Shown: positions 1-64,000 of the stretch, in pieces
How the letters are laid out: each line of letters begins with the position of its first letter
Position numbering within the stretch: the stretch's first letter is position 1
Source: Streptomyces sp. GSL17-111
GTDB lineage: Bacteria; Actinomycetota; Actinomycetes; Streptomycetales; Streptomycetaceae
Direction of reading: 5' to 3'
NCBI RefSeq assembly: GCF_037911585.1
Contig: NZ_JBAJNS010000001.1
Coordinates: 62,001-126,000 of the forward strand
Length of the DNA: 64,000 nt
The notes under the pieces: generated by a model
What the model was told of the DNA's origin: nothing
Database searches by the model: none
Seen by the model: the letters and a program-made list of their open reading frames with translations, nothing else
Position numbers and translations under genes: made by a program

Positions 1-633
1 CGGCGCGGTGCCGGAGCCCTGGTGGGCCTCGGCCTGACGGGTGCCGTCCCGGCCGCCGTGGCCGGGTGGGTGGACTGGGCCGAGCTCCGGCCGGGTCAGC
101 AGCGCGTGGGGCTCGTGCACGCGGCGTCCACCGCGGGCGCGATCTGGCTGTACTCCGGTTCGTTGGCCGCCCGGATCGCCGGACGGCACGGACTCGGACG
201 GGCGCTGGGCTTCGCCGGACTGGCCCTGGTCTCGGCGGGAGGGGCGCTGGGCGGTCACCTGGCCTACCGACAGGCCGTCGGCGCCAACCACGCCGAGGGG
301 CTCGCGGCGCGGATCGGTTCGCGGTGGCACGACGTCGGGCCGCTGGCGGACTTCCCGGTGGACGAGCCCGTCCGGCGCGGTGTCGACGGTGTGCCCGTGG
401 TGGTGGTCCGCCGGGCCGACGACCGCGTGTACGCGCTGGTCGAGCAGTGCAGTCACCTGGGCGGCCCGCTGTCCCAGGGCCATCTGACGGACGGCTGCCT
501 GAAGTGCCCCTGGCACGGGAGTGTGTTCCGGCTCTCCGACGGGTGGAACGTGCACGGCCCGGCCACCGCCGCGCAGCCGGCGTTCGAGACCCGCGTGCTC
601 GACGGTTCGGTGCGGCTCAGGCTGCGCGACTGA
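1..633 (+). CDS. Rieske (2Fe-2S) protein with N-terminal membrane domain, 5' partial
   Basis: The frame is open from base 1, so the true start lies before the window; the internal GTG at 22 is not a convincing start. The visible first half encodes hydrophobic helices resembling the DUF2231 membrane domain, and the second half is a Rieske domain. Its iron-sulfur ligands are visible as Cys150 and His152 (CSHLGG) and Cys169 and His172 (CPWHG), counting codons from the window edge. Proteins of this layout are membrane-tethered electron carriers. No redox partner is seen nearby. The fold is clear; the pathway is unknown. Confidence 0.88.
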   Translation, partial: RRGAGALVGLGLTGAVPAAVAGWVDWAELRPGQQRVGLVHAASTAGAIWLYSGSLAARIAGRHGLGRALGFAGLALVSAGGALGGHLAYRQAVGANHAEGLAARIGSRWHDVGPLADFPVDEPVRRGVDGVPVVVVRRADDRVYALVEQCSHLGGPLSQGHLTDGCLKCPWHGSVFRLSDGWNVHGPATAAQPAFETRVLDGSVRLRLRD

Positions 634-738
634 CGTCCGAACGGGTGACCCCGCCGCGGCCGTTCGCGCTGCGGCGGGCGTAAGCGGGCACCGCACGGGT
701 AACTCGGTGCCCCCCAAGCAGAAAGCGAGGTGGACGGC

Positions 739-1158
739 ATGATCGGATCTGTGCGCCGCCGGCCGGCCGACGCGCACGAGGCCTCGGTGGGCGAGCTGGT
801 CGAGCGGGCGTCGGCCCAGCTCTCGGAGCTGGTGCGCCGCGAGATGCGGCTGGCCCAGGCGGAGCTGGCGCAGAAGGGCAAACACGCGGGCATCGGCGGC
901 GGCATGTTCGGCGGCGCGGCCCTGACGGGCTTCCTGGCCGTGCAGGCGCTGATCGCGGGTGCCATCGCGGCGCTCGCGCTGGTCCTCCCGGTGTGGGCGT
1001 CGGCGTTGATCATCGGTGGTGTGCTGCTGGTCATCACCGGGATCCTGGCTCTCGTGGGCAAGAAGGAACTGCGCAGCGCCACACCGGCCGCGCCCCAGCA
1101 GGCGATCGGCAGTGTGAAGGCCGACATCGCCGAGATCAAGGGGAGGGCCCACCGATGA
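739..1158 (+). CDS. phage holin family (actinobacterial holin-like) membrane protein
   Basis: This 139-residue protein has a charged amphipathic N-terminal half (EASVGELVERASAQLSELV) and two hydrophobic segments at about residues 55-80 and 85-110, matching the actinobacterial holin III-like family. Despite the family name, the chromosomal proteins are not phage genes, and an envelope role is assumed rather than shown. ATG 739 is preferred over GTG 730 because GAGG at 727-730 lies 8 bases ahead of it. The stop overlaps the next start (ATGA), so it heads a three-gene operon with the DUF3618 and DUF4235 genes. Confidence 0.85.
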   Translation: MIGSVRRRPADAHEASVGELVERASAQLSELVRREMRLAQAELAQKGKHAGIGGGMFGGAALTGFLAVQALIAGAIAALALVLPVWASALIIGGVLLVITGILALVGKKELRSATPAAPQQAIGSVKADIAEIKGRAHR

Positions 1159-1448
1159 GCCGTGACTTCGAGGCGGAGACCTCCAGGGATCCGCAGGTCC
1201 TGCGCGAGCAGGTCAAGGACACCCGCGCCGAGCTCGGTGACACGGTCGCCGCGCTGGCGGCCAAGGCGGACGTGAAGGCCCAGGCCCGGCGCAGGGCGGC
1301 CGACGCGCGCGAGCAGGCCCACCACGTGGCGCGGACGGCGCGCGCCGGTGGCCGGCGCAACCGTGTGCCGCTGGTCGCCGCGGGTGCGGTGGTGACCGTG
1401 CTGGTCGCGACGGCCCTTGTGCTGCGCAAGCGACACGGGTGGGGGTGA
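1155..1448 (+). CDS. DUF3618 domain membrane protein
   Basis: This 97-residue protein begins with the DUF3618 signature region (DPQVLREQVKDTRAELGDTV), continues as an Ala/Arg-rich helical stretch, and ends in one transmembrane helix at about residues 71-90 with a short basic tail. It is probably anchored by its C terminus with the N-terminal part in the cytoplasm. The family has no established function. The start overlaps the preceding stop by four bases and the next gene starts six bases downstream, so translation is probably coupled. Confidence 0.85.
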   Translation: MSRDFEAETSRDPQVLREQVKDTRAELGDTVAALAAKADVKAQARRRAADAREQAHHVARTARAGGRRNRVPLVAAGAVVTVLVATALVLRKRHGWG

Positions 1449-1453
1449 ACGGG

Positions 1454-1714
1454 ATGTCCGCGATCCTGAACAAGGCCGGCACTCTGTCGGTCGGCCTGGT
1501 GGGCGGCGTCGTGGCCGGCGCGATCTTCAAACGGGTGTGGAAGGTCGTCGCCCACCAGGAGGACACCCCCGACGCCACGGACATCGAGCGGAGCTGGCGC
1601 GAGGTGCTGATGGCGGCCGCCGTGCACGGCGCGATCTTCGCGGTCGTCAAGGCCGTCCTGCAGCGCGGCGGGGTGCTGGGCGCCCGGCGGGTGCGGAGCA
1701 GGCGGGCGCCCTGA
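1454..1714 (+). CDS. DUF4235 domain small membrane protein
   Basis: This 86-residue protein has the DUF4235 pattern: an N-terminal glycine-rich membrane segment (VGLVGGVVAGAIFKRVWKVV), a short acidic loop, and a second hydrophobic segment (MAAAVHGAIFAVVKAV). ATG 1454 is preferred; GTG 1439 is an in-frame alternative but overlaps the previous gene. It closes the operon that starts at 739. No biochemical function is known. The fixed association with holin-like and DUF3618 proteins suggests a small envelope-associated module. Confidence 0.85.
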   Translation: MSAILNKAGTLSVGLVGGVVAGAIFKRVWKVVAHQEDTPDATDIERSWREVLMAAAVHGAIFAVVKAVLQRGGVLGARRVRSRRAP

Positions 1715-1903
1715 GTCCTGCGGTGTGAGGCGGACGGCGGCGGACGGCACGGGGGGGTGCCGGCCGCCGCCGTGTGCGGTTCGGCTCCGGGGCCTTCGTG
1801 AACGAAATGAACGCAAGGGTGACCGCTGTCACACCCCGGTGGAGAGTGGCCGGACATTCCGGCCGTGAGCCGCACGTGCCGCCCCCGGGGAAGGGAGAAC
1901 AGC

Positions 1904-3325
1904 GTGGCTGGGCAGACCTCGCCGCCAGCACCGAAGCAGGAGAAGGGCCGGGCTCCACGACGACGCCGCGACCGCACGCACTACCTCTACATCGCGGTCA
2001 TCGCCGCGGTGGTCGTGGGCATCGCCCTGGGGCTCGCGGCACCGGGCGTGGCCGTCACCCTGAAGCCCCTCGGGTCCGGTTTCGTGGACCTGATCAAGAT
2101 GATGATCTCCCCGGTGATCTTCTGCACGATCGTGCTGGGCATCGGGTCCGTCCGCAAGGCCGCCAAGGTCGGAGCGGTGGGCGGCCTGGCGCTCGGCTAC
2201 TTCCTCGCCATGTCGACCGTCGCCCTGGCCATCGGCCTGCTGGTCGGCAACCTGCTCGACCCCGGTTCCGGGCTCCGGCTCACGGCGGAGACGCGAGGCG
2301 CCGGCGCCGAGCAGGCCGGCGGAGCGGCGGAGTCGACCACGGAGTTCCTGCTGGGCGTCATTCCGACCACCCTGGTCTCCGCGCTGACCGGCGGGGAGGT
2401 GCTCCAGGCCCTGCTGGTGGCCCTGCTCGTGGGTTTCGCCCTGCAGGCCATGGGCGCGGCCGGGGAGCCGGTACTGCGGGGCATCGGCCATCTCCAGCGG
2501 CTGGTGTTCCGGGTGCTGGCGATGATCATGTGGCTGGCGCCGGTCGGCGCGTTCGGCGCCATCGCGGCCGTCGTCGGCGAGACGGGGGTGGACGCGCTCA
2601 CCTCACTGGCCGTCATCATGATCGGGTTCTACGCGACCTGCGTGCTGTTCGTCTTCGGGGTCCTGGGCGCGCTGCTGCGGATCGTCGCCGGTGTCGGCAT
2701 CTTCTCGCTGCTGAAGTACCTGGGGCGGGAGTTCCTGCTGATCCTCTCCACCTCCTCCTCGGAGTCCGCCCTTCCGAGGCTGATCGCGAAGATGGAGCAC
2801 CTGGGCGTCAGCAAGCCGGTCGTGGGGATCACGGTGCCGACGGGGTACTCGTTCAACCTGGACGGCACGGCGATCTACCTCACCATGGCGTCGCTGTTCA
2901 TCGCCGAGGCGATGGGCGAGCCCCTGTCCGTCGGCCAGCAGGTCTCGCTGCTCGTCTTCATGGTCGTCGCCTCGAAGGGCGCGGCCGGGGTGACCGGGGC
3001 CGGTCTGGCCACGCTGGCGGGTGGTCTCCAGTCCCACCGGCCCGAACTCGTCGACGGCGTCGGGCTGATCGTCGGGATCGACCGCTTCATGAGCGAGGCA
3101 CGGGCGCTGACGAACTTCGCCGGGAACGCGGTGGCGACGGTCCTGGTCGGCACGTGGACGAAGGAGATCGACAAGGAGCGGGCCGCCGAGGTCCTGGCGG
3201 GGCGGGTGCCGTTCGACGAGCGGACGCTGATGGACGACGGACACGGGACGCGGCCCCCGGCCGAAACGGGGAAGGACCTCCCCGCTCAGGACGACGGGCC
3301 GGCCCGGGCGCCCGCGGGCGTGTGA
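1904..3325 (+). CDS. dicarboxylate/amino acid:cation symporter (DAACS family)
   Basis: This 473-residue polytopic protein carries the DAACS family hallmarks: a Ser-rich hairpin (STSSSESALPRL, about residues 282-293) followed by the substrate-binding helix with the NLDGTAIY motif. It should couple Na+ or H+ influx to uptake of C4-dicarboxylates or acidic amino acids. NLDGTA rather than NMDGT slightly favours dicarboxylates such as fumarate or malate. GTG 1904 is chosen because GGGAG lies a few bases upstream; a longer frame from 1865 would add an unlikely Arg-rich leader. It is a single gene, closed by a strong terminator. Confidence 0.9.
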   Translation: MAGQTSPPAPKQEKGRAPRRRRDRTHYLYIAVIAAVVVGIALGLAAPGVAVTLKPLGSGFVDLIKMMISPVIFCTIVLGIGSVRKAAKVGAVGGLALGYFLAMSTVALAIGLLVGNLLDPGSGLRLTAETRGAGAEQAGGAAESTTEFLLGVIPTTLVSALTGGEVLQALLVALLVGFALQAMGAAGEPVLRGIGHLQRLVFRVLAMIMWLAPVGAFGAIAAVVGETGVDALTSLAVIMIGFYATCVLFVFGVLGALLRIVAGVGIFSLLKYLGREFLLILSTSSSESALPRLIAKMEHLGVSKPVVGITVPTGYSFNLDGTAIYLTMASLFIAEAMGEPLSVGQQVSLLVFMVVASKGAAGVTGAGLATLAGGLQSHRPELVDGVGLIVGIDRFMSEARALTNFAGNAVATVLVGTWTKEIDKERAAEVLAGRVPFDERTLMDDGHGTRPPAETGKDLPAQDDGPARAPAGV

Positions 3326-3334
3326 GGACCGAGT

Positions 3335-3362
3335 GGGTGCTCCGGCACGGCCCGGAGCACCC
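3335..3362. terminator. bidirectional intrinsic terminator
   Basis: An 11-base perfect stem (GGGTGCTCCGG at 3335-3345, complement at 3352-3362) closes a six-base loop between two convergent genes. Three more outer pairs (GAG/CTC) form beyond one mismatch. It can stop both the symporter transcript and the opposing DinB-like gene. No U-tract is present, as is usual in Streptomyces. Confidence 0.85.
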
Positions 3363-3380
3363 GCTCCCCCGCCGCGCGGC

Positions 3381-3968
3381 TCAGCGGTCCGCCGGGGCCC
3401 AGTGGGGGTCGCGACCGCTGAGGGCGACGGCACGCTCCAGCGGAGAGGCACCGTCCGGCACGGGTACGGGCGGGCCGAAGGGGCCGCCCTCGGTTCCGGG
3501 ACCGAACGACTCCAGCAGGCCGACCGAGGCCGCCACGGCGTCCGGGTCGGCCGGGTAGGGCTGTCCGGTGGCCACCGCCAGGTCCCAGCCGTGCAGAACC
3601 AGCTCGCCCAGTGCCACGTATCCGGCCTCCTCACCCGTCAGCTCCACGCCACCGGCCCGGGTTCGGCCCTCCCACGCCGCGGGGTGGCGGAACGCCGCCG
3701 CCAGGTCCCGCAGCTGCCGCGGCAGCCGGACGCGCCAGTCGGCGGCGAGCGGCGTCGCCAGCGGGTCCGGGCCGGAGTCGGTGAGGGGGGTGAAGCGCTT
3801 GTCGGCGGCGTCGCGAAAGGCTTCCGTCAGCTCCACCAGGTGCTGGAGGAGCGCGGAGACCGCGTAGTCGCGGCAGGGCGTGGGGGCGCCGAGCCGGGTG
3901 TCGTCGACAGCGGGCAGCAGCGTCTCCACGCTGGAGGCGGCCGGTCCGAGGTCGGTCATGCGGGGCAT
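3381..3968 (-). CDS. TIGR03086-type DinB-like protein (mycothiol-dependent maleylpyruvate isomerase superfamily)
   Basis: The 195-residue product resembles the TIGR03086 and mycothiol-dependent maleylpyruvate isomerase N-terminal families. It has TPCRDY near residue 32, a helical bundle with HLVEL, and LVLHGWDLAVATG in the second half, a signature of this group. Family members bind a metal through His residues, and some use mycothiol as cofactor; the actual substrate cannot be read from sequence. ATG 3968 is preceded by AGGAG at a good distance. It lies downstream of the acyl-CoA dehydrogenase but is separated from it by a strong terminator, so it is probably transcribed alone. Confidence 0.82.
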   Translation of the reverse strand: MPRMTDLGPAASSVETLLPAVDDTRLGAPTPCRDYAVSALLQHLVELTEAFRDAADKRFTPLTDSGPDPLATPLAADWRVRLPRQLRDLAAAFRHPAAWEGRTRAGGVELTGEEAGYVALGELVLHGWDLAVATGQPYPADPDAVAASVGLLESFGPGTEGGPFGPPVPVPDGASPLERAVALSGRDPHWAPADR

Positions 3969-4036
3969 TGAAGGCTCCTGGGCTCGTGACTGCTGTTCAC
4001 CCCGTACCGACGGTTCGCGCGGCCGGAACTCATCGC

Positions 4037-4088
4037 GACGCCTCCGGCCCCGCCCGGACGCTTGCGCGCGGGCGGGGCCGGGGGCGTC
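4037..4088 (-). terminator. intrinsic terminator of the acyl-CoA dehydrogenase gene
   Basis: Two 20-base arms (4037-4056 and 4069-4088) pair throughout, with one G-U wobble and a 12-base loop. The hairpin begins about 30 bases after the stop at 4120 on the minus strand. It is one of the longest stems in the window. Confidence 0.88.
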
Positions 4089-4119
4089 GGGTGCCACGGC
4101 CCGTGGGCGTGCCGTGGGG

Positions 4120-5346
4120 TCAGCGGATCGGCATGCCGGAGACCGTCCGGGAGATCACCAGCCGCTGGATCTCGCTGGTGCCCTCGAAGATGGTGTAGAT
4201 GGCGGCGTCGCGGTGCATCCGCTCGACGGGGTACTCGCGGGTGTAGCCGTTGCCGCCGAGGATCTGGATGGCCTGGGCCGTCACCGACTTGGCCACCTCA
4301 CTGGCGTACAGCTTGGACATCGATCCCTCGGCGGCCTCGAAGGACTTGCCGGTCGTGGCCATCCACGAGGCGCGCCACACCAGGAGGCGAGCGGCGTCGA
4401 TCTGGGTGCGCATGTCGGCCAGCTGGAAGGCGACGCCCTGGTTGTCGATGATCGGGCGGCCGAACTGCTCCCGCGTCCTGGCGTAGTCCAAGGCCACCTC
4501 GTAGGCCGCGCGCGCGGTACCGACGGCCATGGCGCCCACGGCCGGACGGGAGGCCTCGAAGGTCGCCATCGCGGCGTTCTTCACCCGCTCACCGCCGCTC
4601 GCCGCGCGTTCCCTGGCACGGGCCAGCCGCTCGTCCAGCTTCTCCTTGCCGCCCAGCAGGCAGCCGCCGGGCACGCGGACGTCGTCGAGCACCACCTCGG
4701 CGGTGTGCGAGGCCCGGATGCCGTGCTTGAGGAACTTCTGCCCCTGGGAGAGGCCGGGGGTGTGGGGCGGGACGATGAAGGACGCGTGCCCCTTGGAGCC
4801 CAGCTCCGGGTCGACGACGGCGACGACGACGTGCACGTTCGCGATGCCGCCGTTGGTCACCCAGGTCTTGGTGCCGTTGAGGACCCACTCGTCCTTGGCC
4901 TCGTCGTACACGGCGCGGGTGCGCATGGAGGCGACGTCCGAGCCCGCGTCGGGCTCGGACGAGCAGAAGCCGGCGACCTTGACGTCGTCGGCGTCCCCGT
5001 ACATCTGCGGGATCCAGGTGCCGATCTGCTCCTCGGTGCCGTTGGCCATGACGCCCACGGCGGCCAGGCCGGTACCGACGATGGACAGGCCGATGCCGGC
5101 GTCCCCCCAGAACAGCTCCTCCATGGTCATGGGTATGCCGAGGCCGGTGGGGTCGAAGAACTGCTGGGCGTAGAAGTCGAGCGAGTAGAGTCCGATCTTG
5201 GCCGCCTCCTGGATGATCGGCCAGGGCGTCTCCTCGCGTGCGTCCCACTCGGCCGCGGCCGGGCGCATGACGTCGGCGGCGAAGCCGTGGATCCACTCCT
5301 TCACTGCCTTCTGGTCGTCGTTGAGGTCGAGCGCGAACTCCGTCAT
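4120..5346 (-). CDS. acyl-CoA dehydrogenase
   Basis: A 408-residue flavoenzyme with full acyl-CoA dehydrogenase architecture: an N-terminal helical domain, a middle beta domain with [11 protein letters not shown] and WVTNGG for flavin and substrate contacts, and a C-terminal helical domain. The motif [13 protein letters not shown] near the C terminus holds the candidate catalytic Glu. It should oxidise acyl-CoA to enoyl-CoA using FAD and pass electrons to ETF; chain length or branching cannot be fixed. ATG 5346 has GGAGG 8 bases upstream. It is divergent from a TetR gene, and the shared promoter region holds a TetR-like palindrome, so control by that regulator is likely. Confidence 0.93.
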
Positions 5347-5364
5347 GGCGGGCCTCCAGCGAGT

Positions 5365-5379
5365 GTTACTTTCAGTAAC
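5365..5379. promoter_or_regulatory. candidate TetR operator in the acyl-CoA dehydrogenase/TetR intergenic region
   Basis: GTTACT-TTC-AGTAAC is a perfect inverted repeat 18 bases upstream of the acyl-CoA dehydrogenase ATG. A second, degenerate copy (TTAC with GTAA six bases on) lies at 5388-5401. The position would let a bound TetR dimer block the dehydrogenase promoter or early transcript. Binding by the adjacent regulator is inferred. Confidence 0.65.
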
Positions 5380-5492
5380 TCAGTCTGTTACTCGTCGGTA
5401 AGGTCTGTCAACCTCCCTCAGCCGCCGCGTTCCCCACCCGGCGGGGTGTTACGTTGCGCGGGCAGCGCAGGGCACGGGCGGGGAGTGACGCC

Positions 5493-6140
5493 ATGGAGAG
5501 CACGGACCACGGGGAACGGCGGGGCACCGCCACCGAACGCAGACGCGAGGAGCTGCTGGAGGCGGCCAACCGCGTCGTGATGCGGGAAGGGCCGGAGGCG
5601 TCCATGAACGCCATCGCCGCCGAGGCCGGCATCACCAAGCCGATCCTCTACCGCCACTTCGGGGACAAGGGCGGCCTGTACCGCGCCCTCGCCGTCCGCC
5701 ACACCGACGCCCTGCTGGACTCGCTGCGCGCCGCACTCGACGCCCCGGCCGGGCGGCGGGAGCGCGTCGAGGCGACCCTGGACACCTATCTGGCCGCCAT
5801 CGAGGCCCGGCCCCAGGTCTACCGCTTCCTCATGCACCCCGCCGACGGCGGCCCGCGCGGCGAGGAGGGGTTCGCCGCGGGGCAGCAGACCGCACCGCTC
5901 CTGCGGCGCCTCGGCGAGGAGCTCGCCGAGGTGATCGCCGAGCGGGTCGACCTGGGCCCCGACGCGGCCGAGCTGGCCCGGGTGTGGGGTCACGGCATCG
6001 TCGGCATGATGCACGCCGCCGGTGACTGGTGGCTGGCCGACCGGCCGTGTTCCCGGGCCCAGCTGGTGCAGCATCTGGCCGATCTGCTGTGGGGCCGGCT
6101 CGCCGCGGCCGGTGACCGGGCCGGCGGCCGGGTCTTCTGA
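5493..6140 (+). CDS. TetR family regulator
   Basis: A 215-residue TetR protein. The N-terminal DNA-binding domain contains the helix-turn-helix MNAIAAEAGITKPILYRHF at about residues 36-54. The rest is a helical ligand domain beginning near YLAAIEARPQVYRF. ATG 5493 follows GGAG; the longer in-frame start at 5454 lacks support. It faces away from the acyl-CoA dehydrogenase, with an inverted repeat between them, so it probably represses that gene and itself and is released by an acyl-CoA or related ligand. The ligand is not known. Confidence 0.9.
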   Translation: MESTDHGERRGTATERRREELLEAANRVVMREGPEASMNAIAAEAGITKPILYRHFGDKGGLYRALAVRHTDALLDSLRAALDAPAGRRERVEATLDTYLAAIEARPQVYRFLMHPADGGPRGEEGFAAGQQTAPLLRRLGEELAEVIAERVDLGPDAAELARVWGHGIVGMMHAAGDWWLADRPCSRAQLVQHLADLLWGRLAAAGDRAGGRVF

Positions 6141-6162
6141 ACCCCGTGGCGCCGGGTCCGCC

Positions 6163-6732
6163 TCAGCCCGCGACCCGCGCGGCGGCGGGCACGTCACGGC
6201 CCCAGTCGGTACGGCGGACGGCCCGCAGCAGCCGGCGCCGGCGCAGCCCGGCGAGCCGGTCCGGGTAGACGGTTCCGTCCAGGTGGTCGCACTCGTGCTG
6301 GAGGCAGCGGGCGAAGAACCCGGAACCGACCACGCGCACGGGGCTCCCGTCGACGCGCCGCCCCGTGACCAGGACGCGGTCGGCGCGCGCCGTCCGTGCC
6401 TCCAGGCCCGGCAGCGACAGGCATCCCTCCGGACCGCGCACCGTGACGCCCTCCGCCCGCACCAGGCGCGGGTTCACGACGTGCCCCACGTGCCGCCGGT
6501 CCTCGTCGTCGGGGCAGTCGTAGACGAAGACGCGCAGCGGCGTGCCGATCTGGTTGGCCGCCAGCCCCACGCCCCGGGCGGCGTACATGGAGGCGAACAG
6601 GTCCTCGACCAGGCCCGCCAGCGGTCGGTCGAACGCCGTGACCTCCTCGCACGGGCGGTGCAGGACCGGAGAGCCGAAGAGGGTGACGGGACGGACGCGT
6701 CCGGAACTGCCGGGGATGGCGCGGCGTTGCAT
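6163..6732 (-). CDS. def: peptide deformylase
   Basis: This 189-residue enzyme removes the formyl group from nascent protein N termini. All three metal-site motifs are intact: GVGLAANQIG, EGCLSLP with the metal-ligand Cys, and HECDHLDG with the two His ligands and catalytic Glu. ATG 6732 is chosen because upstream codons in the longer frame are Arg-rich and unlike the family. It is divergent from murT and convergent with the TetR gene, 22 bases away. Streptomyces often carry several deformylases; this is not in a fmt operon, so it is probably an additional copy. Confidence 0.93.
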   Translation of the reverse strand: MQRRAIPGSSGRVRPVTLFGSPVLHRPCEEVTAFDRPLAGLVEDLFASMYAARGVGLAANQIGTPLRVFVYDCPDDEDRRHVGHVVNPRLVRAEGVTVRGPEGCLSLPGLEARTARADRVLVTGRRVDGSPVRVVGSGFFARCLQHECDHLDGTVYPDRLAGLRRRRLLRAVRRTDWGRDVPAAARVAG

Positions 6733-6799
6733 GGGCGTCAGCCTACGGCGCCGCCGCGGTCGCCAGCGGTGCGGTGAGGGCGAAGCGGCCGGATCTCGA

Positions 6800-6830
6800 T
6801 AGGGTGCAGTGTGACCGAAGCGCAAGGAGG
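6800..6830 (+). promoter_or_regulatory. murT -10 box and Shine-Dalgarno site
   Basis: TAGGGT at 6800-6805 fits an actinobacterial -10 hexamer. AGGAGG at 6825-6830 is ten bases before ATG 6841, which decides the start. The in-frame GTG at 6811 would lie almost at the transcription start and has no ribosome-binding site. No good -35 is seen. Confidence 0.5.
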
Positions 6831-6840
6831 ATCAACGACG

Positions 6841-8082
6841 ATGTCGGGCAACTCGGAGCCGCTGTCACCGCGCGCCAAACTGGCGGTGAGCGCGGGCAGG
6901 GCCGCTGCGGCGGTGTCGCGGGCGGCGGGCCGCGGCAGCGGATCAGTCATCGGCGGCCGGGTGGCGCTGAAACTCGACCCCGACCTGCTGGCGCGGCTGG
7001 CCGGGCACCTGGACGTCGTCCTCGTCTCCGCGACCAACGGCAAGACGACCACGACGCGGCTCATCGCCGAGGCGCTCCGGTCCGAGCCGGACGACGTCGT
7101 GTCCAACGCGCTCGGCGCGAACATGCCGGCCGGTATCACCTCCGCGCTGGCGGGCGGTTCCCGGGCCCGCTACGGCGTCATCGAGGTGGACGAGAAGTAC
7201 CTCTCGACCGTCGCCCGGGACGTGACGCCGAAGGCCATCGCCCTGCTCAACCTCTCCCGCGACCAGCTCGACCGTGCGGCCGAGACGCGGATGCTGGCCG
7301 AGCGCTGGCGCGAGGGCCTGGCCGGGACGAAGGCCCTGATCGTGGCGAACGCCGACGACCCGCTGGTGGTGTGGGCGGCGTCCTCCTCGGCCAACGTGGT
7401 GTGGGTGGCCGCCGGGCAGGAGTGGAAGGACGACGCGTGGTCGTGCCCCTCCTGCGGCGGTGTCCTCCAGCGGCCCGGGGACGAGTGGGCCTGCGGCGAG
7501 TGCGGATTCCGCCGGCCGACGCCGAGCTGGGCGCTCTCCGGCGACCACGTGCTGGACCCGCACGGGTCCGCCTGGCCGATCCGTCTGCAGCTCCCGGGCC
7601 GGGCCAACCGCGCCAACGCCACGACGTCGGCCGCCGTGGCCGCCGCGTTCGGCGTGCCGCCGCAGACGGCCCTGGAGCGGATGTTCGCGGTGACCGCCGT
7701 GGCCGGCCGCTACGACGTCGTGTCCTACCAGGGCCGCGAGGTACGGCTGCTGCTGGCGAAGAACCCCGCCGGCTGGCTGGAGACGTTCTCCCTCATCGAC
7801 CCGCCGCCCGCGCCGGTGATCCTGTCCGTCAACGCCCGAGGCGCCGACGGCACCGACACCTCCTGGCTGTGGGACGTCGACTACGGACGGCTGGCCGGTC
7901 ACCCGATCTGCGTCATCGGCGACCGCAGGCTGGACCTGGCGGTGCGGCTGGAGGTCGCCGGGGTCGACTTCCAGGTGTGCCAGAGCGCGGAGGAGGCCGT
8001 GCGGCGCTGCCCGCCCGGCCGGATCGAGGCCATCGCCAACTACACAGCCTTCCAGGACCTGCGCCGCGCTGTGGGCAACTGA
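6841..8082 (+). CDS. murT: lipid II isoglutaminyl synthase, MurT subunit
   Basis: The 413-residue protein is a Mur-ligase relative with P-loop SATNGKTTTTRLI near residue 63 and a C-terminal DUF1727 domain. A Cys4 zinc ribbon unique to MurT is visible at about residues 201-225 (CPSCGG and CGECGF). With GatD it amidates the D-Glu residue of the lipid II stem peptide to D-isoglutamine, using ATP and ammonia delivered by GatD. It starts 26 bases before gatD, so the two are one operon. Divergent def is probably unrelated in function. Confidence 0.95.
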   Translation: MSGNSEPLSPRAKLAVSAGRAAAAVSRAAGRGSGSVIGGRVALKLDPDLLARLAGHLDVVLVSATNGKTTTTRLIAEALRSEPDDVVSNALGANMPAGITSALAGGSRARYGVIEVDEKYLSTVARDVTPKAIALLNLSRDQLDRAAETRMLAERWREGLAGTKALIVANADDPLVVWAASSSANVVWVAAGQEWKDDAWSCPSCGGVLQRPGDEWACGECGFRRPTPSWALSGDHVLDPHGSAWPIRLQLPGRANRANATTSAAVAAAFGVPPQTALERMFAVTAVAGRYDVVSYQGREVRLLLAKNPAGWLETFSLIDPPPAPVILSVNARGADGTDTSWLWDVDYGRLAGHPICVIGDRRLDLAVRLEVAGVDFQVCQSAEEAVRRCPPGRIEAIANYTAFQDLRRAVGN

Positions 8083-8108
8083 CCGTGGCGCCGTTGAGGA
8101 GTTCGAGC

Positions 8109-8837
8109 ATGAGTGACAGCAGCCTGCGCGTCGTGTGGGTGTACCCGGACCTGCTGAGCACCTACGGGGACCAGGGGAACGTCCTCGTCGTGGGGCGGCG
8201 GGCCCACCAGCGGGGCCTGAACGTCGACCGCATCGACGTCCGCTCCGACCAGCCGGTGCCCACCTCGGGCGACGTCTACCTGATCGGAGGCGGCGAGGAC
8301 CGTCCGCAGCGCCTCGCGGCGGAGCGCCTGGTGCGCGACGGCGGCCTCCAGCGGGCCGTGGACAACGGCGCGATCGTCTTCTCCGTCTGCGCCGGCTACC
8401 AGATCCTCGGCCACGAGTTCGTCAACGACCAGGGCGAGCGGCAGCCCGGGCTCGGCCTGCTGGACGTCACCTCGGTGCGCGGCACGGGGGTGCGCTGCGT
8501 GGGCGACGTCCTGGCCGACATGGACGAGCACCTGCGCCTGCCGCAGCTCACCGGCTTCGAGAACCACCAGGGCATCACCCACCTCGGGCCGACCGCCCGG
8601 CCGCTGGCCCGCGTCCGTTTCGGGAACGGCAACGGCACCGGGGACGGCACCGAGGGCGCCTGGAACGACACGGTCTTCGGTACCTACATGCACGGTCCCG
8701 TGCTGGCCCGCAATCCGCTGATCGCCGACCTGCTGCTCAAGCTGGCGCTGGACGTCAACGCGCTGCCGCCGGTCGACGACCGCTGGTACGAGGCGCTGCG
8801 CGCCGAGCGCATCGCGGCGGCGACCCAGCCGGCCTGA
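8109..8837 (+). CDS. gatD: lipid II isoglutaminyl synthase, glutaminase subunit GatD
   Basis: A 242-residue class I glutamine amidotransferase-like protein (CobB/CobQ type). The nucleophile Cys lies in SVCAGYQILG near residue 98 and the catalytic His in GTYMHGPVLARNP near residue 196. It hydrolyses glutamine and channels ammonia to MurT for lipid II amidation at the cytoplasmic face of the membrane. ATG 8109 has GAGGAG eight bases upstream. The operon is closed by a strong terminator directly downstream. Confidence 0.95.
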   Translation: MSDSSLRVVWVYPDLLSTYGDQGNVLVVGRRAHQRGLNVDRIDVRSDQPVPTSGDVYLIGGGEDRPQRLAAERLVRDGGLQRAVDNGAIVFSVCAGYQILGHEFVNDQGERQPGLGLLDVTSVRGTGVRCVGDVLADMDEHLRLPQLTGFENHQGITHLGPTARPLARVRFGNGNGTGDGTEGAWNDTVFGTYMHGPVLARNPLIADLLLKLALDVNALPPVDDRWYEALRAERIAAATQPA

Positions 8838-8859
8838 GGCGCGGCTCCCCCGGTCCCGG

Positions 8860-8891
8860 CCGCCCCCGGACGCAGCCGCGTCCGGGGGCGG
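8860..8891 (+). terminator. intrinsic terminator of the murT-gatD operon
   Basis: Perfect 14-base arms (8860-8873 and 8878-8891) with a four-base AGCC loop are followed by a short pyrimidine-rich run. It starts 22 bases after the gatD stop. Confidence 0.9.
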
Positions 8892-8936
8892 TTCTACTCT
8901 GGTGCGGGCGATCGGTACGAATCAGGAGCGTTGCGG

Positions 8937-9899
8937 ATGGATCACGGCGAACACGGCGTGTCGATGGACCTGGCGCCGTTCACGCTGGGGCGGGGACTGG
9001 CGTTCACCGGTGAGCCCTTCTTCCTGACCGGCTGCGTCGTGGCACTGCTGCTGTACGGCTGGGGTGTCGTGCGGCTCCGGCGACGCGGTGACGCCTGGCC
9101 GGTCGGCCGGATCGTCGCGTTCACCACGGGCGTGCTGACGATCGCGCTGATGATGTGCACGGCGCTCAACGAGTACGGCATGGTGCTGTTCAGCGTGCAC
9201 ATGGTGCAGCACATGGTCATCAGCATGCTGTCCCCGATCCTGCTGCTGCTCGGGGCGCCGGTCACGCTGGCGCTGCGGGCCCTGCCGGCGGCGGGCCGGG
9301 GCCGGACCGGGCCGCGCGAACTGCTCGTCCGGCTCCTGCACAGCCGCTACGTGCGGGTGATCTCGCACCCCGCGTTCACGATCCCGCTGTTCATCGCCAG
9401 CCTGTACGGGCTGTACTTCACTCCGCTGTTCGACGCGCTGATGAGCTCGCGGCCGGGGCACCTGGGGATGATGGTCCACTTCCTGGCCGTCGGTCTGGTC
9501 TTCTTCTGGCCGATCATGGGCGTGGACCCGGGACCGCACCGGCCGGGGTACATCATGCGCATGCTGGAGCTCTTCGCCGGTATGCCGTTCCACGCCTTCT
9601 TCGGCATCGCCCTGATGATGGGCAGCGAACCGATGGTGGGGACGTACGCCGATCCGCCGGCCTCGCTCGGGGTGACGGCACTCGGCGACCAGAACGCGGC
9701 CGGCGGCATCGCCTGGGCGTTCAGCGAGATCCCGTCCGTCCTGGTGCTGCTCGCCCTCGTCTACCAGTGGTACGTCTCCGAGCAGCGCCAGGCACGGCGT
9801 CTGGACCGGGCGGCCGAACGGGACGGGGACGCGGAACTGGCCGCGTACAACGCCTACCTCTCCTCGCTCCAGGCACGGAGCACCGCCGGTCGGAGCTGA
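8937..9899 (+). CDS. CtaG-type cytochrome c oxidase assembly membrane protein
   Basis: A 320-residue polytopic protein of the CtaG/caa3 family, with several transmembrane helices between about residues 20 and 285. Conserved His-containing motifs include VHMVQHMVIS and GHLGMMVHF. Members take part in copper delivery or cytochrome oxidase assembly in the membrane; the precise step is unsettled. ATG 8937 has AGGAG eight bases upstream, whereas TTG 8931 is too close to it. No oxidase genes are nearby, which is usual for the Streptomyces stand-alone copy. Confidence 0.87.
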   Translation: MDHGEHGVSMDLAPFTLGRGLAFTGEPFFLTGCVVALLLYGWGVVRLRRRGDAWPVGRIVAFTTGVLTIALMMCTALNEYGMVLFSVHMVQHMVISMLSPILLLLGAPVTLALRALPAAGRGRTGPRELLVRLLHSRYVRVISHPAFTIPLFIASLYGLYFTPLFDALMSSRPGHLGMMVHFLAVGLVFFWPIMGVDPGPHRPGYIMRMLELFAGMPFHAFFGIALMMGSEPMVGTYADPPASLGVTALGDQNAAGGIAWAFSEIPSVLVLLALVYQWYVSEQRQARRLDRAAERDGDAELAAYNAYLSSLQARSTAGRS

Positions 9900-9911
9900 G
9901 CCCCCAAGGCG

Positions 9912-9928
9912 CCGGCCCCTGGGGCCGG
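9912..9928 (+). terminator. short GC-rich hairpin after the CtaG-like gene
   Basis: CCGGCCCC at 9912-9919 and its complement at 9921-9928 form a compact stem 12 bases after the stop. The real loop would need to open the innermost pairs. It is a plausible but weak terminator. Confidence 0.5.
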
Positions 9929-10061
9929 GCACGGGCTCCTCCCCGCCCGGGTGCGCCCGCCCGCACACGACGGGACCATGGAGGGACGGGACGCGGCGGG
10001 GCCGCCGCAGGCGCCCGGGTGTTCGGTTCCGGGCTCCGCCGGCCCGCCAAGGAGGTGCGCG

Positions 10062-10253
10062 ATGCCAACCGCGACGAAGGTCATGGCGGGAACGACGCTC
10101 GGTGCGCTGGTGCTGGCCACGGCGTACACCGTGGGGCTGGGCGGCAGCGGGTGGGTGTGGTTCGCCTGGATCGTCCTCGGGCTGGTGACCCTGGGGCTCC
10201 TGACGGCGACGGGCGGCACGCGCCAGGGGCGCCCGCCACCGCATCCGCGCTGA
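10062..10253 (+). CDS. small two-helix membrane protein, function unknown
   Basis: A 63-residue protein with two hydrophobic segments (about 7-24 and 30-49) and a polar, Pro-rich tail. ATG 10062 is preceded by an AAGGAGG site at a suitable distance, which is the main support that it is translated. No family was recognised. It lies between the CtaG-like gene and a convergent TetR gene and is probably expressed alone or by read-through from upstream. Confidence 0.6.
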   Translation: MPTATKVMAGTTLGALVLATAYTVGLGGSGWVWFAWIVLGLVTLGLLTATGGTRQGRPPPHPR

Positions 10254-10304
10254 CGGCGTGCGGGGCCGTGCACCGGGGCGGACGCCGCTCTCCCCGAAAG
10301 AGGC

Positions 10305-10907
10305 TCAGGGCGCGGGCGGTTCCATGCCCATCACACCGCGCAGCCCGGTGCGCAGCAGGTGCGGGTCCAGCGGGCCGAAGAGGGCCTGCTGGACCAGAAA
10401 GCCCTGCGCCGCGCCGATGAGGACGCGGGCCGTGTCCTCGGGGGGCACGTCCGCGCGCATGAGGCCCCGCTCCTGGTAGCCGCGCACGATGCGCACCCAC
10501 GACTCCAGCACCCGCGCGTAGCCCTCGCGCATCCGGGCCGCCAGCTCCTCGTTGCGCAGCGTCTCGGCCCAGACCTGGAGGGCCAGCGCGGGGGTGGCCT
10601 GCGACGGTCCGGCCAGGACGCGGCACAGGACGGCGGGGAGCAGCACGTCGGGCAGCGGAGGCTCCTCGGAGCGGGCGGCGTCGGCGAACGCCGAGCCCAC
10701 CTCGTCGAACACCTCCGAGGCGATGGCCGCGATGAGGTCGTCCTTGCTGCGGAAGTAGCGGTAGACGGCGCCTGCGGACAGGCCGGTCTCCTGGAGGACG
10801 TCCTGCATGGACGTGGCGTGGAAGCCGTTGCGCGTGAAGCAGCGGCGGGCGCCGTCGAGAATCTGACGCCGGCGGGCGGTGAGGTGTTCCTGGGAGACGC
10901 GTGCCAT
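10305..10907 (-). CDS. TetR family regulator
   Basis: A 200-residue TetR protein with its helix-turn-helix at about residues 33-52 (MQDVLQETGLSAGAVYRYF) and a C-terminal ligand domain typical of drug-responsive members. It is divergent from the membrane protein at 11009. The shared 101-base spacer carries two copies of a near-palindromic motif, one beside each start codon, which argues for repression of both genes. The effector is unknown. Confidence 0.9.
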   Translation of the reverse strand: MARVSQEHLTARRRQILDGARRCFTRNGFHATSMQDVLQETGLSAGAVYRYFRSKDDLIAAIASEVFDEVGSAFADAARSEEPPLPDVLLPAVLCRVLAGPSQATPALALQVWAETLRNEELAARMREGYARVLESWVRIVRGYQERGLMRADVPPEDTARVLIGAAQGFLVQQALFGPLDPHLLRTGLRGVMGMEPPAP

Positions 10908-10920
10908 GGAGTCACGCTAA

Positions 10921-10990
10921 AACGAACGTTCCTTCTTGACAAGAGGCAAAGTCGGGCGCGAGGCTGGGTGCACCAAAACGAACGATCCTT
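10921..10990. promoter_or_regulatory. paired TetR-type operators
   Basis: AACGAACGTTCCTT (10921-10934) and AACGAACGATCCTT (10977-10990) are two copies of one 14-base site, 56 bases apart. The first has the perfect core GAACGTTC. A TTGACA -35-like box lies at 10936-10941 beside the first copy. One copy sits near each start codon of the divergent pair, so one regulator could control both. Confidence 0.7.
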
Positions 10991-11008
10991 CTTTTTGGAG
11001 GCCCGCCG

Positions 11009-12028
11009 ATGTCCACGACGCGCACCACTCCTCCCCCAGCGGCCACCGAAGCGGCGGCCCACGACAGCAAGGGGCCGGGCGACGCGCGGCGCCGCCTGGT
11101 CGCCGTCCTTCTCGCCGCCCCTTTGATCGCCGCGCTGGCCCTGTGGGCCTTCGCCTGGCCGGCCGCCCGGACGGCCCCCCGCGACCTGCCGGTCGGACTC
11201 GTCGCCCCGGCGGGTGCTCCCGTCGCGGAGCGGCTCACCACCGGCCCCGCCGAGGACTCCTTCGACGTGCACCGCTACCAGGACGCCGACGCGGCGCGGG
11301 CCGCAGTCGAGGACCGCGAGGTCTACGGAGCCCTGATCGCGTCCCCGCGCGGGACGGAACTCCTGACCGCCTCGGCCGCGAGCCCCGCCGTCGCGCAGCT
11401 GCTGGAGCGGACGGTCGCCGCGCAGGCGCCGCCGGGAACCGCGGTGCGGACCACGGACGTCGTGCCCCTGCCGGACACGGACCCGCGCGGTGCGGCCTTC
11501 GCGGCGGGCGCCCTTCCGCTCGCCCTGGCCGGCGTGGCCGCCGCCGCGCTCGTCACCCTGCTCGGTCTCGCCGGGGGCCGCGCCGCCGGGGCACTGGCGG
11601 CGGCCGCCGCCCTCGTCGGGCTCACGGCCGCCGCCGTCCAGCACAGCTGGCTCGGCGTGCTGACCGGGAACTGGTGGGCCGAGGCCGGGGTGCTGGGGCT
11701 CACGGTCCTGGCCGTCGCGGCCGCCGCGGCGGGCACCGCCGCCGTGCTGGGCCCCCGGGGCCTGGGCCTCGCTGCCTTCGTCCTCGTCCTGCTCGGCAAC
11801 CCCTTCTCCGGGGTCACCTCCGCGCCCGAGCTGCTGCCCTCAGCGGTCGCGTGGATCGGCCAGCTGCTCCCGCCGGGTGCCTCCGGTGCGCTGCTGCGGT
11901 CGGTCTCGTACTTCGGGAGCGCCGCCGCCGCTCCCACCCTCGTGCTGTCCGCGTGGGCCCTGCTCGGCCTCACGGCCGTGGTGCTGGGCGGGCGGCGGCA
12001 CCACCGGGCAGCCGCCGGGGCCCGGTGA
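11009..12028 (+). CDS. TetR-controlled polytopic membrane protein (ABC-2/YhgE-like)
   Basis: The 339-residue protein has one N-terminal transmembrane helix (about 30-50), an outward-facing soluble region to about residue 165, and then roughly six hydrophobic helices. This is the layout of ABC-2 or YhgE/Pip membrane proteins. No ATPase or second permease is encoded beside it. Family members are linked to export or phage entry, but no substrate can be read here. Divergence from a TetR gene with twin operators suggests an inducible efflux or envelope function. Start ATG 11009 follows a purine-rich GGAGG. Confidence 0.68.
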   Translation: MSTTRTTPPPAATEAAAHDSKGPGDARRRLVAVLLAAPLIAALALWAFAWPAARTAPRDLPVGLVAPAGAPVAERLTTGPAEDSFDVHRYQDADAARAAVEDREVYGALIASPRGTELLTASAASPAVAQLLERTVAAQAPPGTAVRTTDVVPLPDTDPRGAAFAAGALPLALAGVAAAALVTLLGLAGGRAAGALAAAAALVGLTAAAVQHSWLGVLTGNWWAEAGVLGLTVLAVAAAAAGTAAVLGPRGLGLAAFVLVLLGNPFSGVTSAPELLPSAVAWIGQLLPPGASGALLRSVSYFGSAAAAPTLVLSAWALLGLTAVVLGGRRHHRAAAGAR

Positions 12029-12030
12029 CG

Positions 12031-12047
12031 CCGGGGTGGCACCCCGG
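12031..12047 (+). terminator. short hairpin after the membrane protein gene
   Basis: CCGGGGTG at 12031-12038 pairs with 12040-12047 around a central G. It begins three bases after the stop codon. It is a plausible intrinsic terminator with a tight loop. Confidence 0.55.
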
Positions 12048-12170
12048 GGACGGCAGCGTGGCCCCGCACCGGCGACCTCAAACAGGCCGTGGTGCCGGGC
12101 CGTGGCGCCGTCCGGTGCCGTCCGGTGGAGCAGGAGGAGTAAAGCGGCGCACAACGGTCATTCGGTGAGC

Positions 12171-12671
12171 ATGGAGGCGTACCGTCCGGCTCGCAACGAG
12201 ACGCCGCTGGAGCGCGACGACCGCAACTTCGCGGAACTGCTGCAGGAGCTGCGCGTGATCCAGACCGGCGTGCAGATCCTGTTCGCCTTCCTGCTCACCC
12301 TGGCCTTCACCCCGCGCTTCCCGGAGCTCGACGACGTCCAGCGCGGCACGTACGTCACCACGCTGCTGCTGAGCGCCCTGAGCGCCCTGCTGTTCACCAC
12401 GCCTGCCGTCGTGCACCGGGTGCTGTTCCGCCGGGGGGCGAAACGGCGGGTCGTGGAGGTCTCCGCGCGGCTGGCGACCGCAGGGCTCGCCGTGCTCGGA
12501 CTGTCCCTCACCGGCGCCGTCCTGCTCGTCGTCGACTTCGTGCTGGGGCGGGGCGTCGGGATCGTCGCCGGTGCGGCGACGTTCACGGCGTGCGTCGCAC
12601 TGTGGGCCGTGCTCCCCTGGCAGGTGCGCCGAGCCCACGCGCGCACCCGGCAGGACGCTCAGGCGCCCTGA
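12171..12671 (+). CDS. DUF6328 family membrane protein
   Basis: A 166-residue protein with the DUF6328 opening (ETPLERDDRNFAELLQELRV then QTGVQILFAF) and four hydrophobic helices at roughly residues 36-55, 68-85, 105-125 and 128-148. Its function is unknown; family members are small polytopic actinobacterial proteins. ATG 12171 is used, but GTG 12165 is an in-frame alternative. The nearest strong Shine-Dalgarno (AGGAGGAG at 12133-12140) is too far away, so the start is uncertain. Its 3' end overlaps bioF by 13 bases tail to tail. Confidence 0.75.
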   Translation: MEAYRPARNETPLERDDRNFAELLQELRVIQTGVQILFAFLLTLAFTPRFPELDDVQRGTYVTTLLLSALSALLFTTPAVVHRVLFRRGAKRRVVEVSARLATAGLAVLGLSLTGAVLLVVDFVLGRGVGIVAGAATFTACVALWAVLPWQVRRAHARTRQDAQAP

Positions 12672-13804
12672 GGGGCAAGCGAGACGATCGTGCGCAGCGC
12701 CCGGGTCACCTGGGCGTCGGTGAGGTCGGCGCGTGCGGTGAGCCGGAGCCGGGAGACGCCGTCGGGCACCGAGGGCGGGCGGAAGCAGCCGACGGCCAGC
12801 CCGGCTGCCCGGCAGTCCGCGGCCCAGCGCAGCGCGGCCTGCGGGGAGGGTGCCCGGACCGAGACGACCGCCGCGTCCGGGCGGGCGGCCGCCAGACCGG
12901 CCGACGTCAGGCCCCGATGCAGGGCGAGGGCGGTGCGGCGTACCCGCTCGGCGCGCTCCGGCTCCGCCCGCAGGACGCGCAGCGCCGCCAGCGCCGCGCC
13001 GGCGGCGGCGGGTGCGAGCCCGGTGTCGAAGATGAAGGTGCGCGCGGTGTTGACCAGATGCTCGACGACCCGTGCGGAGGCCAGGACCGCTCCCCCCTGG
13101 CTCCCGAGCGACTTCGACAGGGTGACCGTCGCGACCACGTCCTCGCGGCCCGCGAGCCCCGCCGCGTCGAGCGTGCCCCGACCTCCCCGGCCGAGGACGC
13201 CGAGCCCGTGCGCGTCGTCGACGAGGAGCGCCGCGCCCGCCTCCCGGCACGCGCGGTGCAGCTCCCCGAGCGGGGCGGCGTCGCCGTCCACGGAGAACAC
13301 CGCGTCCGTGACGGCCAGGGCCGGCCCCGTGTGTCCGGCGAGCGCCTTCGCCGTCGCACCGGGGTCGGCGTGCGGGACGACGACCGTCTCGGCGCGGGCG
13401 AGCCGGCATCCGTCGATGAGGGAGGCGTGGTTGTCCGCGTCGGACACGACGCGCCCCTCCCGGGGCGCGAGGGCGGTGACGGCCGCGAGGTTCGCCGCGT
13501 ACCCCGAGGACAGGACGAGGGCGGACTCGAACCCGCAGAAGGCGGCCAGTTCGGCCTCGAGCTCGGCGTGCAGGCCGGTCGATCCGGTCACGAGCCGGGA
13601 GCCCGTGGCCCCCGCGCCCCACCGGCGGGCCGCCTCGCCCGCGGCCGTGGTGACGCGGGGGTCCCGGGCGAGTCCCAGATAGTCGTTCCCGGCCAGATCC
13701 AGCAGCGCGTCGTCGGCGGCGCGGGGGCGCAGCCGCCGGACGAGACCGGCCTTCCCGCGCCGCTCGTGTGCCACGTCGAGCCAGCCGAAAGGGTCTTCAG
13801 CCAT
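12659..13804 (-). CDS. bioF: 8-amino-7-oxononanoate synthase
   Basis: This 381-residue PLP enzyme condenses pimeloyl-ACP/CoA with alanine in the first committed step of biotin ring assembly. It shows LDLAGNDYLGLA, the PLP-contacting LLVDDAHGLGVLG, and the Schiff-base lysine in TVTLSKSLGSQGG. ATG 13804 has GAGGAG a suitable distance upstream. The gene is divergent from bioBAD across a 146-base region with a perfect palindrome. Its 3' end overlaps the DUF6328 gene on the other strand. Confidence 0.96.
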   Translation of the reverse strand: MAEDPFGWLDVAHERRGKAGLVRRLRPRAADDALLDLAGNDYLGLARDPRVTTAAGEAARRWGAGATGSRLVTGSTGLHAELEAELAAFCGFESALVLSSGYAANLAAVTALAPREGRVVSDADNHASLIDGCRLARAETVVVPHADPGATAKALAGHTGPALAVTDAVFSVDGDAAPLGELHRACREAGAALLVDDAHGLGVLGRGGRGTLDAAGLAGREDVVATVTLSKSLGSQGGAVLASARVVEHLVNTARTFIFDTGLAPAAAGAALAALRVLRAEPERAERVRRTALALHRGLTSAGLAAARPDAAVVSVRAPSPQAALRWAADCRAAGLAVGCFRPPSVPDGVSRLRLTARADLTDAQVTRALRTIVSLAPQGA

Positions 13805-13865
13805 GGTCGGGCGCTCCTCGGTTCGTCGGTTCACCCGAACCTAACCGGACGGGGCCCGGTGCACC

Positions 13866-13881
13866 GTGTGGCAATCCACAC
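13866..13881. promoter_or_regulatory. candidate biotin-locus operator
   Basis: GTGTGG-CAAT-CCACAC is a perfect inverted repeat near the middle of the bioF/bioB divergent spacer, 61 bases from the bioF ATG and 69 from the bioB ATG. It is well placed to control both directions. It does not resemble the BirA or BioQ sites I know, so the regulator is unassigned. Confidence 0.6.
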
Positions 13882-13950
13882 ACCCCGATCGGCCGCTGTT
13901 GTGTCATCCCGCCTTGGCCCGGGGCTTGTCGGTGAGCGAGGATGCGCGCC

Positions 13951-15174
13951 ATGGACCTGCTGAACACGCTGGTGGACAAGGGGCTGCGGCGCGAGCTGCC
14001 GACGCGCGAGGAAGCGCTCGCCGTGCTGGCGACCTCAGACGACGAACTGCTCGATGTGGTGGCCGCGGCGGGCAAGGTCCGCCGCCACTGGTTCGGGCGG
14101 CGGGTGAAGCTCAACTATCTGGTGAACCTGAAGTCGGGGCTGTGCCCGGAGGACTGCTCGTACTGCTCGCAGCGGCTCGGGTCGAAGGCCGAGATCCTCA
14201 AGTACACCTGGCTCAAGCCCGACCAGGCCGCCGCCGCCGCGCGGGCGGGGCTCGCCGGGGGCGCCAAGCGGGTGTGCCTGGTGGCCAGTGGGCGCGGCCC
14301 CACCGACCGCGACGTGGACCGGGTGTCGGAGACGATCGCGGCCATCAAGGAGCAGCACGAGGGCGTGGAGGTGTGCGCCTGCCTGGGCCTGCTCTCCGAC
14401 GGTCAGGCCGACCGGCTGCGGGAGGCGGGCGCGGACGCCTACAACCACAACCTCAACACCTCCGAGGCCACCTACGCGGACATCACCACGACCCACACGT
14501 ACGCCGACCGCGTCTCCACGGTGCAGCAGGCGCAGGCCGCGGGCCTGTCGGCCTGTTCCGGGCTGATCGCGGGCATGGGCGAGACCGACGCCGACCTGGT
14601 GGACGTCGTCTTCTCGCTGCGGGAGCTGGACCCCGACTCGGTCCCGGTGAACTTCCTGATCCCCTTCGAGGGGACGCCGCTGGCCAAGGAGTGGCACCTC
14701 ACGCCGCAGCGGGTACTGCGCATCCTGGCCATGGTGCGGTTCGTGTGCCCGGACGTCGAGGTGCGGCTGGCCGCCGGACGTGAGGTGCACCTGCGGTCGC
14801 TCCAGCCGCTCGCCCTCCACCTGGCGAACTCCATCTTCCTGGGCGACTACCTGACCAGCGAGGGCCAGGCGGGCCAGGCCGACCTCGACATGATCGCGGA
14901 CGCGGGCTTCGAGGTGGAGGGGAGCGGCACCACGACGCTGCCCGAGCACCGCGCCGACGCGCTCGCGGCCGGCGGCTGCGGGTCCGGCGGCGGGTGCGCG
15001 CCCTGCGGCGACCCGGCGTCCGAGGAGCCGCCGGCGCGGGCCGCCGCGGCCGGTGACGAGGCGGTCGCGGTGGCGGCGGAGGCCACTCCCGCGGCGGTCG
15101 CCGGTGACGCGCGCACCGACCTGGTGGCGGTGCGGCGCCGGGGCGCCGGGACCGACCTGCCGCCCAATGCCTGA
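13951..15174 (+). CDS. bioB: biotin synthase (radical SAM)
   Basis: A 407-residue radical SAM enzyme that inserts sulfur into dethiobiotin. The cluster motif CPEDCSYC (C-x3-C-x2-C) lies near residues 64-71, followed by conserved YNHNLNTSE and [14 protein letters not shown]. The last ~70 residues are a Cys- and Ala-rich extension ([12 protein letters not shown]) that exceeds the usual length and is seen in actinobacterial BioB. ATG 13951 has GAGG nine bases upstream; ATG 13942 is an alternative with no room for one. Its end overlaps bioA by eight bases. Confidence 0.96.
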
Positions 15175-16480
15175 GCCGCTCACCCCCGACCGGCTGCTGG
15201 CACTGGACCGGCAGCACGTGTGGCACCCGTACGGTCCGATGCCCGGCCGGGAGGCGCCGCTGGCCGTCGAGTCCGCGGCCGGGGTGCGGCTGCGGCTGGC
15301 CGAGCCGGTAGCCGGGCACCGCGAGCTGGTGGACGGCATGTCGTCGTGGTGGTCGGCCGTCCACGGATACAACCACCCGGTGCTCAACGAGGCCGCCCGT
15401 GGGCAGTTGGACCGGGTCAGTCACGTGATGTTCGGCGGGCTCACCCACGAGCCCGCCGTCCGGCTGGCGAAGCGGCTCGTCGACGTCACGCCGGAGGGGC
15501 TGGAGCATGTCTTCCTGGCCGACTCCGGCTCGGTGTCGGTCGAGGTGGCCGTCAAGATGTGCCTGCAGTACTGGCGCTCGGTGGGGCGGCCCGCCAAGCA
15601 GCGGCTGCTGACCTGGCGCGGCGGCTACCACGGGGACACCTGGACGCCGATGTCGGTGTGCGATCCGGACGGCGGCATGCACCACCTGTGGTCGGGAGTG
15701 CTGCCCCGGCAGGTCTTCGCCCCGGCACCGCCGCCCGGTTTCGACGCCGCCCCGGACCCGGAGTACGCCGGGCGGCTGCGTGCGCTGGTGGCCGAGCACG
15801 CGGACGAGCTGGCGGCCGTCATCGTCGAACCCGTGGTGCAGGGCGCGGGCGGGATGCGCTTCCACTCCCCCGCGTACCTGCGCGTGCTGCGCGAGGCGTG
15901 CGACGAGCACGGCGTGCTGCTGATCCTCGACGAGATCGCCACCGGCTTCGGCCGGACGGGGACCTTCTTCGCGTCCGAGCACGCCGGGATCAGCCCCGAC
16001 GTGCTGTGTGTCGGCAAGGCTCTGACCGGCGGCTACCTGACGATGGCGGCGACGCTGTGCTCCACCGAGGTGGCGCGCGGCATCTCCGAGGGCGAGGTGC
16101 CGGTCCTGGCACACGGCCCGACCTTCATGGCCAACCCGCTGGCCGCCGCCGTGGCCGACGCCTCGATCGGCCTGCTGCTCTCCCAGGACTGGGCCGGCGA
16201 GGTGAAGCGCATCGGTGCCGGGCTGCGGGAGGGACTCGCGGCGGCCCAGGGTGCGCCCGGCGTGCGGGACGTGCGCGTCCTGGGCGCGATCGGCGTCGTG
16301 CAGCTGGACCGGGAGGTGGACGTGGCGGCGGCGACGCGGGCCGCGGTCGGGCACGGCGTCTGGCTGCGGCCGTTCCGCGACATGGTCTACACGATGCCGC
16401 CCTACGTCACCGGTGACGAGGACGTCGCCCGCATCGGTGCGGCCGTGTGCGCGGCGGCGCGGGCGGGGGTCCGCACATGA
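15167..16480 (+). CDS. bioA: adenosylmethionine-8-amino-7-oxononanoate aminotransferase
   Basis: A 437-residue class III aminotransferase that converts KAPA to DAPA, normally with S-adenosylmethionine as amino donor. Characteristic elements are HVWHPYGPM near the N terminus, [14 protein letters not shown], the PLP-phosphate region [28 protein letters not shown], and the PLP lysine in [14 protein letters not shown] 15167 overlaps the bioB stop. The ATGA junction with bioD indicates translational coupling in the operon. Confidence 0.96.
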
Positions 16481-17187
16481 GCATCCTGTTCGTGTCCGGT
16501 ACGGGCACCGAGATCGGCAAGACGGTGACGGTGGCCGCCTTGGCCGCCTGCGCGGTCGCGGCCGGCCGGAGCGTCGCGGTGCTGAAGCCGGCCCAGACCG
16601 GCGTGGCGGCCGGGGAGCCCGGCGACGTCGCCGAGGTGCGGCGGCTCGCCGGGGAGTCGGTGACCGGCCTGGAGCTGGCCCGCTACCCCGAACCGCTGGC
16701 CCCGCAGACGGCGGCGCGCCGGAGCGGTCGGCCCGGTGTGCGCCCGGCGGACGTCGCCGAGGCGGCGGAGAAGCTGGCCGCCGACCACGACCTGGTGCTC
16801 GTCGAGGGCGCCGGGGGCCTGCTCGTGCGATTCGACGAGGAGGGTGGGACGCTCGCGGACGCGGCCCGCCTGCTGGACGCCCCGGTGCTGCCGGTCGCCC
16901 CGGCCGGGCTGGGCACACTGAACGCCACGGCCCTGACGGCCGAGGCCCTGCGCGCGCGGGGGCTGTGCCTCCCCGGCGTCGTGGTCGGCTCCTGGCCGGC
17001 CGAGCCGGACCTGGCGGCGCTGTGCAACCTGACGGACCTGCCGGAGTCGGCGGGCGCCCCCCTGCTGGGCCTGGTACCGCACGGCGCGGGGGGCCTGGAC
17101 GCGGAACGGTTCCGGGCGGCCGCGCCCGGCTGGCTGGCGCCCGGGCTCGGCGGCACGGGGTTCGCGCCGCCGCACGCGCGGCCCTGA
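16477..17187 (+). CDS. bioD: dethiobiotin synthetase
   Basis: The 236-residue ATPase closes the ureido ring of dethiobiotin from DAPA and CO2. The P-loop is [13 protein letters not shown] at the N terminus, and the substrate loop motifs are KPAQTG and VEGAGGLLV. It begins inside the bioA stop (ATGA). The operon therefore covers bioB, bioA and bioD with bioF divergent. Genes for pimelate supply (bioC/bioH or bioI/bioW) are not in the window. Confidence 0.95.
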
Positions 17188-17188
17188 G

Positions 17189-17258
17189 CCGTGGGCGGCC
17201 CCGCGCGGCGTCCTCACCGGCGTGCGGTGGGCCGGGGCCGCGACGCGTCCGCCCACGG
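17189..17258 (+). terminator. long stem-loop after the biotin operon
   Basis: CCGTGGGCGG (17189-17198) is perfectly complementary to 17249-17258, with further inner GC-rich pairing (GCGGCCCCG with CGGGGCCGC). It begins one base after the bioD stop. The rest of the gap, 17259-17511, shows no convincing gene; TACGCT at 17388-17393 could be a -10 for the DUF21 operon. Confidence 0.6.
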
Positions 17259-17511
17259 GGCCTGGATCGCCGCCGGCCACACCCGCGAGCAGCGGTGGAG
17301 CCGCGGGGTCAAGCGCCTGTGAGCGGACGCCGTTCCGGGCCGCGACGCCTCCGCCACGGCCCGGGATGCCGTTCGGCACAGCTTGCGTACGCTGGGAGAA
17401 CCTGCCCGCGACGGTGAGAAAGGGGGCAGCGCCGGCCATGGGCGAACCTTCCGGTCCAGCGGGCCGCGCACGGTGCCCCTCCCGTGGTGTTCCGGGGTCG
17501 TGGAGGCCTCG

Positions 17512-18867
17512 ATGACCGAGCTCCTGCTTCTGGGTGCGGCCTTTCTGCTGACGCTGGCCTGCGGCGTCTTCGTCGCTGCCGAGTTCTCCCTCACCACGGT
17601 GGAACGCGGTCTGCTGGAACGGTCCGCCGCCGCGCGGGAGCCCGGTGCGGCGGGTGCGCTGGCGGCCGTCCGCTCCCTGACCTTCCAGCTCTCCGGCGCG
17701 CAGCTGGGCATCACGCTGACCAGTCTGCTCATCGGCATGCTCGCCGAGCCGTCGATCGCGGCCCTGCTCACCGGGCCCGTGGAGGCGGCGGGACTTCCGG
17801 AGCGGGCCGCTTCCTCGACGGCGCTGGTACTGGGCACGGCCGTGTCGACGGTGGTCCTGATGGTCGTGGGCGAACTGGTCCCGAAGAACTGGGCGATCTC
17901 CGCGCCCCTGGCGATGGCCCGCCGTGTCGGTCCCCTCCAGCGGCTGTTCTCCGCCGCCTTCCGCCCCTTCATCCGTCATCTGAACAGCACCGCGAACCGG
18001 ACGCTGCGGCTGGTGGGGCTGCAGCCGACGGAGGAGCTGGCCTCGGCGCGGTCCTCGCAGGAGCTGGTCGCGCTGGCCCGGCACTCGGCCAAGGAAGGAG
18101 TGCTGGAGGCGGACACGGCGGAGTTGTTCGTCCGCACCCTGCGGCTCGCCGACCTGACCGCCGAGAACGTGATGACGCCGCGCGTGCGGGTCCACGCGCT
18201 GGACGTCCGCGCCACGGCGCTCGACGTGGCCACCGCCACACGCGCCACCGGCCTGTCCCGCTTCCCCGTCTACCGCGAGAACCTCGACACCGTCGTGGGG
18301 GTCGTCCACATCAAGGACGTCCTCGCCGTGCCGCCCGCCGAGCGGACGGAGCGGCACCTGGACGGGCTGCTCACCGCACCGCTGCTCGTGCCCGAGACGC
18401 TGCCCGCCGACCAGCTGCTCGACCAGCTATCGGAGCGGCGCAGCATCGCCGTGGTCATCGACGAGTACGGCGGCACGGCCGGCGTCCTGACGCTGGAGGA
18501 CATCCTGGAGGAGGTCGTCGGCGAGGTGCGCGACGAGCACGACCCGCTGGCCGCCCCGGAGCTGGCCGCGGCCGGGACCGACCCGGAGGGGCGTCTCGTC
18601 TACGACGCCGACGGGGCGACGCGCACCGACCAGGTGGAGGAGATCGGGCTGCGCCTGCCCGAAGGGCCCTACGAGACGCTGGCCGGGCTCGTCGCGACGG
18701 AGCTGGGCCGTATCCCGGCCGAGGACGACGGCGTGGAGGTGGCGGGCTGGTGGATCGAGGTGGCGGACGCGACGGGACGGCGGGCCGCCCGCGTCCGGCT
18801 GCACGCCCCCGCCGGGATGACGACGCGCCGCCCCGGCCGCGCGGAGGCGGAGGAGGCCGGCGGATGA
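17512..18867 (+). CDS. hemolysin/CNNM-type DUF21-CBS membrane protein with CorC domain
   Basis: A 451-residue protein with an N-terminal DUF21 membrane domain (about four helices in residues 1-190), two CBS repeats (about 210-335; VMTPRVRVHALD and VIDEYGGTAGVLTLEDILEE) and a C-terminal CorC/HlyC FAD-like transporter domain. Relatives act in Mg2+/Co2+ efflux or homeostasis. GGAGG lies five bases before ATG 17512. It is the first of two paralogues joined by an ATGA overlap, so the two probably work as a heteromer. Confidence 0.9.
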   Translation: MTELLLLGAAFLLTLACGVFVAAEFSLTTVERGLLERSAAAREPGAAGALAAVRSLTFQLSGAQLGITLTSLLIGMLAEPSIAALLTGPVEAAGLPERAASSTALVLGTAVSTVVLMVVGELVPKNWAISAPLAMARRVGPLQRLFSAAFRPFIRHLNSTANRTLRLVGLQPTEELASARSSQELVALARHSAKEGVLEADTAELFVRTLRLADLTAENVMTPRVRVHALDVRATALDVATATRATGLSRFPVYRENLDTVVGVVHIKDVLAVPPAERTERHLDGLLTAPLLVPETLPADQLLDQLSERRSIAVVIDEYGGTAGVLTLEDILEEVVGEVRDEHDPLAAPELAAAGTDPEGRLVYDADGATRTDQVEEIGLRLPEGPYETLAGLVATELGRIPAEDDGVEVAGWWIEVADATGRRAARVRLHAPAGMTTRRPGRAEAEEAGG

Positions 18868-19883
18868 CGCTGCTGCAGCTCCTGGTCGGAGCGCTCATGA
18901 TCCTGCTCAACGCCTTCTTCGTCGGCGGCGAGTTCAGCCTCATCTCCATCCGGCGCAGCCAGATCGAGCCACGCGCCCAGGAGGGCGACCGTAGGAGCAG
19001 GAGTGTGTTGTGGGGGCTGGAACACCTCTCGCAGCTCATGGCCACCGCCCAGCTGGGCATCACGCTCACGACGCTGGTCCTGGGCATCGTCGCCGAGCCC
19101 GCGATCGAGCACCTGCTCGAACCGGCCTTCGAGGCCGCCGGACTGTCCGGAGCGCTGACCCACACCATCTCGTTCGTCGTCGCGCTGACCCTGGCGACCT
19201 ACGTGCACATGCTGTTCGGCGAGATGGTGCCGAAGAACATCGCCCTGGCGGAGCCGGTCCGCACCGCGCTGGTGCTGGGCCCGCCGCTGGCCGCGCTGAC
19301 GCGGGCCCTGCGTCCGGTGGTGTTCACCATCAACGCGTTCGCCAACACGCTGCTGAAGCTCCTGCGCGTGGAGCCGCGCAACGAGGTGGAGTCGACGTTC
19401 TCCGACGACGAGCTCGCCCGTATCGTGGCCGACTCGGGCGAGGCCGGACTGCTGGGCGACCGGGCGACGGCACGGCTGCGGGACGCTCTGGAGCTCGGCC
19501 GCCGTCCGGTCGCCGAGGTGGTGCGTCCCGAAGCCCGGGTCGTGACCGCGCCGAGCGGGGTCACCGCCGAGGAACTGGAGCGGCTGAGCGCCGCGTCGGG
19601 CTACTCACGCTTCCCCGTCGTGGACGACTCCGGGCGGGCGCTGGGCTACCTGCACGTGAAGGACGCCCTGGACGCCCCGTCCCCCGACGCCGCCTTCCCG
19701 CCCTCCGCCCTGCGGCCCATCGCCCGGGTGCGGGCCGGCACACCGCTGGACGACGTGCTGGGTGCGCTGCGCGGCGGCGGCACCCACCTCGCGGCGGTGA
19801 TCGGCGAGGACGGCCGGGCGGTCGGACTGATCACGCTGGAGGACGTCCTGCGGGAGCTCATGGGGCGTGACGTGGCGGGGTGA
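18864..19883 (+). CDS. second DUF21-CBS membrane protein, lacking the CorC domain
   Basis: The 339-residue paralogue has DUF21 helices at the N terminus (NAFFVGGEFSLISIRRSQIE) and two CBS motifs (VVRPEARVV and ITLEDVLRELMG). It stops directly after the second CBS, without the C-terminal CorC domain found in its partner. Its ATG lies inside the stop codon of the first gene. Tandem long/short pairs are common in Streptomyces. A role in metal-ion transport or sensing is inferred from the family. Confidence 0.9.
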   Translation: MTLLQLLVGALMILLNAFFVGGEFSLISIRRSQIEPRAQEGDRRSRSVLWGLEHLSQLMATAQLGITLTTLVLGIVAEPAIEHLLEPAFEAAGLSGALTHTISFVVALTLATYVHMLFGEMVPKNIALAEPVRTALVLGPPLAALTRALRPVVFTINAFANTLLKLLRVEPRNEVESTFSDDELARIVADSGEAGLLGDRATARLRDALELGRRPVAEVVRPEARVVTAPSGVTAEELERLSAASGYSRFPVVDDSGRALGYLHVKDALDAPSPDAAFPPSALRPIARVRAGTPLDDVLGALRGGGTHLAAVIGEDGRAVGLITLEDVLRELMGRDVAG

Positions 19884-19966
19884 GGGGCCGGATCCGCGCG
19901 CCAGGCCACCGCGCCCGGCGGGCGCGCGCAGAAGGGGGGCCGGGCGCTGGGTACGATGGCGCCGCC

Positions 19967-20749
19967 ATGGAGACCGCACCGCAGATCAGCAGCTTCGTCG
20001 CCCTGGGCGACTCCTTCACCGAGGGCATGTCGGACCTCGGCCCCGGGGGCGTCTACCGGGGCTGGGCGGACCGCCTCGCCGACCGGCTGGCCGCGCGCAC
20101 CGACGGGTTCAGGTACGCCAACCTCGCCGTGCGGGGCAAGCTGATCGGGCAGATCGCCACGGACCAGGTGCCGCTCGCCGCCGCGATGCAGGCCGACCTC
20201 ATCACGCTGGTGGGCGGGCTCAACGACGTGCTGCGGCCGTCCTGCGACATGGGACGGGTGTGCGGGCTGCTGGAGGAGTCCGTCGAGCGGCTCGCGCCCG
20301 CCTGCAAGCACCTGGTTCTCATGCGCAGCCCGGGGCGGCAGGGGCCCGTGCTGGAGCGCTACCGGACCCGGATGGAGGAGCTCTTCGCCTTCGTCGACCA
20401 GCTCGGCTCCCGGCACGGCGCACTCGTCGTCGATCTGTACGGGGCGCGGACGCTCAGCGATCCGCGGCTGTGGGCGGACGACCGGCTGCATCTGACGGCG
20501 GAGGGCCACCACCGGGTGGCGGAGGCCGTCTGGCAGCGGCTGGGCCACCCGGCCGAGGACGACTGGGACGCACCCCTGCCGAACGCGGCGCCACCGGGAT
20601 GGCTCGTGCGGCGGCGGGCCGACCTCACCTTCGCGCGCCGGCACCTCGCGCCCTGGATCGGGCGGCGGCTGACCGGCCGCTCCTCCGGCGACGGTCTCCT
20701 GCCCAAGCGCCCCGACCTGGCACCGTTGGCCTGCGAGGACACCCCGTAG
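19967..20749 (+). CDS. SGNH/GDSL-family hydrolase
   Basis: A 260-residue cytoplasmic esterase-like protein with no signal peptide. SGNH blocks are visible: FVALGDSFTEG (nucleophile Ser, block I, near residue 17), a Gly in the block II region, LVGGLNDVLRP (Asn, block III), and DDRLHLTAEGHHRVA (Asp and His, block V). The substrate is unknown. No Shine-Dalgarno precedes ATG 19967, while TACGAT at 19952-19957 ends nine bases before it, so the transcript may be leaderless or nearly so. Its TAG stop is part of the purB promoter. Confidence 0.88.
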   Translation: METAPQISSFVALGDSFTEGMSDLGPGGVYRGWADRLADRLAARTDGFRYANLAVRGKLIGQIATDQVPLAAAMQADLITLVGGLNDVLRPSCDMGRVCGLLEESVERLAPACKHLVLMRSPGRQGPVLERYRTRMEELFAFVDQLGSRHGALVVDLYGARTLSDPRLWADDRLHLTAEGHHRVAEAVWQRLGHPAEDDWDAPLPNAAPPGWLVRRRADLTFARRHLAPWIGRRLTGRSSGDGLLPKRPDLAPLACEDTP

Positions 20750-20752
20750 AAT
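20725..20752 (+). promoter_or_regulatory. purB promoter
   Basis: TTGGCC (20725-20730) and TAGAAT (20747-20752) are spaced by 16 bases, the best -35/-10 pair noticed in the window. The -10 ends eight bases before GTG 20761 and its first three bases are the stop codon of the SGNH gene. No Shine-Dalgarno follows, so purB is probably leaderless. Confidence 0.65.
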
Positions 20753-20760
20753 CCGGCAGC

Positions 20761-22191
20761 GTGACTGACAAGCCGCGCATCCCGAACGTCCTCGCAGGCC
20801 GCTACGCCTCCGCAGAGCTGGCCGTCCTGTGGTCCCCGGAGTACAAGGTGACCTTGGAGCGCCGCCTGTGGCTGGCCGTGCTGCGGGCCCAGAAGGATCT
20901 GGGCATCGACGTCCCGGACGGCGCGCCGGCGGACTACGAGCGGGTCCTCGAGGACGTCGACCTCGCCTCGATCGCCCGCCGCGAGCAGGTGACCCGGCAC
21001 GACGTGAAGGCGCGGATCGAGGAGTTCAACGCGCTGGCCGGTCACGAGCAGGTGCACAAGGGCATGACCTCGCGCGACCTCACGGAGAACGTCGAGCAGC
21101 TCCAGATCCGGTTGTCGCTGGAGCTGGTCCGCGACCGCACGGTGGCGCTCCTGGCCCGGCTGGGCGCGCTCGCCGGTCAGCACGCGGCGCTGGTCATGAC
21201 CGGGCGTTCGCACAACGTGGCGGCGCAGGCCACCACGCTCGGCAAGCGGTTCGCGTCGGCGGCCGACGAACTGCTCGTCGCCTTCGCCCGACTGGAGGAC
21301 CTGCTCGGCCGCTACCCGCTGCGCGGTGTCAAGGGGCCCGTCGGTACGTCGCAGGACATGCTGGACCTGCTGGGCGGCGACGCGGCGAAGCTGTCCGAAC
21401 TGGAGGAGCGCGTCGCGGCCCACCTCGGCTTCGCGCGCAGCCTCACCTCGGTGGGGCAGGTCTATCCCCGTTCCCTGGACCACGACGTCGTCAGCGCACT
21501 GGTCCAGCTCGCCTCGGCACCGTCCTCGCTGGCGAAGACGATCCGGCTGATGGCGGGCCAGGAACTGGTGACGGAGGGCTTCAAGGAGGGCCAGGTCGGC
21601 TCCTCCGCGATGCCGCACAAGATGAACACGCGCTCGTGCGAGCGCGTGAACGGCCTGGCGGTCGTCCTGCGCGGCTACGCGTCGATGGCCGCTGAGCTGG
21701 CCGGTGACCAGTGGAACGAGGGTGACGTGTCCTGCTCGGTCGTGCGGCGGATCGCGCTGCCGGACGCCTTCTTCGCCTTCGACGGGATGCTGGAGACGTT
21801 CCTGACCGTGCTCGACGAGTTCGGCGCCTTTCCGGCCGTCGTCGCGCGGGAGCTGGACCGGTACCTGCCCTTCCTGGCCACGACCAAGGTGCTCATGGCG
21901 GCCGTGCGGGCCGGGGTGGGCCGGGAGACGGCGCACGAGGCGATCAAGGAGCACGCCGTGGCGTCGGCTCTGGCGCTGCGAGCCGGCGGGGAGCGCAACG
22001 AGCTGCTGGACCGGCTCGCGGACGACGCGCGCATTCCGCTGGACCGGGCGGGCCTCACGGAGCTGATGGCGGACCGGCTGGCGTTCACGGGTGCGGCCGG
22101 CGAGCAGGTCGCGGCCGTCGTCGCGCGCGTCGAGGAGGTCACCCGGGCCCACCCGGAGGCCGCTGCCTACACGCCGGGCGCCATTCTCTGA
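20761..22191 (+). CDS. purB: adenylosuccinate lyase
   Basis: The 476-residue fumarase/aspartase-superfamily enzyme acts twice in purine synthesis, splitting fumarate from SAICAR and from adenylosuccinate. The signature SSAMPHKMNTRSCERV, containing the mobile catalytic loop, lies near residues 281-296. Other conserved blocks are KGMTSRDLTENVEQ and MTGRSHNVAAQATTLGKR. GTG 20761 is chosen because the family start (TDKPRIPNVLAGRYAS) follows at once and a good promoter ends eight bases earlier. Confidence 0.97.
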   Translation: MTDKPRIPNVLAGRYASAELAVLWSPEYKVTLERRLWLAVLRAQKDLGIDVPDGAPADYERVLEDVDLASIARREQVTRHDVKARIEEFNALAGHEQVHKGMTSRDLTENVEQLQIRLSLELVRDRTVALLARLGALAGQHAALVMTGRSHNVAAQATTLGKRFASAADELLVAFARLEDLLGRYPLRGVKGPVGTSQDMLDLLGGDAAKLSELEERVAAHLGFARSLTSVGQVYPRSLDHDVVSALVQLASAPSSLAKTIRLMAGQELVTEGFKEGQVGSSAMPHKMNTRSCERVNGLAVVLRGYASMAAELAGDQWNEGDVSCSVVRRIALPDAFFAFDGMLETFLTVLDEFGAFPAVVARELDRYLPFLATTKVLMAAVRAGVGRETAHEAIKEHAVASALALRAGGERNELLDRLADDARIPLDRAGLTELMADRLAFTGAAGEQVAAVVARVEEVTRAHPEAAAYTPGAIL

Positions 22192-22243
22192 GCGCCGGGG
22201 AACCGGCGGGTTTCAGCCGTCCGCGAGTGGCAAGCAGGCTGTC

Positions 22244-22534
22244 ATGTCCACACGACGAACGTACCTGAGCGCCGCACGCATCATCGCACTGGTCGCAGAT
22301 CTCTTCGCCTTTGTGCTGGGCCTGTGGATCCTGATGTACCTGCTCGAGGCCAACCGGGCCAACGACCTGGTCAATTTCGTGCAGAACGCGGCCCAGTGGC
22401 TCGCGGGCTGGTCCCACGACCTGTTCACCTTCGACGCGGAATGGGCCCGTGTCGTCTGCGGATACGGCCTGGCCGCCGTGGTCTACCTCTTCCTCGGCCA
22501 TCTCGTGGCCGGGCGGCTCGTCCGTCGTCCCTGA
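22244..22534 (+). CDS. small conserved-looking membrane protein
   Basis: This 96-residue protein has two predicted transmembrane helices (about residues 14-34 and 69-88) flanking a polar region. No domain was recognised. Similar short membrane proteins are often found beside purB in Streptomyces, which I recall only as a general pattern. ATG 22244 is used; the upstream AAGCAGG is a weak ribosome-binding site. It could be co-transcribed with purB, 52 bases upstream. Confidence 0.7.
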   Translation: MSTRRTYLSAARIIALVADLFAFVLGLWILMYLLEANRANDLVNFVQNAAQWLAGWSHDLFTFDAEWARVVCGYGLAAVVYLFLGHLVAGRLVRRP

Positions 22535-22629
22535 CCGCCGGCCGGGACGGTCCCACGCCGATCCCGGTCGCCGTGAGCTGCGGCAACGGATAGCATCCGG
22601 GCCACGGACTCGGCGCTGGGAGGCGGACT

Positions 22630-23778
22630 GTGGGGAGGCTCACCGGTGGGGATCCGTCCCTGCTGCGCAGGATCAACTCCGCTGTCGTGCTGCGGGCCCT
22701 GCGGGGTGCGCAGGAGTCACCGACCCTGACCGACCTGGTCGGCGCGACGGGCCTGTCCCGACCCACGGTCGAGGGGGTCGTCGACGGCCTCGTCGGCGCC
22801 GGCCTGGTCACCGAGGCGGCCGGCGTGTCGGCCACCCGGCGGCAGGGCAGGCCGGCCCGGCGCTTCCGCTTCCGCGCGGAGGCCGGCCACCTGCTGGGCA
22901 TCGAGATCGGGCCGCACCGCGTCTCGGCCGTGCTGTCCGACCTGACCGGACGTCCGGTGGGTACGGCGGAGCGGACCGCCACCGAGGAGGCGTCCGCCGG
23001 TGAACGGCTGGAACGTGTCCGGGCCGCCGTCTCCGACCTGCTGCGCCGCAGCGAGGTGGCCCGCTCCACCCTGCGCTGCGTCGGGGTGGGGACGCCGGGC
23101 ATCGTCAGCGGGGACGGCAGCCTGCGGCTGTGCACGGCGCTGCCGGGGTGGACCGGACTGCCGCTGGGCGAGCGGCTCCGGAGGTCCTTCCGCTGCCCGG
23201 TGATCGTGGAGAACGACGCCAACGCGGCGGTGCTCGCCGAGCGTTGGCAGGGTGCCGCGCGGGGCTGCGAGGACGTGGTCATGGTGCTGGCCGGGCTCAG
23301 TCCGGGTGCCGGTTCGCTGATCGGGGGGCGGCTGCACCGGGGGTTCGGAGGGGCGGCCGGGGAGATCGGCGCCCTGCACCTCCTCGGCCGCGAGGCCTCC
23401 CCCGAACGGCTGTTGTCGACGACCGGCGAGCCGCTTCATCCGCTGGACGAGGCGGCCGTGGCCCGGGTCTTCCGCGCGGCGGGCAGCGGCGACGAGCAGG
23501 CCCGGCTCGCCGTGGAGCGGTACATCAGGCGGCTCGTGCACGACGTGGCGGCACTCGTACTGGCCCTCGACCCGGAGCTGGTGGTGATCGGCGGTTGGGC
23601 GGCGGGACTCGACGGCGTCCTGGTGCCGCTGCGCAAGGAGCTGGAGCGCTACTGCCTGCGCCCGCCGCGCGTGGAGCTGTCCGTCCTCGGAGAGGCGGCG
23701 GTGGCCACCGGGGCGTTGCGGGTGGCGCTGAACCACGTGGAGGAGCAGTTGTTCTCCGTGGAGGCCGCTTCGGCGTGA
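22630..23778 (+). CDS. ROK family transcriptional regulator, degenerate kinase fold
   Basis: A 382-residue NagC/XylR-type protein: an N-terminal winged helix (LTDLVGATGLSRPTVEGVVDGL, about residues 33-54, here spanning the recognition helix) and a ROK domain containing VENDANAAVLAE. The usual ATP loop is altered (AGLSPGAG instead of a GTGIGGG-like loop), and the zinc motif C-x-C-G-x2-G-C that normally follows GAAGEIG is absent. Sugar phosphorylation is therefore unlikely, and a purely regulatory role is favoured. GTG 22630 has GGGAGG five bases upstream and TAGCAT at 22591-22596 as a possible -10. Confidence 0.85.
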   Translation: MGRLTGGDPSLLRRINSAVVLRALRGAQESPTLTDLVGATGLSRPTVEGVVDGLVGAGLVTEAAGVSATRRQGRPARRFRFRAEAGHLLGIEIGPHRVSAVLSDLTGRPVGTAERTATEEASAGERLERVRAAVSDLLRRSEVARSTLRCVGVGTPGIVSGDGSLRLCTALPGWTGLPLGERLRRSFRCPVIVENDANAAVLAERWQGAARGCEDVVMVLAGLSPGAGSLIGGRLHRGFGGAAGEIGALHLLGREASPERLLSTTGEPLHPLDEAAVARVFRAAGSGDEQARLAVERYIRRLVHDVAALVLALDPELVVIGGWAAGLDGVLVPLRKELERYCLRPPRVELSVLGEAAVATGALRVALNHVEEQLFSVEAASA

Positions 23779-23845
23779 CGCCGCACCCGGCCCTTCCGGT
23801 CGCGCGGGCCGCAGGGTCGTGGCGCGCGCCCGGGGTGACGCGCGG

Positions 23846-24577
23846 TCAGCCGGCCAGCAGGTCGGCGCCCAGCAGGTCGCCGAAGGTGAGTCGGCAGGTG
23901 TCGGCCCGGTACGTGGCGACCGCCACGGCCACCGTCGTCCCCCCGGCCACGTAGCGGGTGGTGACGACCAGCACCGGGGAGCCGGGCAACCGGTCCAGTC
24001 GGCGCGCGTCGTCCGCCCGCGCGGAACCGAGCTCGACCGAGCGGTCCTGCCCGTCGAGTTCCAGACGGTGCAGGGCCCTCAGCACGGCGCCGCCTCGGGC
24101 CGCGCCGGAACCCGCCACTTCTCCGGTGACACCGGCCGGCACGTGGAGGACCTCGGTCGCCACGTGCTGTCCGCGTTCGCTGCGGACGCGTCGCAGCACA
24201 TGGCACGGTCCCGATGGATGCCCGGTCAGCAGCCGGGCGACGGCGGTGGGCGGTGCCGCGAAGGAGCAGTCCTCGATCCGCCAGGCGTCCTCGGTGGTAC
24301 CCGGCCAGCCACCGGGATCGGTGGCGACGTCCACCCCCATGCGCGGTGGCGCGACGGTAGTGCCCACACCGCGCCGGCGCTGCAGCCGCCCTTCCAGCTC
24401 AAGCTGTTCGAGGGCCTGCCGGAGCGTCGCCCTGGCGACTCCGTAGCGGGCCGCCAGGTCCCGCTCGTTGGGCAGCACCTGGCCCACGGCGAACTCGGTG
24501 TCGAGGGCTTCGGACAGCACTGTCTTGAGGTGCCAGTACTTCGGCTCCGGCACCGTGTCCACCTGTGTGGTCCCCAC
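23846..24577 (-). CDS. GntR family regulator, HutC/UTRA type
   Basis: A 243-residue regulator with an N-terminal GntR winged helix (LPNERDLAARYGVARATLRQ, about residues 35-54) and a C-terminal UTRA effector domain, the layout of DasR and HutC relatives. The effector could be a small metabolite such as a sugar phosphate or amino acid. GTG 24577 has GGAGG five bases upstream. It is divergent from an SDR gene, and the shared region holds a HutC-type palindrome, so it may control both itself and the SDR. It is convergent with the ROK regulator. Confidence 0.9.
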   Translation of the reverse strand: MGTTQVDTVPEPKYWHLKTVLSEALDTEFAVGQVLPNERDLAARYGVARATLRQALEQLELEGRLQRRRGVGTTVAPPRMGVDVATDPGGWPGTTEDAWRIEDCSFAAPPTAVARLLTGHPSGPCHVLRRVRSERGQHVATEVLHVPAGVTGEVAGSGAARGGAVLRALHRLELDGQDRSVELGSARADDARRLDRLPGSPVLVVTTRYVAGGTTVAVAVATYRADTCRLTFGDLLGADLLAG

Positions 24578-24675
24578 CCTGGCCTCCGCAATCGCCGTGT
24601 CCCCGTGGGATTTTCACGCGGTTGTTTATTAAAGCTTGTTGCGTATGCCTGGTGACACTACGGGCGCCCCCCGCC

Positions 24676-24689
24676 TTGGTCAAGACCAA
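24676..24689. promoter_or_regulatory. HutC/DasR-like operator
   Basis: TTGGTC-AA-GACCAA is a perfect inverted repeat. Its core TGGTCAAGACCA differs from the DasR core TGGTCTAGACCA at one central base. It lies about 100 bases upstream of the GntR gene and 130 bases upstream of the SDR gene. The AT-rich stretch 24621-24650 between it and the GntR gene may hold the promoter. Confidence 0.65.
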
Positions 24690-24819
24690 TCCCGGCCCTC
24701 CGCGCCGCCCGAGAGCCGGGGTGGGATAGCGTCGCCGGTCAGGAGTGGCACGGTCCTCGGGCCGGGAGGGGCCCCACGGGCCCGGGAAGAGGCCCGTCTC
24801 GGGCCGGGAAAGGGCCGTC

Positions 24820-25569
24820 ATGGCGCAGCGGGTCACCGTGGTCACGGGGAGCAGCCGGGGGATCGGGGCGGCGGTGGCGCGGAGGCTGGCCGCCGACGGA
24901 CACCATGTCGGCGTCGGCTACGTGCGGGACCGCGAGGCAGCCGAGCGGACGGTGGCCGCGGTCCGGGAGGCCGGCGCCCGGGCCGTCGCGGTGCGGGTGG
25001 ACACCAGCGACGAGACGCAGGTCGACGTCCTGTTCGGCACGGTGACCCGGGAGTTGGGGCCCGTGACGGGGCTGGTCAACAACGCCGGCGTCACCGGACC
25101 GCTGGGGCGCCTCACCGAGACCTCCACCGCCGACATGCGCCGCGTCATCGACGTCAACGTGCTCGGCGCCCTGTACTGCGCCCGACGTGCGGCCCTGGCG
25201 ATGTCGCGGCGGCACGGCGGCCGGGGCGGCGCCGTCGTCAACGTCTCCTCGGCGGCCGCGACGCTGGGCGGACCGGGCGAGTACGTGCACTACGCGGCGA
25301 GCAAGGCCGCGCTCGACGCCCTGACGGTGGGGCTGTCGAAGGAACTGGCCGAGGAGGGGGTGCGCGTCAACGCGGTGCAGCCGGGGATGATCACGACCGA
25401 CATCCACGCGGCCATGGGCGACGCCGGGCGGCCGTGGCGACATCCCGAGCGGGTGCCCATGCGCCGGCCCGGGGAGCCCGAGGAGGTCGCCGGAGCGGTC
25501 GCGTGGCTCCTGTCACCGGAGGCGTCCTACACCACGGGAGCCGTACTGCGGGTCGCCGGCGGCCTGTGA
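24820..25569 (+). CDS. short-chain dehydrogenase/reductase
   Basis: A 249-residue classical SDR with the NAD(P)-binding motif TGSSRGIG (residues 9-16), NNAG near 87, catalytic Ser in NVSSAAA and the Y-x3-K pair in YAASKAAL. It is FabG/glucose-dehydrogenase-like in length, but no partner genes point to a pathway. ATG 24820 is the first start giving a family-like N terminus. Its position opposite a UTRA regulator, with a palindrome between, suggests inducible expression. Confidence 0.88.
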   Translation: MAQRVTVVTGSSRGIGAAVARRLAADGHHVGVGYVRDREAAERTVAAVREAGARAVAVRVDTSDETQVDVLFGTVTRELGPVTGLVNNAGVTGPLGRLTETSTADMRRVIDVNVLGALYCARRAALAMSRRHGGRGGAVVNVSSAAATLGGPGEYVHYAASKAALDALTVGLSKELAEEGVRVNAVQPGMITTDIHAAMGDAGRPWRHPERVPMRRPGEPEEVAGAVAWLLSPEASYTTGAVLRVAGGL

Positions 25570-25589
25570 GGGACGGGGCCGGGCGCGAC

Positions 25590-25624
25590 GCCGGGGCTCC
25601 CCGACGGTGACGGGAAGCCCCGGC
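25590..25624. terminator. bidirectional terminator between SDR and chaplin genes
   Basis: Arms at 25590-25603 and 25611-25624 form a 14-pair stem with one mismatch and a seven-base loop. The hairpin lies between two convergent genes, 20 bases from each stop, and can serve both. Confidence 0.85.
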
Positions 25625-25643
25625 GCGGCGGTCGCGGTGCGAC

Positions 25644-25883
25644 TCAGTCGTTGACGCACACATTGCCGGCCGCCCCGTTGAGGGCGGCGATGACGCCGAC
25701 GCTGTTGCCGCAGACGTTGATCGGCACGTGCACCGGGATCTGGACGACGTTGCCGGACAGGACGCCCGGGGAGCCGACGGCGGCACCCTCGGCGCCGGCG
25801 TCGGCGGAGGCGGTGCCCGCGCCGGTGAGGATGACGGCGGTGGCCGCCGCGAGCAGTGCCGCGGTCTTCGCCATGCGTCGCAT
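25644..25883 (-). CDS. short chaplin (secreted hydrophobic aerial-hypha protein)
   Basis: A 79-residue precursor with a signal peptide (about residues 1-28, cleavage near TASADAG) and one chaplin domain (GVLSGNVVQIPVHVPINVCG then AALNGAAGNVCVND). The two conserved Cys residues of the domain are present. Short chaplins assemble into amyloid-like fibres on spores and aerial hyphae and lower surface tension. The start is fixed by a strong GAAGGAGA site six bases before ATG 25883. The leader region contains a stable hairpin. This gene is the clearest Streptomyces marker in the window. Confidence 0.95.
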   Translation of the reverse strand: MRRMAKTAALLAAATAVILTGAGTASADAGAEGAAVGSPGVLSGNVVQIPVHVPINVCGNSVGVIAALNGAAGNVCVND

Positions 25884-25914
25884 GAGAGTTCTCCTTCGGT
25901 AGGGGGAGGCAGGT

Positions 25915-25939
25915 GGCAGTGAGCCGTCGGCCCACTGCC
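25915..25939 (-). promoter_or_regulatory. hairpin in the chaplin upstream/leader region
   Basis: Read on the minus strand, GGCAGTG-G-GCCG pairs with CGGC-T-CACTGCC around a central A: 12 pairs if the G-U counts. It starts 32 bases upstream of the chaplin ATG, just beyond the Shine-Dalgarno. A second perfect repeat, GTCCGG-TT-CCGGAC, lies at 25965-25978. Either could be an mRNA leader structure or a protein-binding site. Confidence 0.5.
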
Positions 25940-26602
25940 GAGAGTCACGTCTGCTTCGTGCCCCGTCCGGTTCCGGACAGGCAGCAGCCCGCATATTCAC
26001 TCGAAATGAGCAATCGGCATATCGCAGGGAGCCCGTGAGCGTGGCGGATTGCGCCGATCGGCGGTCACACGTGCCCCCTGAGGGGCACCCGCCGATGGGC
26101 CCGGGGAGTGATTCTCCCGGCGGCCCCGGGCCGCCGCGACGCGCGGCCGACCAGCACTGCGGCCACGCACGGACCCGACACCTACGCGCCGACCCGGGCA
26201 CGCGCCGAGCTGCGCGCGTACACGATCACTGACAGTGCGTCATCATCGGCCACGGCATGGCTGATGATGCTGTTCCCTCCACACCTCGAGCGGATTACGA
26301 TTCGGCAACGAGCCGGATGTTCGCAGGGCGTGCACCCGCACGTGCGGCCCGGCTCGACCGCGGAGCGGGACGGCCGACCACGCCGGACACGGAGGGAACC
26401 CACGAGAGCCGCCGGGCGTTTGACGAAGACGCCGAGGCGGCAGGACCGCCGGCCCGCGCGGGTGGCTCGACCGGCCACCCGGAGCCTCCACACCGGAACG
26501 GCTGAAATGACTGAAATGGCTGCCAAACCGACAGAACCATCCTTAACCCGCCGGTCACAGAGCGTTCGTGACGAGGCAACACCCGTGCCCGAGGATGACC
26601 GC
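25940..26602. other. gene-poor region between the chaplin and ACT-GNAT genes
   Basis: About 660 bases with no convincing gene. Small frames exist on both strands but have poor codon bias or no ribosome-binding site. Visible items are a palindrome CACTG-A-CAGTG at 26227-26237, a 12-pair hairpin at 26241-26269, and repeated CTGAAATG words at 26505-26518. Part of it must hold the promoters of the two divergent flanking genes, and a small RNA is possible. Confidence 0.55.
26241..26269. other. stable hairpin in intergenic DNA
   Basis: CATCATCGGCCA (26241-26252) pairs with TGGCTGATGATG (26258-26269) around a CGGCA loop, with one G-U pair. Unlike the GC-rich terminators elsewhere it is mixed in composition, and it is not next to any gene end. 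Confidence 0.5.
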
Positions 26603-27853
26603 ATGTCTGAAGCGTCGAACGTCCCCACCGCCCCGGCCACCCCGCGCGGGCACCACCGGCGCGCCGGGTGGTGGCCTCGGCGCCGAAGGCAGGCCGAACG
26701 GTCACCCGGCGCGGCCCCGGATACGGGCACCGCCGCCGCGCCGGAGGGAGGCGCGCACCCGAGCGCGCACCCGCCGGTGCTGTGGCGGATGCGGACGACG
26801 GTTCCCGAGCGCCCCGGGGCCCTCGCGGCCCTGTGCGCCGCGCTCGCCGAGGCCGAGGTCGACATCCTGGCGCTGCAGACACACCCGTTGGGCGAATCGG
26901 CGACCGTGGACGAGTTCATGCTCCGTGCCCCGGAGGCGCTGGAGAAGAACCGCCTCGTCGCCCTCGCGGTGGCGGGCGGCGGGCGGGACACCTGGCTGGA
27001 GCGGGCGGACACCCACGAACTCGTCGACGTGCCCACCAGGGTGCTGGCCGTGGCCACCCGCACGGCGCTGGACACCGCCGAACTCCCCCTGGCCCTGCGC
27101 GCGATGCTCGGCCGCTGCACCATCCGTTCGGTCCCCGCCGTCTCCCTGAGCGGGAAGCCGATGAGCGATCCGGTCCCCCCGGAGGGGGTCCTAGAGGAGA
27201 CGGTGCTGCGGCTGCCCGACCCGTCGGGCGGTGCCATCGTGGTGGAGCGACCGCAGCTCCCGTTCACCCCGACCGAGTTCGCGCGAGCCCGGGCCCTGGT
27301 GGAGCTGGACGCGCAGCTCGGGCAGCGGGTGCCGCGCCGCCGCGACCTCCTGACCCTCCCCGAGGGCAACCCCATCACCGTCCGGCGGGCCGACACGGGC
27401 GATGTGGAGGCAGCGGTGGCGATGCACGAGCGCTGCTCGGAGGACACGCTGCGGCTGCGCTACCACGGCCCGGTGCGTGACGCCGACCGCTACCTGGCCC
27501 ACCTGCTGTCACCCCGTTTCGGGCGGACCCTCGCGGTGGAGACGGCGTCCGGGCGGCTCGTGGCCCTCGGGCACCTGCTGTGGGACGGCGACGAGGCCGA
27601 GGTGGCCCTCCTCGTCGAGGACGACTGGCAGCACCGCGGGATCGGCGGCGAACTGCTCGGCCGGCTGGTGCGGATGGCGGTCGAGGCCGGGTACGAGAGC
27701 GTCTACGCCGTGACGCGGTCGGCCAACACCGGCATGGTCGCGACCATGCGCGGCCTCGGCCTGCCGCTCGACTACCAGATCGAGGAGGGCACCATGGTGA
27801 TCAGCGCACCGCTGTCTCCCGTCGCGGCTCCGGCCGGGGCCGAAGGCCGCTGA
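26603..27853 (+). CDS. ACT domain-GNAT fusion acetyltransferase
   Basis: A 416-residue protein with a basic, low-complexity N terminus, an ACT amino acid-binding domain at about residues 60-130 (TTVPERPGALAALCAALAEAEVDIL), a linker, and a C-terminal GNAT domain whose acetyl-CoA loop is DWQHRGIGGELLG. Actinomycete ACT-GNAT enzymes are known protein lysine acetyltransferases gated by amino acids. ATG 26603 has GAGG eight bases upstream; the longer frame upstream is rejected. Its last 53 bases overlap the convergent PLP-enzyme gene. Confidence 0.85.
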   Translation: MSEASNVPTAPATPRGHHRRAGWWPRRRRQAERSPGAAPDTGTAAAPEGGAHPSAHPPVLWRMRTTVPERPGALAALCAALAEAEVDILALQTHPLGESATVDEFMLRAPEALEKNRLVALAVAGGGRDTWLERADTHELVDVPTRVLAVATRTALDTAELPLALRAMLGRCTIRSVPAVSLSGKPMSDPVPPEGVLEETVLRLPDPSGGAIVVERPQLPFTPTEFARARALVELDAQLGQRVPRRRDLLTLPEGNPITVRRADTGDVEAAVAMHERCSEDTLRLRYHGPVRDADRYLAHLLSPRFGRTLAVETASGRLVALGHLLWDGDEAEVALLVEDDWQHRGIGGELLGRLVRMAVEAGYESVYAVTRSANTGMVATMRGLGLPLDYQIEEGTMVISAPLSPVAAPAGAEGR

Positions 27854-29015
27854 GCGCGAGGTCGAGGTCCTGCCACAGGTCCTCGACGTCCTCCAGGCCC
27901 ACGGACATGCGCAGCAGCTTCTCGCTGATCCCACCGGCCTCCCGGTCCCCGGCTGCCACGATGCGGTGGCTGATCGACCCGGGGTGCTGGATGAGCGTGT
28001 CGACACTGCCGAGGCTGACGGCCGGAGTGATGAGACGTACGCCGGAGATCACCTCGTGCGGATCGTCGCGCACCTCGAAGGCCACCATCGCGCCACCGAG
28101 CCGGGGGTAGTGGACGGCGGTGACCCGGGGGTCGGCGGCCAGGCGGCGGGCCAGTTCCGCGGCCGTCGCGGACTGCTCCTTCACCCGCACGGGCAGGGTG
28201 GACAGCCCGCGCAGCAGCAGATAGCCCGCCAGCGGGTGCAGCACCCCGCCGGTGGCGAAGCGGATGCGGCGCAGGTCACGGGCGAACTCCTCGTCGCAGG
28301 CGACCACGCCGCCGAGGACGTCCCCGTGACCTCCCAGGTACTTCGTCGCGCTGTGCAGCACGAACCGGGCCCCGTGCTCCAGGGGGCGCTGGAGCACGGG
28401 GGTGGCGAAGGTGTTGTCGACGAGCAGCGGCACCTGGCCGCAGGCGCGTGCGACCGCGTCGAGGTCCACCTCGGCCAGCGTGGGGTTGGCCGGTGTCTCC
28501 ACCATGACCAGCGCGGTGTCGGGGCGGACGGCGTCGGCGATGCCCTCCGGATCGGTCCAGGTGACCTCGGTGCCCAGCAGCCCGCCGCTCAGCAGGTGGT
28601 CGCTGCAGCCGTACAACGGCCGGACGGCGACGACGTGGCGCAGCCCGGCGGCCGAACGGGCGAGCAGGACCGCCGTGAGGGCGGCCATGCCACTGGCGAA
28701 GGCGACGGCCGACTCGGTGCCCTCCAGCCGGGCGAGTGCCTGCTCGAAACGGCCGACGGTGGGGTTGTCCAGCCGGGCGTACACGGGCGGGCCCTCCAGC
28801 TGTGCCCCCGTGGCCGCGAACTCGTCCAGCCGCAGGCCCTCGGACCGGCTGTCGGAGCTGGGGTAGGTCGTGGACAGGTCCAGCGGAGCGGCGTGCAGGC
28901 CGAGGGCGGCGAGGTCTTCGCGCCCGGCGTGCACGGCGTGCGTGGCCAGGGCCCCCGTGGTGCGGTACGGGGCCCGGGCGTCGGGGGTGCCCGACGCGGA
29001 AGGTGTCGTGTCCAT
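27801..29015 (-). CDS. Cys/Met metabolism PLP-dependent enzyme (transsulfuration family)
   Basis: A 404-residue enzyme of the cystathionine gamma-synthase/lyase and methionine gamma-lyase family. Motifs include the phosphate-binding FASGMAALTAV, VETPANPTL, LLVDNTFATPVLQRPLEHG and the PLP lysine in HSATKYLGGHGD. The exact reaction (lyase or synthase) cannot be fixed. It is divergent from an Lrp/AsnC gene, as seen for amino acid-inducible methionine gamma-lyase systems, which slightly favours catabolism. ATG 29015 is used. It overlaps the convergent acetyltransferase gene by 53 bases. Confidence 0.88.
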   Translation of the reverse strand: MDTTPSASGTPDARAPYRTTGALATHAVHAGREDLAALGLHAAPLDLSTTYPSSDSRSEGLRLDEFAATGAQLEGPPVYARLDNPTVGRFEQALARLEGTESAVAFASGMAALTAVLLARSAAGLRHVVAVRPLYGCSDHLLSGGLLGTEVTWTDPEGIADAVRPDTALVMVETPANPTLAEVDLDAVARACGQVPLLVDNTFATPVLQRPLEHGARFVLHSATKYLGGHGDVLGGVVACDEEFARDLRRIRFATGGVLHPLAGYLLLRGLSTLPVRVKEQSATAAELARRLAADPRVTAVHYPRLGGAMVAFEVRDDPHEVISGVRLITPAVSLGSVDTLIQHPGSISHRIVAAGDREAGGISEKLLRMSVGLEDVEDLWQDLDLALSGLRPRPEPRRETAVR

Positions 29016-29031
29016 GCGTGCATGCTGAACA

Positions 29032-29065
29032 GCTACCGGCCCGTAGCGGAAAGGTGCCGTGCTAC
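29032..29065. promoter_or_regulatory. GCTAC repeats in the PLP enzyme/Lrp spacer
   Basis: GCTAC at 29032-29036, its inverse GTAGC at 29043-29047 and GCTAC again at 29061-29065 fill most of the 59-base spacer. Lrp-type regulators often bind several phased half-sites. TACGTT at 29063-29068 could be the -10 of the Lrp gene, ending six bases before its ATG. Confidence 0.5.
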
Positions 29066-29074
29066 GTTCGGCCG

Positions 29075-29572
29075 ATGACCGAATCCGTGCGACTAGATCC
29101 GGTCGATCTGGAGATTCTGCGGCTCCTTCAGAACGATGCCCGGACGACGTACCGCGATCTCGCCGCCGCCGTGGGACTCGCCCCGTCGACCTGTCTGGAC
29201 CGGGTGACGCGGCTGCGACGCAGCGGGCTGATCCTGGGCCACGAACTGCGTCTGGACCCGGCGAAGCTCGGCCGCTCGGTCGAGGCGCTCCTGCTGGTGC
29301 AGGTCCGTCCCCACCGCAGGGACCTCATCGGCCCCTTCGTGGACCGCGTCCGTGCCCTGCCCGAGTCCCGTTCGCTGTTCCACCTGACCGGGCCCGACGA
29401 CTACCTGGTGCACGTGGCCGTCACCGGCACGGCCGACCTCCAGCGGCTCGTGCTCGACGAGTTCACCTCACGCAAGGAGGTGGCACGGGTCGAGACGCGG
29501 CTGATCTTCCAGCACTGGTCCTGCGGGCCGCTGCTCCCGCCGCAGGAGCCCGGGCCCGGTTCGGCGGACTGA
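29075..29572 (+). CDS. Lrp/AsnC family regulator
   Basis: A 165-residue protein with an N-terminal helix-turn-helix (TYRDLAAAVGLAPSTCLDRV, about residues 25-44) and a C-terminal RAM/AsnC ligand domain containing the HLTGPDDYLVHVAV core. These regulators form octamers and respond to amino acids. Its position opposite the PLP enzyme suggests control of that gene by methionine, cysteine or a related compound. No Shine-Dalgarno is seen before ATG 29075, and it may be leaderless. Confidence 0.9.
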   Translation: MTESVRLDPVDLEILRLLQNDARTTYRDLAAAVGLAPSTCLDRVTRLRRSGLILGHELRLDPAKLGRSVEALLLVQVRPHRRDLIGPFVDRVRALPESRSLFHLTGPDDYLVHVAVTGTADLQRLVLDEFTSRKEVARVETRLIFQHWSCGPLLPPQEPGPGSAD

Positions 29573-29650
29573 TCGTTCCCCGGACACGGGCGCCGGATTG
29601 GCTCGTGAACCTGGTGACGGCGTGGATCGTTCCGTACGAGGATGGGTCGC

Positions 29651-31345
29651 ATGTCCGAGACCACGCGTACCGCCCCACTCCCCCGTCAGATCGCTGACGC
29701 CTACGTCGACGCCCTTGTTCAGCTCGACCCCGTGGCCGGCACGGACCTGGGGGTGCGTGAGGTCGCCGGGCGGCTCCCGGACTTCTCCCCCGACGGCGGG
29801 CGGGCCGTCGCCGACCTCCAGCGCGCGACGCTCGCCTCGCTGGCCGACGCCGCGGACCTGCCGGACGCCGCCGACCCGGCGGAACGGCGGTGTGCCCGAC
29901 TGCTCCGGGAACGGCTCACGGCCGAGCTGGCCGTACGGGACGCGGGCGAGCCGCTGCGGGCCGTCGGCAACCTCAGCTCACCGTTGCAGCTGACCCGCAT
30001 GGCCTTCACCATCATGCCGACCGAGGACGAGGAGGACTGGGCCGCGGTCGCCCAGCGGCTGCGGGCCGTGCCCACAGCCCTGGCGGGGTACCGGGAGTCC
30101 TTGGCGGCCGGGCTGGCGGCCGGGCTGCCCGGCGGCCCGCGTCAGGTCACCACCGTCGTCGGCCAGCTGGCCGAGTGGGTCGGCACGGCCGGTTCCGGTG
30201 GGTGGTTCGGGGCGTTCGCGGCCAGGGGGCCGCAGTCCCTGAGCGGTGAGCTCGACGCGGCGGCCCGGGCCGCCACCGGTGCGCTGGAGGAGCTGCGCGG
30301 CTGGCTCAGGGAGGACTACGGGCCCGCGGTGGTCGGCGCGCCCGACATCGTCGGACGGGAGCGGTACGCCCGCTGGGCACGCTACTGGAACGGGACCGAC
30401 CTGGATCTGGAAGAGGCCTACGCCTACGGCTGGTCGGAGTTCCACCGCCTGCACGCGGAGATGCGCAAGGAGGCCGTCCGGATCGTCCCGGACGCGTCCG
30501 ACCCGTGGGCGGTCATGCGGCACCTGCGGACCCACGGGCAGGTGATCGAGGGCGTCGAGACGACCCGCAGGTGGCTGCAGGACCTCATGGACGAGGCCAT
30601 CGACGCCCTGGACGGCACACACTTCGAACTGGCCGGGCCCGTCCGGCGCGTGGAGTCCATGATCGCCCCTCCCGGCGGGGCCGCGGCGCCCTACTACACG
30701 TCGCCCTCGCTGGACTTCACCCGCCCCGGGCGCACCTGGCTGCCGACCCTGGGGCACGACCGCTTCCCCGTGTTCGACCTCGTCAGCACCTGGTACCACG
30801 AAGGAGTACCGGGACACCACCTGCAACTGGCGCAGTGGGTGCACCGGGCCGAGCACCTCTCCCGCTACCAGACGACGGTGGGCATGGTGAGCGCGAACGC
30901 GGAGGGGTGGGCGCTGTACGCGGAGCGGCTCATGGACGAACTGGGCTTCCTGGCGGACCCGGAGCGCCGGCTGGGCTACCTCGACGCCCAGATGATGCGG
31001 GCGATCCGGGTGATCATCGACATCGGCATGCACCTGGAGATGCGCATTCCCGACGACTCCCCGTTCCGGCCCGGCGAGGTCTGGACCCCGGCGTCGGCGC
31101 AGGAGTTCTTCGCCCGGCACACCGGGCAGCACGAGGAGTCGGTCGAGAGCGAGCTGGTGCGGTACCTCGGGCTGCCCGGGCAGGCGATCGGCTACAAGCT
31201 CGGCGAGCGGGTGTGGCTGGCGGGCCGGGACGCGGCGCGCGCCCGTGCGGGAGCGGCCTTCGACGCGAAGGCCTGGCACATGGCCGCGCTGAGCCAGGGC
31301 TCCCTGGGGCTGGACGACCTGGCGGTGGAGCTGGCCCGGCTGTGA
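29651..31345 (+). CDS. DUF885 family protein (putative metallopeptidase-like)
   Basis: A 564-residue cytoplasmic protein of the DUF885 family. The zinc-like motif YHEGVPGHHLQ near residue 383 fits HE-x3-H, and downstream VSANAEGWALYAERLMDE supplies the conserved Glu. The family is predicted to be a peptidase but few members are characterised. ATG 29651 has GAGG nine bases upstream; ATG 29642 is too close to it. It is convergent with sbcC, 44 bases away. Confidence 0.88.
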   Translation: MSETTRTAPLPRQIADAYVDALVQLDPVAGTDLGVREVAGRLPDFSPDGGRAVADLQRATLASLADAADLPDAADPAERRCARLLRERLTAELAVRDAGEPLRAVGNLSSPLQLTRMAFTIMPTEDEEDWAAVAQRLRAVPTALAGYRESLAAGLAAGLPGGPRQVTTVVGQLAEWVGTAGSGGWFGAFAARGPQSLSGELDAAARAATGALEELRGWLREDYGPAVVGAPDIVGRERYARWARYWNGTDLDLEEAYAYGWSEFHRLHAEMRKEAVRIVPDASDPWAVMRHLRTHGQVIEGVETTRRWLQDLMDEAIDALDGTHFELAGPVRRVESMIAPPGGAAAPYYTSPSLDFTRPGRTWLPTLGHDRFPVFDLVSTWYHEGVPGHHLQLAQWVHRAEHLSRYQTTVGMVSANAEGWALYAERLMDELGFLADPERRLGYLDAQMMRAIRVIIDIGMHLEMRIPDDSPFRPGEVWTPASAQEFFARHTGQHEESVESELVRYLGLPGQAIGYKLGERVWLAGRDAARARAGAAFDAKAWHMAALSQGSLGLDDLAVELARL

Positions 31346-31389
31346 GCCGGTGGCCCTCCCGGTGCGTGGGTACTCCCTGGGGCCTGCGG

Positions 31390-34300
31390 TCAGCCGCCGA
31401 CCGGTGGCCCGGCGCCGTCCGTGCGGTGCCGCAGGACCGAACCCGAGCGGCGCTTGACGACCTCCAGCTGGGCGGGGACGCGCGTCCGCAGGTCCGCCAC
31501 GTGGCTGACGATGCCCACGCAGCGGTCGCGTTCGCGCAGTGAGTCCAGCACCTCCAGCACCTCGTCCAGCGTCTGTTCGTCGAGGCTGCCGAAGCCCTCG
31601 TCGATGAAGAGCGTGTCCAGCCGGGTGCCACCCGCCTCGTCGCCGACGACGTCGGCGAGGCCCAGCGCCAGCGCCAGGGAGGCGAAGAAGGTCTCACCAC
31701 CGGAGAGGCTGGCCGTGTCCCGTTCCTGTCCGGTCCACGCGTCGACGACGTGCAGTCCCAGCCCGGAGCGCGCGCCGCGCCCGGCGCGGTCGTCGGAGTG
31801 CAGCAGCGTGTACCGGCCGGACGACATGCGGTGCAGCCGGGAGCTGGCGGCCGCGGCGACCTGTTCGAGCCGCGCCGCGAGGACGTAGGTCTCCAGACGC
31901 ATCCGCCGTTCGTTCTCGGCGGAGGTGCCGGCGGCCAGACCCGCGAGGCGGGTGACGCGTTCGTGCTCGGCCCGGCGCGGTCCGAGCGCCCGCACGGCCT
32001 CGGCGGCCCGTGCGGAGAGCCGGTCGAGGTCGGTCACCCGGGAGCGGGCGGCCGAGGCGGCGGCGTCCGCGGCCCGGCGCCGGTCGACGGCGGCCTCGGC
32101 GGCCCGGCGGGTTATGGCCACCTCGGCGGGGGGCTCCTCCGCGGCGGCCCCGAGCGCCGGGTCGGCCAGTTCGGCGGCGCAGGTGGCCTCCTCCGTCTGC
32201 CAGTCGTCCAGCCTGCGTTGCAGGGCGCGGGCGGCCTCCGCCTCCAGCACGGCGTCCGCCGCGGCCTGCGGCGCGGGGAAGCCGGCCCGCCAGGCGGCGT
32301 CGTCCAGCGCGGCGTCGGCCTGCTTCAGGTGACGTGCGGCGGCCTCGGCCCGGCGGGCGGCCTCGGCGGCCTCGGCGAGCGCTGCGGCGAGCCCCTCCAG
32401 GCGGGCGGCGCGGTCGGCGACGCTCGGGGCGTCGCCGCGTGCCTGCCGCACCTCGTCCCGTTGCGTGCGCAGTTCGTGCTGGAGGGCTTCACGGCGGGAG
32501 GTGCGGGCCGCGGTGCGCCGGGCGGCCTCGTGGCGTTCGGTGAGCCGGCGCTCGTGCTCGCGCTCGGCCTGGGCGAGTCGTTCGCGCAGGGTGTGCGCCT
32601 CGGCGGCCTCGCGGCGGGCGGTGCCGATGTCGGCCTCCAGGCCGGCCAGGAGCGCGGCGCAGTGCTCCACCGTGTCCTCGCCGGACTCCTCACGCGCGTG
32701 GCGGAGGGCTTCCTCGACGGCCTGCCGGGCCCGTGCGGCCTTCTCCCGTGCGGCCTCGGCGCCCTGGTGGGCCGCCAGTGCCGCGTCCTCGGCGGCCGCG
32801 TCCACGTGGTCGGCGGTGGGCCCGGCGGGCGCGGGGTGCTCCGCGGAGCCGCAGACGGCGCAGGGGGCTCCGGGCCGCAGGGCGGCGGCCAGTTCGGCGG
32901 CGATGCCCGCGAGCCGGCGCTCGCGGAGGTCGAGCCACCGCTGCCGGGCGTCGGCCGAGTCGTCCGCCGCGCGCCGTGCCCGCTCGGTGGCCTCGGTGAG
33001 CTCGCCCGCCAGCCGCTCCCGGGTACGGGCCGCGTCCAGGCGTCGGCGAGCGGGGTCGAGCCGGGCGCCGAGCTGTTCGGCGCGGGTGGCCGCCGCCTGG
33101 GCGTCGTCGACGCGCCGCTGGTGGGCGGCGTGCCGGGCGGGCCAGGCCGCCAGCCAGTCCTCGGCCTCCCGGGCCACCGCCTCGTCGTGGACGGCGTCCC
33201 GGTCCAGGCCGCTCAGCTCGCGGCCGAGCGCCTCGGCGCGGGCCTCCGCCCGGCGGGCCGCGTCCAGGGCCCCGAGCTGCTGACGGGTGCGGCGTTCGGT
33301 CGCGGTGAGGTGCTCGGCCGTGGCCTGGCCGAGCTGTTCCGGCAGCCGGGTGCGGGCTTCCCGCTCGGCCCGCGCCGCACGGCGGTGCTCGGCCTCGGCG
33401 GCGCGGCGGGCGGCGAGCGCGGGCAGGACGGACTCGGCACTGCGGGCGCGTTCGAGCCGGTGTCGCACGGCGTCGCGCTCGGGCGCCTGCCGGGCCAGTG
33501 CCTCGGCCCGGCCACGGGCCTGCCGGTGGCGTTCCTGGAGGCGTGCCAGCTCCTCCGCGGCGGCCAGGCGCTCGTGGGTCGCGTGGTGGTGGCGCTCGGC
33601 CGTCCGGAGAGCCAGCGCGGTGCCGGTGAGGCGCTCGCGCGCGGAGCTGCGGGCGAGGGCCGCCCAGGCGAGCACGGTCTCCGCGAGACCTTCGTCCCCC
33701 GGAGACATGGCGGGGAGCGGTTCGTCGGCGCCGTTCCCCTCGGCCACCTGCGCCATGCGGTGGGCGAGGGCCAGCAGCGTCGCGTCGGCTTCCCGCAGGC
33801 GCTGCTGGGCGGTGGCCCGCCGCTCCGCGAGGTGCGCCTCGACGGCGCGGAAGCGGCCGGTGTCGAAGAGCCGGCCGAGCAGCGCCCCGCGCTCGTCGGC
33901 CCTGGCGCGCAGGAAGTGGGCGAAGTCGCCCTGGGGCAGCAGCACGACCTGGCAGAACTGCTCGCGGCTCATGCCGAGCAACTCGACGATCTCCTTGCCG
34001 ATCTCCTGGTGGGAGCGGCTGAGCGCGCGCCACCGGCCGGTCGCCGCGTCGTGCTCGTGCAGGAGGGAGAGGGCCTTGTCGGTGGTGAACCCCTCGCCCC
34101 GGTGCTTGCGGCGGCGGTGTTCGGGGCGGCGGGACGTGCGCAGCCGGCGTTCCCCCACCGTGAACTCCAGCGTGACCTCGGTGGGCGTACCGGCCGGGGC
34201 GTGGCTGCTGCGCAGCCCGCCGTGGCCCTGCGTCTGCCGGGCACCGGGGACTCCGCCGTAGAGCGCGTAGCAGACGGCGTCGAGAACCGAGGTCTTGCCG

Positions 34301-34416
34301 GCGCCGGTGGCTCCGTGCAGGAGGAAGAGTCCGGCGCCGGACAGCGCGTCGAAGTCGACGTGGTGGGTGCCGGCGAAGGGTCCGAAGGCGGTGACGGTCA
34401 GCCGGTGCAGCCTCAA
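31390..34416 (-). CDS. sbcC: exonuclease SbcCD subunit C (SMC-like ATPase)
   Basis: The ~1008-residue protein has an N-terminal Walker A (GATGAGKTS, residues 35-43), long Ala/Glu/Arg-rich coiled coils around a zinc hook CAVC near residue 518, and a C-terminal ABC signature SLSGGETFFASLALALGLAD followed by Walker B LFIDEGFGSLD. With SbcD it cuts hairpins and blocked DNA ends. The start is TTG 34416, overlapping the sbcD stop; no ATG or GTG fits the conserved N terminus (LRLHRLTVTAFGPF), and GAAGGA lies upstream. The coding strand is shadowed by a long antisense frame that is not a gene. Confidence 0.94.
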   Translation of the reverse strand: MRLHRLTVTAFGPFAGTHHVDFDALSGAGLFLLHGATGAGKTSVLDAVCYALYGGVPGARQTQGHGGLRSSHAPAGTPTEVTLEFTVGERRLRTSRRPEHRRRKHRGEGFTTDKALSLLHEHDAATGRWRALSRSHQEIGKEIVELLGMSREQFCQVVLLPQGDFAHFLRARADERGALLGRLFDTGRFRAVEAHLAERRATAQQRLREADATLLALAHRMAQVAEGNGADEPLPAMSPGDEGLAETVLAWAALARSSARERLTGTALALRTAERHHHATHERLAAAEELARLQERHRQARGRAEALARQAPERDAVRHRLERARSAESVLPALAARRAAEAEHRRAARAEREARTRLPEQLGQATAEHLTATERRTRQQLGALDAARRAEARAEALGRELSGLDRDAVHDEAVAREAEDWLAAWPARHAAHQRRVDDAQAAATRAEQLGARLDPARRRLDAARTRERLAGELTEATERARRAADDSADARQRWLDLRERRLAGIAAELAAALRPGAPCAVCGSAEHPAPAGPTADHVDAAAEDAALAAHQGAEAAREKAARARQAVEEALRHAREESGEDTVEHCAALLAGLEADIGTARREAAEAHTLRERLAQAEREHERRLTERHEAARRTAARTSRREALQHELRTQRDEVRQARGDAPSVADRAARLEGLAAALAEAAEAARRAEAAARHLKQADAALDDAAWRAGFPAPQAAADAVLEAEAARALQRRLDDWQTEEATCAAELADPALGAAAEEPPAEVAITRRAAEAAVDRRRAADAAASAARSRVTDLDRLSARAAEAVRALGPRRAEHERVTRLAGLAAGTSAENERRMRLETYVLAARLEQVAAAASSRLHRMSSGRYTLLHSDDRAGRGARSGLGLHVVDAWTGQERDTASLSGGETFFASLALALGLADVVGDEAGGTRLDTLFIDEGFGSLDEQTLDEVLEVLDSLRERDRCVGIVSHVADLRTRVPAQLEVVKRRSGSVLRHRTDGAGPPVGG

Positions 34417-35585
34417 CGGATCAGGTCCTTCTCGGTCTGGGCGTCGGTGACGCGGACGCTGTCGAACGCTTCGCGCAGCACCACCCGCTCCTCGGCGGAG
34501 GGGCAGCGCCCGGCGCGGACGTGGGCGACGAAGTCCTCGGCGATCTCCCGGTCGCTGCGGCCCCGCAGGCGCTGGGCGTAGCTGCGGACCGGCCCCTCGG
34601 CGGTGTCCTGCGGGTCGAACACGAGGCTGAGGACGTGCGGGAAGCGCTCGGCCAGGCGGGCCATCGGCTCGGCGGGGCGCACGGGGTCGGTGAGGGTGGC
34701 CTCCACCCAGGAACCGGTGTGCCGGTCCAGGCTCTCGTCGGCCAGCAGGTCCGCGAGGTGGCCCCGCAGCCGGGCGAGCGGCCGGGGCACGGGGCAGTCG
34801 AGACGTTCGGCGCTCACGTCGCCCGCGCCGTCGAGGTCGATCAGCCACATCGACTTGCGGTGGTCGGCCTCGGAGAAGGAGTAGGCGAGGGGGGAACCGG
34901 AGTAACGCAGCCGGGGGGTGAGGGTCTGACAGCCGTGCAGGTGGCCGAGTGCCACGTAGTCGACGCCCTCGAAGACGGCGGCGGGCACGGACGCCACTCC
35001 CCCGACCGTGATGTCCCGTTCGCTGTCGCAGGCCTGACCGCCGGTCACGAAGGCGTGGGCGAGCACGACGGAGCGGGTGCCCTCGGGACGGGCGGCGAGG
35101 TCGGCACGGACCCTGACCATGGCGGCGTCCAGCACGGCGGCGTGGGTCGTGCGCTCGGCGCCCAGGCTCCCGCGCACGAGCGCCGGTTCGAGGTAGGGCA
35201 GGCCGTAGAACGCCACCGGGCCGTGGGCGTCGTCCAGCACGACGGGGGTGGCGCAGCCGGCGACGTCGGTCCGCAGGTGGACCCCGGCGCGGGCGAGCAG
35301 CCCGGCGCCGACGCCCAGCCGACGCGCCGAGTCGTGGTTGCCGGAGATCATCACGGTGGGCACCCCGAGGGCGGCCAGTCGGTTGAGCGCCTCGTCGAAG
35401 AGGGCCACCGCGCCGAGCGGCGGCACCGCGCGGTCGTAGACGTCACCGGCGACGAGGACGGCGTCGACGTGCTGCTCGCGCACGGTGGTCACCAGGTGCT
35501 CGACGAAGGCCGCCTGGGCCTCCAGGAGCCCGACGCGGTGCAGGCCGCGGCCCAGATGCCAGTCGGAGGTGTGCAGCAGTCGCAT
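34413..35585 (-). CDS. sbcD: exonuclease SbcCD subunit D (Mre11-type nuclease)
   Basis: A 390-residue metallophosphoesterase nuclease. Mn-binding motifs are in order: TSDWHLG (8-10), AGDVYDRAVPP, SGNHDSARRLG, and VALGHLHGCQ near residue 205. Together with SbcC it processes double-strand ends and palindromes. ATG 35585 is preferred; GTG 35591 is possible. Its TGA overlaps the TTG start of sbcC, so the two are translationally coupled. Confidence 0.95.
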   Translation of the reverse strand: MRLLHTSDWHLGRGLHRVGLLEAQAAFVEHLVTTVREQHVDAVLVAGDVYDRAVPPLGAVALFDEALNRLAALGVPTVMISGNHDSARRLGVGAGLLARAGVHLRTDVAGCATPVVLDDAHGPVAFYGLPYLEPALVRGSLGAERTTHAAVLDAAMVRVRADLAARPEGTRSVVLAHAFVTGGQACDSERDITVGGVASVPAAVFEGVDYVALGHLHGCQTLTPRLRYSGSPLAYSFSEADHRKSMWLIDLDGAGDVSAERLDCPVPRPLARLRGHLADLLADESLDRHTGSWVEATLTDPVRPAEPMARLAERFPHVLSLVFDPQDTAEGPVRSYAQRLRGRSDREIAEDFVAHVRAGRCPSAEERVVLREAFDSVRVTDAQTEKDLIR

Positions 35586-35644
35586 GGCCACCGACCCTAA
35601 GCCCCCGCTCTGACAGCGCGGCGCCCGGCGGGGTCTCCGGGAGT

Positions 35645-35666
35645 CCGGGGACGGCGACCGTCCCGG
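35645..35666 (-). terminator. hairpin between the YigZ-like gene and sbcD
   Basis: CCGGGGACGG (35645-35654) pairs with CCGTCCCGG (35658-35666), with one bulged G and a CGA loop. It begins 32 bases after the YigZ-like stop on the minus strand and should separate it from sbcDC. Confidence 0.6.
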
Positions 35667-35697
35667 CGCCGGTCAGCCGGCCGGCTACGCCGCCGGG

Positions 35698-36321
35698 TCA
35701 GGTGTCGTAGCTGTCTCCGTGCAGGTCCAGCCGGGCCGTGCCGGCCGTGGCGTCGGCCAGCCAGGCGCTGAAGGCGTCGACGTCCGCCGCGGGCAGCCCG
35801 ACCTCGAAGGTGACGCGCGTGCCGTAGTGGACGTCCCGGACGCGGTGGCCGGTGGCCCGCAGGTCGTTCTCCAGTCGGCCCGCGCGGTCGTGTCCCACCG
35901 TGAGGGTGGCCAGGCGGAACCGGTTGCGCGTCACGGTGCCGACGGCGTCGAGCGCCGCGCCGACCGCGCCGCCGTAGGCGCGGATGAGGCCGCCGGCACC
36001 GAGTTTGGTGCCACCGAACCAGCGCGAGACGACGGCGACCGTGCAGCGGACCTCCCGGCGGAGCAGCATCTGGAGCATCGGTACGCCCGCCGTGCCGCCG
36101 GGCTCTCCGTCGTCGCTGGACCGCTGTGCCGCGCCGTCCGCTCCGAGCACGTAGGCCCAGCAGTGGTGGGAGGCGGTGGGGTGCTCCGCGCGGACCGCCG
36201 CGACGAACGCCTGCGCCTCGGTCTCGGTGGCGGCGGGGGCGAGTGCGCACAGGAACCGGGAACGGTTGACCTCCGTCTCGTGCACGCCGGGGGCCGCGAC
36301 GGTGAGGTACTGGTCCTGCAT
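35698..36321 (-). CDS. YigZ/IMPACT family protein
   Basis: A 207-residue protein with the UPF0029 N-terminal domain (ETEVNRSRFLCALAPA, ASHHCWAYVLG, SSDDGEPGGTAGVPML and SRWFGGTKLGAGGLIRAYGGAV) and a C-terminal DUF1949-like domain. The eukaryotic relative IMPACT regulates GCN2, but the bacterial function is not settled. The motif run is complete, so the gene looks intact. It is divergent from the CoA-binding protein gene. Confidence 0.92.
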   Translation of the reverse strand: MQDQYLTVAAPGVHETEVNRSRFLCALAPAATETEAQAFVAAVRAEHPTASHHCWAYVLGADGAAQRSSDDGEPGGTAGVPMLQMLLRREVRCTVAVVSRWFGGTKLGAGGLIRAYGGAVGAALDAVGTVTRNRFRLATLTVGHDRAGRLENDLRATGHRVRDVHYGTRVTFEVGLPAADVDAFSAWLADATAGTARLDLHGDSYDT

Positions 36322-36389
36322 GCGGCCACCCTACGTGCCCCTTCCCCCGGGCCGGGAATGCGCCGGGGGCGGACGCCGTTGCCGCCGTC

Positions 36390-36806
36390 ATGAACGTGGA
36401 ACCTTCTGAGGCCGACCGTGCCGTGCGCCGTATGCTGACCGAACTGGGCGACACCTGGGCGGTGGTCGGGCTCTCGCAGAACGCCGGCCGCGCCGCGTAC
36501 GGGGTCGCCGAGGTGCTCCAGCGGTACGGCAAGCGGATCGTGCCGGTGCACCCGAAGGCCGATACGGTGCACGGGGAGCGCGGGTACGCCTCGCTGGCCG
36601 ACATCCCCTTCCCCGTGGACGTCGTGGACGTCTTCGTGAACTCCGCGCTGGCCGGAGCGGTGGCGGACGACGCGGTCGCGATCGGGGCGCGCGGGGTGTG
36701 GTTCCAGCTGGGCGTCCTCGACCCGGCGGCCTACGAGCGCACCCGGGCCGCCGGTGTGGAGATGGTCATGGACCGGTGCCCGGCCATCGAGATCCCCCGG
36801 CTGTGA
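36390..36806 (+). CDS. CoA-binding (YccU-like) protein
   Basis: This 138-residue stand-alone Rossmann protein belongs to the CoA_binding_2 family. Its nucleotide-binding region is WAVVGLSQNAGRAAYGVAEVL and the conserved tail is VMDRCPAIEIPRL. It binds CoA in relatives of known structure, but no reaction has been assigned. ATG 36390 gives the usual length. It is convergent with the cupin regulator, 24 bases away, with no clear terminator in between. Confidence 0.9.
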   Translation: MNVEPSEADRAVRRMLTELGDTWAVVGLSQNAGRAAYGVAEVLQRYGKRIVPVHPKADTVHGERGYASLADIPFPVDVVDVFVNSALAGAVADDAVAIGARGVWFQLGVLDPAAYERTRAAGVEMVMDRCPAIEIPRL

Positions 36807-36830
36807 ACCGGCTCCGCGCCCCGGGCGGCG

Positions 36831-37403
36831 TCAGCGCGGGGCGGGGACGGAGACGGCCATCGTCATCTCGACGGGCGTCTCACCGGCGTTGCGGAAGCCG
36901 TGCGGCACGTGGGACTCGAACGAGGCGGAGGTGCCTGGGGGCACCTCGTGATCCGTGCCGTCGACGGTGAGGGTGAGCACGCCGGTGCGGACGTGCACCA
37001 GTTCGGTCGTCCCGGCCGGATGCGGGTCGGAGGTGCTGCCCTCCCCCGGCATGAGCACCCAGCTCCACAGCTCCAGCGGACCGGGCGCTTCGGCGCCGGC
37101 CAGGAGGGTGCTGTGGCTGCCCGCCGGCGTCGACCACAGCCGCACGGCCTGTTCGGCGGGGACGAGACGCACCTGCGGCGCCTGGTCGTAGTCGAGGAGG
37201 GTGGTGATGCTCACGCCGAGGGCGTCGCCGACCTTCACGACCGTACCGACGCTGGGGTTGGTGCGGGCCTGCTCGATCTGGATGAGCATGCCCCGGCTGA
37301 TGCCGGCGCGGGCGGCGAGCGCGTCGAGGGTGAACCCCCGCTCGGTCCGGAGGCGCTTGAGGTTGCGGGCGAGCGACTGGGTGAGATGGTCTAGGTCGGT
37401 CAC
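36831..37403 (-). CDS. XRE-cupin transcriptional regulator
   Basis: A 190-residue regulator with an N-terminal HTH_3 domain (FTLDALAARAGISRGMLIQI, about residues 24-43) and a C-terminal cupin (about 115-185; DPHPAGTTELVHVRTGVLTL and PHGFRNAGETPVEM). Such proteins sense small metabolites bound in the cupin barrel. GTG 37403 has GGAGG at a good distance. It is divergent from an EamA transporter and probably regulates it; the spacer has a direct repeat separated by four helical turns. Confidence 0.9.
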   Translation of the reverse strand: MTDLDHLTQSLARNLKRLRTERGFTLDALAARAGISRGMLIQIEQARTNPSVGTVVKVGDALGVSITTLLDYDQAPQVRLVPAEQAVRLWSTPAGSHSTLLAGAEAPGPLELWSWVLMPGEGSTSDPHPAGTTELVHVRTGVLTLTVDGTDHEVPPGTSASFESHVPHGFRNAGETPVEMTMAVSVPAPR

Positions 37404-37438
37404 GTGCGGAACCCCTCCCGAGAGTTCATTATTCTGAA

Positions 37439-37501
37439 TTGAACAGTTGCATGTACTGCACTACTGTGTGCTGGACTCCGACGTCCATCACACTGTACTG
37501 C
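37439..37501 (+). promoter_or_regulatory. EamA promoter and direct repeats
   Basis: TTGAAC (37439-37444) and TACTGT (37462-37467) are spaced by 17 bases and point toward the EamA gene. TGTACTGC occurs at 37452-37459 inside this spacer and again at 37494-37501, a 42-base period. TGCA pairs also flank the first copy. This is a candidate binding region for the adjacent XRE-cupin regulator. Confidence 0.55.
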
Positions 37502-37511
37502 GAGGTGCGCG

Positions 37512-38378
37512 ATGACCGTGGCGTTCGCCCTGGTGACCAGCCTGATGTGGGGGCTGGCCGACTTCGGCGGCGGCCTGCTGACGCGGCGCGTGCCCGCGCT
37601 GACCGTCGTCGTGGTCTCCCAGTCCCTCGCGGCGGTGGCGCTCGGGGCGATCGTCGTGGCCACGAGCGGCTGGCAGGAGATCGGCTCCCAGTTGTGGTTC
37701 GCCGTCGCGGCCGGTGTCGTCGGCCCGATCGGCCTTCTCGCGTTCTACCGGGCACTGGCCCTGGGCCCCATGGGCGTCGTCTCCCCCCTCGCGGCCCTGG
37801 GCGCGGTGTCCGTGCCCGTGGGCGTCGGCCTCGCCCTGGGTGAACGGCCGGGAGCCGCCCAGACCGCCGGCATCCTCGTGGCGGTGACCGGCGTGGTCCT
37901 GGCCTGCGGACCGGGGACCGGCGGCACGCCGGTGGCACGCCGGACGCTGCTCCTCACCGTCTTCGCCGCGCTCGGCATCGGTGCGGTGATGGCCCTCATC
38001 GAGCACGCCTCCGTCACCATGACCGGACTCTTCCTCGCCCTGTTCGTCCAGCGGCTGTGCAACGTCGCGGTCGGCGGCGCGGCGCTGCTGCGGCAGACGC
38101 GCCGGGGCCGCCCCGCGCTGCCGCCGGACGGCCGGGCCGGGCTGTGGGCCTCCCTGCCGGCACTGGCACTGGTGGGCCTGGCCGACGTGGCGGCCAACGG
38201 GACGTACATGGTCGCCGCGCAGAGCGGACCCGTCACCATCGCGGCCGTCCTCGCCTCGCTGTACCCGGTCATCACCGCGCTCGCCGCCCGCGGCTGGCTG
38301 AGCGAACGGCTCCGCCCGGTGCAGACGGCCGGCGTGGGCCTCGCCGTCATGGGCACGCTCCTGCTGGCCACCGGCTGA
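37512..38378 (+). CDS. EamA/DMT family transporter
   Basis: A 288-residue protein with about ten transmembrane helices in two EamA repeats (residues ~1-135 and ~145-285). The opening TSLMWGLADFGGGLLTRR and the ending YPVITALAARGWLSERL are typical of the family. DMT proteins export or import metabolites such as amino acids, nucleobases or sugars; the substrate is unknown. ATG 37512 has GAGG six bases upstream. Regulation by the divergent cupin protein is inferred. Confidence 0.9.
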   Translation: MTVAFALVTSLMWGLADFGGGLLTRRVPALTVVVVSQSLAAVALGAIVVATSGWQEIGSQLWFAVAAGVVGPIGLLAFYRALALGPMGVVSPLAALGAVSVPVGVGLALGERPGAAQTAGILVAVTGVVLACGPGTGGTPVARRTLLLTVFAALGIGAVMALIEHASVTMTGLFLALFVQRLCNVAVGGAALLRQTRRGRPALPPDGRAGLWASLPALALVGLADVAANGTYMVAAQSGPVTIAAVLASLYPVITALAARGWLSERLRPVQTAGVGLAVMGTLLLATG

Positions 38379-38406
38379 CGGGCGACGGCGGGAGGCGCGG
38401 GAGGCG

Positions 38407-38496
38407 TCACAGGTGCCGCAGGGCCAGGAGCAGCAACCCGACCGCGTGCAGGGCGAGGATCACGGTCAGCACGATCCGCATCGTCCGCATGTCCAT
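38407..38496 (-). CDS. possible 29-residue membrane peptide
   Basis: A very short frame encoding MDMRTMRIVLTVILALHAVG and nine more residues, almost entirely one hydrophobic helix with basic ends. An excellent AGGAGG (38509-38514) lies 12 bases before the ATG, slightly long but workable. It begins 26 bases after the stop of the beta-helix acyltransferase gene and could be its operon partner. No family is recognised. It is a candidate only. Confidence 0.45.
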   Translation of the reverse strand: MDMRTMRIVLTVILALHAVGLLLLALRHL

Positions 38497-38522
38497 CGGG
38501 CCTGCGCACCTCCTCGACACGG

Positions 38523-39293
38523 TCAGCGCTCCGGGCGCTCCTCCAGCGTGCCCGGCTCGGGCACCAGGGCGTCGCCCTCGGCGAGGGCCAGCAACTGCTC
38601 GGAGGTGACTCCTTCGGGCACGGGCACGGGCGCCGGGGTCCGCAGCGGTGGCTGCCAGCCCCCGTCGGCGTCCCAGCGCCGGACGACCCGGGCCGGTGCC
38701 CCGGCGACGACCGCGTGGTCCGGGACGTCGCCGCGCACGACCGAGGCGGCGGCCACGACGACGTTGCGGCCCAGTCTGGCGCCGGGCAGCACGACGGCGC
38801 CGTGGCCCAGCCAGCTGCCGGACCCGATCTCCACCGGCGCCGCGCGCGGCCACTGCTTCCCGACCGGCTCGTGCGGGTCGTCGTAGGAGTGGTTGGTGGA
38901 GGTCACGTAGCAGTAGGGGCCGAAGAACACGTCGGTGCCGATCGTCACCCGACTGTGCGCGATGACGTGACTCCCCCGGCCCAGGACGACGCCGTCCCCG
39001 AGGGTCAGCACCGGATCGGGACCGAGGTCGAGTCCGGGCATCATCCCGGCGGTGAGCGTCACCTCGGCACCCACGACGCAGTGGTCGCCGAGCTCGATCC
39101 ACGGCGCGCCGAAGACCGTGCCCTGCGGGAACGCGAGCCGGGTTCCCGTGCCGATGCGCCGGAACGCGTGCGGGCCCGGCCGCTCGCGCGTGACGGCCCC
39201 GGCCTCCTGGGCCCAGCTCCAGGCACGGTGCACCGCACGGGAGGCCGTACGGGTCAGCGCCCGGCGCAGGGGCGCGGGAACGGCTCGCGGCAC
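38523..39293 (-). CDS. left-handed beta-helix acyltransferase
   Basis: The 256-residue protein is built on hexapeptide repeats (about residues 50-200) in the style of maltose or serine acetyltransferases. An active-site-like His lies in TSTNHSYDDPHEPVGKQ. The C-terminal 40 residues are Pro/Glu-rich. The acceptor is unknown; a polysaccharide or antibiotic precursor is possible. The GTG start at 39293 is one base after the stop of the upstream carbonic anhydrase-like gene on the minus strand, so both are in one operon. Confidence 0.8.
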   Translation of the reverse strand: MPRAVPAPLRRALTRTASRAVHRAWSWAQEAGAVTRERPGPHAFRRIGTGTRLAFPQGTVFGAPWIELGDHCVVGAEVTLTAGMMPGLDLGPDPVLTLGDGVVLGRGSHVIAHSRVTIGTDVFFGPYCYVTSTNHSYDDPHEPVGKQWPRAAPVEIGSGSWLGHGAVVLPGARLGRNVVVAAASVVRGDVPDHAVVAGAPARVVRRWDADGGWQPPLRTPAPVPVPEGVTSEQLLALAEGDALVPEPGTLEERPER

Positions 39294-39294
39294 G

Positions 39295-39834
39295 TCAGCC
39301 CACTTCCCCCGTGCCGACCGCGGCGCGGTGCCGCTCCGCCAGGTCGCGGTAGGCGGCCGCGTTGAGCCGGATGTGCTCCAGCTCCTCGTCCGTCAGCTCG
39401 CGCCGCACCCTGGCCGGGACGCCCGCCACCAGGGAACGGGGCGGCACCCGCATTCCCTGCGGCACCAGGGCCTGCGCGGCGACGAGCGAACCGGCCCCGA
39501 TCACCGCGCCGTTGAGCACGGTCGCACCCATACCGACCAGGACGTCGTCCTCGACCGCGCACCCGTGCAGGACCGCGTTGTGGCCGACGGACACGCGCGC
39601 GCCGACGGTGACGTCGAAGCCCGGGTCGACGTGCACGGTGCAGTTGTCCTGCACGTTGCTGTCCGGGCCGAGGGTGATCGACCCCATGTCACCCCGCAGC
39701 ACGGCGCCGTACCAGACGCTCGCCCCGGCGCCCACCGTGACGTCACCGACGACGACCGACGTCGGCGCCGTGTAGGCCCCGGGGTCCACCTTCGGCGGTT
39801 TGCCGCCCACACCCGCGATCAACGCTCCTGTCAT
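39295..39834 (-). CDS. gamma-carbonic anhydrase-like protein
   Basis: A 179-residue left-handed beta-helix protein of the gamma-CA/PaaY family. Metal-ligand His residues are visible in NCTVHVDPG and VGHNAVLHGC. It may act as a carbonic anhydrase or, as in PaaY relatives, as a thioesterase-like enzyme. It is followed immediately by a second beta-helix protein, so the two may be functionally linked. ATG 39834 is used. Confidence 0.9.
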   Translation of the reverse strand: MTGALIAGVGGKPPKVDPGAYTAPTSVVVGDVTVGAGASVWYGAVLRGDMGSITLGPDSNVQDNCTVHVDPGFDVTVGARVSVGHNAVLHGCAVEDDVLVGMGATVLNGAVIGAGSLVAAQALVPQGMRVPPRSLVAGVPARVRRELTDEELEHIRLNAAAYRDLAERHRAAVGTGEVG

Positions 39835-39912
39835 CGCCCACTCCTCGCTCGTCGCTTCCGTGCCGCGCCTGCGTGCACCGTATGTGACGCGCGGGGGGCC
39901 GGGCCGGGCGCC

Positions 39913-40365
39913 TCAGTCGTTGGGGCGCAGGGTCCACACGATCGTCATGTCGCCGGTGACGGCGCCGTCCTCCCGGGTGATGTCGACGTGCACGGGGAAC
40001 TCCGGGCGCTGTCCGGCGTCCAGTTCGGCGACGACGTCGGCGACCGGACGGCCGAGCTTCGCGGTCGCGGTGAGCGGCCCCTTGGCCAGCTTCTTGTAGG
40101 TGGTCTCGCAGCGGACGGGCAACGGCACGGCGCGGGAGAGCTGGTCCATGAAGGCGGCCATGACGATGGCGCCGCTCGCGGACTCGGCGAGCGTGAACAT
40201 CGCGCCGGCGTGCGGACCGCCGACGTGGTTGTGGTACTCGCTCCGGTCGGGCAGCCCGACGACCACGCGCTCCGCCGTGGCCTCGGTGAACTCCAGGTTG
40301 AGGGTGCGGACCATCGGCACGGAGGCCGCCATCAGCTCGCCGATCGACGGCAGGTTCTCAGACAT
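39913..40365 (-). CDS. DUF4442/PaaI-like hotdog thioesterase
   Basis: A 150-residue hotdog-fold protein. The core helix contains HNHVGGPHAGAMFTLAESASG, with one residue omitted here from the flank, followed by a beta-sheet domain. It probably hydrolyses an acyl- or aryl-CoA thioester. There is no Shine-Dalgarno before ATG 40365, but TAATGT (plus-strand 40373-40378) ends exactly seven bases upstream, so the message is probably leaderless. It is divergent from the repeat protein, which has the same arrangement. Confidence 0.82.
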   Translation of the reverse strand: MSENLPSIGELMAASVPMVRTLNLEFTEATAERVVVGLPDRSEYHNHVGGPHAGAMFTLAESASGAIVMAAFMDQLSRAVPLPVRCETTYKKLAKGPLTATAKLGRPVADVVAELDAGQRPEFPVHVDITREDGAVTGDMTIVWTLRPND

Positions 40366-40372
40366 GGGCCAG

Positions 40373-40488
40373 ACATTACCAGCGAGTAGCTTCGCCGGGT
40401 ACGGGTCGTCGTGAAACGGCTGCGGATGTCCCGGGCCCGCATCAAAACGGGGGCTGGCCTGGAGAGCGGCCCTGCCCACTCGTAGAGT
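40373..40488. promoter_or_regulatory. divergent leaderless -10 boxes
   Basis: On the minus strand TAATGT (40378-40373) ends seven bases before ATG 40365. On the plus strand TAGAGT (40483-40488) ends seven bases before ATG 40496. Both transcripts would start at the A of the start codon. Neither gene has a Shine-Dalgarno, and -35 boxes are weak. Confidence 0.65.
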
Positions 40489-40495
40489 TCACGTC

Positions 40496-41548
40496 ATGTG
40501 GCCAGGACAGCAGCAGCCCGGGGGCGGCCAGAACCCGCAGGAACCCAACCCGTACCAGCAGCCGGGTTATCAGCAACCCAACCCGTACCAGCAGCCCGGC
40601 TATCAGCAGCCGAATCCCTACCAGCAGCCTGCGGGGCAGGGTCAGGGACAGTGGAGCCCGCCCGGGGTCCCCGGCGGCCCGCCGCCCGGGGACCCCGGGA
40701 AGAAGAAGCGCGCGAACACCGTGATCGCGATCGCGGTGTCCCTCGCCGTCGTCGCCGGCGCCGTCGTCGCGGGTGTCGTGCTGCTGGGCGGGGACGAGGA
40801 GCCGGACGCCTCGGCGAAGGGCGGTGACACACCCTCCGCGACCGCGACCCCCTCGCAGGAGACCTCCGACGAGCCCGAGGAGGCCGACGACGAGGAGGAG
40901 GGCGCGCGGCGCGACCCGGACAGTCCGCGCGGCAGCGGTGAGGACGAGCCGGACCCCGAGCCGGTGGTGCCCGGCTGGCAGGTCGTCATCAACCCCAAGC
41001 ACCACAGCGCCTTCGACGTCCCGGAGGACTGGGAGCTGGGCAGCAAGACCACCATCATCGGCTGGGGCGAGAAGGAGCAGGAGGACGGCGCGCTCTTCCC
41101 CGTCCCCGAGGTGGCCATGAGCGCCCCGGCCTACTACAAGGACGGGTGGTGCAAGGACTCCGACGGCGGCACCTACTCCCGCTCGGCCGTGGGCACCAAG
41201 GGCGCGCAGGGCGCGAAGAACACCAGCGAGGCCGCGCTCTCGGCCGCCCAGAACTTCGTCTACTACCGGCACGGCGAGGACCGGGACAAGCTCGACTGGA
41301 CCGAGTCCAAGCCGTTCAAGAGCGAGCACGGCATCGAGGGCCACATCGCCACCGCCACCGTCAGCGGCGTGAAGAAGGGCAACAAGTGCGAGGCCGACGG
41401 AAAGGCCGTCGCCGTCTCGTGGCTCGACGCCTCCCGTGAGCTGCGCCTGTGGATCCTGATCACCGACACCGGTGTGGAGGACGAGGTGCCCGAGGAGACC
41501 ATCGACAAGATGACCGCGAGCCTGCGTCCCTACGGCGAGCAGGAGTGA
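40496..41548 (+). CDS. single-pass membrane protein with Gln/Pro/Tyr repeats
   Basis: A 350-residue protein with a cytoplasmic Gln/Pro-rich N terminus (residues 1-65) containing tandem NPYQQPGYQQP repeats, one transmembrane helix at about 80-102, an acidic linker, and an outer domain from about residue 160 (GWQVVINPKHHSAFDVPEDW). That domain has two Cys residues, which could form a disulfide. It resembles a large family of Streptomyces surface proteins of unknown function. It appears leaderless and ends at a 19-pair perfect hairpin. Confidence 0.8.
   Translation: MWPGQQQPGGGQNPQEPNPYQQPGYQQPNPYQQPGYQQPNPYQQPAGQGQGQWSPPGVPGGPPPGDPGKKKRANTVIAIAVSLAVVAGAVVAGVVLLGGDEEPDASAKGGDTPSATATPSQETSDEPEEADDEEEGARRDPDSPRGSGEDEPDPEPVVPGWQVVINPKHHSAFDVPEDWELGSKTTIIGWGEKEQEDGALFPVPEVAMSAPAYYKDGWCKDSDGGTYSRSAVGTKGAQGAKNTSEAALSAAQNFVYYRHGEDRDKLDWTESKPFKSEHGIEGHIATATVSGVKKGNKCEADGKAVAVSWLDASRELRLWILITDTGVEDEVPEETIDKMTASLRPYGEQE
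40547..40630 (+). repeat. 33-base tandem repeat encoding NPYQQPGYQQP
   Basis: Two full copies (40547-40579 and 40580-40612) and a partial third (NPYQQP, 40613-40630) encode the N-terminal repeats of the membrane protein. Third-position changes between copies indicate that the protein repeat, not the DNA, is conserved. Confidence 0.85.
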
Positions 41549-42897
41549 CCTCGTCGGTGCCCCGGCCCCGGGGGCCGGGGCACCGACGACAACCCGCCTG
41601 GGCGGGCCGCAACTACACGCTGCTCACGGCAGCCGCCGTGATCACCGGTCTCGGCGGCTCCGGGGCTCTCATCGCCGCCGCGTTCGCGGTGCTCCAGGCG
41701 GGCGGGTCCGGGACCGACGTGGGACTCGTGGCGGCCGCCCGCACGGTGCCGCTGGTCGTCTTCGTCCTCATCGGCGGCGCGGTGGCCGACCGGCTCCCCC
41801 GCCACCGGGTCATGGTCGCCGCGAACACCCTCAACTGCCTCTCCCAGGCCCTCTTCGCCGTCCTCGTCCTCAGCGGCGAGGCACGGATCTGGCACATGGC
41901 CGTACTCGCCGCGCTCGGCGGCACCGGGCAGGCGTTCTTCGCCCCGGCGGCCGAGGGCATGGTGCTCGCGTCAGTGACGGGCGAGCAGGCCGGCCGGGCC
42001 TTCGCCGTCTTCCGGATCGGTATGAACGGCGCGGCCATCGGGGGTGCGGCGCTGGGCGGGGCCCTGGTGGCCGCCGTCGGGCCGGGCTGGGTGCTCGCCG
42101 TCGACGCCGCGGCCTTCGCCGTCGCCGGTGCCCTGCGCGCGTTCCTGGACGTCAGCGGCATGGCCCGGCGTGCGCCCTCCGGTGGCCTGCTGCACGACCT
42201 GCGCGAGGGCTGGCGCGAGGTGACCGGGCGGCGCTGGCTGTGGGCGATCGTGCTGCAGTTCGCCGTCGTCAACGCGATGATCGCCGCGGCCGAGGCCGTG
42301 TACGGACCGCTCATCGCCGAGGCCCGTCTCGGCGGTGCCGGCCCATGGGGCGTGGCGCTCGCCGCGTTCGGCGCGGGCACGGTGCTGGGCGCGGTGCTGA
42401 TGACCCGCTGGAAGCCGCACAGGCTGCTGCTCGCCGGGGCGCTGTGCGTCTTTCCGCTCGCCCTGCCGTCCGCCGCGCTGGCCGTGCCGGTGACCGCGCC
42501 GACGCTGAGCGCGGTGATGTTCGTCAGCGGTCTGGCGGTGGAGGTCTTCTCCGTCACGTGGATGCTGGCACTGCACCAGGAGGTGCCCGAGGAGAAGTTC
42601 TCCCGGGTGGCGGCCTACGACTGGCTCGGCTCGCTCGCCCTGGTTCCGGTGGCCACCGCGCTGGCGGGGCCCGTCGCCGGGGCCGTCGGGATGGACACCG
42701 CGCTGTGGGGCGTCTCAGCGGTGGTCGTGCTGCTGACGGCGGCCGTCCTATGCGTCCCCGAGGTGCGGGGACTGCGGCTGCGCGCACCGGCCCCCACCCT
42801 CTCGGTGGCCCCGGCCCCGGCGACCCCGGGCCCGGCTCAGCCGATGCTGAAGGAGCCCGGTGGCGGTGGCGGCGACGGGAGGGCGTCCGCGTCCTGA
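41545..42897 (+). CDS. MFS transporter
   Basis: A 450-residue permease with about 12 transmembrane helices in two halves, resembling the MFS_3 enterobactin-exporter-like group (FVLIGGAVADRLPRHRVMVA is the loop 2-3 motif). The substrate is unknown. GTG 41545 overlaps the previous stop and leads through a strong hairpin; the first transmembrane residues (NYTLLTAAAV) begin only at about codon 23, and no other good start precedes them. The C-terminal tail is Pro/Gly-rich and overlaps the convergent methyltransferase-like gene by 61 bases. Confidence 0.82.
   Translation: MTSSVPRPRGPGHRRQPAWAGRNYTLLTAAAVITGLGGSGALIAAAFAVLQAGGSGTDVGLVAAARTVPLVVFVLIGGAVADRLPRHRVMVAANTLNCLSQALFAVLVLSGEARIWHMAVLAALGGTGQAFFAPAAEGMVLASVTGEQAGRAFAVFRIGMNGAAIGGAALGGALVAAVGPGWVLAVDAAAFAVAGALRAFLDVSGMARRAPSGGLLHDLREGWREVTGRRWLWAIVLQFAVVNAMIAAAEAVYGPLIAEARLGGAGPWGVALAAFGAGTVLGAVLMTRWKPHRLLLAGALCVFPLALPSAALAVPVTAPTLSAVMFVSGLAVEVFSVTWMLALHQEVPEEKFSRVAAYDWLGSLALVPVATALAGPVAGAVGMDTALWGVSAVVVLLTAAVLCVPEVRGLRLRAPAPTLSVAPAPATPGPAQPMLKEPGGGGGDGRASAS
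41551..41589 (+). terminator. 19-pair perfect hairpin at the membrane-protein/MFS junction
   Basis: Bases 41551-41569 are exactly complementary to 41571-41589 around a single G. It starts three bases after the stop of the repeat protein and looks like its terminator. It also covers codons 3-15 of the MFS gene if that starts at GTG 41545, so it may attenuate MFS expression. Confidence 0.7.
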
Positions 42898-43679
42898 ACC
42901 GGCCGAACGTCCCCCACCAACCGCCGCAGCGCCGCACCGTGCTCGACGCGGGCCGGGAACGGGTCGCCCGCGCACGCGCGGCTCAGCGCGTCCAGCGGCA
43001 GCGCGGCGGCCGAGGCCACCAGGACGACGTTCCCGAACCGGCGCCCCCGTAGCACTCCGGGCTCCGCCATCAGACACACCTGGCCGAAGACGGCGGCGAG
43101 CGTCGCCGCCTGGGCGCGCAGGAAGGGGAAGGGCGCGCCGTCGGCGATGTTGACCACGTGCAGACCGTGCGGGCGCAGGGCCCGCGCCGCCGCCTCGGCG
43201 CAACCCCGGGTCGTCAGGTGGGCGGGGATCCGCGAGCCGCCGAAGACGTCGGCGACGATCAGGTCGTAGGAATCCGCCGGGGCCGCCTCCAGGGCCCGCC
43301 GGGCGTCGGCCGCGCGCGTCCGCGTCCCGCTCCCGGGCGGCAGCGGGAGGTGCTCCAGCACGAGGGCGAGCAGGGCCTCGTCCGCCTCCACGACCGTCTG
43401 CCGCGAACCGGGCCGTGCGGAGGCGGTGTAGCGGGGCAGGGTGAGTCCACCGCCCCCGAGGTGGAGGACGTCCAGCGGCCCGGCCGGCCCGGCCGCGTCG
43501 ATCACGTGGGCGATGCGCCGCGTGTACGCGAACTCCAGGTGCGCGGTGTCGTCGAGGTCGACGTAGGACTGGGGGGCGTCGTCGACGGTGAGCAGCCAGG
43601 CCCGCGACCGGTCGACGTCGGGCAGGAGGCGTGCGGTGCCGTGATCGACGGTCCGGACGACGGGGAGGGGCTCGTTCAC
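42837..43679 (-). CDS. spermidine synthase-like methyltransferase-fold protein
   Basis: A 280-residue protein of the SpeE-like family with a Rossmann fold: VLHLGGGGLTLPRY (nucleotide loop), VVEADEALL, and YDLIVADVFGG. Bacterial relatives outside polyamine operons often lack proven aminopropyltransferase activity, so this may act on another amine or SAM-type substrate. ATG 43679 is used. Its C-terminal 20 codons overlap the MFS gene on the opposite strand. It is divergent from the VTT protein. Confidence 0.82.
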   Translation of the reverse strand: MNEPLPVVRTVDHGTARLLPDVDRSRAWLLTVDDAPQSYVDLDDTAHLEFAYTRRIAHVIDAAGPAGPLDVLHLGGGGLTLPRYTASARPGSRQTVVEADEALLALVLEHLPLPPGSGTRTRAADARRALEAAPADSYDLIVADVFGGSRIPAHLTTRGCAEAAARALRPHGLHVVNIADGAPFPFLRAQAATLAAVFGQVCLMAEPGVLRGRRFGNVVLVASAAALPLDALSRACAGDPFPARVEHGAALRRLVGDVRPVQDADALPSPPPPPGSFSIG

Positions 43680-43830
43680 CGCTCCATTGTGCGGGGGTGG
43701 CCGCGCCGTCCGGAGGCGGGGCGCGGAGGCGGGGTCTCAGGCGGGGCGGCGCCTTCGCACACGGCTGCCGTTGGTGCCCACGTCACCGCTGCGCCGCCGG
43801 CGCTTCACCTTCGTCGGTTAACCTCCTCCG

Positions 43831-44592
43831 GTGCCCGCGCCCACTTCCTCCGTCCCGCCCCCTCCGCCGCTCGCCGAGCGTGCGGAGCCGGTCGTCCGGG
43901 ACGGCCCCCGGCCGGGCCGGGGCCGCCTGCTGCGGCTGGGCCTGCTCACGGTCCTCCTGGCCGCCGGCCTCTACGCCGCCACCACCCTGTTCGACCCGCG
44001 ACTGCTCACCGAGCCGGGGTGGGCCGGTCACCTGCCGACGGCGCTGGCCGTGCCCGCCTTCGTGGCGCTCCACGGCGTCGGCTCGGCGGTCTTCGTGCCC
44101 CGGCCGGTGCTGACCGTGGCCGCCGGGGTGCTCTTCGGCGCGGCGACGGGCACGGCCGCCGCGCTGGCGGGGACGGTCCTCGGAGCGGGACTCGCGTTCG
44201 GGCTGGGCCGGCTCCTGGGCCAGGACGCCCTGCGCCCGCTGCTGCGGGGCCGCCGACTGGCGGCGGGCGACCGGCTGCTGAGCCGGTACGGCTTCCGCGC
44301 GGTGCTGGTCCTTCGGCTCCTGCCCGGGGTGCCCTTCGCCGCCTCGAACTACGCGGCGTCCGTCTCCCGCATGAGCTGGACGGCGATCCTGGCCGGCACC
44401 GCCGTGGGCGCCCTGCCCAGCACCGTCGCCTACGCGCTGGTGGGCAGCCGCGCCGCGGACCCCACCTCGCCGGAGTTCCTGGCCGCCTCCGCCTTCCTGG
44501 GGGTCATGGGGATCGCCGCCGTCGTCCTCACCCGGTTCCGCCGGGGACGACCGGACGAACGCGGGTACGAACCGGTGGGTGCCGCCGTCTGA
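43831..44592 (+). CDS. TVP38/TMEM64 (VTT domain) membrane protein
   Basis: A 253-residue polytopic protein of the VTT family, with a Pro-rich N terminus, about five or six helices, and the conserved RLLPGVPFAASNYAASVSRM region near residue 170. Family members act as lipid scramblase-like proteins or in membrane homeostasis. TAACCT (43819-43824) ends six bases before GTG 43831 and there is no Shine-Dalgarno, suggesting a leaderless start. Confidence 0.85.
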   Translation: MPAPTSSVPPPPPLAERAEPVVRDGPRPGRGRLLRLGLLTVLLAAGLYAATTLFDPRLLTEPGWAGHLPTALAVPAFVALHGVGSAVFVPRPVLTVAAGVLFGAATGTAAALAGTVLGAGLAFGLGRLLGQDALRPLLRGRRLAAGDRLLSRYGFRAVLVLRLLPGVPFAASNYAASVSRMSWTAILAGTAVGALPSTVAYALVGSRAADPTSPEFLAASAFLGVMGIAAVVLTRFRRGRPDERGYEPVGAAV

Positions 44593-44702
44593 GCCGTGCC
44601 CCGACCTAGCATCGGACCGGTCACACCCCCGGTCCCCTCCTCCGCCACGAACAGATCCGCCCCCGTATCCATCCTCGAGTACAAGGACGAGCGCATCCCG
44701 AC

Positions 44703-45596
44703 ATGACCTGGTTCGAATCATTCATCCTCGGGGTCGTCCAGGGGCTCACGGAATTCCTGCCGATTTCCTCCAGCGCCCATCTGCGCCTGACCGCCGTCGC
44801 GGCCGGCTGGCCGGACCCGGGCGCGGCGTTCACCGCGGTCGCCCAGATCGGCACCGAGGTGGCCGTGCTGGTGTACTTCCGCAAGGACATCGTGCGCATC
44901 GTGCGGGCGTGGTCGCGGTCCGTGGTGGACAAGGAGGCCCGGCGCGACCTGGACGCGCGCATCGGCTGGCTGGTCATCGTCGGCAGTCTGCCGATCGGCG
45001 TGCTGGGGCTGACGCTCAAGGACTACATCGAGGGGCCGTTCCGGAACCTCCAGCTCATCGCGTTCAGCCTGATCGTCCTGGGGATCGTGCTCGGCATCGC
45101 CGACCGGATGGCGACCCGGGCGGCCGAGCGGGCGGAGCGGGGCGGTGGCCGTCACCGGGCCGTGAAGCCGCTCAAGGACCTGGAGCACCTGACGGTGCGC
45201 GACGGCATACTGTACGGCTTCTGTCAGGCCCTCGCCCTCATCCCCGGCATGTCCCGGTCGGGCTCGACGATCACGGGCGGCCTCTTCCTCGGCTACAACC
45301 GGGCGGCCGCGGCCCGGTACTCGTTCCTCCTGGCCATACCGGCGGTACTCGCCTCCGGCGCGCTGGAACTGACGGCGATCGGTGCCGAGGGCGGTCACGT
45401 CTCCTGGGGGCCCACAATCCTGGCGACCGTCGTCAGCGGTCTGGTCGGCTACGCGGTCATCGCCTGGTTCATGCGGTTCATCTCCACCCGTAGCTTCCTG
45501 CCCTTCGTGATCTACCGGGTGGCGCTGGGCACGGTCCTGCTCGTCCTCATCTGGGTCGGTGTGCTGGATCCGTACGCCGGGGGCCCGAGCCACTGA
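44703..45596 (+). CDS. uppP: undecaprenyl-diphosphatase
   Basis: A 297-residue integral membrane enzyme (BacA/UppP) that recycles the lipid carrier for peptidoglycan by dephosphorylating undecaprenyl diphosphate. Catalytic regions are intact: LTEFLPISSSAHL at residues 15-27 and PGMSRSGSTITGG near 181. Overexpressed relatives confer bacitracin resistance. AAGGACGAG lies upstream of ATG 44703, and TAGCAT at 44607-44612 may be a -10. It is followed by lnt 64 bases later. Confidence 0.95.
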   Translation: MTWFESFILGVVQGLTEFLPISSSAHLRLTAVAAGWPDPGAAFTAVAQIGTEVAVLVYFRKDIVRIVRAWSRSVVDKEARRDLDARIGWLVIVGSLPIGVLGLTLKDYIEGPFRNLQLIAFSLIVLGIVLGIADRMATRAAERAERGGGRHRAVKPLKDLEHLTVRDGILYGFCQALALIPGMSRSGSTITGGLFLGYNRAAAARYSFLLAIPAVLASGALELTAIGAEGGHVSWGPTILATVVSGLVGYAVIAWFMRFISTRSFLPFVIYRVALGTVLLVLIWVGVLDPYAGGPSH

Positions 45597-45660
45597 TCGC
45601 GGGAGCGGCCGGCGGGGCACACTGGAAGTGGTCCCCGGCCGCCGCGGTAGGAGGCACGGT

Positions 45661-47193
45661 ATGCGACGTGCACCCGCACGACGGTGGTGGAGCCCTGCGG
45701 CCCTGGTCGCGGGCGCGCTGCCGGCGCTGGCCTTCCCGGCTCCCGCGCTGTGGTGGCTGGCCTTCGCCGCGCTCGTCCCGTGGCTGCTGCTCCTGCGGGC
45801 CGCGCCCGACGGGCGGCGGGCCGCGTGGTTCGGCTGGCTCGGCGGCACCGGCTTCGTTCTGGCGACGCACCACTGGCTGGCCCCCCATCTGCACGTCTTC
45901 CTCCTGCCCCTCGCGGCGCTGCTGGGTGCGCTGTGGGCGCCCTGGGGCGCGCTGGCCCACCGGCTCCTCGCCGACCGCACCGGGGTGGAGGGCTCTGCTG
46001 CGGGCGGCGCGGGCCCGGACGGGCGCCGCCGGACGGGGGCGGCCGTCGTGGTGCTGCCGTCGGCGTGGCTCGTGGTGGAGCTGATCCGCTCCTGGGAGTA
46101 CGCGGGCGGCCCGTGGGGGCTGCTGGGAGCGAGCCAGTGGTCGTGGGAGCCGGGGCTGCGGCTGGCGTCGCTGGGCGGAGTGTGGCTGGTCGGTTGGCTG
46201 ATCGTGGCCGTCAACGTCGGGATCGCCGCGCTGCTCGCCCGGACCGCCCCGCGTCCGGTCCGGGGCACCGCGGCCGCCGCGCTGGGATGCTGCGCGCTGG
46301 TGATCGCCGGCGCGTGGCTCGCGGTGGAGCCACCCCGGACCACCGGTGCGGTGCGGGTGGCCGTCGTGCAGCCCGGTGAACTCTCCGAGCCGGGTCCGCG
46401 CTTCGACCGGGGGGTGGAACTGACGCGGACGCTGGCCGGCCGGGACGTGGACCTCGTGGTGTGGGCGGAGAGCAGCGTGGGCTTCGACCTGTCGGCCCGC
46501 GACGACCTCACGGACCGGCTGGCCGCCGTCTCCGCCGACGTCGACGCACCGCTCCTGGTCAACGTGGACGCCCGCCGGGTGGACGGTCCGGGAATCGTCA
46601 AGAGCTCCGTGCTCGTGGACACCGGAGGGCTGTCCGGCGACCGGTACGACAAGATGCGGCTGGTCCCGTTCGGGGAGTACGTTCCGCTGCGTTCGGTGCT
46701 GGGCTGGGCCACCGAGGTGGGACGTGCGGCCGACGTGGACCGGGTACGCGGGACGGAACCGGTGGTGATGAGCGCGGGCGGCGTCCGCGTCGGCCCGCTG
46801 ATCTGCTTCGAGACGGCCTTCCCCGACATGAGCCGGCACCTGGTGCGGGAGGGTGCGCAGGTACTGGTGGGGCAGTCGGCCACCAGCAGCTTCCAGGGGA
46901 CCTGGGCCCCCCGGCAGCACGCGTCGCTGGCCGCGCTGCGGGCGGCCGAGACGGGGCGCCCGATGGTGCACGCGACTCTGACCGGCATCACCGCGGTCCA
47001 CGGCCCGGACGGGGCACGCGTCGGACCGCGGCTGGAGTCGGACCGCAGCGCGACGCACGTGTACGCGGTGCCGCTGGCGACCGGCCGCACCTTCTCCGTC
47101 CGGGCGGGCGACTGGGTGGCGCTCGGGTCGCTCGGCGTGGTCGGTGCGGCCGCCGTCGTCCTGGTCAGTCGGCGTGCTGCCGGACGGCCGTGA
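45661..47193 (+). CDS. lnt: apolipoprotein N-acyltransferase
   Basis: A 510-residue enzyme with about eight N-terminal membrane segments and a C-terminal nitrilase-like domain. The Glu-Lys-Cys triad can be seen: WAESS, YDKMRLVPFGEYVP and ICFETAFPD. It adds a third acyl chain to lipoproteins at the outer face of the membrane. Actinobacteria have such Lnt enzymes although classically they were assigned to Gram-negatives. ATG 45661 is used. The last 29 bases overlap the convergent oxidoreductase. Confidence 0.93.
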   Translation: MRRAPARRWWSPAALVAGALPALAFPAPALWWLAFAALVPWLLLLRAAPDGRRAAWFGWLGGTGFVLATHHWLAPHLHVFLLPLAALLGALWAPWGALAHRLLADRTGVEGSAAGGAGPDGRRRTGAAVVVLPSAWLVVELIRSWEYAGGPWGLLGASQWSWEPGLRLASLGGVWLVGWLIVAVNVGIAALLARTAPRPVRGTAAAALGCCALVIAGAWLAVEPPRTTGAVRVAVVQPGELSEPGPRFDRGVELTRTLAGRDVDLVVWAESSVGFDLSARDDLTDRLAAVSADVDAPLLVNVDARRVDGPGIVKSSVLVDTGGLSGDRYDKMRLVPFGEYVPLRSVLGWATEVGRAADVDRVRGTEPVVMSAGGVRVGPLICFETAFPDMSRHLVREGAQVLVGQSATSSFQGTWAPRQHASLAALRAAETGRPMVHATLTGITAVHGPDGARVGPRLESDRSATHVYAVPLATGRTFSVRAGDWVALGSLGVVGAAAVVLVSRRAAGRP

Positions 47194-48070
47194 TGATCCG
47201 CTCGCACAGCTCGTGGGTGAGCAGGGCGTCCGCGGCGCTGAGCGTCACGCCGCCCCGTACCGCGTCGAGGAAGGAGAGGACGGCCTGCTCGATGCCCCGC
47301 TGCCGGGCCACCGGTACCCAGTCACCACGGCGGCGGACGCTGGGCTGGCCCTTGTGGTCGATGACCTCGGCGAGGTTGCGGACCTCACGCTTGGTGTCCT
47401 GGCCGGACACCTCCAGGACCTCCTCCGCCGATCCGGAAAGCCGGTTCATGATGCCCACGGCGGTGAAGGTGTCGCCGGAGAGCTGGAGGACGACGTGGTG
47501 CAGCAGCCCGTCCCGGACCCGGGCGCGGACGTCGACCCGGTCGTGGGGGGCGGGGGCGAGGAAGCGCAGGGTGTCGACGACGTGGATGAAGTCATCGTAG
47601 ACCAGGGAGCGGGGTTCCTCGGGCAGGCCCACCCGGTTCTTCTGCATCAGGATCAGGTCGCGCGGGTGCTCGCGGCACTGGGCGTAGGCCGGGGCGAAGC
47701 GCCGGTTGAAGCCGACCGCGAGACTGACTCCGCGCTGTTCCGCGAGGTCCACGAGGTGCTCGGACGCGGCGAGGTCGTAGGCCAGCGGCTTGTCGACGTA
47801 GGTGGGGACGTCCGCTGCGAGCAGCCTGCCGACCAGCTCGGGGTGGACGGCGGTCGGGGCGTGGACGAACGCCGCGTCCAGCCCGGCCGCGAGCAGCCCG
47901 TCGAACGTCTCGTGCCGGTGGGCTTCGGGGACCCGGTGGGTCTCGCCGAGGCGGTGCAGGGTGGCGGCGGTCCGGGTGTGCAGGTGCGGTTCCAGCCCGG
48001 GCTGGGCGGCGATGACGGGAAGGTAGGCCTTCTGCGCGATGTCTCCCAGCCCGATGACGCCGACCTTCAC
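47165..48070 (-). CDS. Gfo/Idh/MocA family oxidoreductase
   Basis: A 301-residue NAD(P)-dependent oxidoreductase: Rossmann loop GVIGLGDIAQKAY at the N terminus, VDKPLAYD (the EKP-type motif with Lys) near residue 92, and a C-terminal alpha/beta domain with YDDFIHVVDTLRF. The substrate, probably a sugar or inositol derivative, is unknown. GTG 48070 has GAGGAG upstream and gives the standard N terminus; a frame to 48097 is too long. It overlaps lnt tail to tail by 29 bases. Confidence 0.87.
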   Translation of the reverse strand: MKVGVIGLGDIAQKAYLPVIAAQPGLEPHLHTRTAATLHRLGETHRVPEAHRHETFDGLLAAGLDAAFVHAPTAVHPELVGRLLAADVPTYVDKPLAYDLAASEHLVDLAEQRGVSLAVGFNRRFAPAYAQCREHPRDLILMQKNRVGLPEEPRSLVYDDFIHVVDTLRFLAPAPHDRVDVRARVRDGLLHHVVLQLSGDTFTAVGIMNRLSGSAEEVLEVSGQDTKREVRNLAEVIDHKGQPSVRRRGDWVPVARQRGIEQAVLSFLDAVRGGVTLSAADALLTHELCERIITAVRQHAD

Positions 48071-48189
48071 CGCGTGTCTCCTCGCCTCGCCCGCCATGCC
48101 AGCCGCTCCGTCGGCACGCGGGCAGCATACGCCGGGGCCGGGGCGGCCGGTTCGGCGCCCCGGCGAAGGCGCGGGGCGGCATGGGCATC

Positions 48190-48201
48190 CCGACCGGTCG
48201 G
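48190..48201. promoter_or_regulatory. 12-base palindrome in a divergent spacer
   Basis: CCGACCGGTCGG is a perfect, uninterrupted palindrome between the oxidoreductase and lipoprotein genes, 66 bases from the likely lipoprotein start. In such a GC-rich genome this could arise by chance. It is listed as a weak operator candidate. Confidence 0.35.
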
Positions 48202-48266
48202 CACGACCTCCGGATCACCCTCACGGGGAGTTACCGGACGCCGCCGATTACGGCACAGTGGGTCCG

Positions 48267-48719
48267 GTGCGACGATCCTCCTGTGCCCTTCTCCTGACCG
48301 GCGTGGCCCTGGCCTCGGCCTCCGGCTGCGTCACCGTACCCGCCGAGCAGCGCCCGGAACCGGCCGCCGACCGGCACAGCGGCGGCCCGGAGAGCACCCC
48401 GCCCGGGTCCACCGCGCCCACACCGCGCGAGGCGCTCACCACGCCCCGGCCCCGACCGTCCGCCACCTCGGCGGAGATCACGGAGGGTGCACCCCAGGAC
48501 GGGCACGCCGACGCCGGACACGGGCCGACCGGCCCGCCTCCCGCCCCGGCCCCGCCCACCGGGCGAGGGTTCCCGGCCGGGCCGCCGCCCACCGCGCTGC
48601 CCGATCCCGTCGCCTCCGCCGCGAGGGGGACGGACGTCTGCCGGCTCGGGGAGGTGTACGGCGGCTGGGAGTCGGGCAGCCGCGTCGGGGACCACTGCCG
48701 TTCCGCCTACGGCGACTGA
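48267..48719 (+). CDS. probable small secreted lipoprotein
   Basis: A 150-residue protein with an N-terminal basic-hydrophobic segment and a lipobox-like ASGC ending at about residue 18-19. The mature region is Pro/Thr/Ala-rich and disordered up to a C-terminal segment (DVCRLGEVYGGWESGSRVGD) with two Cys residues that may form a disulfide. No homologous domain is recognised. GTG 48267 is preferred; GTG 48258 is also in frame. Position -3 of the lipobox is Ala rather than Leu, so lipidation is likely but not certain. Confidence 0.65.
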   Translation: MRRSSCALLLTGVALASASGCVTVPAEQRPEPAADRHSGGPESTPPGSTAPTPREALTTPRPRPSATSAEITEGAPQDGHADAGHGPTGPPPAPAPPTGRGFPAGPPPTALPDPVASAARGTDVCRLGEVYGGWESGSRVGDHCRSAYGD

Positions 48720-49213
48720 CCGTCCGGCCGCTGCGGATCCCCGCCCGCCTCGGCCAGCCGCAGCTCCAGGCGGCCGACGGCGGCCCGGACGCCGCTGCCG
48801 TACGCGTCGTCGCCCAGCGCGTCCAGCACGGCGTGGCAGCGGTCCAGCTCCCGGCGGGCGGCGGTGTGCTGGGCGAGCTTGAGGTAGTCGGCGGCCAGGT
48901 TGAGGTGCAGGGAGGGGTAGAGGCCGCGAACGTCGATCTCGTGGCCCCCGAAGCCCGCCCGGGCTCCGGCCAGTGCCTCGGCCGCCCCGAGCGCGCGCAG
49001 GTCCCAGGCGAGCTCGGCCTGCGGGTCGTCCTGGGTGTCGGCCATGTAGTGGGCCACCGTGACGCGGTGAAGGTGGTCGCGGTCGTGGTCCAGCTCGGCC
49101 CACAGCGCGGAGAAACGGTTGCGCGCCTCCTCGCGGTCGCCACCGTGCAGCAGCATCACGGCCTGGCCGATCCGGGTCGTCATCGCCTGCTCGGCCGGGG
49201 TCTGCTGGTTCAC
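48707..49213 (-). CDS. conserved helical hypothetical protein, TPR-like
   Basis: A 168-residue, mostly alpha-helical protein. Segments such as LNLAADYLKLAQHTAARREL and the following helix look like tetratricopeptide-type pairs, but no confident domain is assigned. GTG 49213 has GGGAGA upstream; a much longer frame upstream is antisense to ung and rejected. It overlaps the lipoprotein gene by 13 bases tail to tail and follows the ung terminator. It may be a scaffold or regulator; its function is unknown. Confidence 0.6.
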   Translation of the reverse strand: MNQQTPAEQAMTTRIGQAVMLLHGGDREEARNRFSALWAELDHDRDHLHRVTVAHYMADTQDDPQAELAWDLRALGAAEALAGARAGFGGHEIDVRGLYPSLHLNLAADYLKLAQHTAARRELDRCHAVLDALGDDAYGSGVRAAVGRLELRLAEAGGDPQRPDGQSP

Positions 49214-49272
49214 CTGGTTCTCCCGTGCGGTGGGGCCGGACGGCCGGGGGCGCCGGCGGCCGGGGGCGGGGC

Positions 49273-49311
49273 GATCCGCCGCCCCGACGCTAGCGGCCGG
49301 GGCGGCGGATC
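49273..49311 (-). terminator. intrinsic terminator of ung
   Basis: Perfect 14-base arms (49273-49286 and 49298-49311) flank an 11-base loop. On the minus strand it begins 13 bases after the ung stop, separating ung from the TPR-like gene. Confidence 0.9.
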
Positions 49312-49323
49312 CACGACAGGCGC

Positions 49324-50004
49324 TCAGCCCGCCAGGTCGGGAATGCGCCAGTCGATGGGCTCGTGTCCCTGGGCGGCGACGGCCTCGTCGATGCGGCCGA
49401 AGGGCCGGGAGCCGAAGAACCGCTTCGCCGAGAGCGGCGAGGGGTGCGCCCCCTCCACGACGGTGTGGCGCGCGGTGTCGATCAGCCGCAGCTTCTTGCG
49501 CGCGTAGTTCCCCCACAGTACGAACACCGCCGGGTCGCGCCGGGCGGAGACGGCACGGATCACGGCGTCGGTGAACTGCTCCCAGCCCTTGCCCTTGTGC
49601 GAGTTGGCTTCTCCGGCACGCACGGTGAGCACCGCGTTGAGCAGGAGCACGCCCTGCCGCGCCCACGGCATGAGATAGCCGTTGTCCGGCACCGGGTGCC
49701 CCAGCTCCGCGTTCAGCTCCTTGTAGATGTTGCGCAGGGACGGCGGGACGCGCACCCCGGGACGCACCGAGAAGCACAGCCCGTGGCCCTGGCCTTCGCC
49801 GTGGTACGGGTCCTGGCCGAGGATCAGCACCTTGACCCTGTCGAAAGGTGTCGCGTCCAGCGCGGCGAAGACCTCTTCGCGCGGCGGGTACACCGGACCG
49901 CGCGCCCGCTCCTCCTCGACGAACTCCGTCAGCTCCTTGAAGTAGGGCTTGTCGAGCTCCTCGCCGAGTACGTCCTGCCAGGACGCGGGCAGCATGTCGA
50001 TCAC
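49324..50004 (-). CDS. ung: uracil-DNA glycosylase
   Basis: A 226-residue family 1 uracil-DNA glycosylase that removes uracil from DNA for base-excision repair. The catalytic water-activating motif GQDPYHGEGQGHG lies near residue 63, and HPSPLS with the second catalytic His is near 187. GTG 50004 has GGAGG eight to nine bases upstream; ATG 49995 is a later alternative. It is bounded by terminators on both sides, so it is a single transcription unit. Confidence 0.96.
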   Translation of the reverse strand: MIDMLPASWQDVLGEELDKPYFKELTEFVEEERARGPVYPPREEVFAALDATPFDRVKVLILGQDPYHGEGQGHGLCFSVRPGVRVPPSLRNIYKELNAELGHPVPDNGYLMPWARQGVLLLNAVLTVRAGEANSHKGKGWEQFTDAVIRAVSARRDPAVFVLWGNYARKKLRLIDTARHTVVEGAHPSPLSAKRFFGSRPFGRIDEAVAAQGHEPIDWRIPDLAG

Positions 50005-50029
50005 CTGGTCACCCCTCCGTGAATACGCG

Positions 50030-50062
50030 ATGGCGCCCGGCGGAGAGACCGCCGGGCGCCAT
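50030..50062 (-). terminator. intrinsic terminator of the peptide-binding lipoprotein gene
   Basis: Arms at 50030-50043 and 50049-50062 form a perfect 14-base stem with an AGAGA loop. It lies 31 bases after the stop at 50093 on the minus strand. Confidence 0.92.
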
Positions 50063-50092
50063 CGAACGTACCGCTGGGCACTGACAGTGCGG

Positions 50093-51679
50093 TTACCAGC
50101 TCGCCTTACGGTGCAGCTCCCACACCCGCATGATCGTCGAGGAGTCGATCGTCCACTCGATGCCCGCGATCTCGTCGTGCGCGGCGATGTACACGCGCCC
50201 CTGCCAGAGCGGGATCAACCGGGCGTCCTCGGCGAGGATGCGCTGGGCCTCCTTCAGGACGCTGCCGGCCGCAGCGCGGTCGCTCTGCCGCCGCGACTCC
50301 GGGAGCAGCTCCTCGGTCAGCTCGGCGTCCTCGTAGGGCACCCCGACGGCGTTCTCACTGCCGACGAACGGGCCGATGAAGTTGTCGGCGTCGGGGAAGT
50401 CGGGGAACCAGCCGCGGCCGAAGACCTCGTACTCGCCCTCCTTGACCCCGCTCTGGAACTCGTCCCAGGTCGGCTTGTGCTCGATCTCTATCGAGAAGAG
50501 CCCCGTGGAGTTGAGCTGGCTCTGGATCTCCTCGAACTCGGCCTTGGTGGCGGAGCCGTAGCGTTCGGTGGTGTAGGAGAACGTCATCTCCACCGGCGTG
50601 CTCACCCCGGCGGCGGAGAGCAGTTCCTCCGCCTTCTTCTGGTTGGGCTCGCCGTACTCGTCGAAGAACGCGCTGGTGTGGCCGGTGATGCCACCGGGCA
50701 CCATCGAGTAGAGCGGCTCGACGGTACGCTGGTGGACCTCGCGCACCAGGGCCTTGCGGTCCACGAGCTGGGCTATCGCCTGACGCACGGCGGCGTCCCC
50801 GGCGGCCCCGAGCCCCGGGTTGAAGACCAGGTAGCGCGTCTCGGTCCCGACGACGTCGTGCAGCGAGACGTCCTTGTTGCCGAACTCGCCCTCCCGGACG
50901 GCGCTGATGTGGTCCGGGGTCAGGCCGCGGAAGGTCAGGTCGACCTCCTCCTTCTCCAGCGCCTGCATCATCCGGTCGGAGTCCTGGAAGTAGCGGATCG
51001 TCACCGCGTCGTTCTTCAGCTCGGCGGCACCCTGGTAGTCGGTGTTCTTGACGAGCACCGACTCCTTGCCGCGCCGGTAGGACTTCAGCTCGTAGGGGCC
51101 CGAGGCCGTCACCTTCTCGGACTCCCGCAGCTTGTCGGCCGGGTAGACCTCGGGGTCGACGAGCGAGGCGGCGGGCGTGGCCAGGATCAGCGGGAACGTG
51201 GCGTTGGACTTCTTCAGGTGGAAGACGACCGTGTGGTCACCGCTCGTCTCGACGCGGTCCAGCGAGTCCAGCAGCTGCGCGGGACCGAGCGGCGCGGCGA
51301 TGTTGACCGTCCGCTCGATCGAGTACTTCACGGCCTCCGCGTCCAGCGGACGGCCACTGGAGAACTTCAGCCCCTCCTTCAGCTCGCACCGGTACACCTG
51401 GCTGCTGTTGTCCGTGAAAGCACAGCTCTTGGCGGCGTCGGGGGCCGGCGTGCCGCTGGAGCTCGGGAAGTGCAGCAGCGTCTGGTAGACGTTGCGGAAC
51501 AGCTCCCAGGAGCCGTCCCAGGCCCCCGCCGGGTCCAGCGCGCTCGGCGCGCTGGTCGTGCCGACGATGATGGGCTCATCCTCCGCGTCGCTTCCTCCGG
51601 TCAGTGAAGCGCAACCGGCGAGCAGGGTGATGACCGACCCTGCCGCCATGCTTCGGAGAAGCCTCTTCCGGCTGAACAC
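50093..51679 (-). CDS. ABC transporter substrate-binding lipoprotein, peptide type (SBP family 5)
   Basis: A 528-residue extracellular solute-binding protein related to OppA and DppA. The lipobox LLAGC places the lipid-modified Cys at residue 23. The two-lobed domain includes VGTTSAPSALDPAGAWDG and LVFNPGLGAAGDAAVRQAI. It probably delivers oligopeptides or similar ligands, but no permease or ATPase genes are adjacent, so it is an orphan. GTG 51679 has GAGGAG seven bases upstream; GTG 51685 is too close to the site. Confidence 0.93.
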   Translation of the reverse strand: MFSRKRLLRSMAAGSVITLLAGCASLTGGSDAEDEPIIVGTTSAPSALDPAGAWDGSWELFRNVYQTLLHFPSSSGTPAPDAAKSCAFTDNSSQVYRCELKEGLKFSSGRPLDAEAVKYSIERTVNIAAPLGPAQLLDSLDRVETSGDHTVVFHLKKSNATFPLILATPAASLVDPEVYPADKLRESEKVTASGPYELKSYRRGKESVLVKNTDYQGAAELKNDAVTIRYFQDSDRMMQALEKEEVDLTFRGLTPDHISAVREGEFGNKDVSLHDVVGTETRYLVFNPGLGAAGDAAVRQAIAQLVDRKALVREVHQRTVEPLYSMVPGGITGHTSAFFDEYGEPNQKKAEELLSAAGVSTPVEMTFSYTTERYGSATKAEFEEIQSQLNSTGLFSIEIEHKPTWDEFQSGVKEGEYEVFGRGWFPDFPDADNFIGPFVGSENAVGVPYEDAELTEELLPESRRQSDRAAAGSVLKEAQRILAEDARLIPLWQGRVYIAAHDEIAGIEWTIDSSTIMRVWELHRKASW

Positions 51680-51958
51680 GTGCACGCTCCTCGATGAACG
51701 GGGCCACAACGGATCTCGGTGCGTGCGACAGGACTCGCCGGCTGGGAAGAGGTACTCGCCCACTCTCGGCCCCCCGCGCGGAACGCACCAGGTGCGGCGG
51801 CGGACCCCGCAGCCTGTGACGTCGCAGACCCTACCGCAGCGAACGCCGGAACTACATGGACGGATCAACCACCTCTGCATCGGTTCGCACGACCGTCACG
51901 GAACCGGCAGCGACGGTGACTCACCGGTGCTCATCGGCCCCTTTTCCGGGGCACGCGG
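51680..51958. other. upstream region of the substrate-binding protein gene
   Basis: About 280 gene-free bases upstream of the orphan peptide-binding protein, between it and the SDR terminator. A perfect repeat, CGGTGA-C-TCACCG, lies at 51914-51926. TAGGGT on the minus strand (51833-51828) is a possible -10. A five-pair hairpin with a TTTTCC loop is at 51937-51952. No gene is seen. Confidence 0.45.
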
Positions 51959-51991
51959 ACCGGCGCCGACCCCCTCGGGGCCGGCGCCGGT
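51959..51991 (-). terminator. intrinsic terminator of the SDR operon
   Basis: ACCGGCGCCG (51959-51968) and its complement at 51982-51991 enclose further CCCC/GGGG pairs, giving about 14 pairs with one mismatch. It lies 33 bases after the SDR stop at 52024. Confidence 0.85.
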
Positions 51992-52023
51992 ACGGGCGAA
52001 CGCGCGGGTACGGGCCGACGCCG

Positions 52024-52779
52024 TCAGGCCACGCCGGCGTTGAGGAAGAGGCCGCCGTCGAGCACCAGGGTCTGGCCGGTGATCCACTGGGCGTCGTCCG
52101 AGGTGAGGAACGCCGCCGCACCGCCGATGTCCTCCGGTAGCCCGAGGCGTCCGAGCGGATAGCGCCGCACCGTCTCCTCCTCACGGCCCTCGTACAGCGC
52201 CGCGGCGAACCGGGTCTTCACCACCGCCGGGGCGAGGGCGTTGACCCGCACGCCGGGCGCCATCTCGTGGGCGAGCTGCAGCGTCAGGTTCACCATCGCC
52301 GCCTTGCTGACGCCGTAGGCGCCCACGAACGGCGAGGCGCTGACGCCCGCGACGGAGGCGATGTTGAGGATCGTTCCACCGTTGTCGCGCTGCCAGGCCG
52401 CCCAGGTGCGCTGGGCGAAGCCGAGGGCCGAGACGACGTTCGTCTCGAACACCTTGCGCGCCACCTCCAGGTCCAGCTCGGCGAGCGGGCCGAAGACGGG
52501 GTTGGTGCCGGCGTTGTTGACCAGGTGGTCGACGCGGCCCCAGGCGTCCATGACCCGCTCGACGGCCTCGGCCTGGTGCGCCTCGTCCCGGGCCTTCCCC
52601 GGCACGCCCATGGCGCGCTCGGCCCCGAGGGAGGCGACGGCCTCCTTGAGGGACTCCTCGTTGCGTCCGGTGATGCAGACGCGGTCGCCACGGGCCACGA
52701 GGGCCTGCGCGATGCCGTACCCGATCCCCCGGCTCCCGCCGGTGACCAGGGCGACGCGACCGGTGTCCGGCGTTGTCAT
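52024..52779 (-). CDS. SDR family oxidoreductase
   Basis: A 251-residue short-chain dehydrogenase: TGGSRGIG, NNAG near residue 90, Ser in NIASVAGVS and Y-x3-K in YGVSKAAM. It follows a FabG-type SDR by 33 bases in the same direction and is probably co-transcribed. Paired SDRs of this kind occur with acyl-CoA metabolism genes, but the substrate is not defined. It is followed by a strong terminator. Confidence 0.9.
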   Translation of the reverse strand: MTTPDTGRVALVTGGSRGIGYGIAQALVARGDRVCITGRNEESLKEAVASLGAERAMGVPGKARDEAHQAEAVERVMDAWGRVDHLVNNAGTNPVFGPLAELDLEVARKVFETNVVSALGFAQRTWAAWQRDNGGTILNIASVAGVSASPFVGAYGVSKAAMVNLTLQLAHEMAPGVRVNALAPAVVKTRFAAALYEGREEETVRRYPLGRLGLPEDIGGAAAFLTSDDAQWITGQTLVLDGGLFLNAGVA

Positions 52780-52812
52780 CGCTGTCCTGCCTTGTCTCTC
52801 GTGGTGACCCGG

Positions 52813-53574
52813 TCAGTCGAGGGGTCCGCCGGCGACGTACAGGACCTGGCCGGAGACGAAGCCGTTGTCGTCACGGGTGAAGTAGGCGACGGCACCGGCC
52901 ACGTCCTCCGGGCGGCCCACCCGCTGCACCGGGATCTGCGAGGCGGCGGCGGCCTTGAAGTCCTCGAAGTCCATACCGACGCGGGCCGCGGTGGCCGCCG
53001 TCATGTCGGTGGCGATGAAGCCGGGGGCGACCGCGTTGGCCGTGACCCCGAACTTGCCGAGCTCCTTGGCCAGCGTCTTGGTCAGCCCCTGCAGACCGGC
53101 CTTGGCCGCCGAGTAGTTGGCCTGGCCGCGGTTGCCGAGGGCCGAGCTGGAGGAGAGGTTCACGATACGGCCGAAGCCCGCGTCCACCATGTGCTTCTGG
53201 CAGCCGCGCGACATGAGGAACGCGCCGCGCAGGTGCACGTTCATCACGGTGTCCCAGTCCGACTCGCTCATCTTGAACAGGAGGTTGTCCCGCAGGACGC
53301 CCGCGTTGTTCACCAGGACGACCGGTGCGCCGAGTTCCGCGGCGATCCTGGCGAGGGCCGTCTCGACCTGCTCGGCGTCGGAGACGTCGCAGCCGACGGC
53401 GAGCGCCCGGCCACCCGCCGCGGTGATCGTCTCCACGGTGTCCTTGCACGCGCCCTCGTCGAGGTCGAGCACCGCGACGGCCCGCCCCTCCTCGGCCAGC
53501 CGGACGGCGGTGGCCGCGCCGATACCTCGTGCTGCGCCCGTCACGACCGCGACGCGCTGCTCGGTGCTGGACAT
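52813..53574 (-). CDS. fabG: 3-oxoacyl-(acyl carrier protein) reductase-like SDR
   Basis: The 253-residue SDR has TGAARGIG (NADPH loop), VNNAGVLRDNLLFKM, catalytic Ser in NLSSSSALGN and the YSAAK pair. This closely follows the FabG pattern, including NNAG-x-x-RDN-x-x. Its position outside a fatty acid synthase operon suggests a secondary beta-ketoacyl reductase. GAGGAG precedes ATG 53574. A short inverted repeat 27 bases upstream of the start may be an operator. It is co-directional with the SDR downstream. Confidence 0.85.
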   Translation of the reverse strand: MSSTEQRVAVVTGAARGIGAATAVRLAEEGRAVAVLDLDEGACKDTVETITAAGGRALAVGCDVSDAEQVETALARIAAELGAPVVLVNNAGVLRDNLLFKMSESDWDTVMNVHLRGAFLMSRGCQKHMVDAGFGRIVNLSSSSALGNRGQANYSAAKAGLQGLTKTLAKELGKFGVTANAVAPGFIATDMTAATAARVGMDFEDFKAAAASQIPVQRVGRPEDVAGAVAYFTRDDNGFVSGQVLYVAGGPLD

Positions 53575-53600
53575 GCTGGTTCTCCTCGTCCTCGATGGGG

Positions 53601-53614
53601 TGAGCAACCGCTTA
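53601..53614. promoter_or_regulatory. candidate operator upstream of the FabG-like gene
   Basis: TGAGC-AACC-GCTTA is a ten-arm-base inverted repeat with one mismatch, located 27 bases upstream of ATG 53574. The style resembles TetR sites found before acyl-CoA-related genes in actinobacteria. The regulator is unknown. Confidence 0.4.
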
Positions 53615-53655
53615 GTAGGTGGTGGAGGTGACGCTAGAAGCCGGACCCACCGCTG

Positions 53656-54102
53656 TCAACGGTCGGCCGCCCGCCGCCGCCCTTCCCGCTCAGCGACGGG
53701 ACGGGGCGGGCGCACGAGCAGGTCAAGCAGGCGCTCCACCTCCGCCTCCGGATCCGAGGTCAGCCCGGTGTGGGTCGGCCCGGGCTGGACGACGGTGCTG
53801 CGCGGGGCGATGAGCCAGCGGAAGCGTCGGCCGGCGTCGTCACCCGAGGCCTGCCCCGCCTCCGTCCCGCCCCGGCAGACGTGCTCCACGGCGCGCAGCG
53901 CCGCCCGGACGCCCGGCAGGTCCACCTCCGGGTCGAGGGCCAGCAGCCGGCGCTCGTCCAGGGCCGTCCGGGCGGCCACGAAGCCGTGGGCCCGGCAGTA
54001 GACCACGACGCCCGCGTTGATCAGCTCACCGCGCTCCACCCGGGGCACGACGCGCAGCAGCGCGTACTCGAAGACGACCCGGTCGGCCGCGGCGACGCTC
54101 AT
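53656..54102 (-). CDS. DUF3037 protein, partner of the HipA-like kinase
   Basis: A 148-residue protein matching DUF3037: FEYALLRVVPRVERGELINA and GVVVYC at the N terminus, then Asp-rich helical segments and a basic C terminus. Its start lies inside the stop of the upstream HipA-like kinase gene (ATGA), so both are made from one message. DUF3037 proteins occur repeatedly beside HipA-like kinases in bacteria. It may be the kinase target, cofactor or antidote; none of these has been shown here. Confidence 0.85.
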   Translation of the reverse strand: MSVAAADRVVFEYALLRVVPRVERGELINAGVVVYCRAHGFVAARTALDERRLLALDPEVDLPGVRAALRAVEHVCRGGTEAGQASGDDAGRRFRWLIAPRSTVVQPGPTHTGLTSDPEAEVERLLDLLVRPPRPVAEREGRRRAADR

Positions 54103-54917
54103 CGGGCCGCCTCCGTCCGGCCGGTGAGCCACCCCGGCGCCCGCGAGGGTCCGTCGGTGCTGGGTGTCCCCACCGTGATGCGGTCGTGGAGGCCCTCGGC
54201 GCGCGAGGCCAGGACGTCGACGTAGGCCGACCGCACCTCGTCCGGACCGCCGAAGCCGGGCTCGTCCGCGAGCCACACGTCGGGCACGTCGGCGACGCAG
54301 GACGCGAGGAGGTCCCGGGTGACACGGGGCGCGAGCTCGGCCGCGGCGGCGGCGACGTCGGGCCCGAAGGGCGCGAGCGCGTGGTCGGAGGCGTCGTAGG
54401 GGCGCGTCGCCGCCGCCGCGGCGGTGGGCCAGTTGTGGTGCCAGATCATCGTGGCGCCGTGGTCGATGAGCCACAGGTCGCCGTGCCACACGAGCAGGTT
54501 GGGGTTGCGCCAGGAGCGGTCGACGTTGCCCACCAGGGCGTCGAACCACACGACCCGGCCGGCCTCGCCGGCGTCCACCCGGTAGGCCAGTGCGTCGAAA
54601 CCGAGCGAACCCGGAAGGAAGTCCATGCCGAGGTTCAGGCCGCCGCTGGCCTTGAGCAGCTCCTGCACCTCCTCGTCCGGTTCGCCGAGGCCGATGACCG
54701 GGTCGAGCCACATCCCGACGAGGTCCGGCACCCGCAGGCCGAGCTCCCGGGCCAGCCGGCCGCAGACGACCTCGGCGACGAGGGTCTTGCGGCCCTGCCC
54801 GGCCCCGGTGAACTTCATGACGTAGGTGCCCAGATCGTCGGCCTCGACGATGCCGGGCAGCGATCCGCCCTCCCGCAGGGGCGTGACGTAGCGAGTCGCC
54901 ACCACTTCTTCCAACAC
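54099..54917 (-). CDS. HipA-like Ser/Thr kinase
   Basis: A 272-residue protein shorter than canonical HipA (about 440). Kinase elements remain: a nucleotide lysine in YVMKFTG near residue 34, a HipA-type catalytic loop in GNVDRSWRNPNLL (Asp and Asn), and the metal-binding Asp in WLIDHGATM. The N-subdomain-1 of HipA is missing, and no HipB gene is present. GTG 54917 is the only start that fits the family N terminus. It is coupled to DUF3037 by an ATGA overlap. Confidence 0.85.
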   Translation of the reverse strand: MLEEVVATRYVTPLREGGSLPGIVEADDLGTYVMKFTGAGQGRKTLVAEVVCGRLARELGLRVPDLVGMWLDPVIGLGEPDEEVQELLKASGGLNLGMDFLPGSLGFDALAYRVDAGEAGRVVWFDALVGNVDRSWRNPNLLVWHGDLWLIDHGATMIWHHNWPTAAAAATRPYDASDHALAPFGPDVAAAAAELAPRVTRDLLASCVADVPDVWLADEPGFGGPDEVRSAYVDVLASRAEGLHDRITVGTPSTDGPSRAPGWLTGRTEAAR

Positions 54918-55358
54918 GTTCTCAGGCCACCTATCTCTTCTGCCTCAGCGTCCACGGACGACCTCTCCGGGGCGCAGAGGAAAGGATCACCGGTGGGCGG
55001 CCCCTGGGGAAAGCCGGGCGTGTCGGCCGGCGAGCCGGTCCCCCGTTCCCCGGGCCGACCGTCGATGACGCACGCGCCCCCTTGCCGCCGACCACCGGCA
55101 CGCAGTGAGCATGGTAACCGAGGGTGATCACCGGAGCGGAGTGCCCGTACGCCGGGCCGGGGGCGGGCCGCCCGAGACGGGCCGTGCACCGATCGGTCCC
55201 CCGAGCGGCGAGACGGCGCTGCCGCACGAGTCTTGCCCATTGGTATGTACCAATGCAATTCTGCTGGTGCAGCTCTATCCGAACTCCCTTGCTTCGAAAG
55301 GGTGTTATCCGGACCACAGGGCCTCCCCACGGCCCGACGAACGAGAGTGAGCCCCCAC
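54918..55358. other. spacer between the HipA-like kinase and the LPMO
   Basis: About 440 bases without a gene. A perfect GGTGATCACC palindrome lies at 55123-55132, the DasR-like palindrome at 55238-55255, and a CCCTT/AAGGG repeat around TTCGAA at 55286-55302. The region should contain both divergent promoters. Short frames here overlap regulatory sequence and lack ribosome-binding sites. Confidence 0.6.
55238..55255. promoter_or_regulatory. DasR (dre)-like palindrome upstream of the LPMO gene
   Basis: CATTGGTA-TG-TACCAATG is a perfect 18-base inverted repeat 103 bases before the LPMO start. It keeps the TGGT-N4-ACCA spacing of DasR sites, which control chitin and N-acetylglucosamine genes in Streptomyces. 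The central bases and flanks differ from the consensus, so binding by DasR or a related HutC regulator is inferred. Confidence 0.6.
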
Positions 55359-56240
55359 ATGGCTTCAGCCCGGCGCCGCATCGCCGCAGCCTCCACCGTC
55401 CTGTCCGCCGCGACCCTCCTGTCGCTGACGCCTTCCCCCGCGAGCGCCCACGGCTCCGTCTTCGACCCGGTCAGCCGGGTGAGCGCCTGCTACGCCGAAG
55501 GGCCGGAGACCCCGAAGTCCCAGGTCTGCAAGGATCTGATCGCCGACTCGGGGACCCAGCCGCTCTACGACTGGAACGAGGTGAACATCGCCAACGCCGC
55601 GGGGCGGCACCAGGAGATCATTCCCGATGGAAAGCTCTGCTCCGCGGGCCGCGAGAAGTACCGCGCCCTGGACTGGGCCAGGACCGACTGGCCGACCACC
55701 ACGGTGGCCGCCGGCTCCTACGACTTCAACGTGCGGATCACCGCCCCCCACCTGGGCACGATGACGATGTACATCACCAAGGAGGGCTTCGACCCGACGA
55801 AGCCGCTGAAGTGGTCGGACCTGGACCCGACGCCGGTGGGCACGCACCCCACGAAGCGCACCACTGACAACGGCTACTACCGGTTCACCGGCGACCTCCC
55901 CGCCCGTACGGGCCGTCACATCATCTACAAGGTCTGGCAGCGCCACGACAGCCCCGAGGCGTTCTACGGCTGCTCCGACGTCGTCTTCGGGTCGGCGGGA
56001 GCCGCCGAGGCCGAGGCACCGACGGAGACCGAGATCAAGGAGGGCGCGGCCCACTCGACCGTGAGCCACCACGGGCACGGTGGCGACGAGCACAGGCCGA
56101 CGATGGCCGCCACCTCGGCGCAGAGTGCCACCTCCCTGCCGTCGGCCAACGTGGCCTGGGGGGCGAGTGCCGGCCTGTTCGCCGTGAGCGCCCTGTTCTT
56201 CGGCCTCGCTCGCCGCAGGGCGGGCCGTCAGTCCGGCTGA
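55359..56240 (+). CDS. membrane-anchored lytic polysaccharide monooxygenase (AA10)
   Basis: A 293-residue copper enzyme that oxidatively cleaves chitin or cellulose outside the cell. A signal peptide of 30 residues ends at SASA, so mature His1 comes from HGSVFDP. The second histidine-brace residue is in RITAPHLGTM, and the axial Phe region is EAFYGCSDVVF. A Ser/Thr/His-rich linker leads to a C-terminal hydrophobic helix and basic tail (FFGLARRRAGRQ), so the enzyme should stay on the surface. No LPxTG sorting motif is seen. Confidence 0.9.
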   Translation: MASARRRIAAASTVLSAATLLSLTPSPASAHGSVFDPVSRVSACYAEGPETPKSQVCKDLIADSGTQPLYDWNEVNIANAAGRHQEIIPDGKLCSAGREKYRALDWARTDWPTTTVAAGSYDFNVRITAPHLGTMTMYITKEGFDPTKPLKWSDLDPTPVGTHPTKRTTDNGYYRFTGDLPARTGRHIIYKVWQRHDSPEAFYGCSDVVFGSAGAAEAEAPTETEIKEGAAHSTVSHHGHGGDEHRPTMAATSAQSATSLPSANVAWGASAGLFAVSALFFGLARRRAGRQSG

Positions 56241-56263
56241 CGGGCTGACGTTCGTCGCCGATC

Positions 56264-56291
56264 CCCGGCCGCCGCGTGCCCGGCGGCCGGG
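56264..56291 (+). terminator. first hairpin after the LPMO gene
   Basis: CCCGGCCGCCG (56264-56274) and its perfect complement (56281-56291) close a six-base loop 23 bases after the stop. Confidence 0.8.
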
Positions 56292-56307
56292 AAGGCCCGC
56301 GCGGGCT

Positions 56308-56370
56308 GTGACGGGAGCCGGTCGTGCCGGGGGATTCCTCCTCCCCCCTGGCGGGACCGGCTCCCGTCAC
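56308..56370 (+). terminator. second, long-loop hairpin after the LPMO gene
   Basis: GTGACGGGAGCCGGT (56308-56322) and its perfect 15-base complement (56356-56370) enclose 33 bases. It follows the first hairpin directly. The rest of the gap, to 56624, has no gene, but contains the SPFH promoter region; AAGGAGG before ATG 56625 is strong. Confidence 0.7.
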
Positions 56371-56624
56371 GCGTAAGGCACCCTCCGCGCCCGCCCCGCC
56401 GAGCCTCATCGCCCCACGCTGCCCCTGACGCGCAGACCGAAGCCGTGGTTAAGGAGTCCTCCGCGGCCGGTTCCAGGATTCGGCACGCACTCCGCATGGC
56501 GCCTCGCGGGCAGACGTCGGCCTCCGACGGGCGGGTGCGAGCAGAGGCGTTCAGGCGTCCCATCGTGTAGTTCTGGCCGTACGGGCAAGGCGAACACGAG
56601 AAGAGCAAGCAAGGAGGGGGAACG

Positions 56625-58337
56625 ATGGCAGGAGCGAAGACGCAGAGCCTGCGGAGGGTGGCCTCGGCGGTGGCCTCGGGTGCTGATCCCCGGCAGGCGG
56701 CCGAAGAGGAAGCGCTGCGACGCACCGGGCGGTCGGCCGGTCGGCCGCAGAACCGGGGACGGGCCGGCCAGGAGCCGGGGAACGCCGACGAGGAGTCGTC
56801 CGTGCCGGAGGAAGGGGGCATGGACCCCGCCGACTTTCCGGCCGCGAGAGAACAGGGCGGCTCCATCGCCACGGTGATGAGGCAGAAGACCGTCTCCCTC
56901 GACGAGGCCGGCGAGGCTCTCAACCGAAGCGAACAGCAGCGTGAGGGTGGCGACCAGGTCCATGCGATCTGCCCGATGGTGCTCCCGAAGGGCCGCTCGT
57001 TCCTGAGCATGCTTCCGGTGTTGTCCCTGCTCATCCTGGGCGCTGTGGGTACTGCGGTCGTGTCCGCGATGGACGACTCCCCGCTGACCAATCCGCTGTT
57101 CGGCGTGCACTACTGGGTCATCTCCGTGGCCGCGGTCGCCTTCGTGTGGTGGCGGCAGGGCATGGTGATGGTTCCGGACGGCTGCCAGGCACTGATCACA
57201 CGCTTCGGGAAGCTGGAGAAGGTCGTCGGCCCCGGCCGGGTGATCCTGATCAGCCCGTGGAAGCGGGTCTCGTACATCCTCAACACCACGCGGGAGTACC
57301 CGTTCAACGCGCCGGTGCGCGAGGCGCCGACCAAGGGCGGCGTGAAGGCCTCGATCGACCTGTTCATCCAGTTCCGGATCAGCGACGCGACGGAGTTCGT
57401 CTACACGCTGGGCGCGGTCCGCGGCTTCGAGGAGAAGCTGAGCAACGCGGTGAGCGAGACGATCCGCAGCCTCATCTACGAACAGGAGGCCGCCGGGATC
57501 TACGACCTGGTCGGCGAGGACACCGGCCGGCTCCTGGAACAGCTCAACCAGCAGTTCCGGCCCGCCGTCGAGCTGACCAACGCCAACATCACGCACGCGG
57601 AGCCGTCCGACCGCAACTACCGGATGGACCTGGCCGCCCCGGAGACGGTGCGGATGGCGAAGGAGGCGTACACCCACGAGTACGCGCTGATGCTCCGCAA
57701 GGAGCAGGACGAGGGCGACCTGAGCAGGGAGCTGGCGACCAGTCACGAGACGCTCTCCGCGATCCACGCCGACATCGCCCAGTACCAGGCCCAGATGGAC
57801 ACCGCCGTGGAACGCGAGACCAACCGCGCCCAGGCCCTCGCCCGCCAGCGCTACGTGCAGGCGGAATCGGAGGCGAAGGCCAACGCGGCGCTACTGGAGG
57901 CCCAGGCCCTCGACATCCGCGCGGTCACCGCCGCCGAGGCTCCGGAGATCCTCGAGTACCGCTACCAGCAGCAGATCCTCGACGCCCTTGAGCGGATCGC
58001 CGAACACCTGCCGCGCCTCGTGCGCATCGGCGGCACGGGGGAAGGCGACGGCGCCGCCGGCGTGGACTTCCTCCAGCTGGCCCGGGAGCTGGTCGGCGAG
58101 CGCGGCGAGGAGCTGTTCAGCGAGTCGGACATGACCGCCATGCGCGGGCAGCTCACCGCCATCGGCGAACGCATCACCGGACGCGAGGACGAGATCGTGG
58201 CGCTGCTCCGGGCCGAGCGGCCCACCGTGCCGTCGACCGGGAGCGGATCGCCGAAGGGCTCCTCGGCCGGCCAGGAGACCGCCGAACAGGCGACGGCGTC
58301 CGAGGTTCCCGAGTCCACCGAGGAGGCCGGTCAGTGA
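56625..58337 (+). CDS. SPFH (band 7) domain membrane protein A
   Basis: A 570-residue protein with a disordered, charged N-terminal region (1-120), two transmembrane helices (about 127-150 and 165-185), an SPFH domain from about 190 (VPDGCQALITRFGKLEKVVG), then an Ala/Glu-rich coiled coil (about 360-440) and an acidic C-terminal tail. Bacterial SPFH proteins build membrane scaffolds or assist membrane proteases. A strong AAGGAGG fixes ATG 56625. The GTG of a second SPFH gene overlaps its stop, so the two form an operon. Confidence 0.88.
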   Translation: MAGAKTQSLRRVASAVASGADPRQAAEEEALRRTGRSAGRPQNRGRAGQEPGNADEESSVPEEGGMDPADFPAAREQGGSIATVMRQKTVSLDEAGEALNRSEQQREGGDQVHAICPMVLPKGRSFLSMLPVLSLLILGAVGTAVVSAMDDSPLTNPLFGVHYWVISVAAVAFVWWRQGMVMVPDGCQALITRFGKLEKVVGPGRVILISPWKRVSYILNTTREYPFNAPVREAPTKGGVKASIDLFIQFRISDATEFVYTLGAVRGFEEKLSNAVSETIRSLIYEQEAAGIYDLVGEDTGRLLEQLNQQFRPAVELTNANITHAEPSDRNYRMDLAAPETVRMAKEAYTHEYALMLRKEQDEGDLSRELATSHETLSAIHADIAQYQAQMDTAVERETNRAQALARQRYVQAESEAKANAALLEAQALDIRAVTAAEAPEILEYRYQQQILDALERIAEHLPRLVRIGGTGEGDGAAGVDFLQLARELVGERGEELFSESDMTAMRGQLTAIGERITGREDEIVALLRAERPTVPSTGSGSPKGSSAGQETAEQATASEVPESTEEAGQ

Positions 58338-59658
58338 GTACCGCACGTGTCAACCGCAAGTCGGTCATCTCCGAGGCGGTCGCACCCTGGAGCGACATCG
58401 CCCAGCTGCTGCGCGGCGGCGAGGCGGGCACGCTGGTTCCCGTCATCATCCCCCGCCACCGGCGCAGGCTGTGGTGGATGCTGCCCCTGTGGCTGAGCCT
58501 GTTCGCGCTGCTCGCCGGTGTGACGCTGTCGCTGCGGGAGACGGACTCCGACAGCGCGGCGGACCTCGCGTACGGGGCACTCGCCGGCCTCGCCTACGGC
58601 GTCGGCGCTCTGCTCCTGATCGCCGGCGTTCTGTGGTGGTGGCGCTCCTCGATCGTCGAGATCGAACAGGTACGAACGGTGTCCTGACCCGCTACGGCGC
58701 GGTCACCCGCACCCTGGACGCGGGCCGCCACTACCTCTGGCACCCCTGGTCAAGGGTGGACTTCGTGGTCGACACGGCCACCGAGATCCCGTACTCCGCC
58801 CCGGTGATGGCCTGCCCGACGCAGGAGAACGTCCCGCTGCGGTCGATCGAGTTCTTCCTGAAGTTCCGCATCACGGACGCGGTCCGGTTCGTCCGCACGA
58901 TCGGCGCGGGCAACTTCGACCTGGTCCTCTCCAGCGCCGTCCAGGACGCCATCCGCCAGCGCGCCCGCAAGATGCGCACCGAGCGGGCGTACGACCTGCG
59001 CGGCTCGGACGTGGCCGACATGCAGGAGCTGCTCAACCGCCAGCTGGAGCGCTACGGGGTACGCATCACCGGCTCCAACATCCCGGACGTCCAGCTGCCG
59101 ACGCAGTACCAGCAGCACCTGGCCACCAGGGAGCGGGTCGCCAAGGAGCGTACGGCGTACGAACAGGAGTGGGGGCTGACCCGCAAGCGCCGTATCGACA
59201 GCCTCGGCATGGAGATCGAGCGGGCCAAGAAGGTGCGCGACGCGCGCGTCGTCGAGGTGAAGGCCGCCCTCAACAACGCCCGCGAACAGGTGGCCCAGCT
59301 GCTGGAGGAGCAGGAGACCAACGCCCAGCGGGTCCGCTTCGAGATCGAGACACGCGGTCGCAGCGGCCTGATCTCCGCCGAGAACGAGGCCCGCGCCCAG
59401 CGCGCCCTCGCCAGGGCCTACCGTGACAACCGCGCCGTCCTGCAGTACGAGCTGGCCCGCCGCCGCCTCGAAGTGGGCGCGGAACTGGCGTCGAAGGCAC
59501 CGCAGGCCGTGGTCGTACGCACCGACGGCGGCAGCGGTGACACCTCGGCGCTCTCGACGCTGCTCGCCGCACAGCTGCTGCCGCGGATGACGGAGCCGCC
59601 CACGGCGCCGACACGGTACTTCGGGAGTGAAGCCCAGGACGGGGGGACCGACGCCTGA
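58334..59658 (+). pseudogene. SPFH (band 7) protein B, split by a one-base frameshift
   Basis: The gene is in two frames. Codons from GTG 58334 give an N-terminal region, two membrane helices and a segment ending VEIEQ, then a stop at 58685. The -1 frame continues from 58669 as GTNGVLTRYGAVTRTLDAGR and the full SPFH domain to 59658. If one G were added near 58669 it would encode about 441 residues parallel to protein A. No slippery heptamer is visible. The cause may be a sequencing error or a real mutation. AGGAGG at 58321-58326 supports the start. Confidence 0.8.
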
Positions 59659-59687
59659 GGTGTGCGTCACCCCGCTCCCCTCGACCG

Positions 59688-59721
59688 GCGGCCGCCGGCT
59701 CTCTCGGGAGCCGGCGGCCGC
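59688..59721 (+). terminator. intrinsic terminator of the SPFH operon
   Basis: Perfect 14-base arms (59688-59701 and 59708-59721) with a TCTCGG loop lie 30 bases after the second SPFH stop. Confidence 0.9.
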
Positions 59722-59859
59722 GGTCTCGGACGCGGGGGCGCAACAGAGCGCGTGGCGGCGCCTTCCGGGGTGTGCGGGCGCGCTTCTAGACTGGGTGCCC
59801 GAGAGACCGGACGGCCCGGTGGGCCGCCCGTCGCAGCACAGGAGATCCAGGGAGCCCAT

Positions 59860-60432
59860 GTGCCCGGCCGGCGTTCCATCACCGAGGCGGAGAAGCTCGC
59901 GCGGGCCCGGCTCGACGGCATGGCCGTGCGACGGGAGCAGATGGCGGCGGTGGCCAACATCCACCGTGCCGCCGCCGTCGTGCGCCACCACCTGGAGAAC
60001 TCCGTCCTGCGCGGCTCGGATCTGACCTGGACGGCGTTCGTCGTGCTGTGGGTGGTGTGGGTCTGGGGCGAGTCGGAGACCCGGCGCGTCGCGGAGGAGG
60101 CGGGCATCTCCAAGGGCACCCTGACCGGTGTCTCCCGCACCCTGGAGTCGCGCGGACTCCTGCGGCGCGGGGAACACCCCACCGACGGGCGGCTCGTGCT
60201 GCTGAGCCTCACCGAGCGGGGCGAGGCGTTCATGCGGGAGGTGTTCCCCGCGTTCAACGACGAGGAGGTCTTCGTGACCGCCCGGCTGGACGACGAGGAG
60301 TGCCGGGACCTCGCTGACATGCTGCGGCGGGTCGTCCTCCAGGTGGAGGAGCACGGCGAGGAGCGCCGCGACGCGCTGCGGAACGGGGCGGAGCCCGCGC
60401 CGCGCCGCAGCGGCCGTCGCGCCAGGGGCTGA
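59860..60432 (+). CDS. MarR family regulator
   Basis: A 190-residue winged-helix protein. The DNA-binding region contains the motif RRVAEEAGISKGTLTGVSRT near residue 78 and the wing GEHPTDGRLVLLSLTERG. GTG 59860 has GGGAG about six bases upstream; ATG 59858 is in a different frame and rejected. TAGACT at 59787-59792 is a likely -10. It is transcribed in the same direction as the SPFH genes but after their terminator. Its target is unknown. Confidence 0.88.
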   Translation: MPGRRSITEAEKLARARLDGMAVRREQMAAVANIHRAAAVVRHHLENSVLRGSDLTWTAFVVLWVVWVWGESETRRVAEEAGISKGTLTGVSRTLESRGLLRRGEHPTDGRLVLLSLTERGEAFMREVFPAFNDEEVFVTARLDDEECRDLADMLRRVVLQVEEHGEERRDALRNGAEPAPRRSGRRARG

Positions 60433-60447
60433 GCCCCCGCACACAGG

Positions 60448-61179
60448 TCAGCGGAAGACGCGGGCGGCGGCGACCAGCGCGTCGAACAGGCGCTGCTGCG
60501 CCGGGTCCGCCTCCGCCGTGTCTTCGGGATGCCACTGCACGGCCAGGAACCATCCCCGGTCCCCGGGCGCCTCGACGGCCTCGATGGTGCCGTCGGCGGC
60601 GTGCGCGGTGGCGGTCAGGCCCGCACCGAGGCGGTCGACGTGCTGGTGGTGGTAGCAGGACACCTCGGTCGTCCCGGTCCCGACGACGGCCGCGACGGCC
60701 GATCCGGGGGCGAGCCGCACCGGATGGGTGAGGTGCCGGTGCTCCCGGTCCGGGCCACCCATGTCCTGGTGCAGAGTGCCGCCGCGCGCGGTGTTCACCA
60801 CCTGCAGGCCGCGGCAGACCGCCAGCAGCGGCATCCCCGCCGCGCCGGCCCGGCGGGCGACTTCGAGGTCGAACGCGTCCTGCTCGTGGTCCACGTCGTA
60901 GACGGCGTCGTGGACGGAGCCGGCCCCGTAGCGGTGCGGCGAGAGGTCCCCGCCGCCGGGCAGCAGGACGCCGTCGAACCGGGCGAGGCGGGCGGCCGTC
61001 TCGGCGGGGTCGCAGCGGCCCTCGGGTGCGTGGGGGTGAAGGGTGACGGGTTCGCCGCCCGCCCGCCAGACCGCCTCGATGAGGGCACGGGCGTTGACCT
61101 CGGCCGCGTACCGCAGGGCGGAGGTGGTGGCGGAGAAGCGGGCCGGGACGGCGATGAGGGGACGGGCGGCGCGGTTCAC
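60448..61179 (-). CDS. gamma-glutamyl-gamma-aminobutyrate hydrolase-like (class I GATase)
   Basis: A 243-residue peptidase C26/PuuD-like enzyme with the nucleophile in LLAVCRGLQVVN and the His/Glu pair in AVQWHPEDT. The PuuD reaction releases GABA from gamma-glutamyl-GABA in putrescine degradation. GTG 61179 overlaps the stop of the upstream aldehyde dehydrogenase gene by four bases, so the two share an operon. That is the Puu pair (PuuD with PuuC), although the glutamylating ligase is not in the window. Confidence 0.87.
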   Translation of the reverse strand: MNRAARPLIAVPARFSATTSALRYAAEVNARALIEAVWRAGGEPVTLHPHAPEGRCDPAETAARLARFDGVLLPGGGDLSPHRYGAGSVHDAVYDVDHEQDAFDLEVARRAGAAGMPLLAVCRGLQVVNTARGGTLHQDMGGPDREHRHLTHPVRLAPGSAVAAVVGTGTTEVSCYHHQHVDRLGAGLTATAHAADGTIEAVEAPGDRGWFLAVQWHPEDTAEADPAQQRLFDALVAAARVFR

Positions 61180-62660
61180 AGCTGGATCCAGGTGGTCTTC
61201 AGCTCGGTGTACTTCTCCAGCGCGTGGGCGGACTTGTCGCGTCCGTTGCCGGACTGCTTCATGCCGCCGAAGGGCACCGTCAGGTCGCCCTCCTCGTAGC
61301 AGTTGACCCAGACCGTTCCGGCCCGCAGGGCGCGTGCGACGCGGTGGGCGGTGGACAGGTCGGAGGTCCACAGGCCCGCGGCGAGGCCGTAGTCGGTGGC
61401 GTTGGCGAGGGCGACCGCCTCGTCGAGATCGTCGAAGGTGAGGACGGACAGGACCGGCCCGAAGACCTCCTCGCGCGCGAGGGCCGAGTCGGGGTCCACG
61501 CGGTCGAAGACGGTGGGTCGCAGGTACGTGCCTCCGGTCTCCGTCAGGGTGCGTTCACCGCCGGTCCGCAGTCGCGCCCCGGCGTCGAGGGCGGCGTGGA
61601 CGTGTCCGAGCACGCGGTCGAGGTGCTCCTCACCGGCCAGTGCGCCCATCTCGGTCGAGGGGTCCAGGGGGTCGCCGACGCGCAGGGCCCGGGCCCGTTC
61701 GACGACCGCTTCCGTGACGCGTTCGGCGATGGAGGAGTGCACCAGCAGCCGGGAGGGCGCGGTGCACATCTCCCCCTGGTTGAAGAAGATCCCCCAGGCC
61801 GCCGTGGCGGCGGCGGTCTCCAGGTCGGGGGCGTCGGGCAGGATGATGTTCGGGGACTTGCCGCCCAGTTCGAGCCAGACGCGCTTGAGGTTGGAGTCGG
61901 CGGCGTAGCGCAGGTAGTGACGCCCCACGGCCGTGGAGCCGGTGAAGGCGAGCACGTCGACACCGGGGTGCAGCCCGAGGGCCCGGCCGGTGACGGGCCC
62001 TTCGCCGTTGACGACGTTGAGGACGCCGGGCGGCAGCCCCGCCTCACCGGCGATCCGGGCCAGGTGCAGGGCGGAGAGGGGGCTTCGCTCGGAGGGCTTG
62101 AGCACGACCGAGCAGCCGGCCGCCAGGGCGGGGGCGATCTTCCATCCCGCCAGCGTCAGCGGGAAGTTCCAGGGCACGACCGCGCCCACGACGCCGCCGG
62201 GTTCGCGGGTGACGAGGGCGAGCGCGTCGGGTGCGGTGTGCGGGGACGCGTCGGTGAGCTTGTCGGCCAGTTGCCCGTACCAGCGGAAGGTGGCGATCAG
62301 GGCGCGCAGCTCGACGTCGAGGGCGTCCGTGATCGGCTTGCCCATCTCCAGACTGACGGTGAGCGCGAGGTCCGCGCGCCGCTCCTCGACGAGGTCGGCG
62401 ACGCGGGTGAGGACACGTCCGCGTTCGGCGGGTGCGAGCCGGGGCCAGGGGCCGTCGTCGAAGGCCCGGCGGGCGGCGGCGACGGCCCGGTCGACGTCGT
62501 CCGCACCCCCGTCGGCCACCTCGGCCAGCGGTCGCCCGTCCCGTGGCGAGACCACGGTGAACGTGCGGCCTCCCGCGTGGGCGGAACCGTCGATGAGGTG
62601 TGAGCCGTCCGGGCGGAGCGTCCCGGCCCGGCGTATCCAGACGTCGTGCGTGGCGTCCAC
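61176..62660 (-). CDS. aldehyde dehydrogenase (PuuC-like)
   Basis: A 494-residue NAD(P)-dependent aldehyde dehydrogenase. Visible motifs are PWNFPLTLAGWKIAPALAAG, LELGGKSPNIIL (general-base Glu) and the catalytic Cys in FFNQGEMCTAPSR. Coupling to a PuuD-like hydrolase suggests action on gamma-glutamyl-aminobutyraldehyde or a related polyamine aldehyde. GTG 62660 has AGGAGG six bases upstream; longer frames are unlikely. An inverted repeat lies just upstream of the gene. Confidence 0.92.
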   Translation of the reverse strand: MDATHDVWIRRAGTLRPDGSHLIDGSAHAGGRTFTVVSPRDGRPLAEVADGGADDVDRAVAAARRAFDDGPWPRLAPAERGRVLTRVADLVEERRADLALTVSLEMGKPITDALDVELRALIATFRWYGQLADKLTDASPHTAPDALALVTREPGGVVGAVVPWNFPLTLAGWKIAPALAAGCSVVLKPSERSPLSALHLARIAGEAGLPPGVLNVVNGEGPVTGRALGLHPGVDVLAFTGSTAVGRHYLRYAADSNLKRVWLELGGKSPNIILPDAPDLETAAATAAWGIFFNQGEMCTAPSRLLVHSSIAERVTEAVVERARALRVGDPLDPSTEMGALAGEEHLDRVLGHVHAALDAGARLRTGGERTLTETGGTYLRPTVFDRVDPDSALAREEVFGPVLSVLTFDDLDEAVALANATDYGLAAGLWTSDLSTAHRVARALRAGTVWVNCYEEGDLTVPFGGMKQSGNGRDKSAHALEKYTELKTTWIQL

Positions 62661-62684
62661 CGTGGGCCTCCTGTCGTGGAAAAG

Positions 62685-62702
62685 TCGTTTCGGGTCAAAC
62701 GA
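62685..62702. promoter_or_regulatory. candidate operator upstream of the aldehyde dehydrogenase gene
   Basis: TCGTTT-CGGGTC-AAACGA is a perfect six-base inverted repeat 25 bases upstream of GTG 62660. The TetR gene at 62772-63431 is the nearest upstream gene on the same strand, so it is a natural candidate regulator. Confidence 0.55.
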
Positions 62703-62771
62703 TGTAGTCGTCGGGGTGGGCGGAGGTCCGCCCGGCACGGGCCGTGCCGAGGGTTCAGCGGTGCCCCCGGG

Positions 62772-63431
62772 TCAGCTCCCGGCCCGGTCCTCGGCGTCGG
62801 AGGCGTCGGAGGCGTCGGAGGCGTCGGAGGCGTCGGAGGCCAGGTTCGTCAGCAGCGACCGCAGCTCCGCCAGCGCCTCTTCGGTCACCTCCCGCTCACC
62901 GAAGACGAGCTGGTGCAGCACCAGCCCCTCCAGCGCGGCGAAGACGAGCCGGGACAGGCCCCGGTCGACCGGCCGGGACAACACCCGGGCCAGATCACGT
63001 CGCGCCGTCTCGAAGTACTCCTCGTACAGGGCGCGGAGCTGCGGCATCAGCTCCGGCCTGCGCCGGCTCTCCAGCAGCAGTTCGTACTGGAAGGCCTGGA
63101 GGTCCGGGCCGGTCACCACCAGCTCCCCCAGCTTCGCGGCGAAGTCGTCCGCCGTGCCGCCGCCGGTGCCGAGGGCGTTGACGTTCAGCGAGGAGCGGAC
63201 GGCGTGGTCGACGGCCTCCTCGATCAGCGCGTCCCGGGAGCCGAAGTGGTGGACGACGAGCCCGTGGGTGACGCCCGCCTCCTCGGCGACGGCCCGGTAG
63301 GTCAGCTTGCGCAAGCCGCCCCGGGCCACCACGCGGACGGCTGCGTCCAGCAGGGCGACCCGGCCCGAACCGTAGTTGGTGATCCGCTTGCGCGGGCTGC
63401 GTTCACCGGTGGGCTCGACGGGATCGGTCAT
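62772..63431 (-). CDS. TetR family regulator with a Ser-Asp-Ala tail
   Basis: A 219-residue TetR protein. The N-terminal helix-turn-helix is at about residues 46-64 (RAVAEEAGVTHGLVVHHFG). The last 22 residues are five Ser-Asp-Ala units and a short end, encoded by a perfect nine-base tandem repeat. The tail should be acidic and disordered and may vary in length between strains. It precedes the aldehyde dehydrogenase operon and probably controls it through the inverted repeat at 62685-62702. Confidence 0.9.
   Translation of the reverse strand: MTDPVEPTGERSPRKRITNYGSGRVALLDAAVRVVARGGLRKLTYRAVAEEAGVTHGLVVHHFGSRDALIEEAVDHAVRSSLNVNALGTGGGTADDFAAKLGELVVTGPDLQAFQYELLLESRRRPELMPQLRALYEEYFETARRDLARVLSRPVDRGLSRLVFAALEGLVLHQLVFGEREVTEEALAELRSLLTNLASDASDASDASDASDAEDRAGS
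62793..62837. repeat. five-copy nine-base tandem repeat
   Basis: GGCGTCGGA occurs five times in perfect tandem. On the minus strand each unit is an in-frame Ser-Asp-Ala triplet, so changes in copy number keep the reading frame. It lies in the tail of the TetR gene. Confidence 0.95.
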
Positions 63432-63458
63432 GCCGCCGACCCTACCGGCGGCCCCCGC

Positions 63459-64000
63459 TCAGCGCCTGGGCGGTCTGATCCCCCGGAACTCCCAGTCACC
63501 GCCGAGCGCGGTCGACAGCACCTCCTCGGACGCGGTCGGCTGCGCCCCGACGTCGGCCCGGACGGGGGTGGGGCCGGTGACGACGTGGTTGGTGAGGGTG
63601 CCCAGCCCCTCGACCTCCACCTCGACGACGTCACCGGGACGCACGGGCCGGGAGTTGGCCGGGGTGCCGGACAGCAGGACGTCGCCGGGGTACAGCGTGA
63701 TGGTGCGGGCGATGTCGGCGACGAGGTAGTGCATGTCCCACGTCATCTCGTCGGTGGAGCCGTCCTGCACGGTCTCGCCGTTGACGCGGGTGCGCAGCCG
63801 CTTGCCGCGGAAGTCCCAGTCGGTGACCAGCCCGGGGCCGAGCGGGCACAGCGTGTCGGAGCCCTTGACGCGGAGCATGGACCCGGCGTCGGTGTCCCGG
63901 AAGTCGTGCAGGCCGTAGTCGTTGGCCACGGTGTAGCCGGCGATGTACTCCCCCGCGTGCTCCGGGGCGACGTTGCGGGCGGTCCTCCCGATGACGATGG
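63459..64000 (-). CDS. fumarylacetoacetate hydrolase family protein, 5' partial
   Basis: The frame is open to the window edge, so the N-terminal part is missing. The visible ~180 codons match the FAH/HpaG superfamily: VIGRTARNVAPEHAGEYIAG, TVANDYGLHDFRDTDAGSML, VKGSDTLCPLGP and SGTPANSRPVRPGDVVEVEV. Relatives include 5-carboxymethyl-2-hydroxymuconate isomerase/decarboxylases and other ring-cleavage product hydrolases. It is upstream of the TetR gene on the same strand, 27 bases away. Confidence 0.88.
   Translation of the reverse strand, partial: IVIGRTARNVAPEHAGEYIAGYTVANDYGLHDFRDTDAGSMLRVKGSDTLCPLGPGLVTDWDFRGKRLRTRVNGETVQDGSTDEMTWDMHYLVADIARTITLYPGDVLLSGTPANSRPVRPGDVVEVEVEGLGTLTNHVVTGPTPVRADVGAQPTASEEVLSTALGGDWEFRGIRPPRR

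Follow-up and report, generated by a model that had tools for sequence, protein, structure and literature searches.

A private one-base frameshift in the second gene of an SPFH gene pair of Streptomyces sp. GSL17-111

The gene pair and the lesion in its second member

The window analyzed here, a stretch of 64,000 nucleotides of the Streptomyces sp. GSL17-111 genome (contig NZ_JBAJNS010000001.1, positions 62,001 to 126,000), carries two adjacent genes for paralogous SPFH proteins on its forward strand. The first gene of the pair, SPFH1 (56625-58337, + strand), is intact and codes for a 570-aa protein with two predicted membrane helices and a Band_7 domain (E 2.4e-16; 60.7 bits against a cut-off of 23.6), 95% identical to its S. 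chumphonensis counterpart. The TGA stop codon of SPFH1 overlaps the GTG start codon of the second gene, SPFH2, in the sequence GTGA (58334-58337, + strand), and 33 of 34 orthologous SPFH1-SPFH2 pairs share an RTGA stop/start overlap; judging from this arrangement, the two genes are presumably translationally coupled. Upstream of SPFH1, at 55347-56240, lies a gene for an LPMO_10 lytic polysaccharide monooxygenase (E 2e-58); none of the relatives included in the comparison of flanks has this gene next to the pair.

SPFH2 is split between two reading frames. The first frame (58334-58687, + strand) codes for 117 amino acids and ends in ...SSIVEIEQ-VRTVS followed by a stop codon, the last five residues being out of frame; a Pfam domain search finds no Band_7 domain (PF01145) in this ORF. 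The remainder of the gene (58669-59658, + strand) lies in the -1 frame, where 329 codons and a stop, beginning with GTNGVLTRYG and open to 59658, encode the SPFH domain and a long coiled coil, with Band_7 scoring 80.8 bits (E 1.7e-22, cut-off 23.6). The two halves share 94% and 95% identity with a single uninterrupted protein of S. chumphonensis and match positions 2-113 and 112-434 of the 442-position family profile. Because both resemble one whole protein so closely, chance can be excluded as the source of the split. The preliminary description had proposed that a one-base loss divides an SPFH gene where VEIEQ should continue into GTNGVLTRYG, and its coordinates are exact. The lesion lies at 58669-58670 (+ strand), where a run of two G stands in place of the three G of the orthologues and disrupts the codon for residue 113, an invariant glycine; this follows from the S. 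chumphonensis alignment and from 80 orthologue loci, all of them intact. Restoring one base at 58669, which had been predicted to yield about 441 codons, joins the halves into a protein of 441 residues, as long as the unbroken orthologues of S. chumphonensis, S. gossypii and S. sp. 549. The upstream paralogue, also as proposed, is continuous at the matching position, where SPFH1 reads VMVPDGCQALITRFG, and the glycine at the lesion is invariant in alignments of 34 SPFH2 orthologues and of SPFH1 paralogues as well. No backup copy of SPFH2 was found in the genome: the family profile matches the two halves and SPFH1 only, and the other Band_7 genes of the genome fall below its threshold. SPFH2 is thus one gene with a private single-base frameshift, otherwise conserved, which makes it an ordinary case and not a new mechanism, and the locus should be annotated as one frameshifted SPFH2 gene rather than as two proteins.

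Distribution of the gene and functional readings of the split

In genomes of GTDB r220, the SPFH2 junction was found in one open frame at every one of 80 orthologue loci retrieved from other species, with the codons CAG-GGN (Gln-Gly) at nearly all of them. The gene is present in 49 of 393 sampled Streptomyces genomes, and its halves are in one frame in all of these except the GSL17-111 genome and a rearranged remnant in another genome; in a class-level sample it is present in 27 of 296 genomes and split in GSL17-111 only. The closest genome compared, S. chumphonensis KK1-2, shares 94-95% DNA identity, is collinear at the locus and has SPFH2 intact. One apparent natural split, in S. speibonae (L116), was rejected since it is a draft assembly with a run of N. 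The remnant (L080:2883-3765, minus strand, genome G351) consists of the 3' part of SPFH2 without SPFH1, starts almost exactly at the same Glu-Gln-Gly junction and adjoins a transporter-like gene; its sequence marks it as an apparent natural wreck of the SPFH locus.

The two genes keep close company. SPFH1 and SPFH2 occur together in 48 genomes of the genus sample, in which the SPFH2 remnant stands alone in one genome and an SPFH1 fragment in one, and in the class sample all 27 genomes with SPFH2 have both. The pair itself is patchy, being present in about 12% of the sampled Streptomyces and also in Actinoplanes and other actinomycetes. Comparison of flanks across species revealed no neighbors common to the pair beyond S. 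chumphonensis, and by this gene order SPFH1-SPFH2 appears to be a self-contained two-gene cassette without fixed neighbors. No dedicated study of the pair was found in the literature searched.

It is conceivable that the sequence as it stands yields full-length SPFH2 by programmed or otherwise productive -1 frameshifting, since the required shift is indeed -1 and the frames share a long overlap. A slippery-site scan of 58334-58687, however, finds no 0-frame heptamer of the type X XXY YYZ, and the one relaxed look-alike, at 58435, is weak and far upstream of the junction. The 80 bases downstream fold no better than mononucleotide shuffles (z -0.4 and -1.1), and no orthologue has a shifted frame at the junction, all 80 loci being single-frame there. 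With the slippery-site scan, the folding and the conservation all negative, programmed frameshifting was rejected, in agreement with the preliminary description, which had noted the lack of a slippery heptamer and of a strong hairpin; we regard a productive shift as highly unlikely.

Equally improbable, in our view, is that the two-helix fragment has been retained because it poisons or modulates the SPFH1 scaffold, or that the halves act as separate proteins. The fragment does contain both predicted membrane helices of the subunit, and the coupled start at the SPFH1 stop codon is kept, but such a fragment is kept in no other genome examined and it stops at the first SPFH strands. Near the junction, in turn, the 3' part lacks a convincing start of its own: the GTG codons upstream would add a nonsense leader, and those downstream cut into the domain. 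The orthologue alignment suggested by the preliminary description was carried out and uncovered natural encoding as two proteins at none of the 80 loci; with zero split orthologues, natural two-gene encoding was rejected. Should the deletion be real, the product would be a two-helix anchor without the SPFH domain, as the preliminary description had suspected and as is predicted by the structural model of an intact orthologue, in which the stop falls at the first SPFH strands. This 117-aa product would most likely be inert or unstable. Poisoning or modulation of the scaffold, as envisaged in the preliminary description, is possible but speculative, and no finding of the analysis supports it. 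That a real deletion has been kept and has turned SPFH2 into a short, co-translated two-helix partner that caps or changes the SPFH1 scaffold is the least credible of these proposals, with hardly any weight in our estimate, and even taken jointly the functional readings of the split have only a slim chance of being right.

Sequencing error or recent mutation

The age of the break can be judged from the constraint on the two halves. In the comparison with S. chumphonensis, dN/dS (NG86) comes to about 0.18 for the second half, 0.19 for SPFH1 and 0.42 for the first half, and the value for the first half is likewise raised, 0.3 to 0.4, between species in which the gene is intact. Polarized changes in the second half amount to 8 synonymous and 4 non-synonymous on the branch of GSL17-111 and to 15 and 4 on the sister branch, with no clear difference between the two. 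The S. chumphonensis alignment reveals no further lesion in the conserved body of SPFH2. An old pseudogene was therefore rejected on the grounds of the single lesion and the low second-half dN/dS, and because the second half is constrained and carries no second lesion, the break must be either very recent or an artefact of the assembly.

We consider the second possibility, a one-base error left in the G run at 58669-58670 by sequencing or assembly, with the gene probably intact in the organism, to be the leading one, at a probability of roughly one in two. It is supported by the single open frame at all of the orthologue loci and by the occurrence of just one split among the 27 gene-bearing genomes of the class sample, as well as by the normal constraint on the second half. 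The GSL17-111 assembly is essentially one 6-Mb contig, a shape typical of long-read assembly, and its size suggests that the genome was sequenced with long reads. Residual indels, mostly in homopolymers, are known in long-read-only assemblies (PMC8812927, PMC12007338), and no Streptomyces-specific paper on indel errors was found in the literature searched. On the other hand, the run comprises just three G, which is short for a typical homopolymer error, and the use of long reads is itself deduced from the 6-Mb contig.

A two-way comparison of frameshifts with S. chumphonensis, covering about 590 genes and about 585 kb of coding DNA in three chromosome regions, bears on the same question. The gene model used in it was trained on conserved genes; a cruder codon model had picked antisense shadow ORFs and produced false splits. 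After inspection, three single-base frameshifts were found in the GSL17-111 assembly and zero in S. chumphonensis. The three broken genes are SPFH2 (one G lost), an acetoacetate-decarboxylase-like gene (one A gained) and a DUF5753/HTH regulator (one C lost). The acetoacetate-decarboxylase-like gene (C1:129315, L184), which lies some 3.3 kb beyond the window on the right, has its extra A at about codon 77 and is whole in S. chumphonensis. In the regulator (C1:2958010, L205) the loss of a single base, as compared with S. chumphonensis, shifts the frame of the C-terminal part. Three more apparent splits (at 96.2 kb and 181.9 kb of the joined stretch and at C1:4.874 Mb) were rejected as they looked like over-long N-termini or 5' flanks. 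The excess is not significant: under equal natural rates three to zero arises one time in eight, and for this reason it only leans towards error. Moreover, all three broken genes look dispensable, as the targets of real losses would.

The latter observation points to the principal competitor of a sequencing error, a genuine and very recent null mutation in the strain or species, in which the ribosome stops at 58687, SPFH1 is left without a partner and the locus is starting to decay. We hold this to be a serious possibility, somewhat short of an even chance. SPFH2 is an accessory gene, as its presence in 49 of 393 Streptomyces genomes indicates, and its loss would be tolerated for that reason; the other two frameshifted genes of the genome are likewise of accessory types, and the L080 remnant provides a natural wreck of the same locus in another genome. 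The lack of a second lesion and of any sign of relaxation speaks against a null, although relaxed constraint is not predicted for a recent one. In addition, the break is absent from every other genome compared, and the corresponding genes of S. chumphonensis are free of comparable lesions. The balance between error and real mutation is thus tilted slightly towards error, three cases being too few to decide, and the lesion in SPFH2 is, by inference, somewhat more likely to be technical than biological. A real deletion would make the strain a natural SPFH2 null with an intact SPFH1, useful for asking whether the two proteins function solely as a hetero-oligomer.

The intact protein and its relation to known systems

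If the gene is intact, as a sequencing error would imply, SPFH2 would be an ordinary 441-aa subunit in which a membrane hairpin of two helices is followed by an SPFH domain and a coiled coil some 130 residues long. The stop/start overlap would tie its synthesis to that of SPFH1, and the two proteins may co-assemble into a hetero-oligomeric membrane ring or cage. The unbroken S. chumphonensis protein was modeled with AF2 (pLDDT 75.6), the result replacing a model built from close orthologues only (pLDDT 51). Besides an SPFH domain, the AF2 model predicts membrane helices at residues 49-69 and 75-105 and a helix some 130 residues long at 257-388. The best matches of this model among solved structures are prohibitin, stomatin, HflK/C, QmcA, Erlin and flotillin (Z 12 to 14.6). 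A Band_7 score over the cut-off and a predicted SPFH fold followed by a long coiled-coil helix place SPFH2 in the SPFH/Band_7 superfamily. By sequence, the closest solved relative is an archaeal stomatin (E 2.9e-7), none being close. Identity with HflK (TIGR01933) was rejected, the scores being 24.2 and 24.4 bits against an equivalog cut-off of 159.4, as was identity with HflC (TIGR01932; 17.9 bits against 134.4).

The known SPFH complexes HflK/C, flotillin, Erlin and prohibitin are built from pairs of paralogues (PMC11260169, PMC12624060), and by analogy SPFH1 and SPFH2 probably form a hetero-oligomeric membrane scaffold, a ring or cage of the HflK/C, prohibitin or flotillin kind. Like HflK/HflC, prohibitin PHB1/2, Erlin1/2 and flotillin 1/2, SPFH1 and SPFH2 are two paralogous SPFH proteins, and in this comparison their genes are adjacent, overlapping and nearly always found together. 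Unlike in those systems, two predicted membrane helices precede the SPFH domain, and unlike HflK/HflC the pair falls far under the curated cut-offs, its oligomer being a prediction. The lesion has its own counterparts in single-base assembly indels and recent frameshift pseudogenes: as in these, the SPFH2 indel is private to one assembly and the gene is otherwise conserved, and with two further one-base cases in the same genome, nothing sets SPFH2 apart from them.
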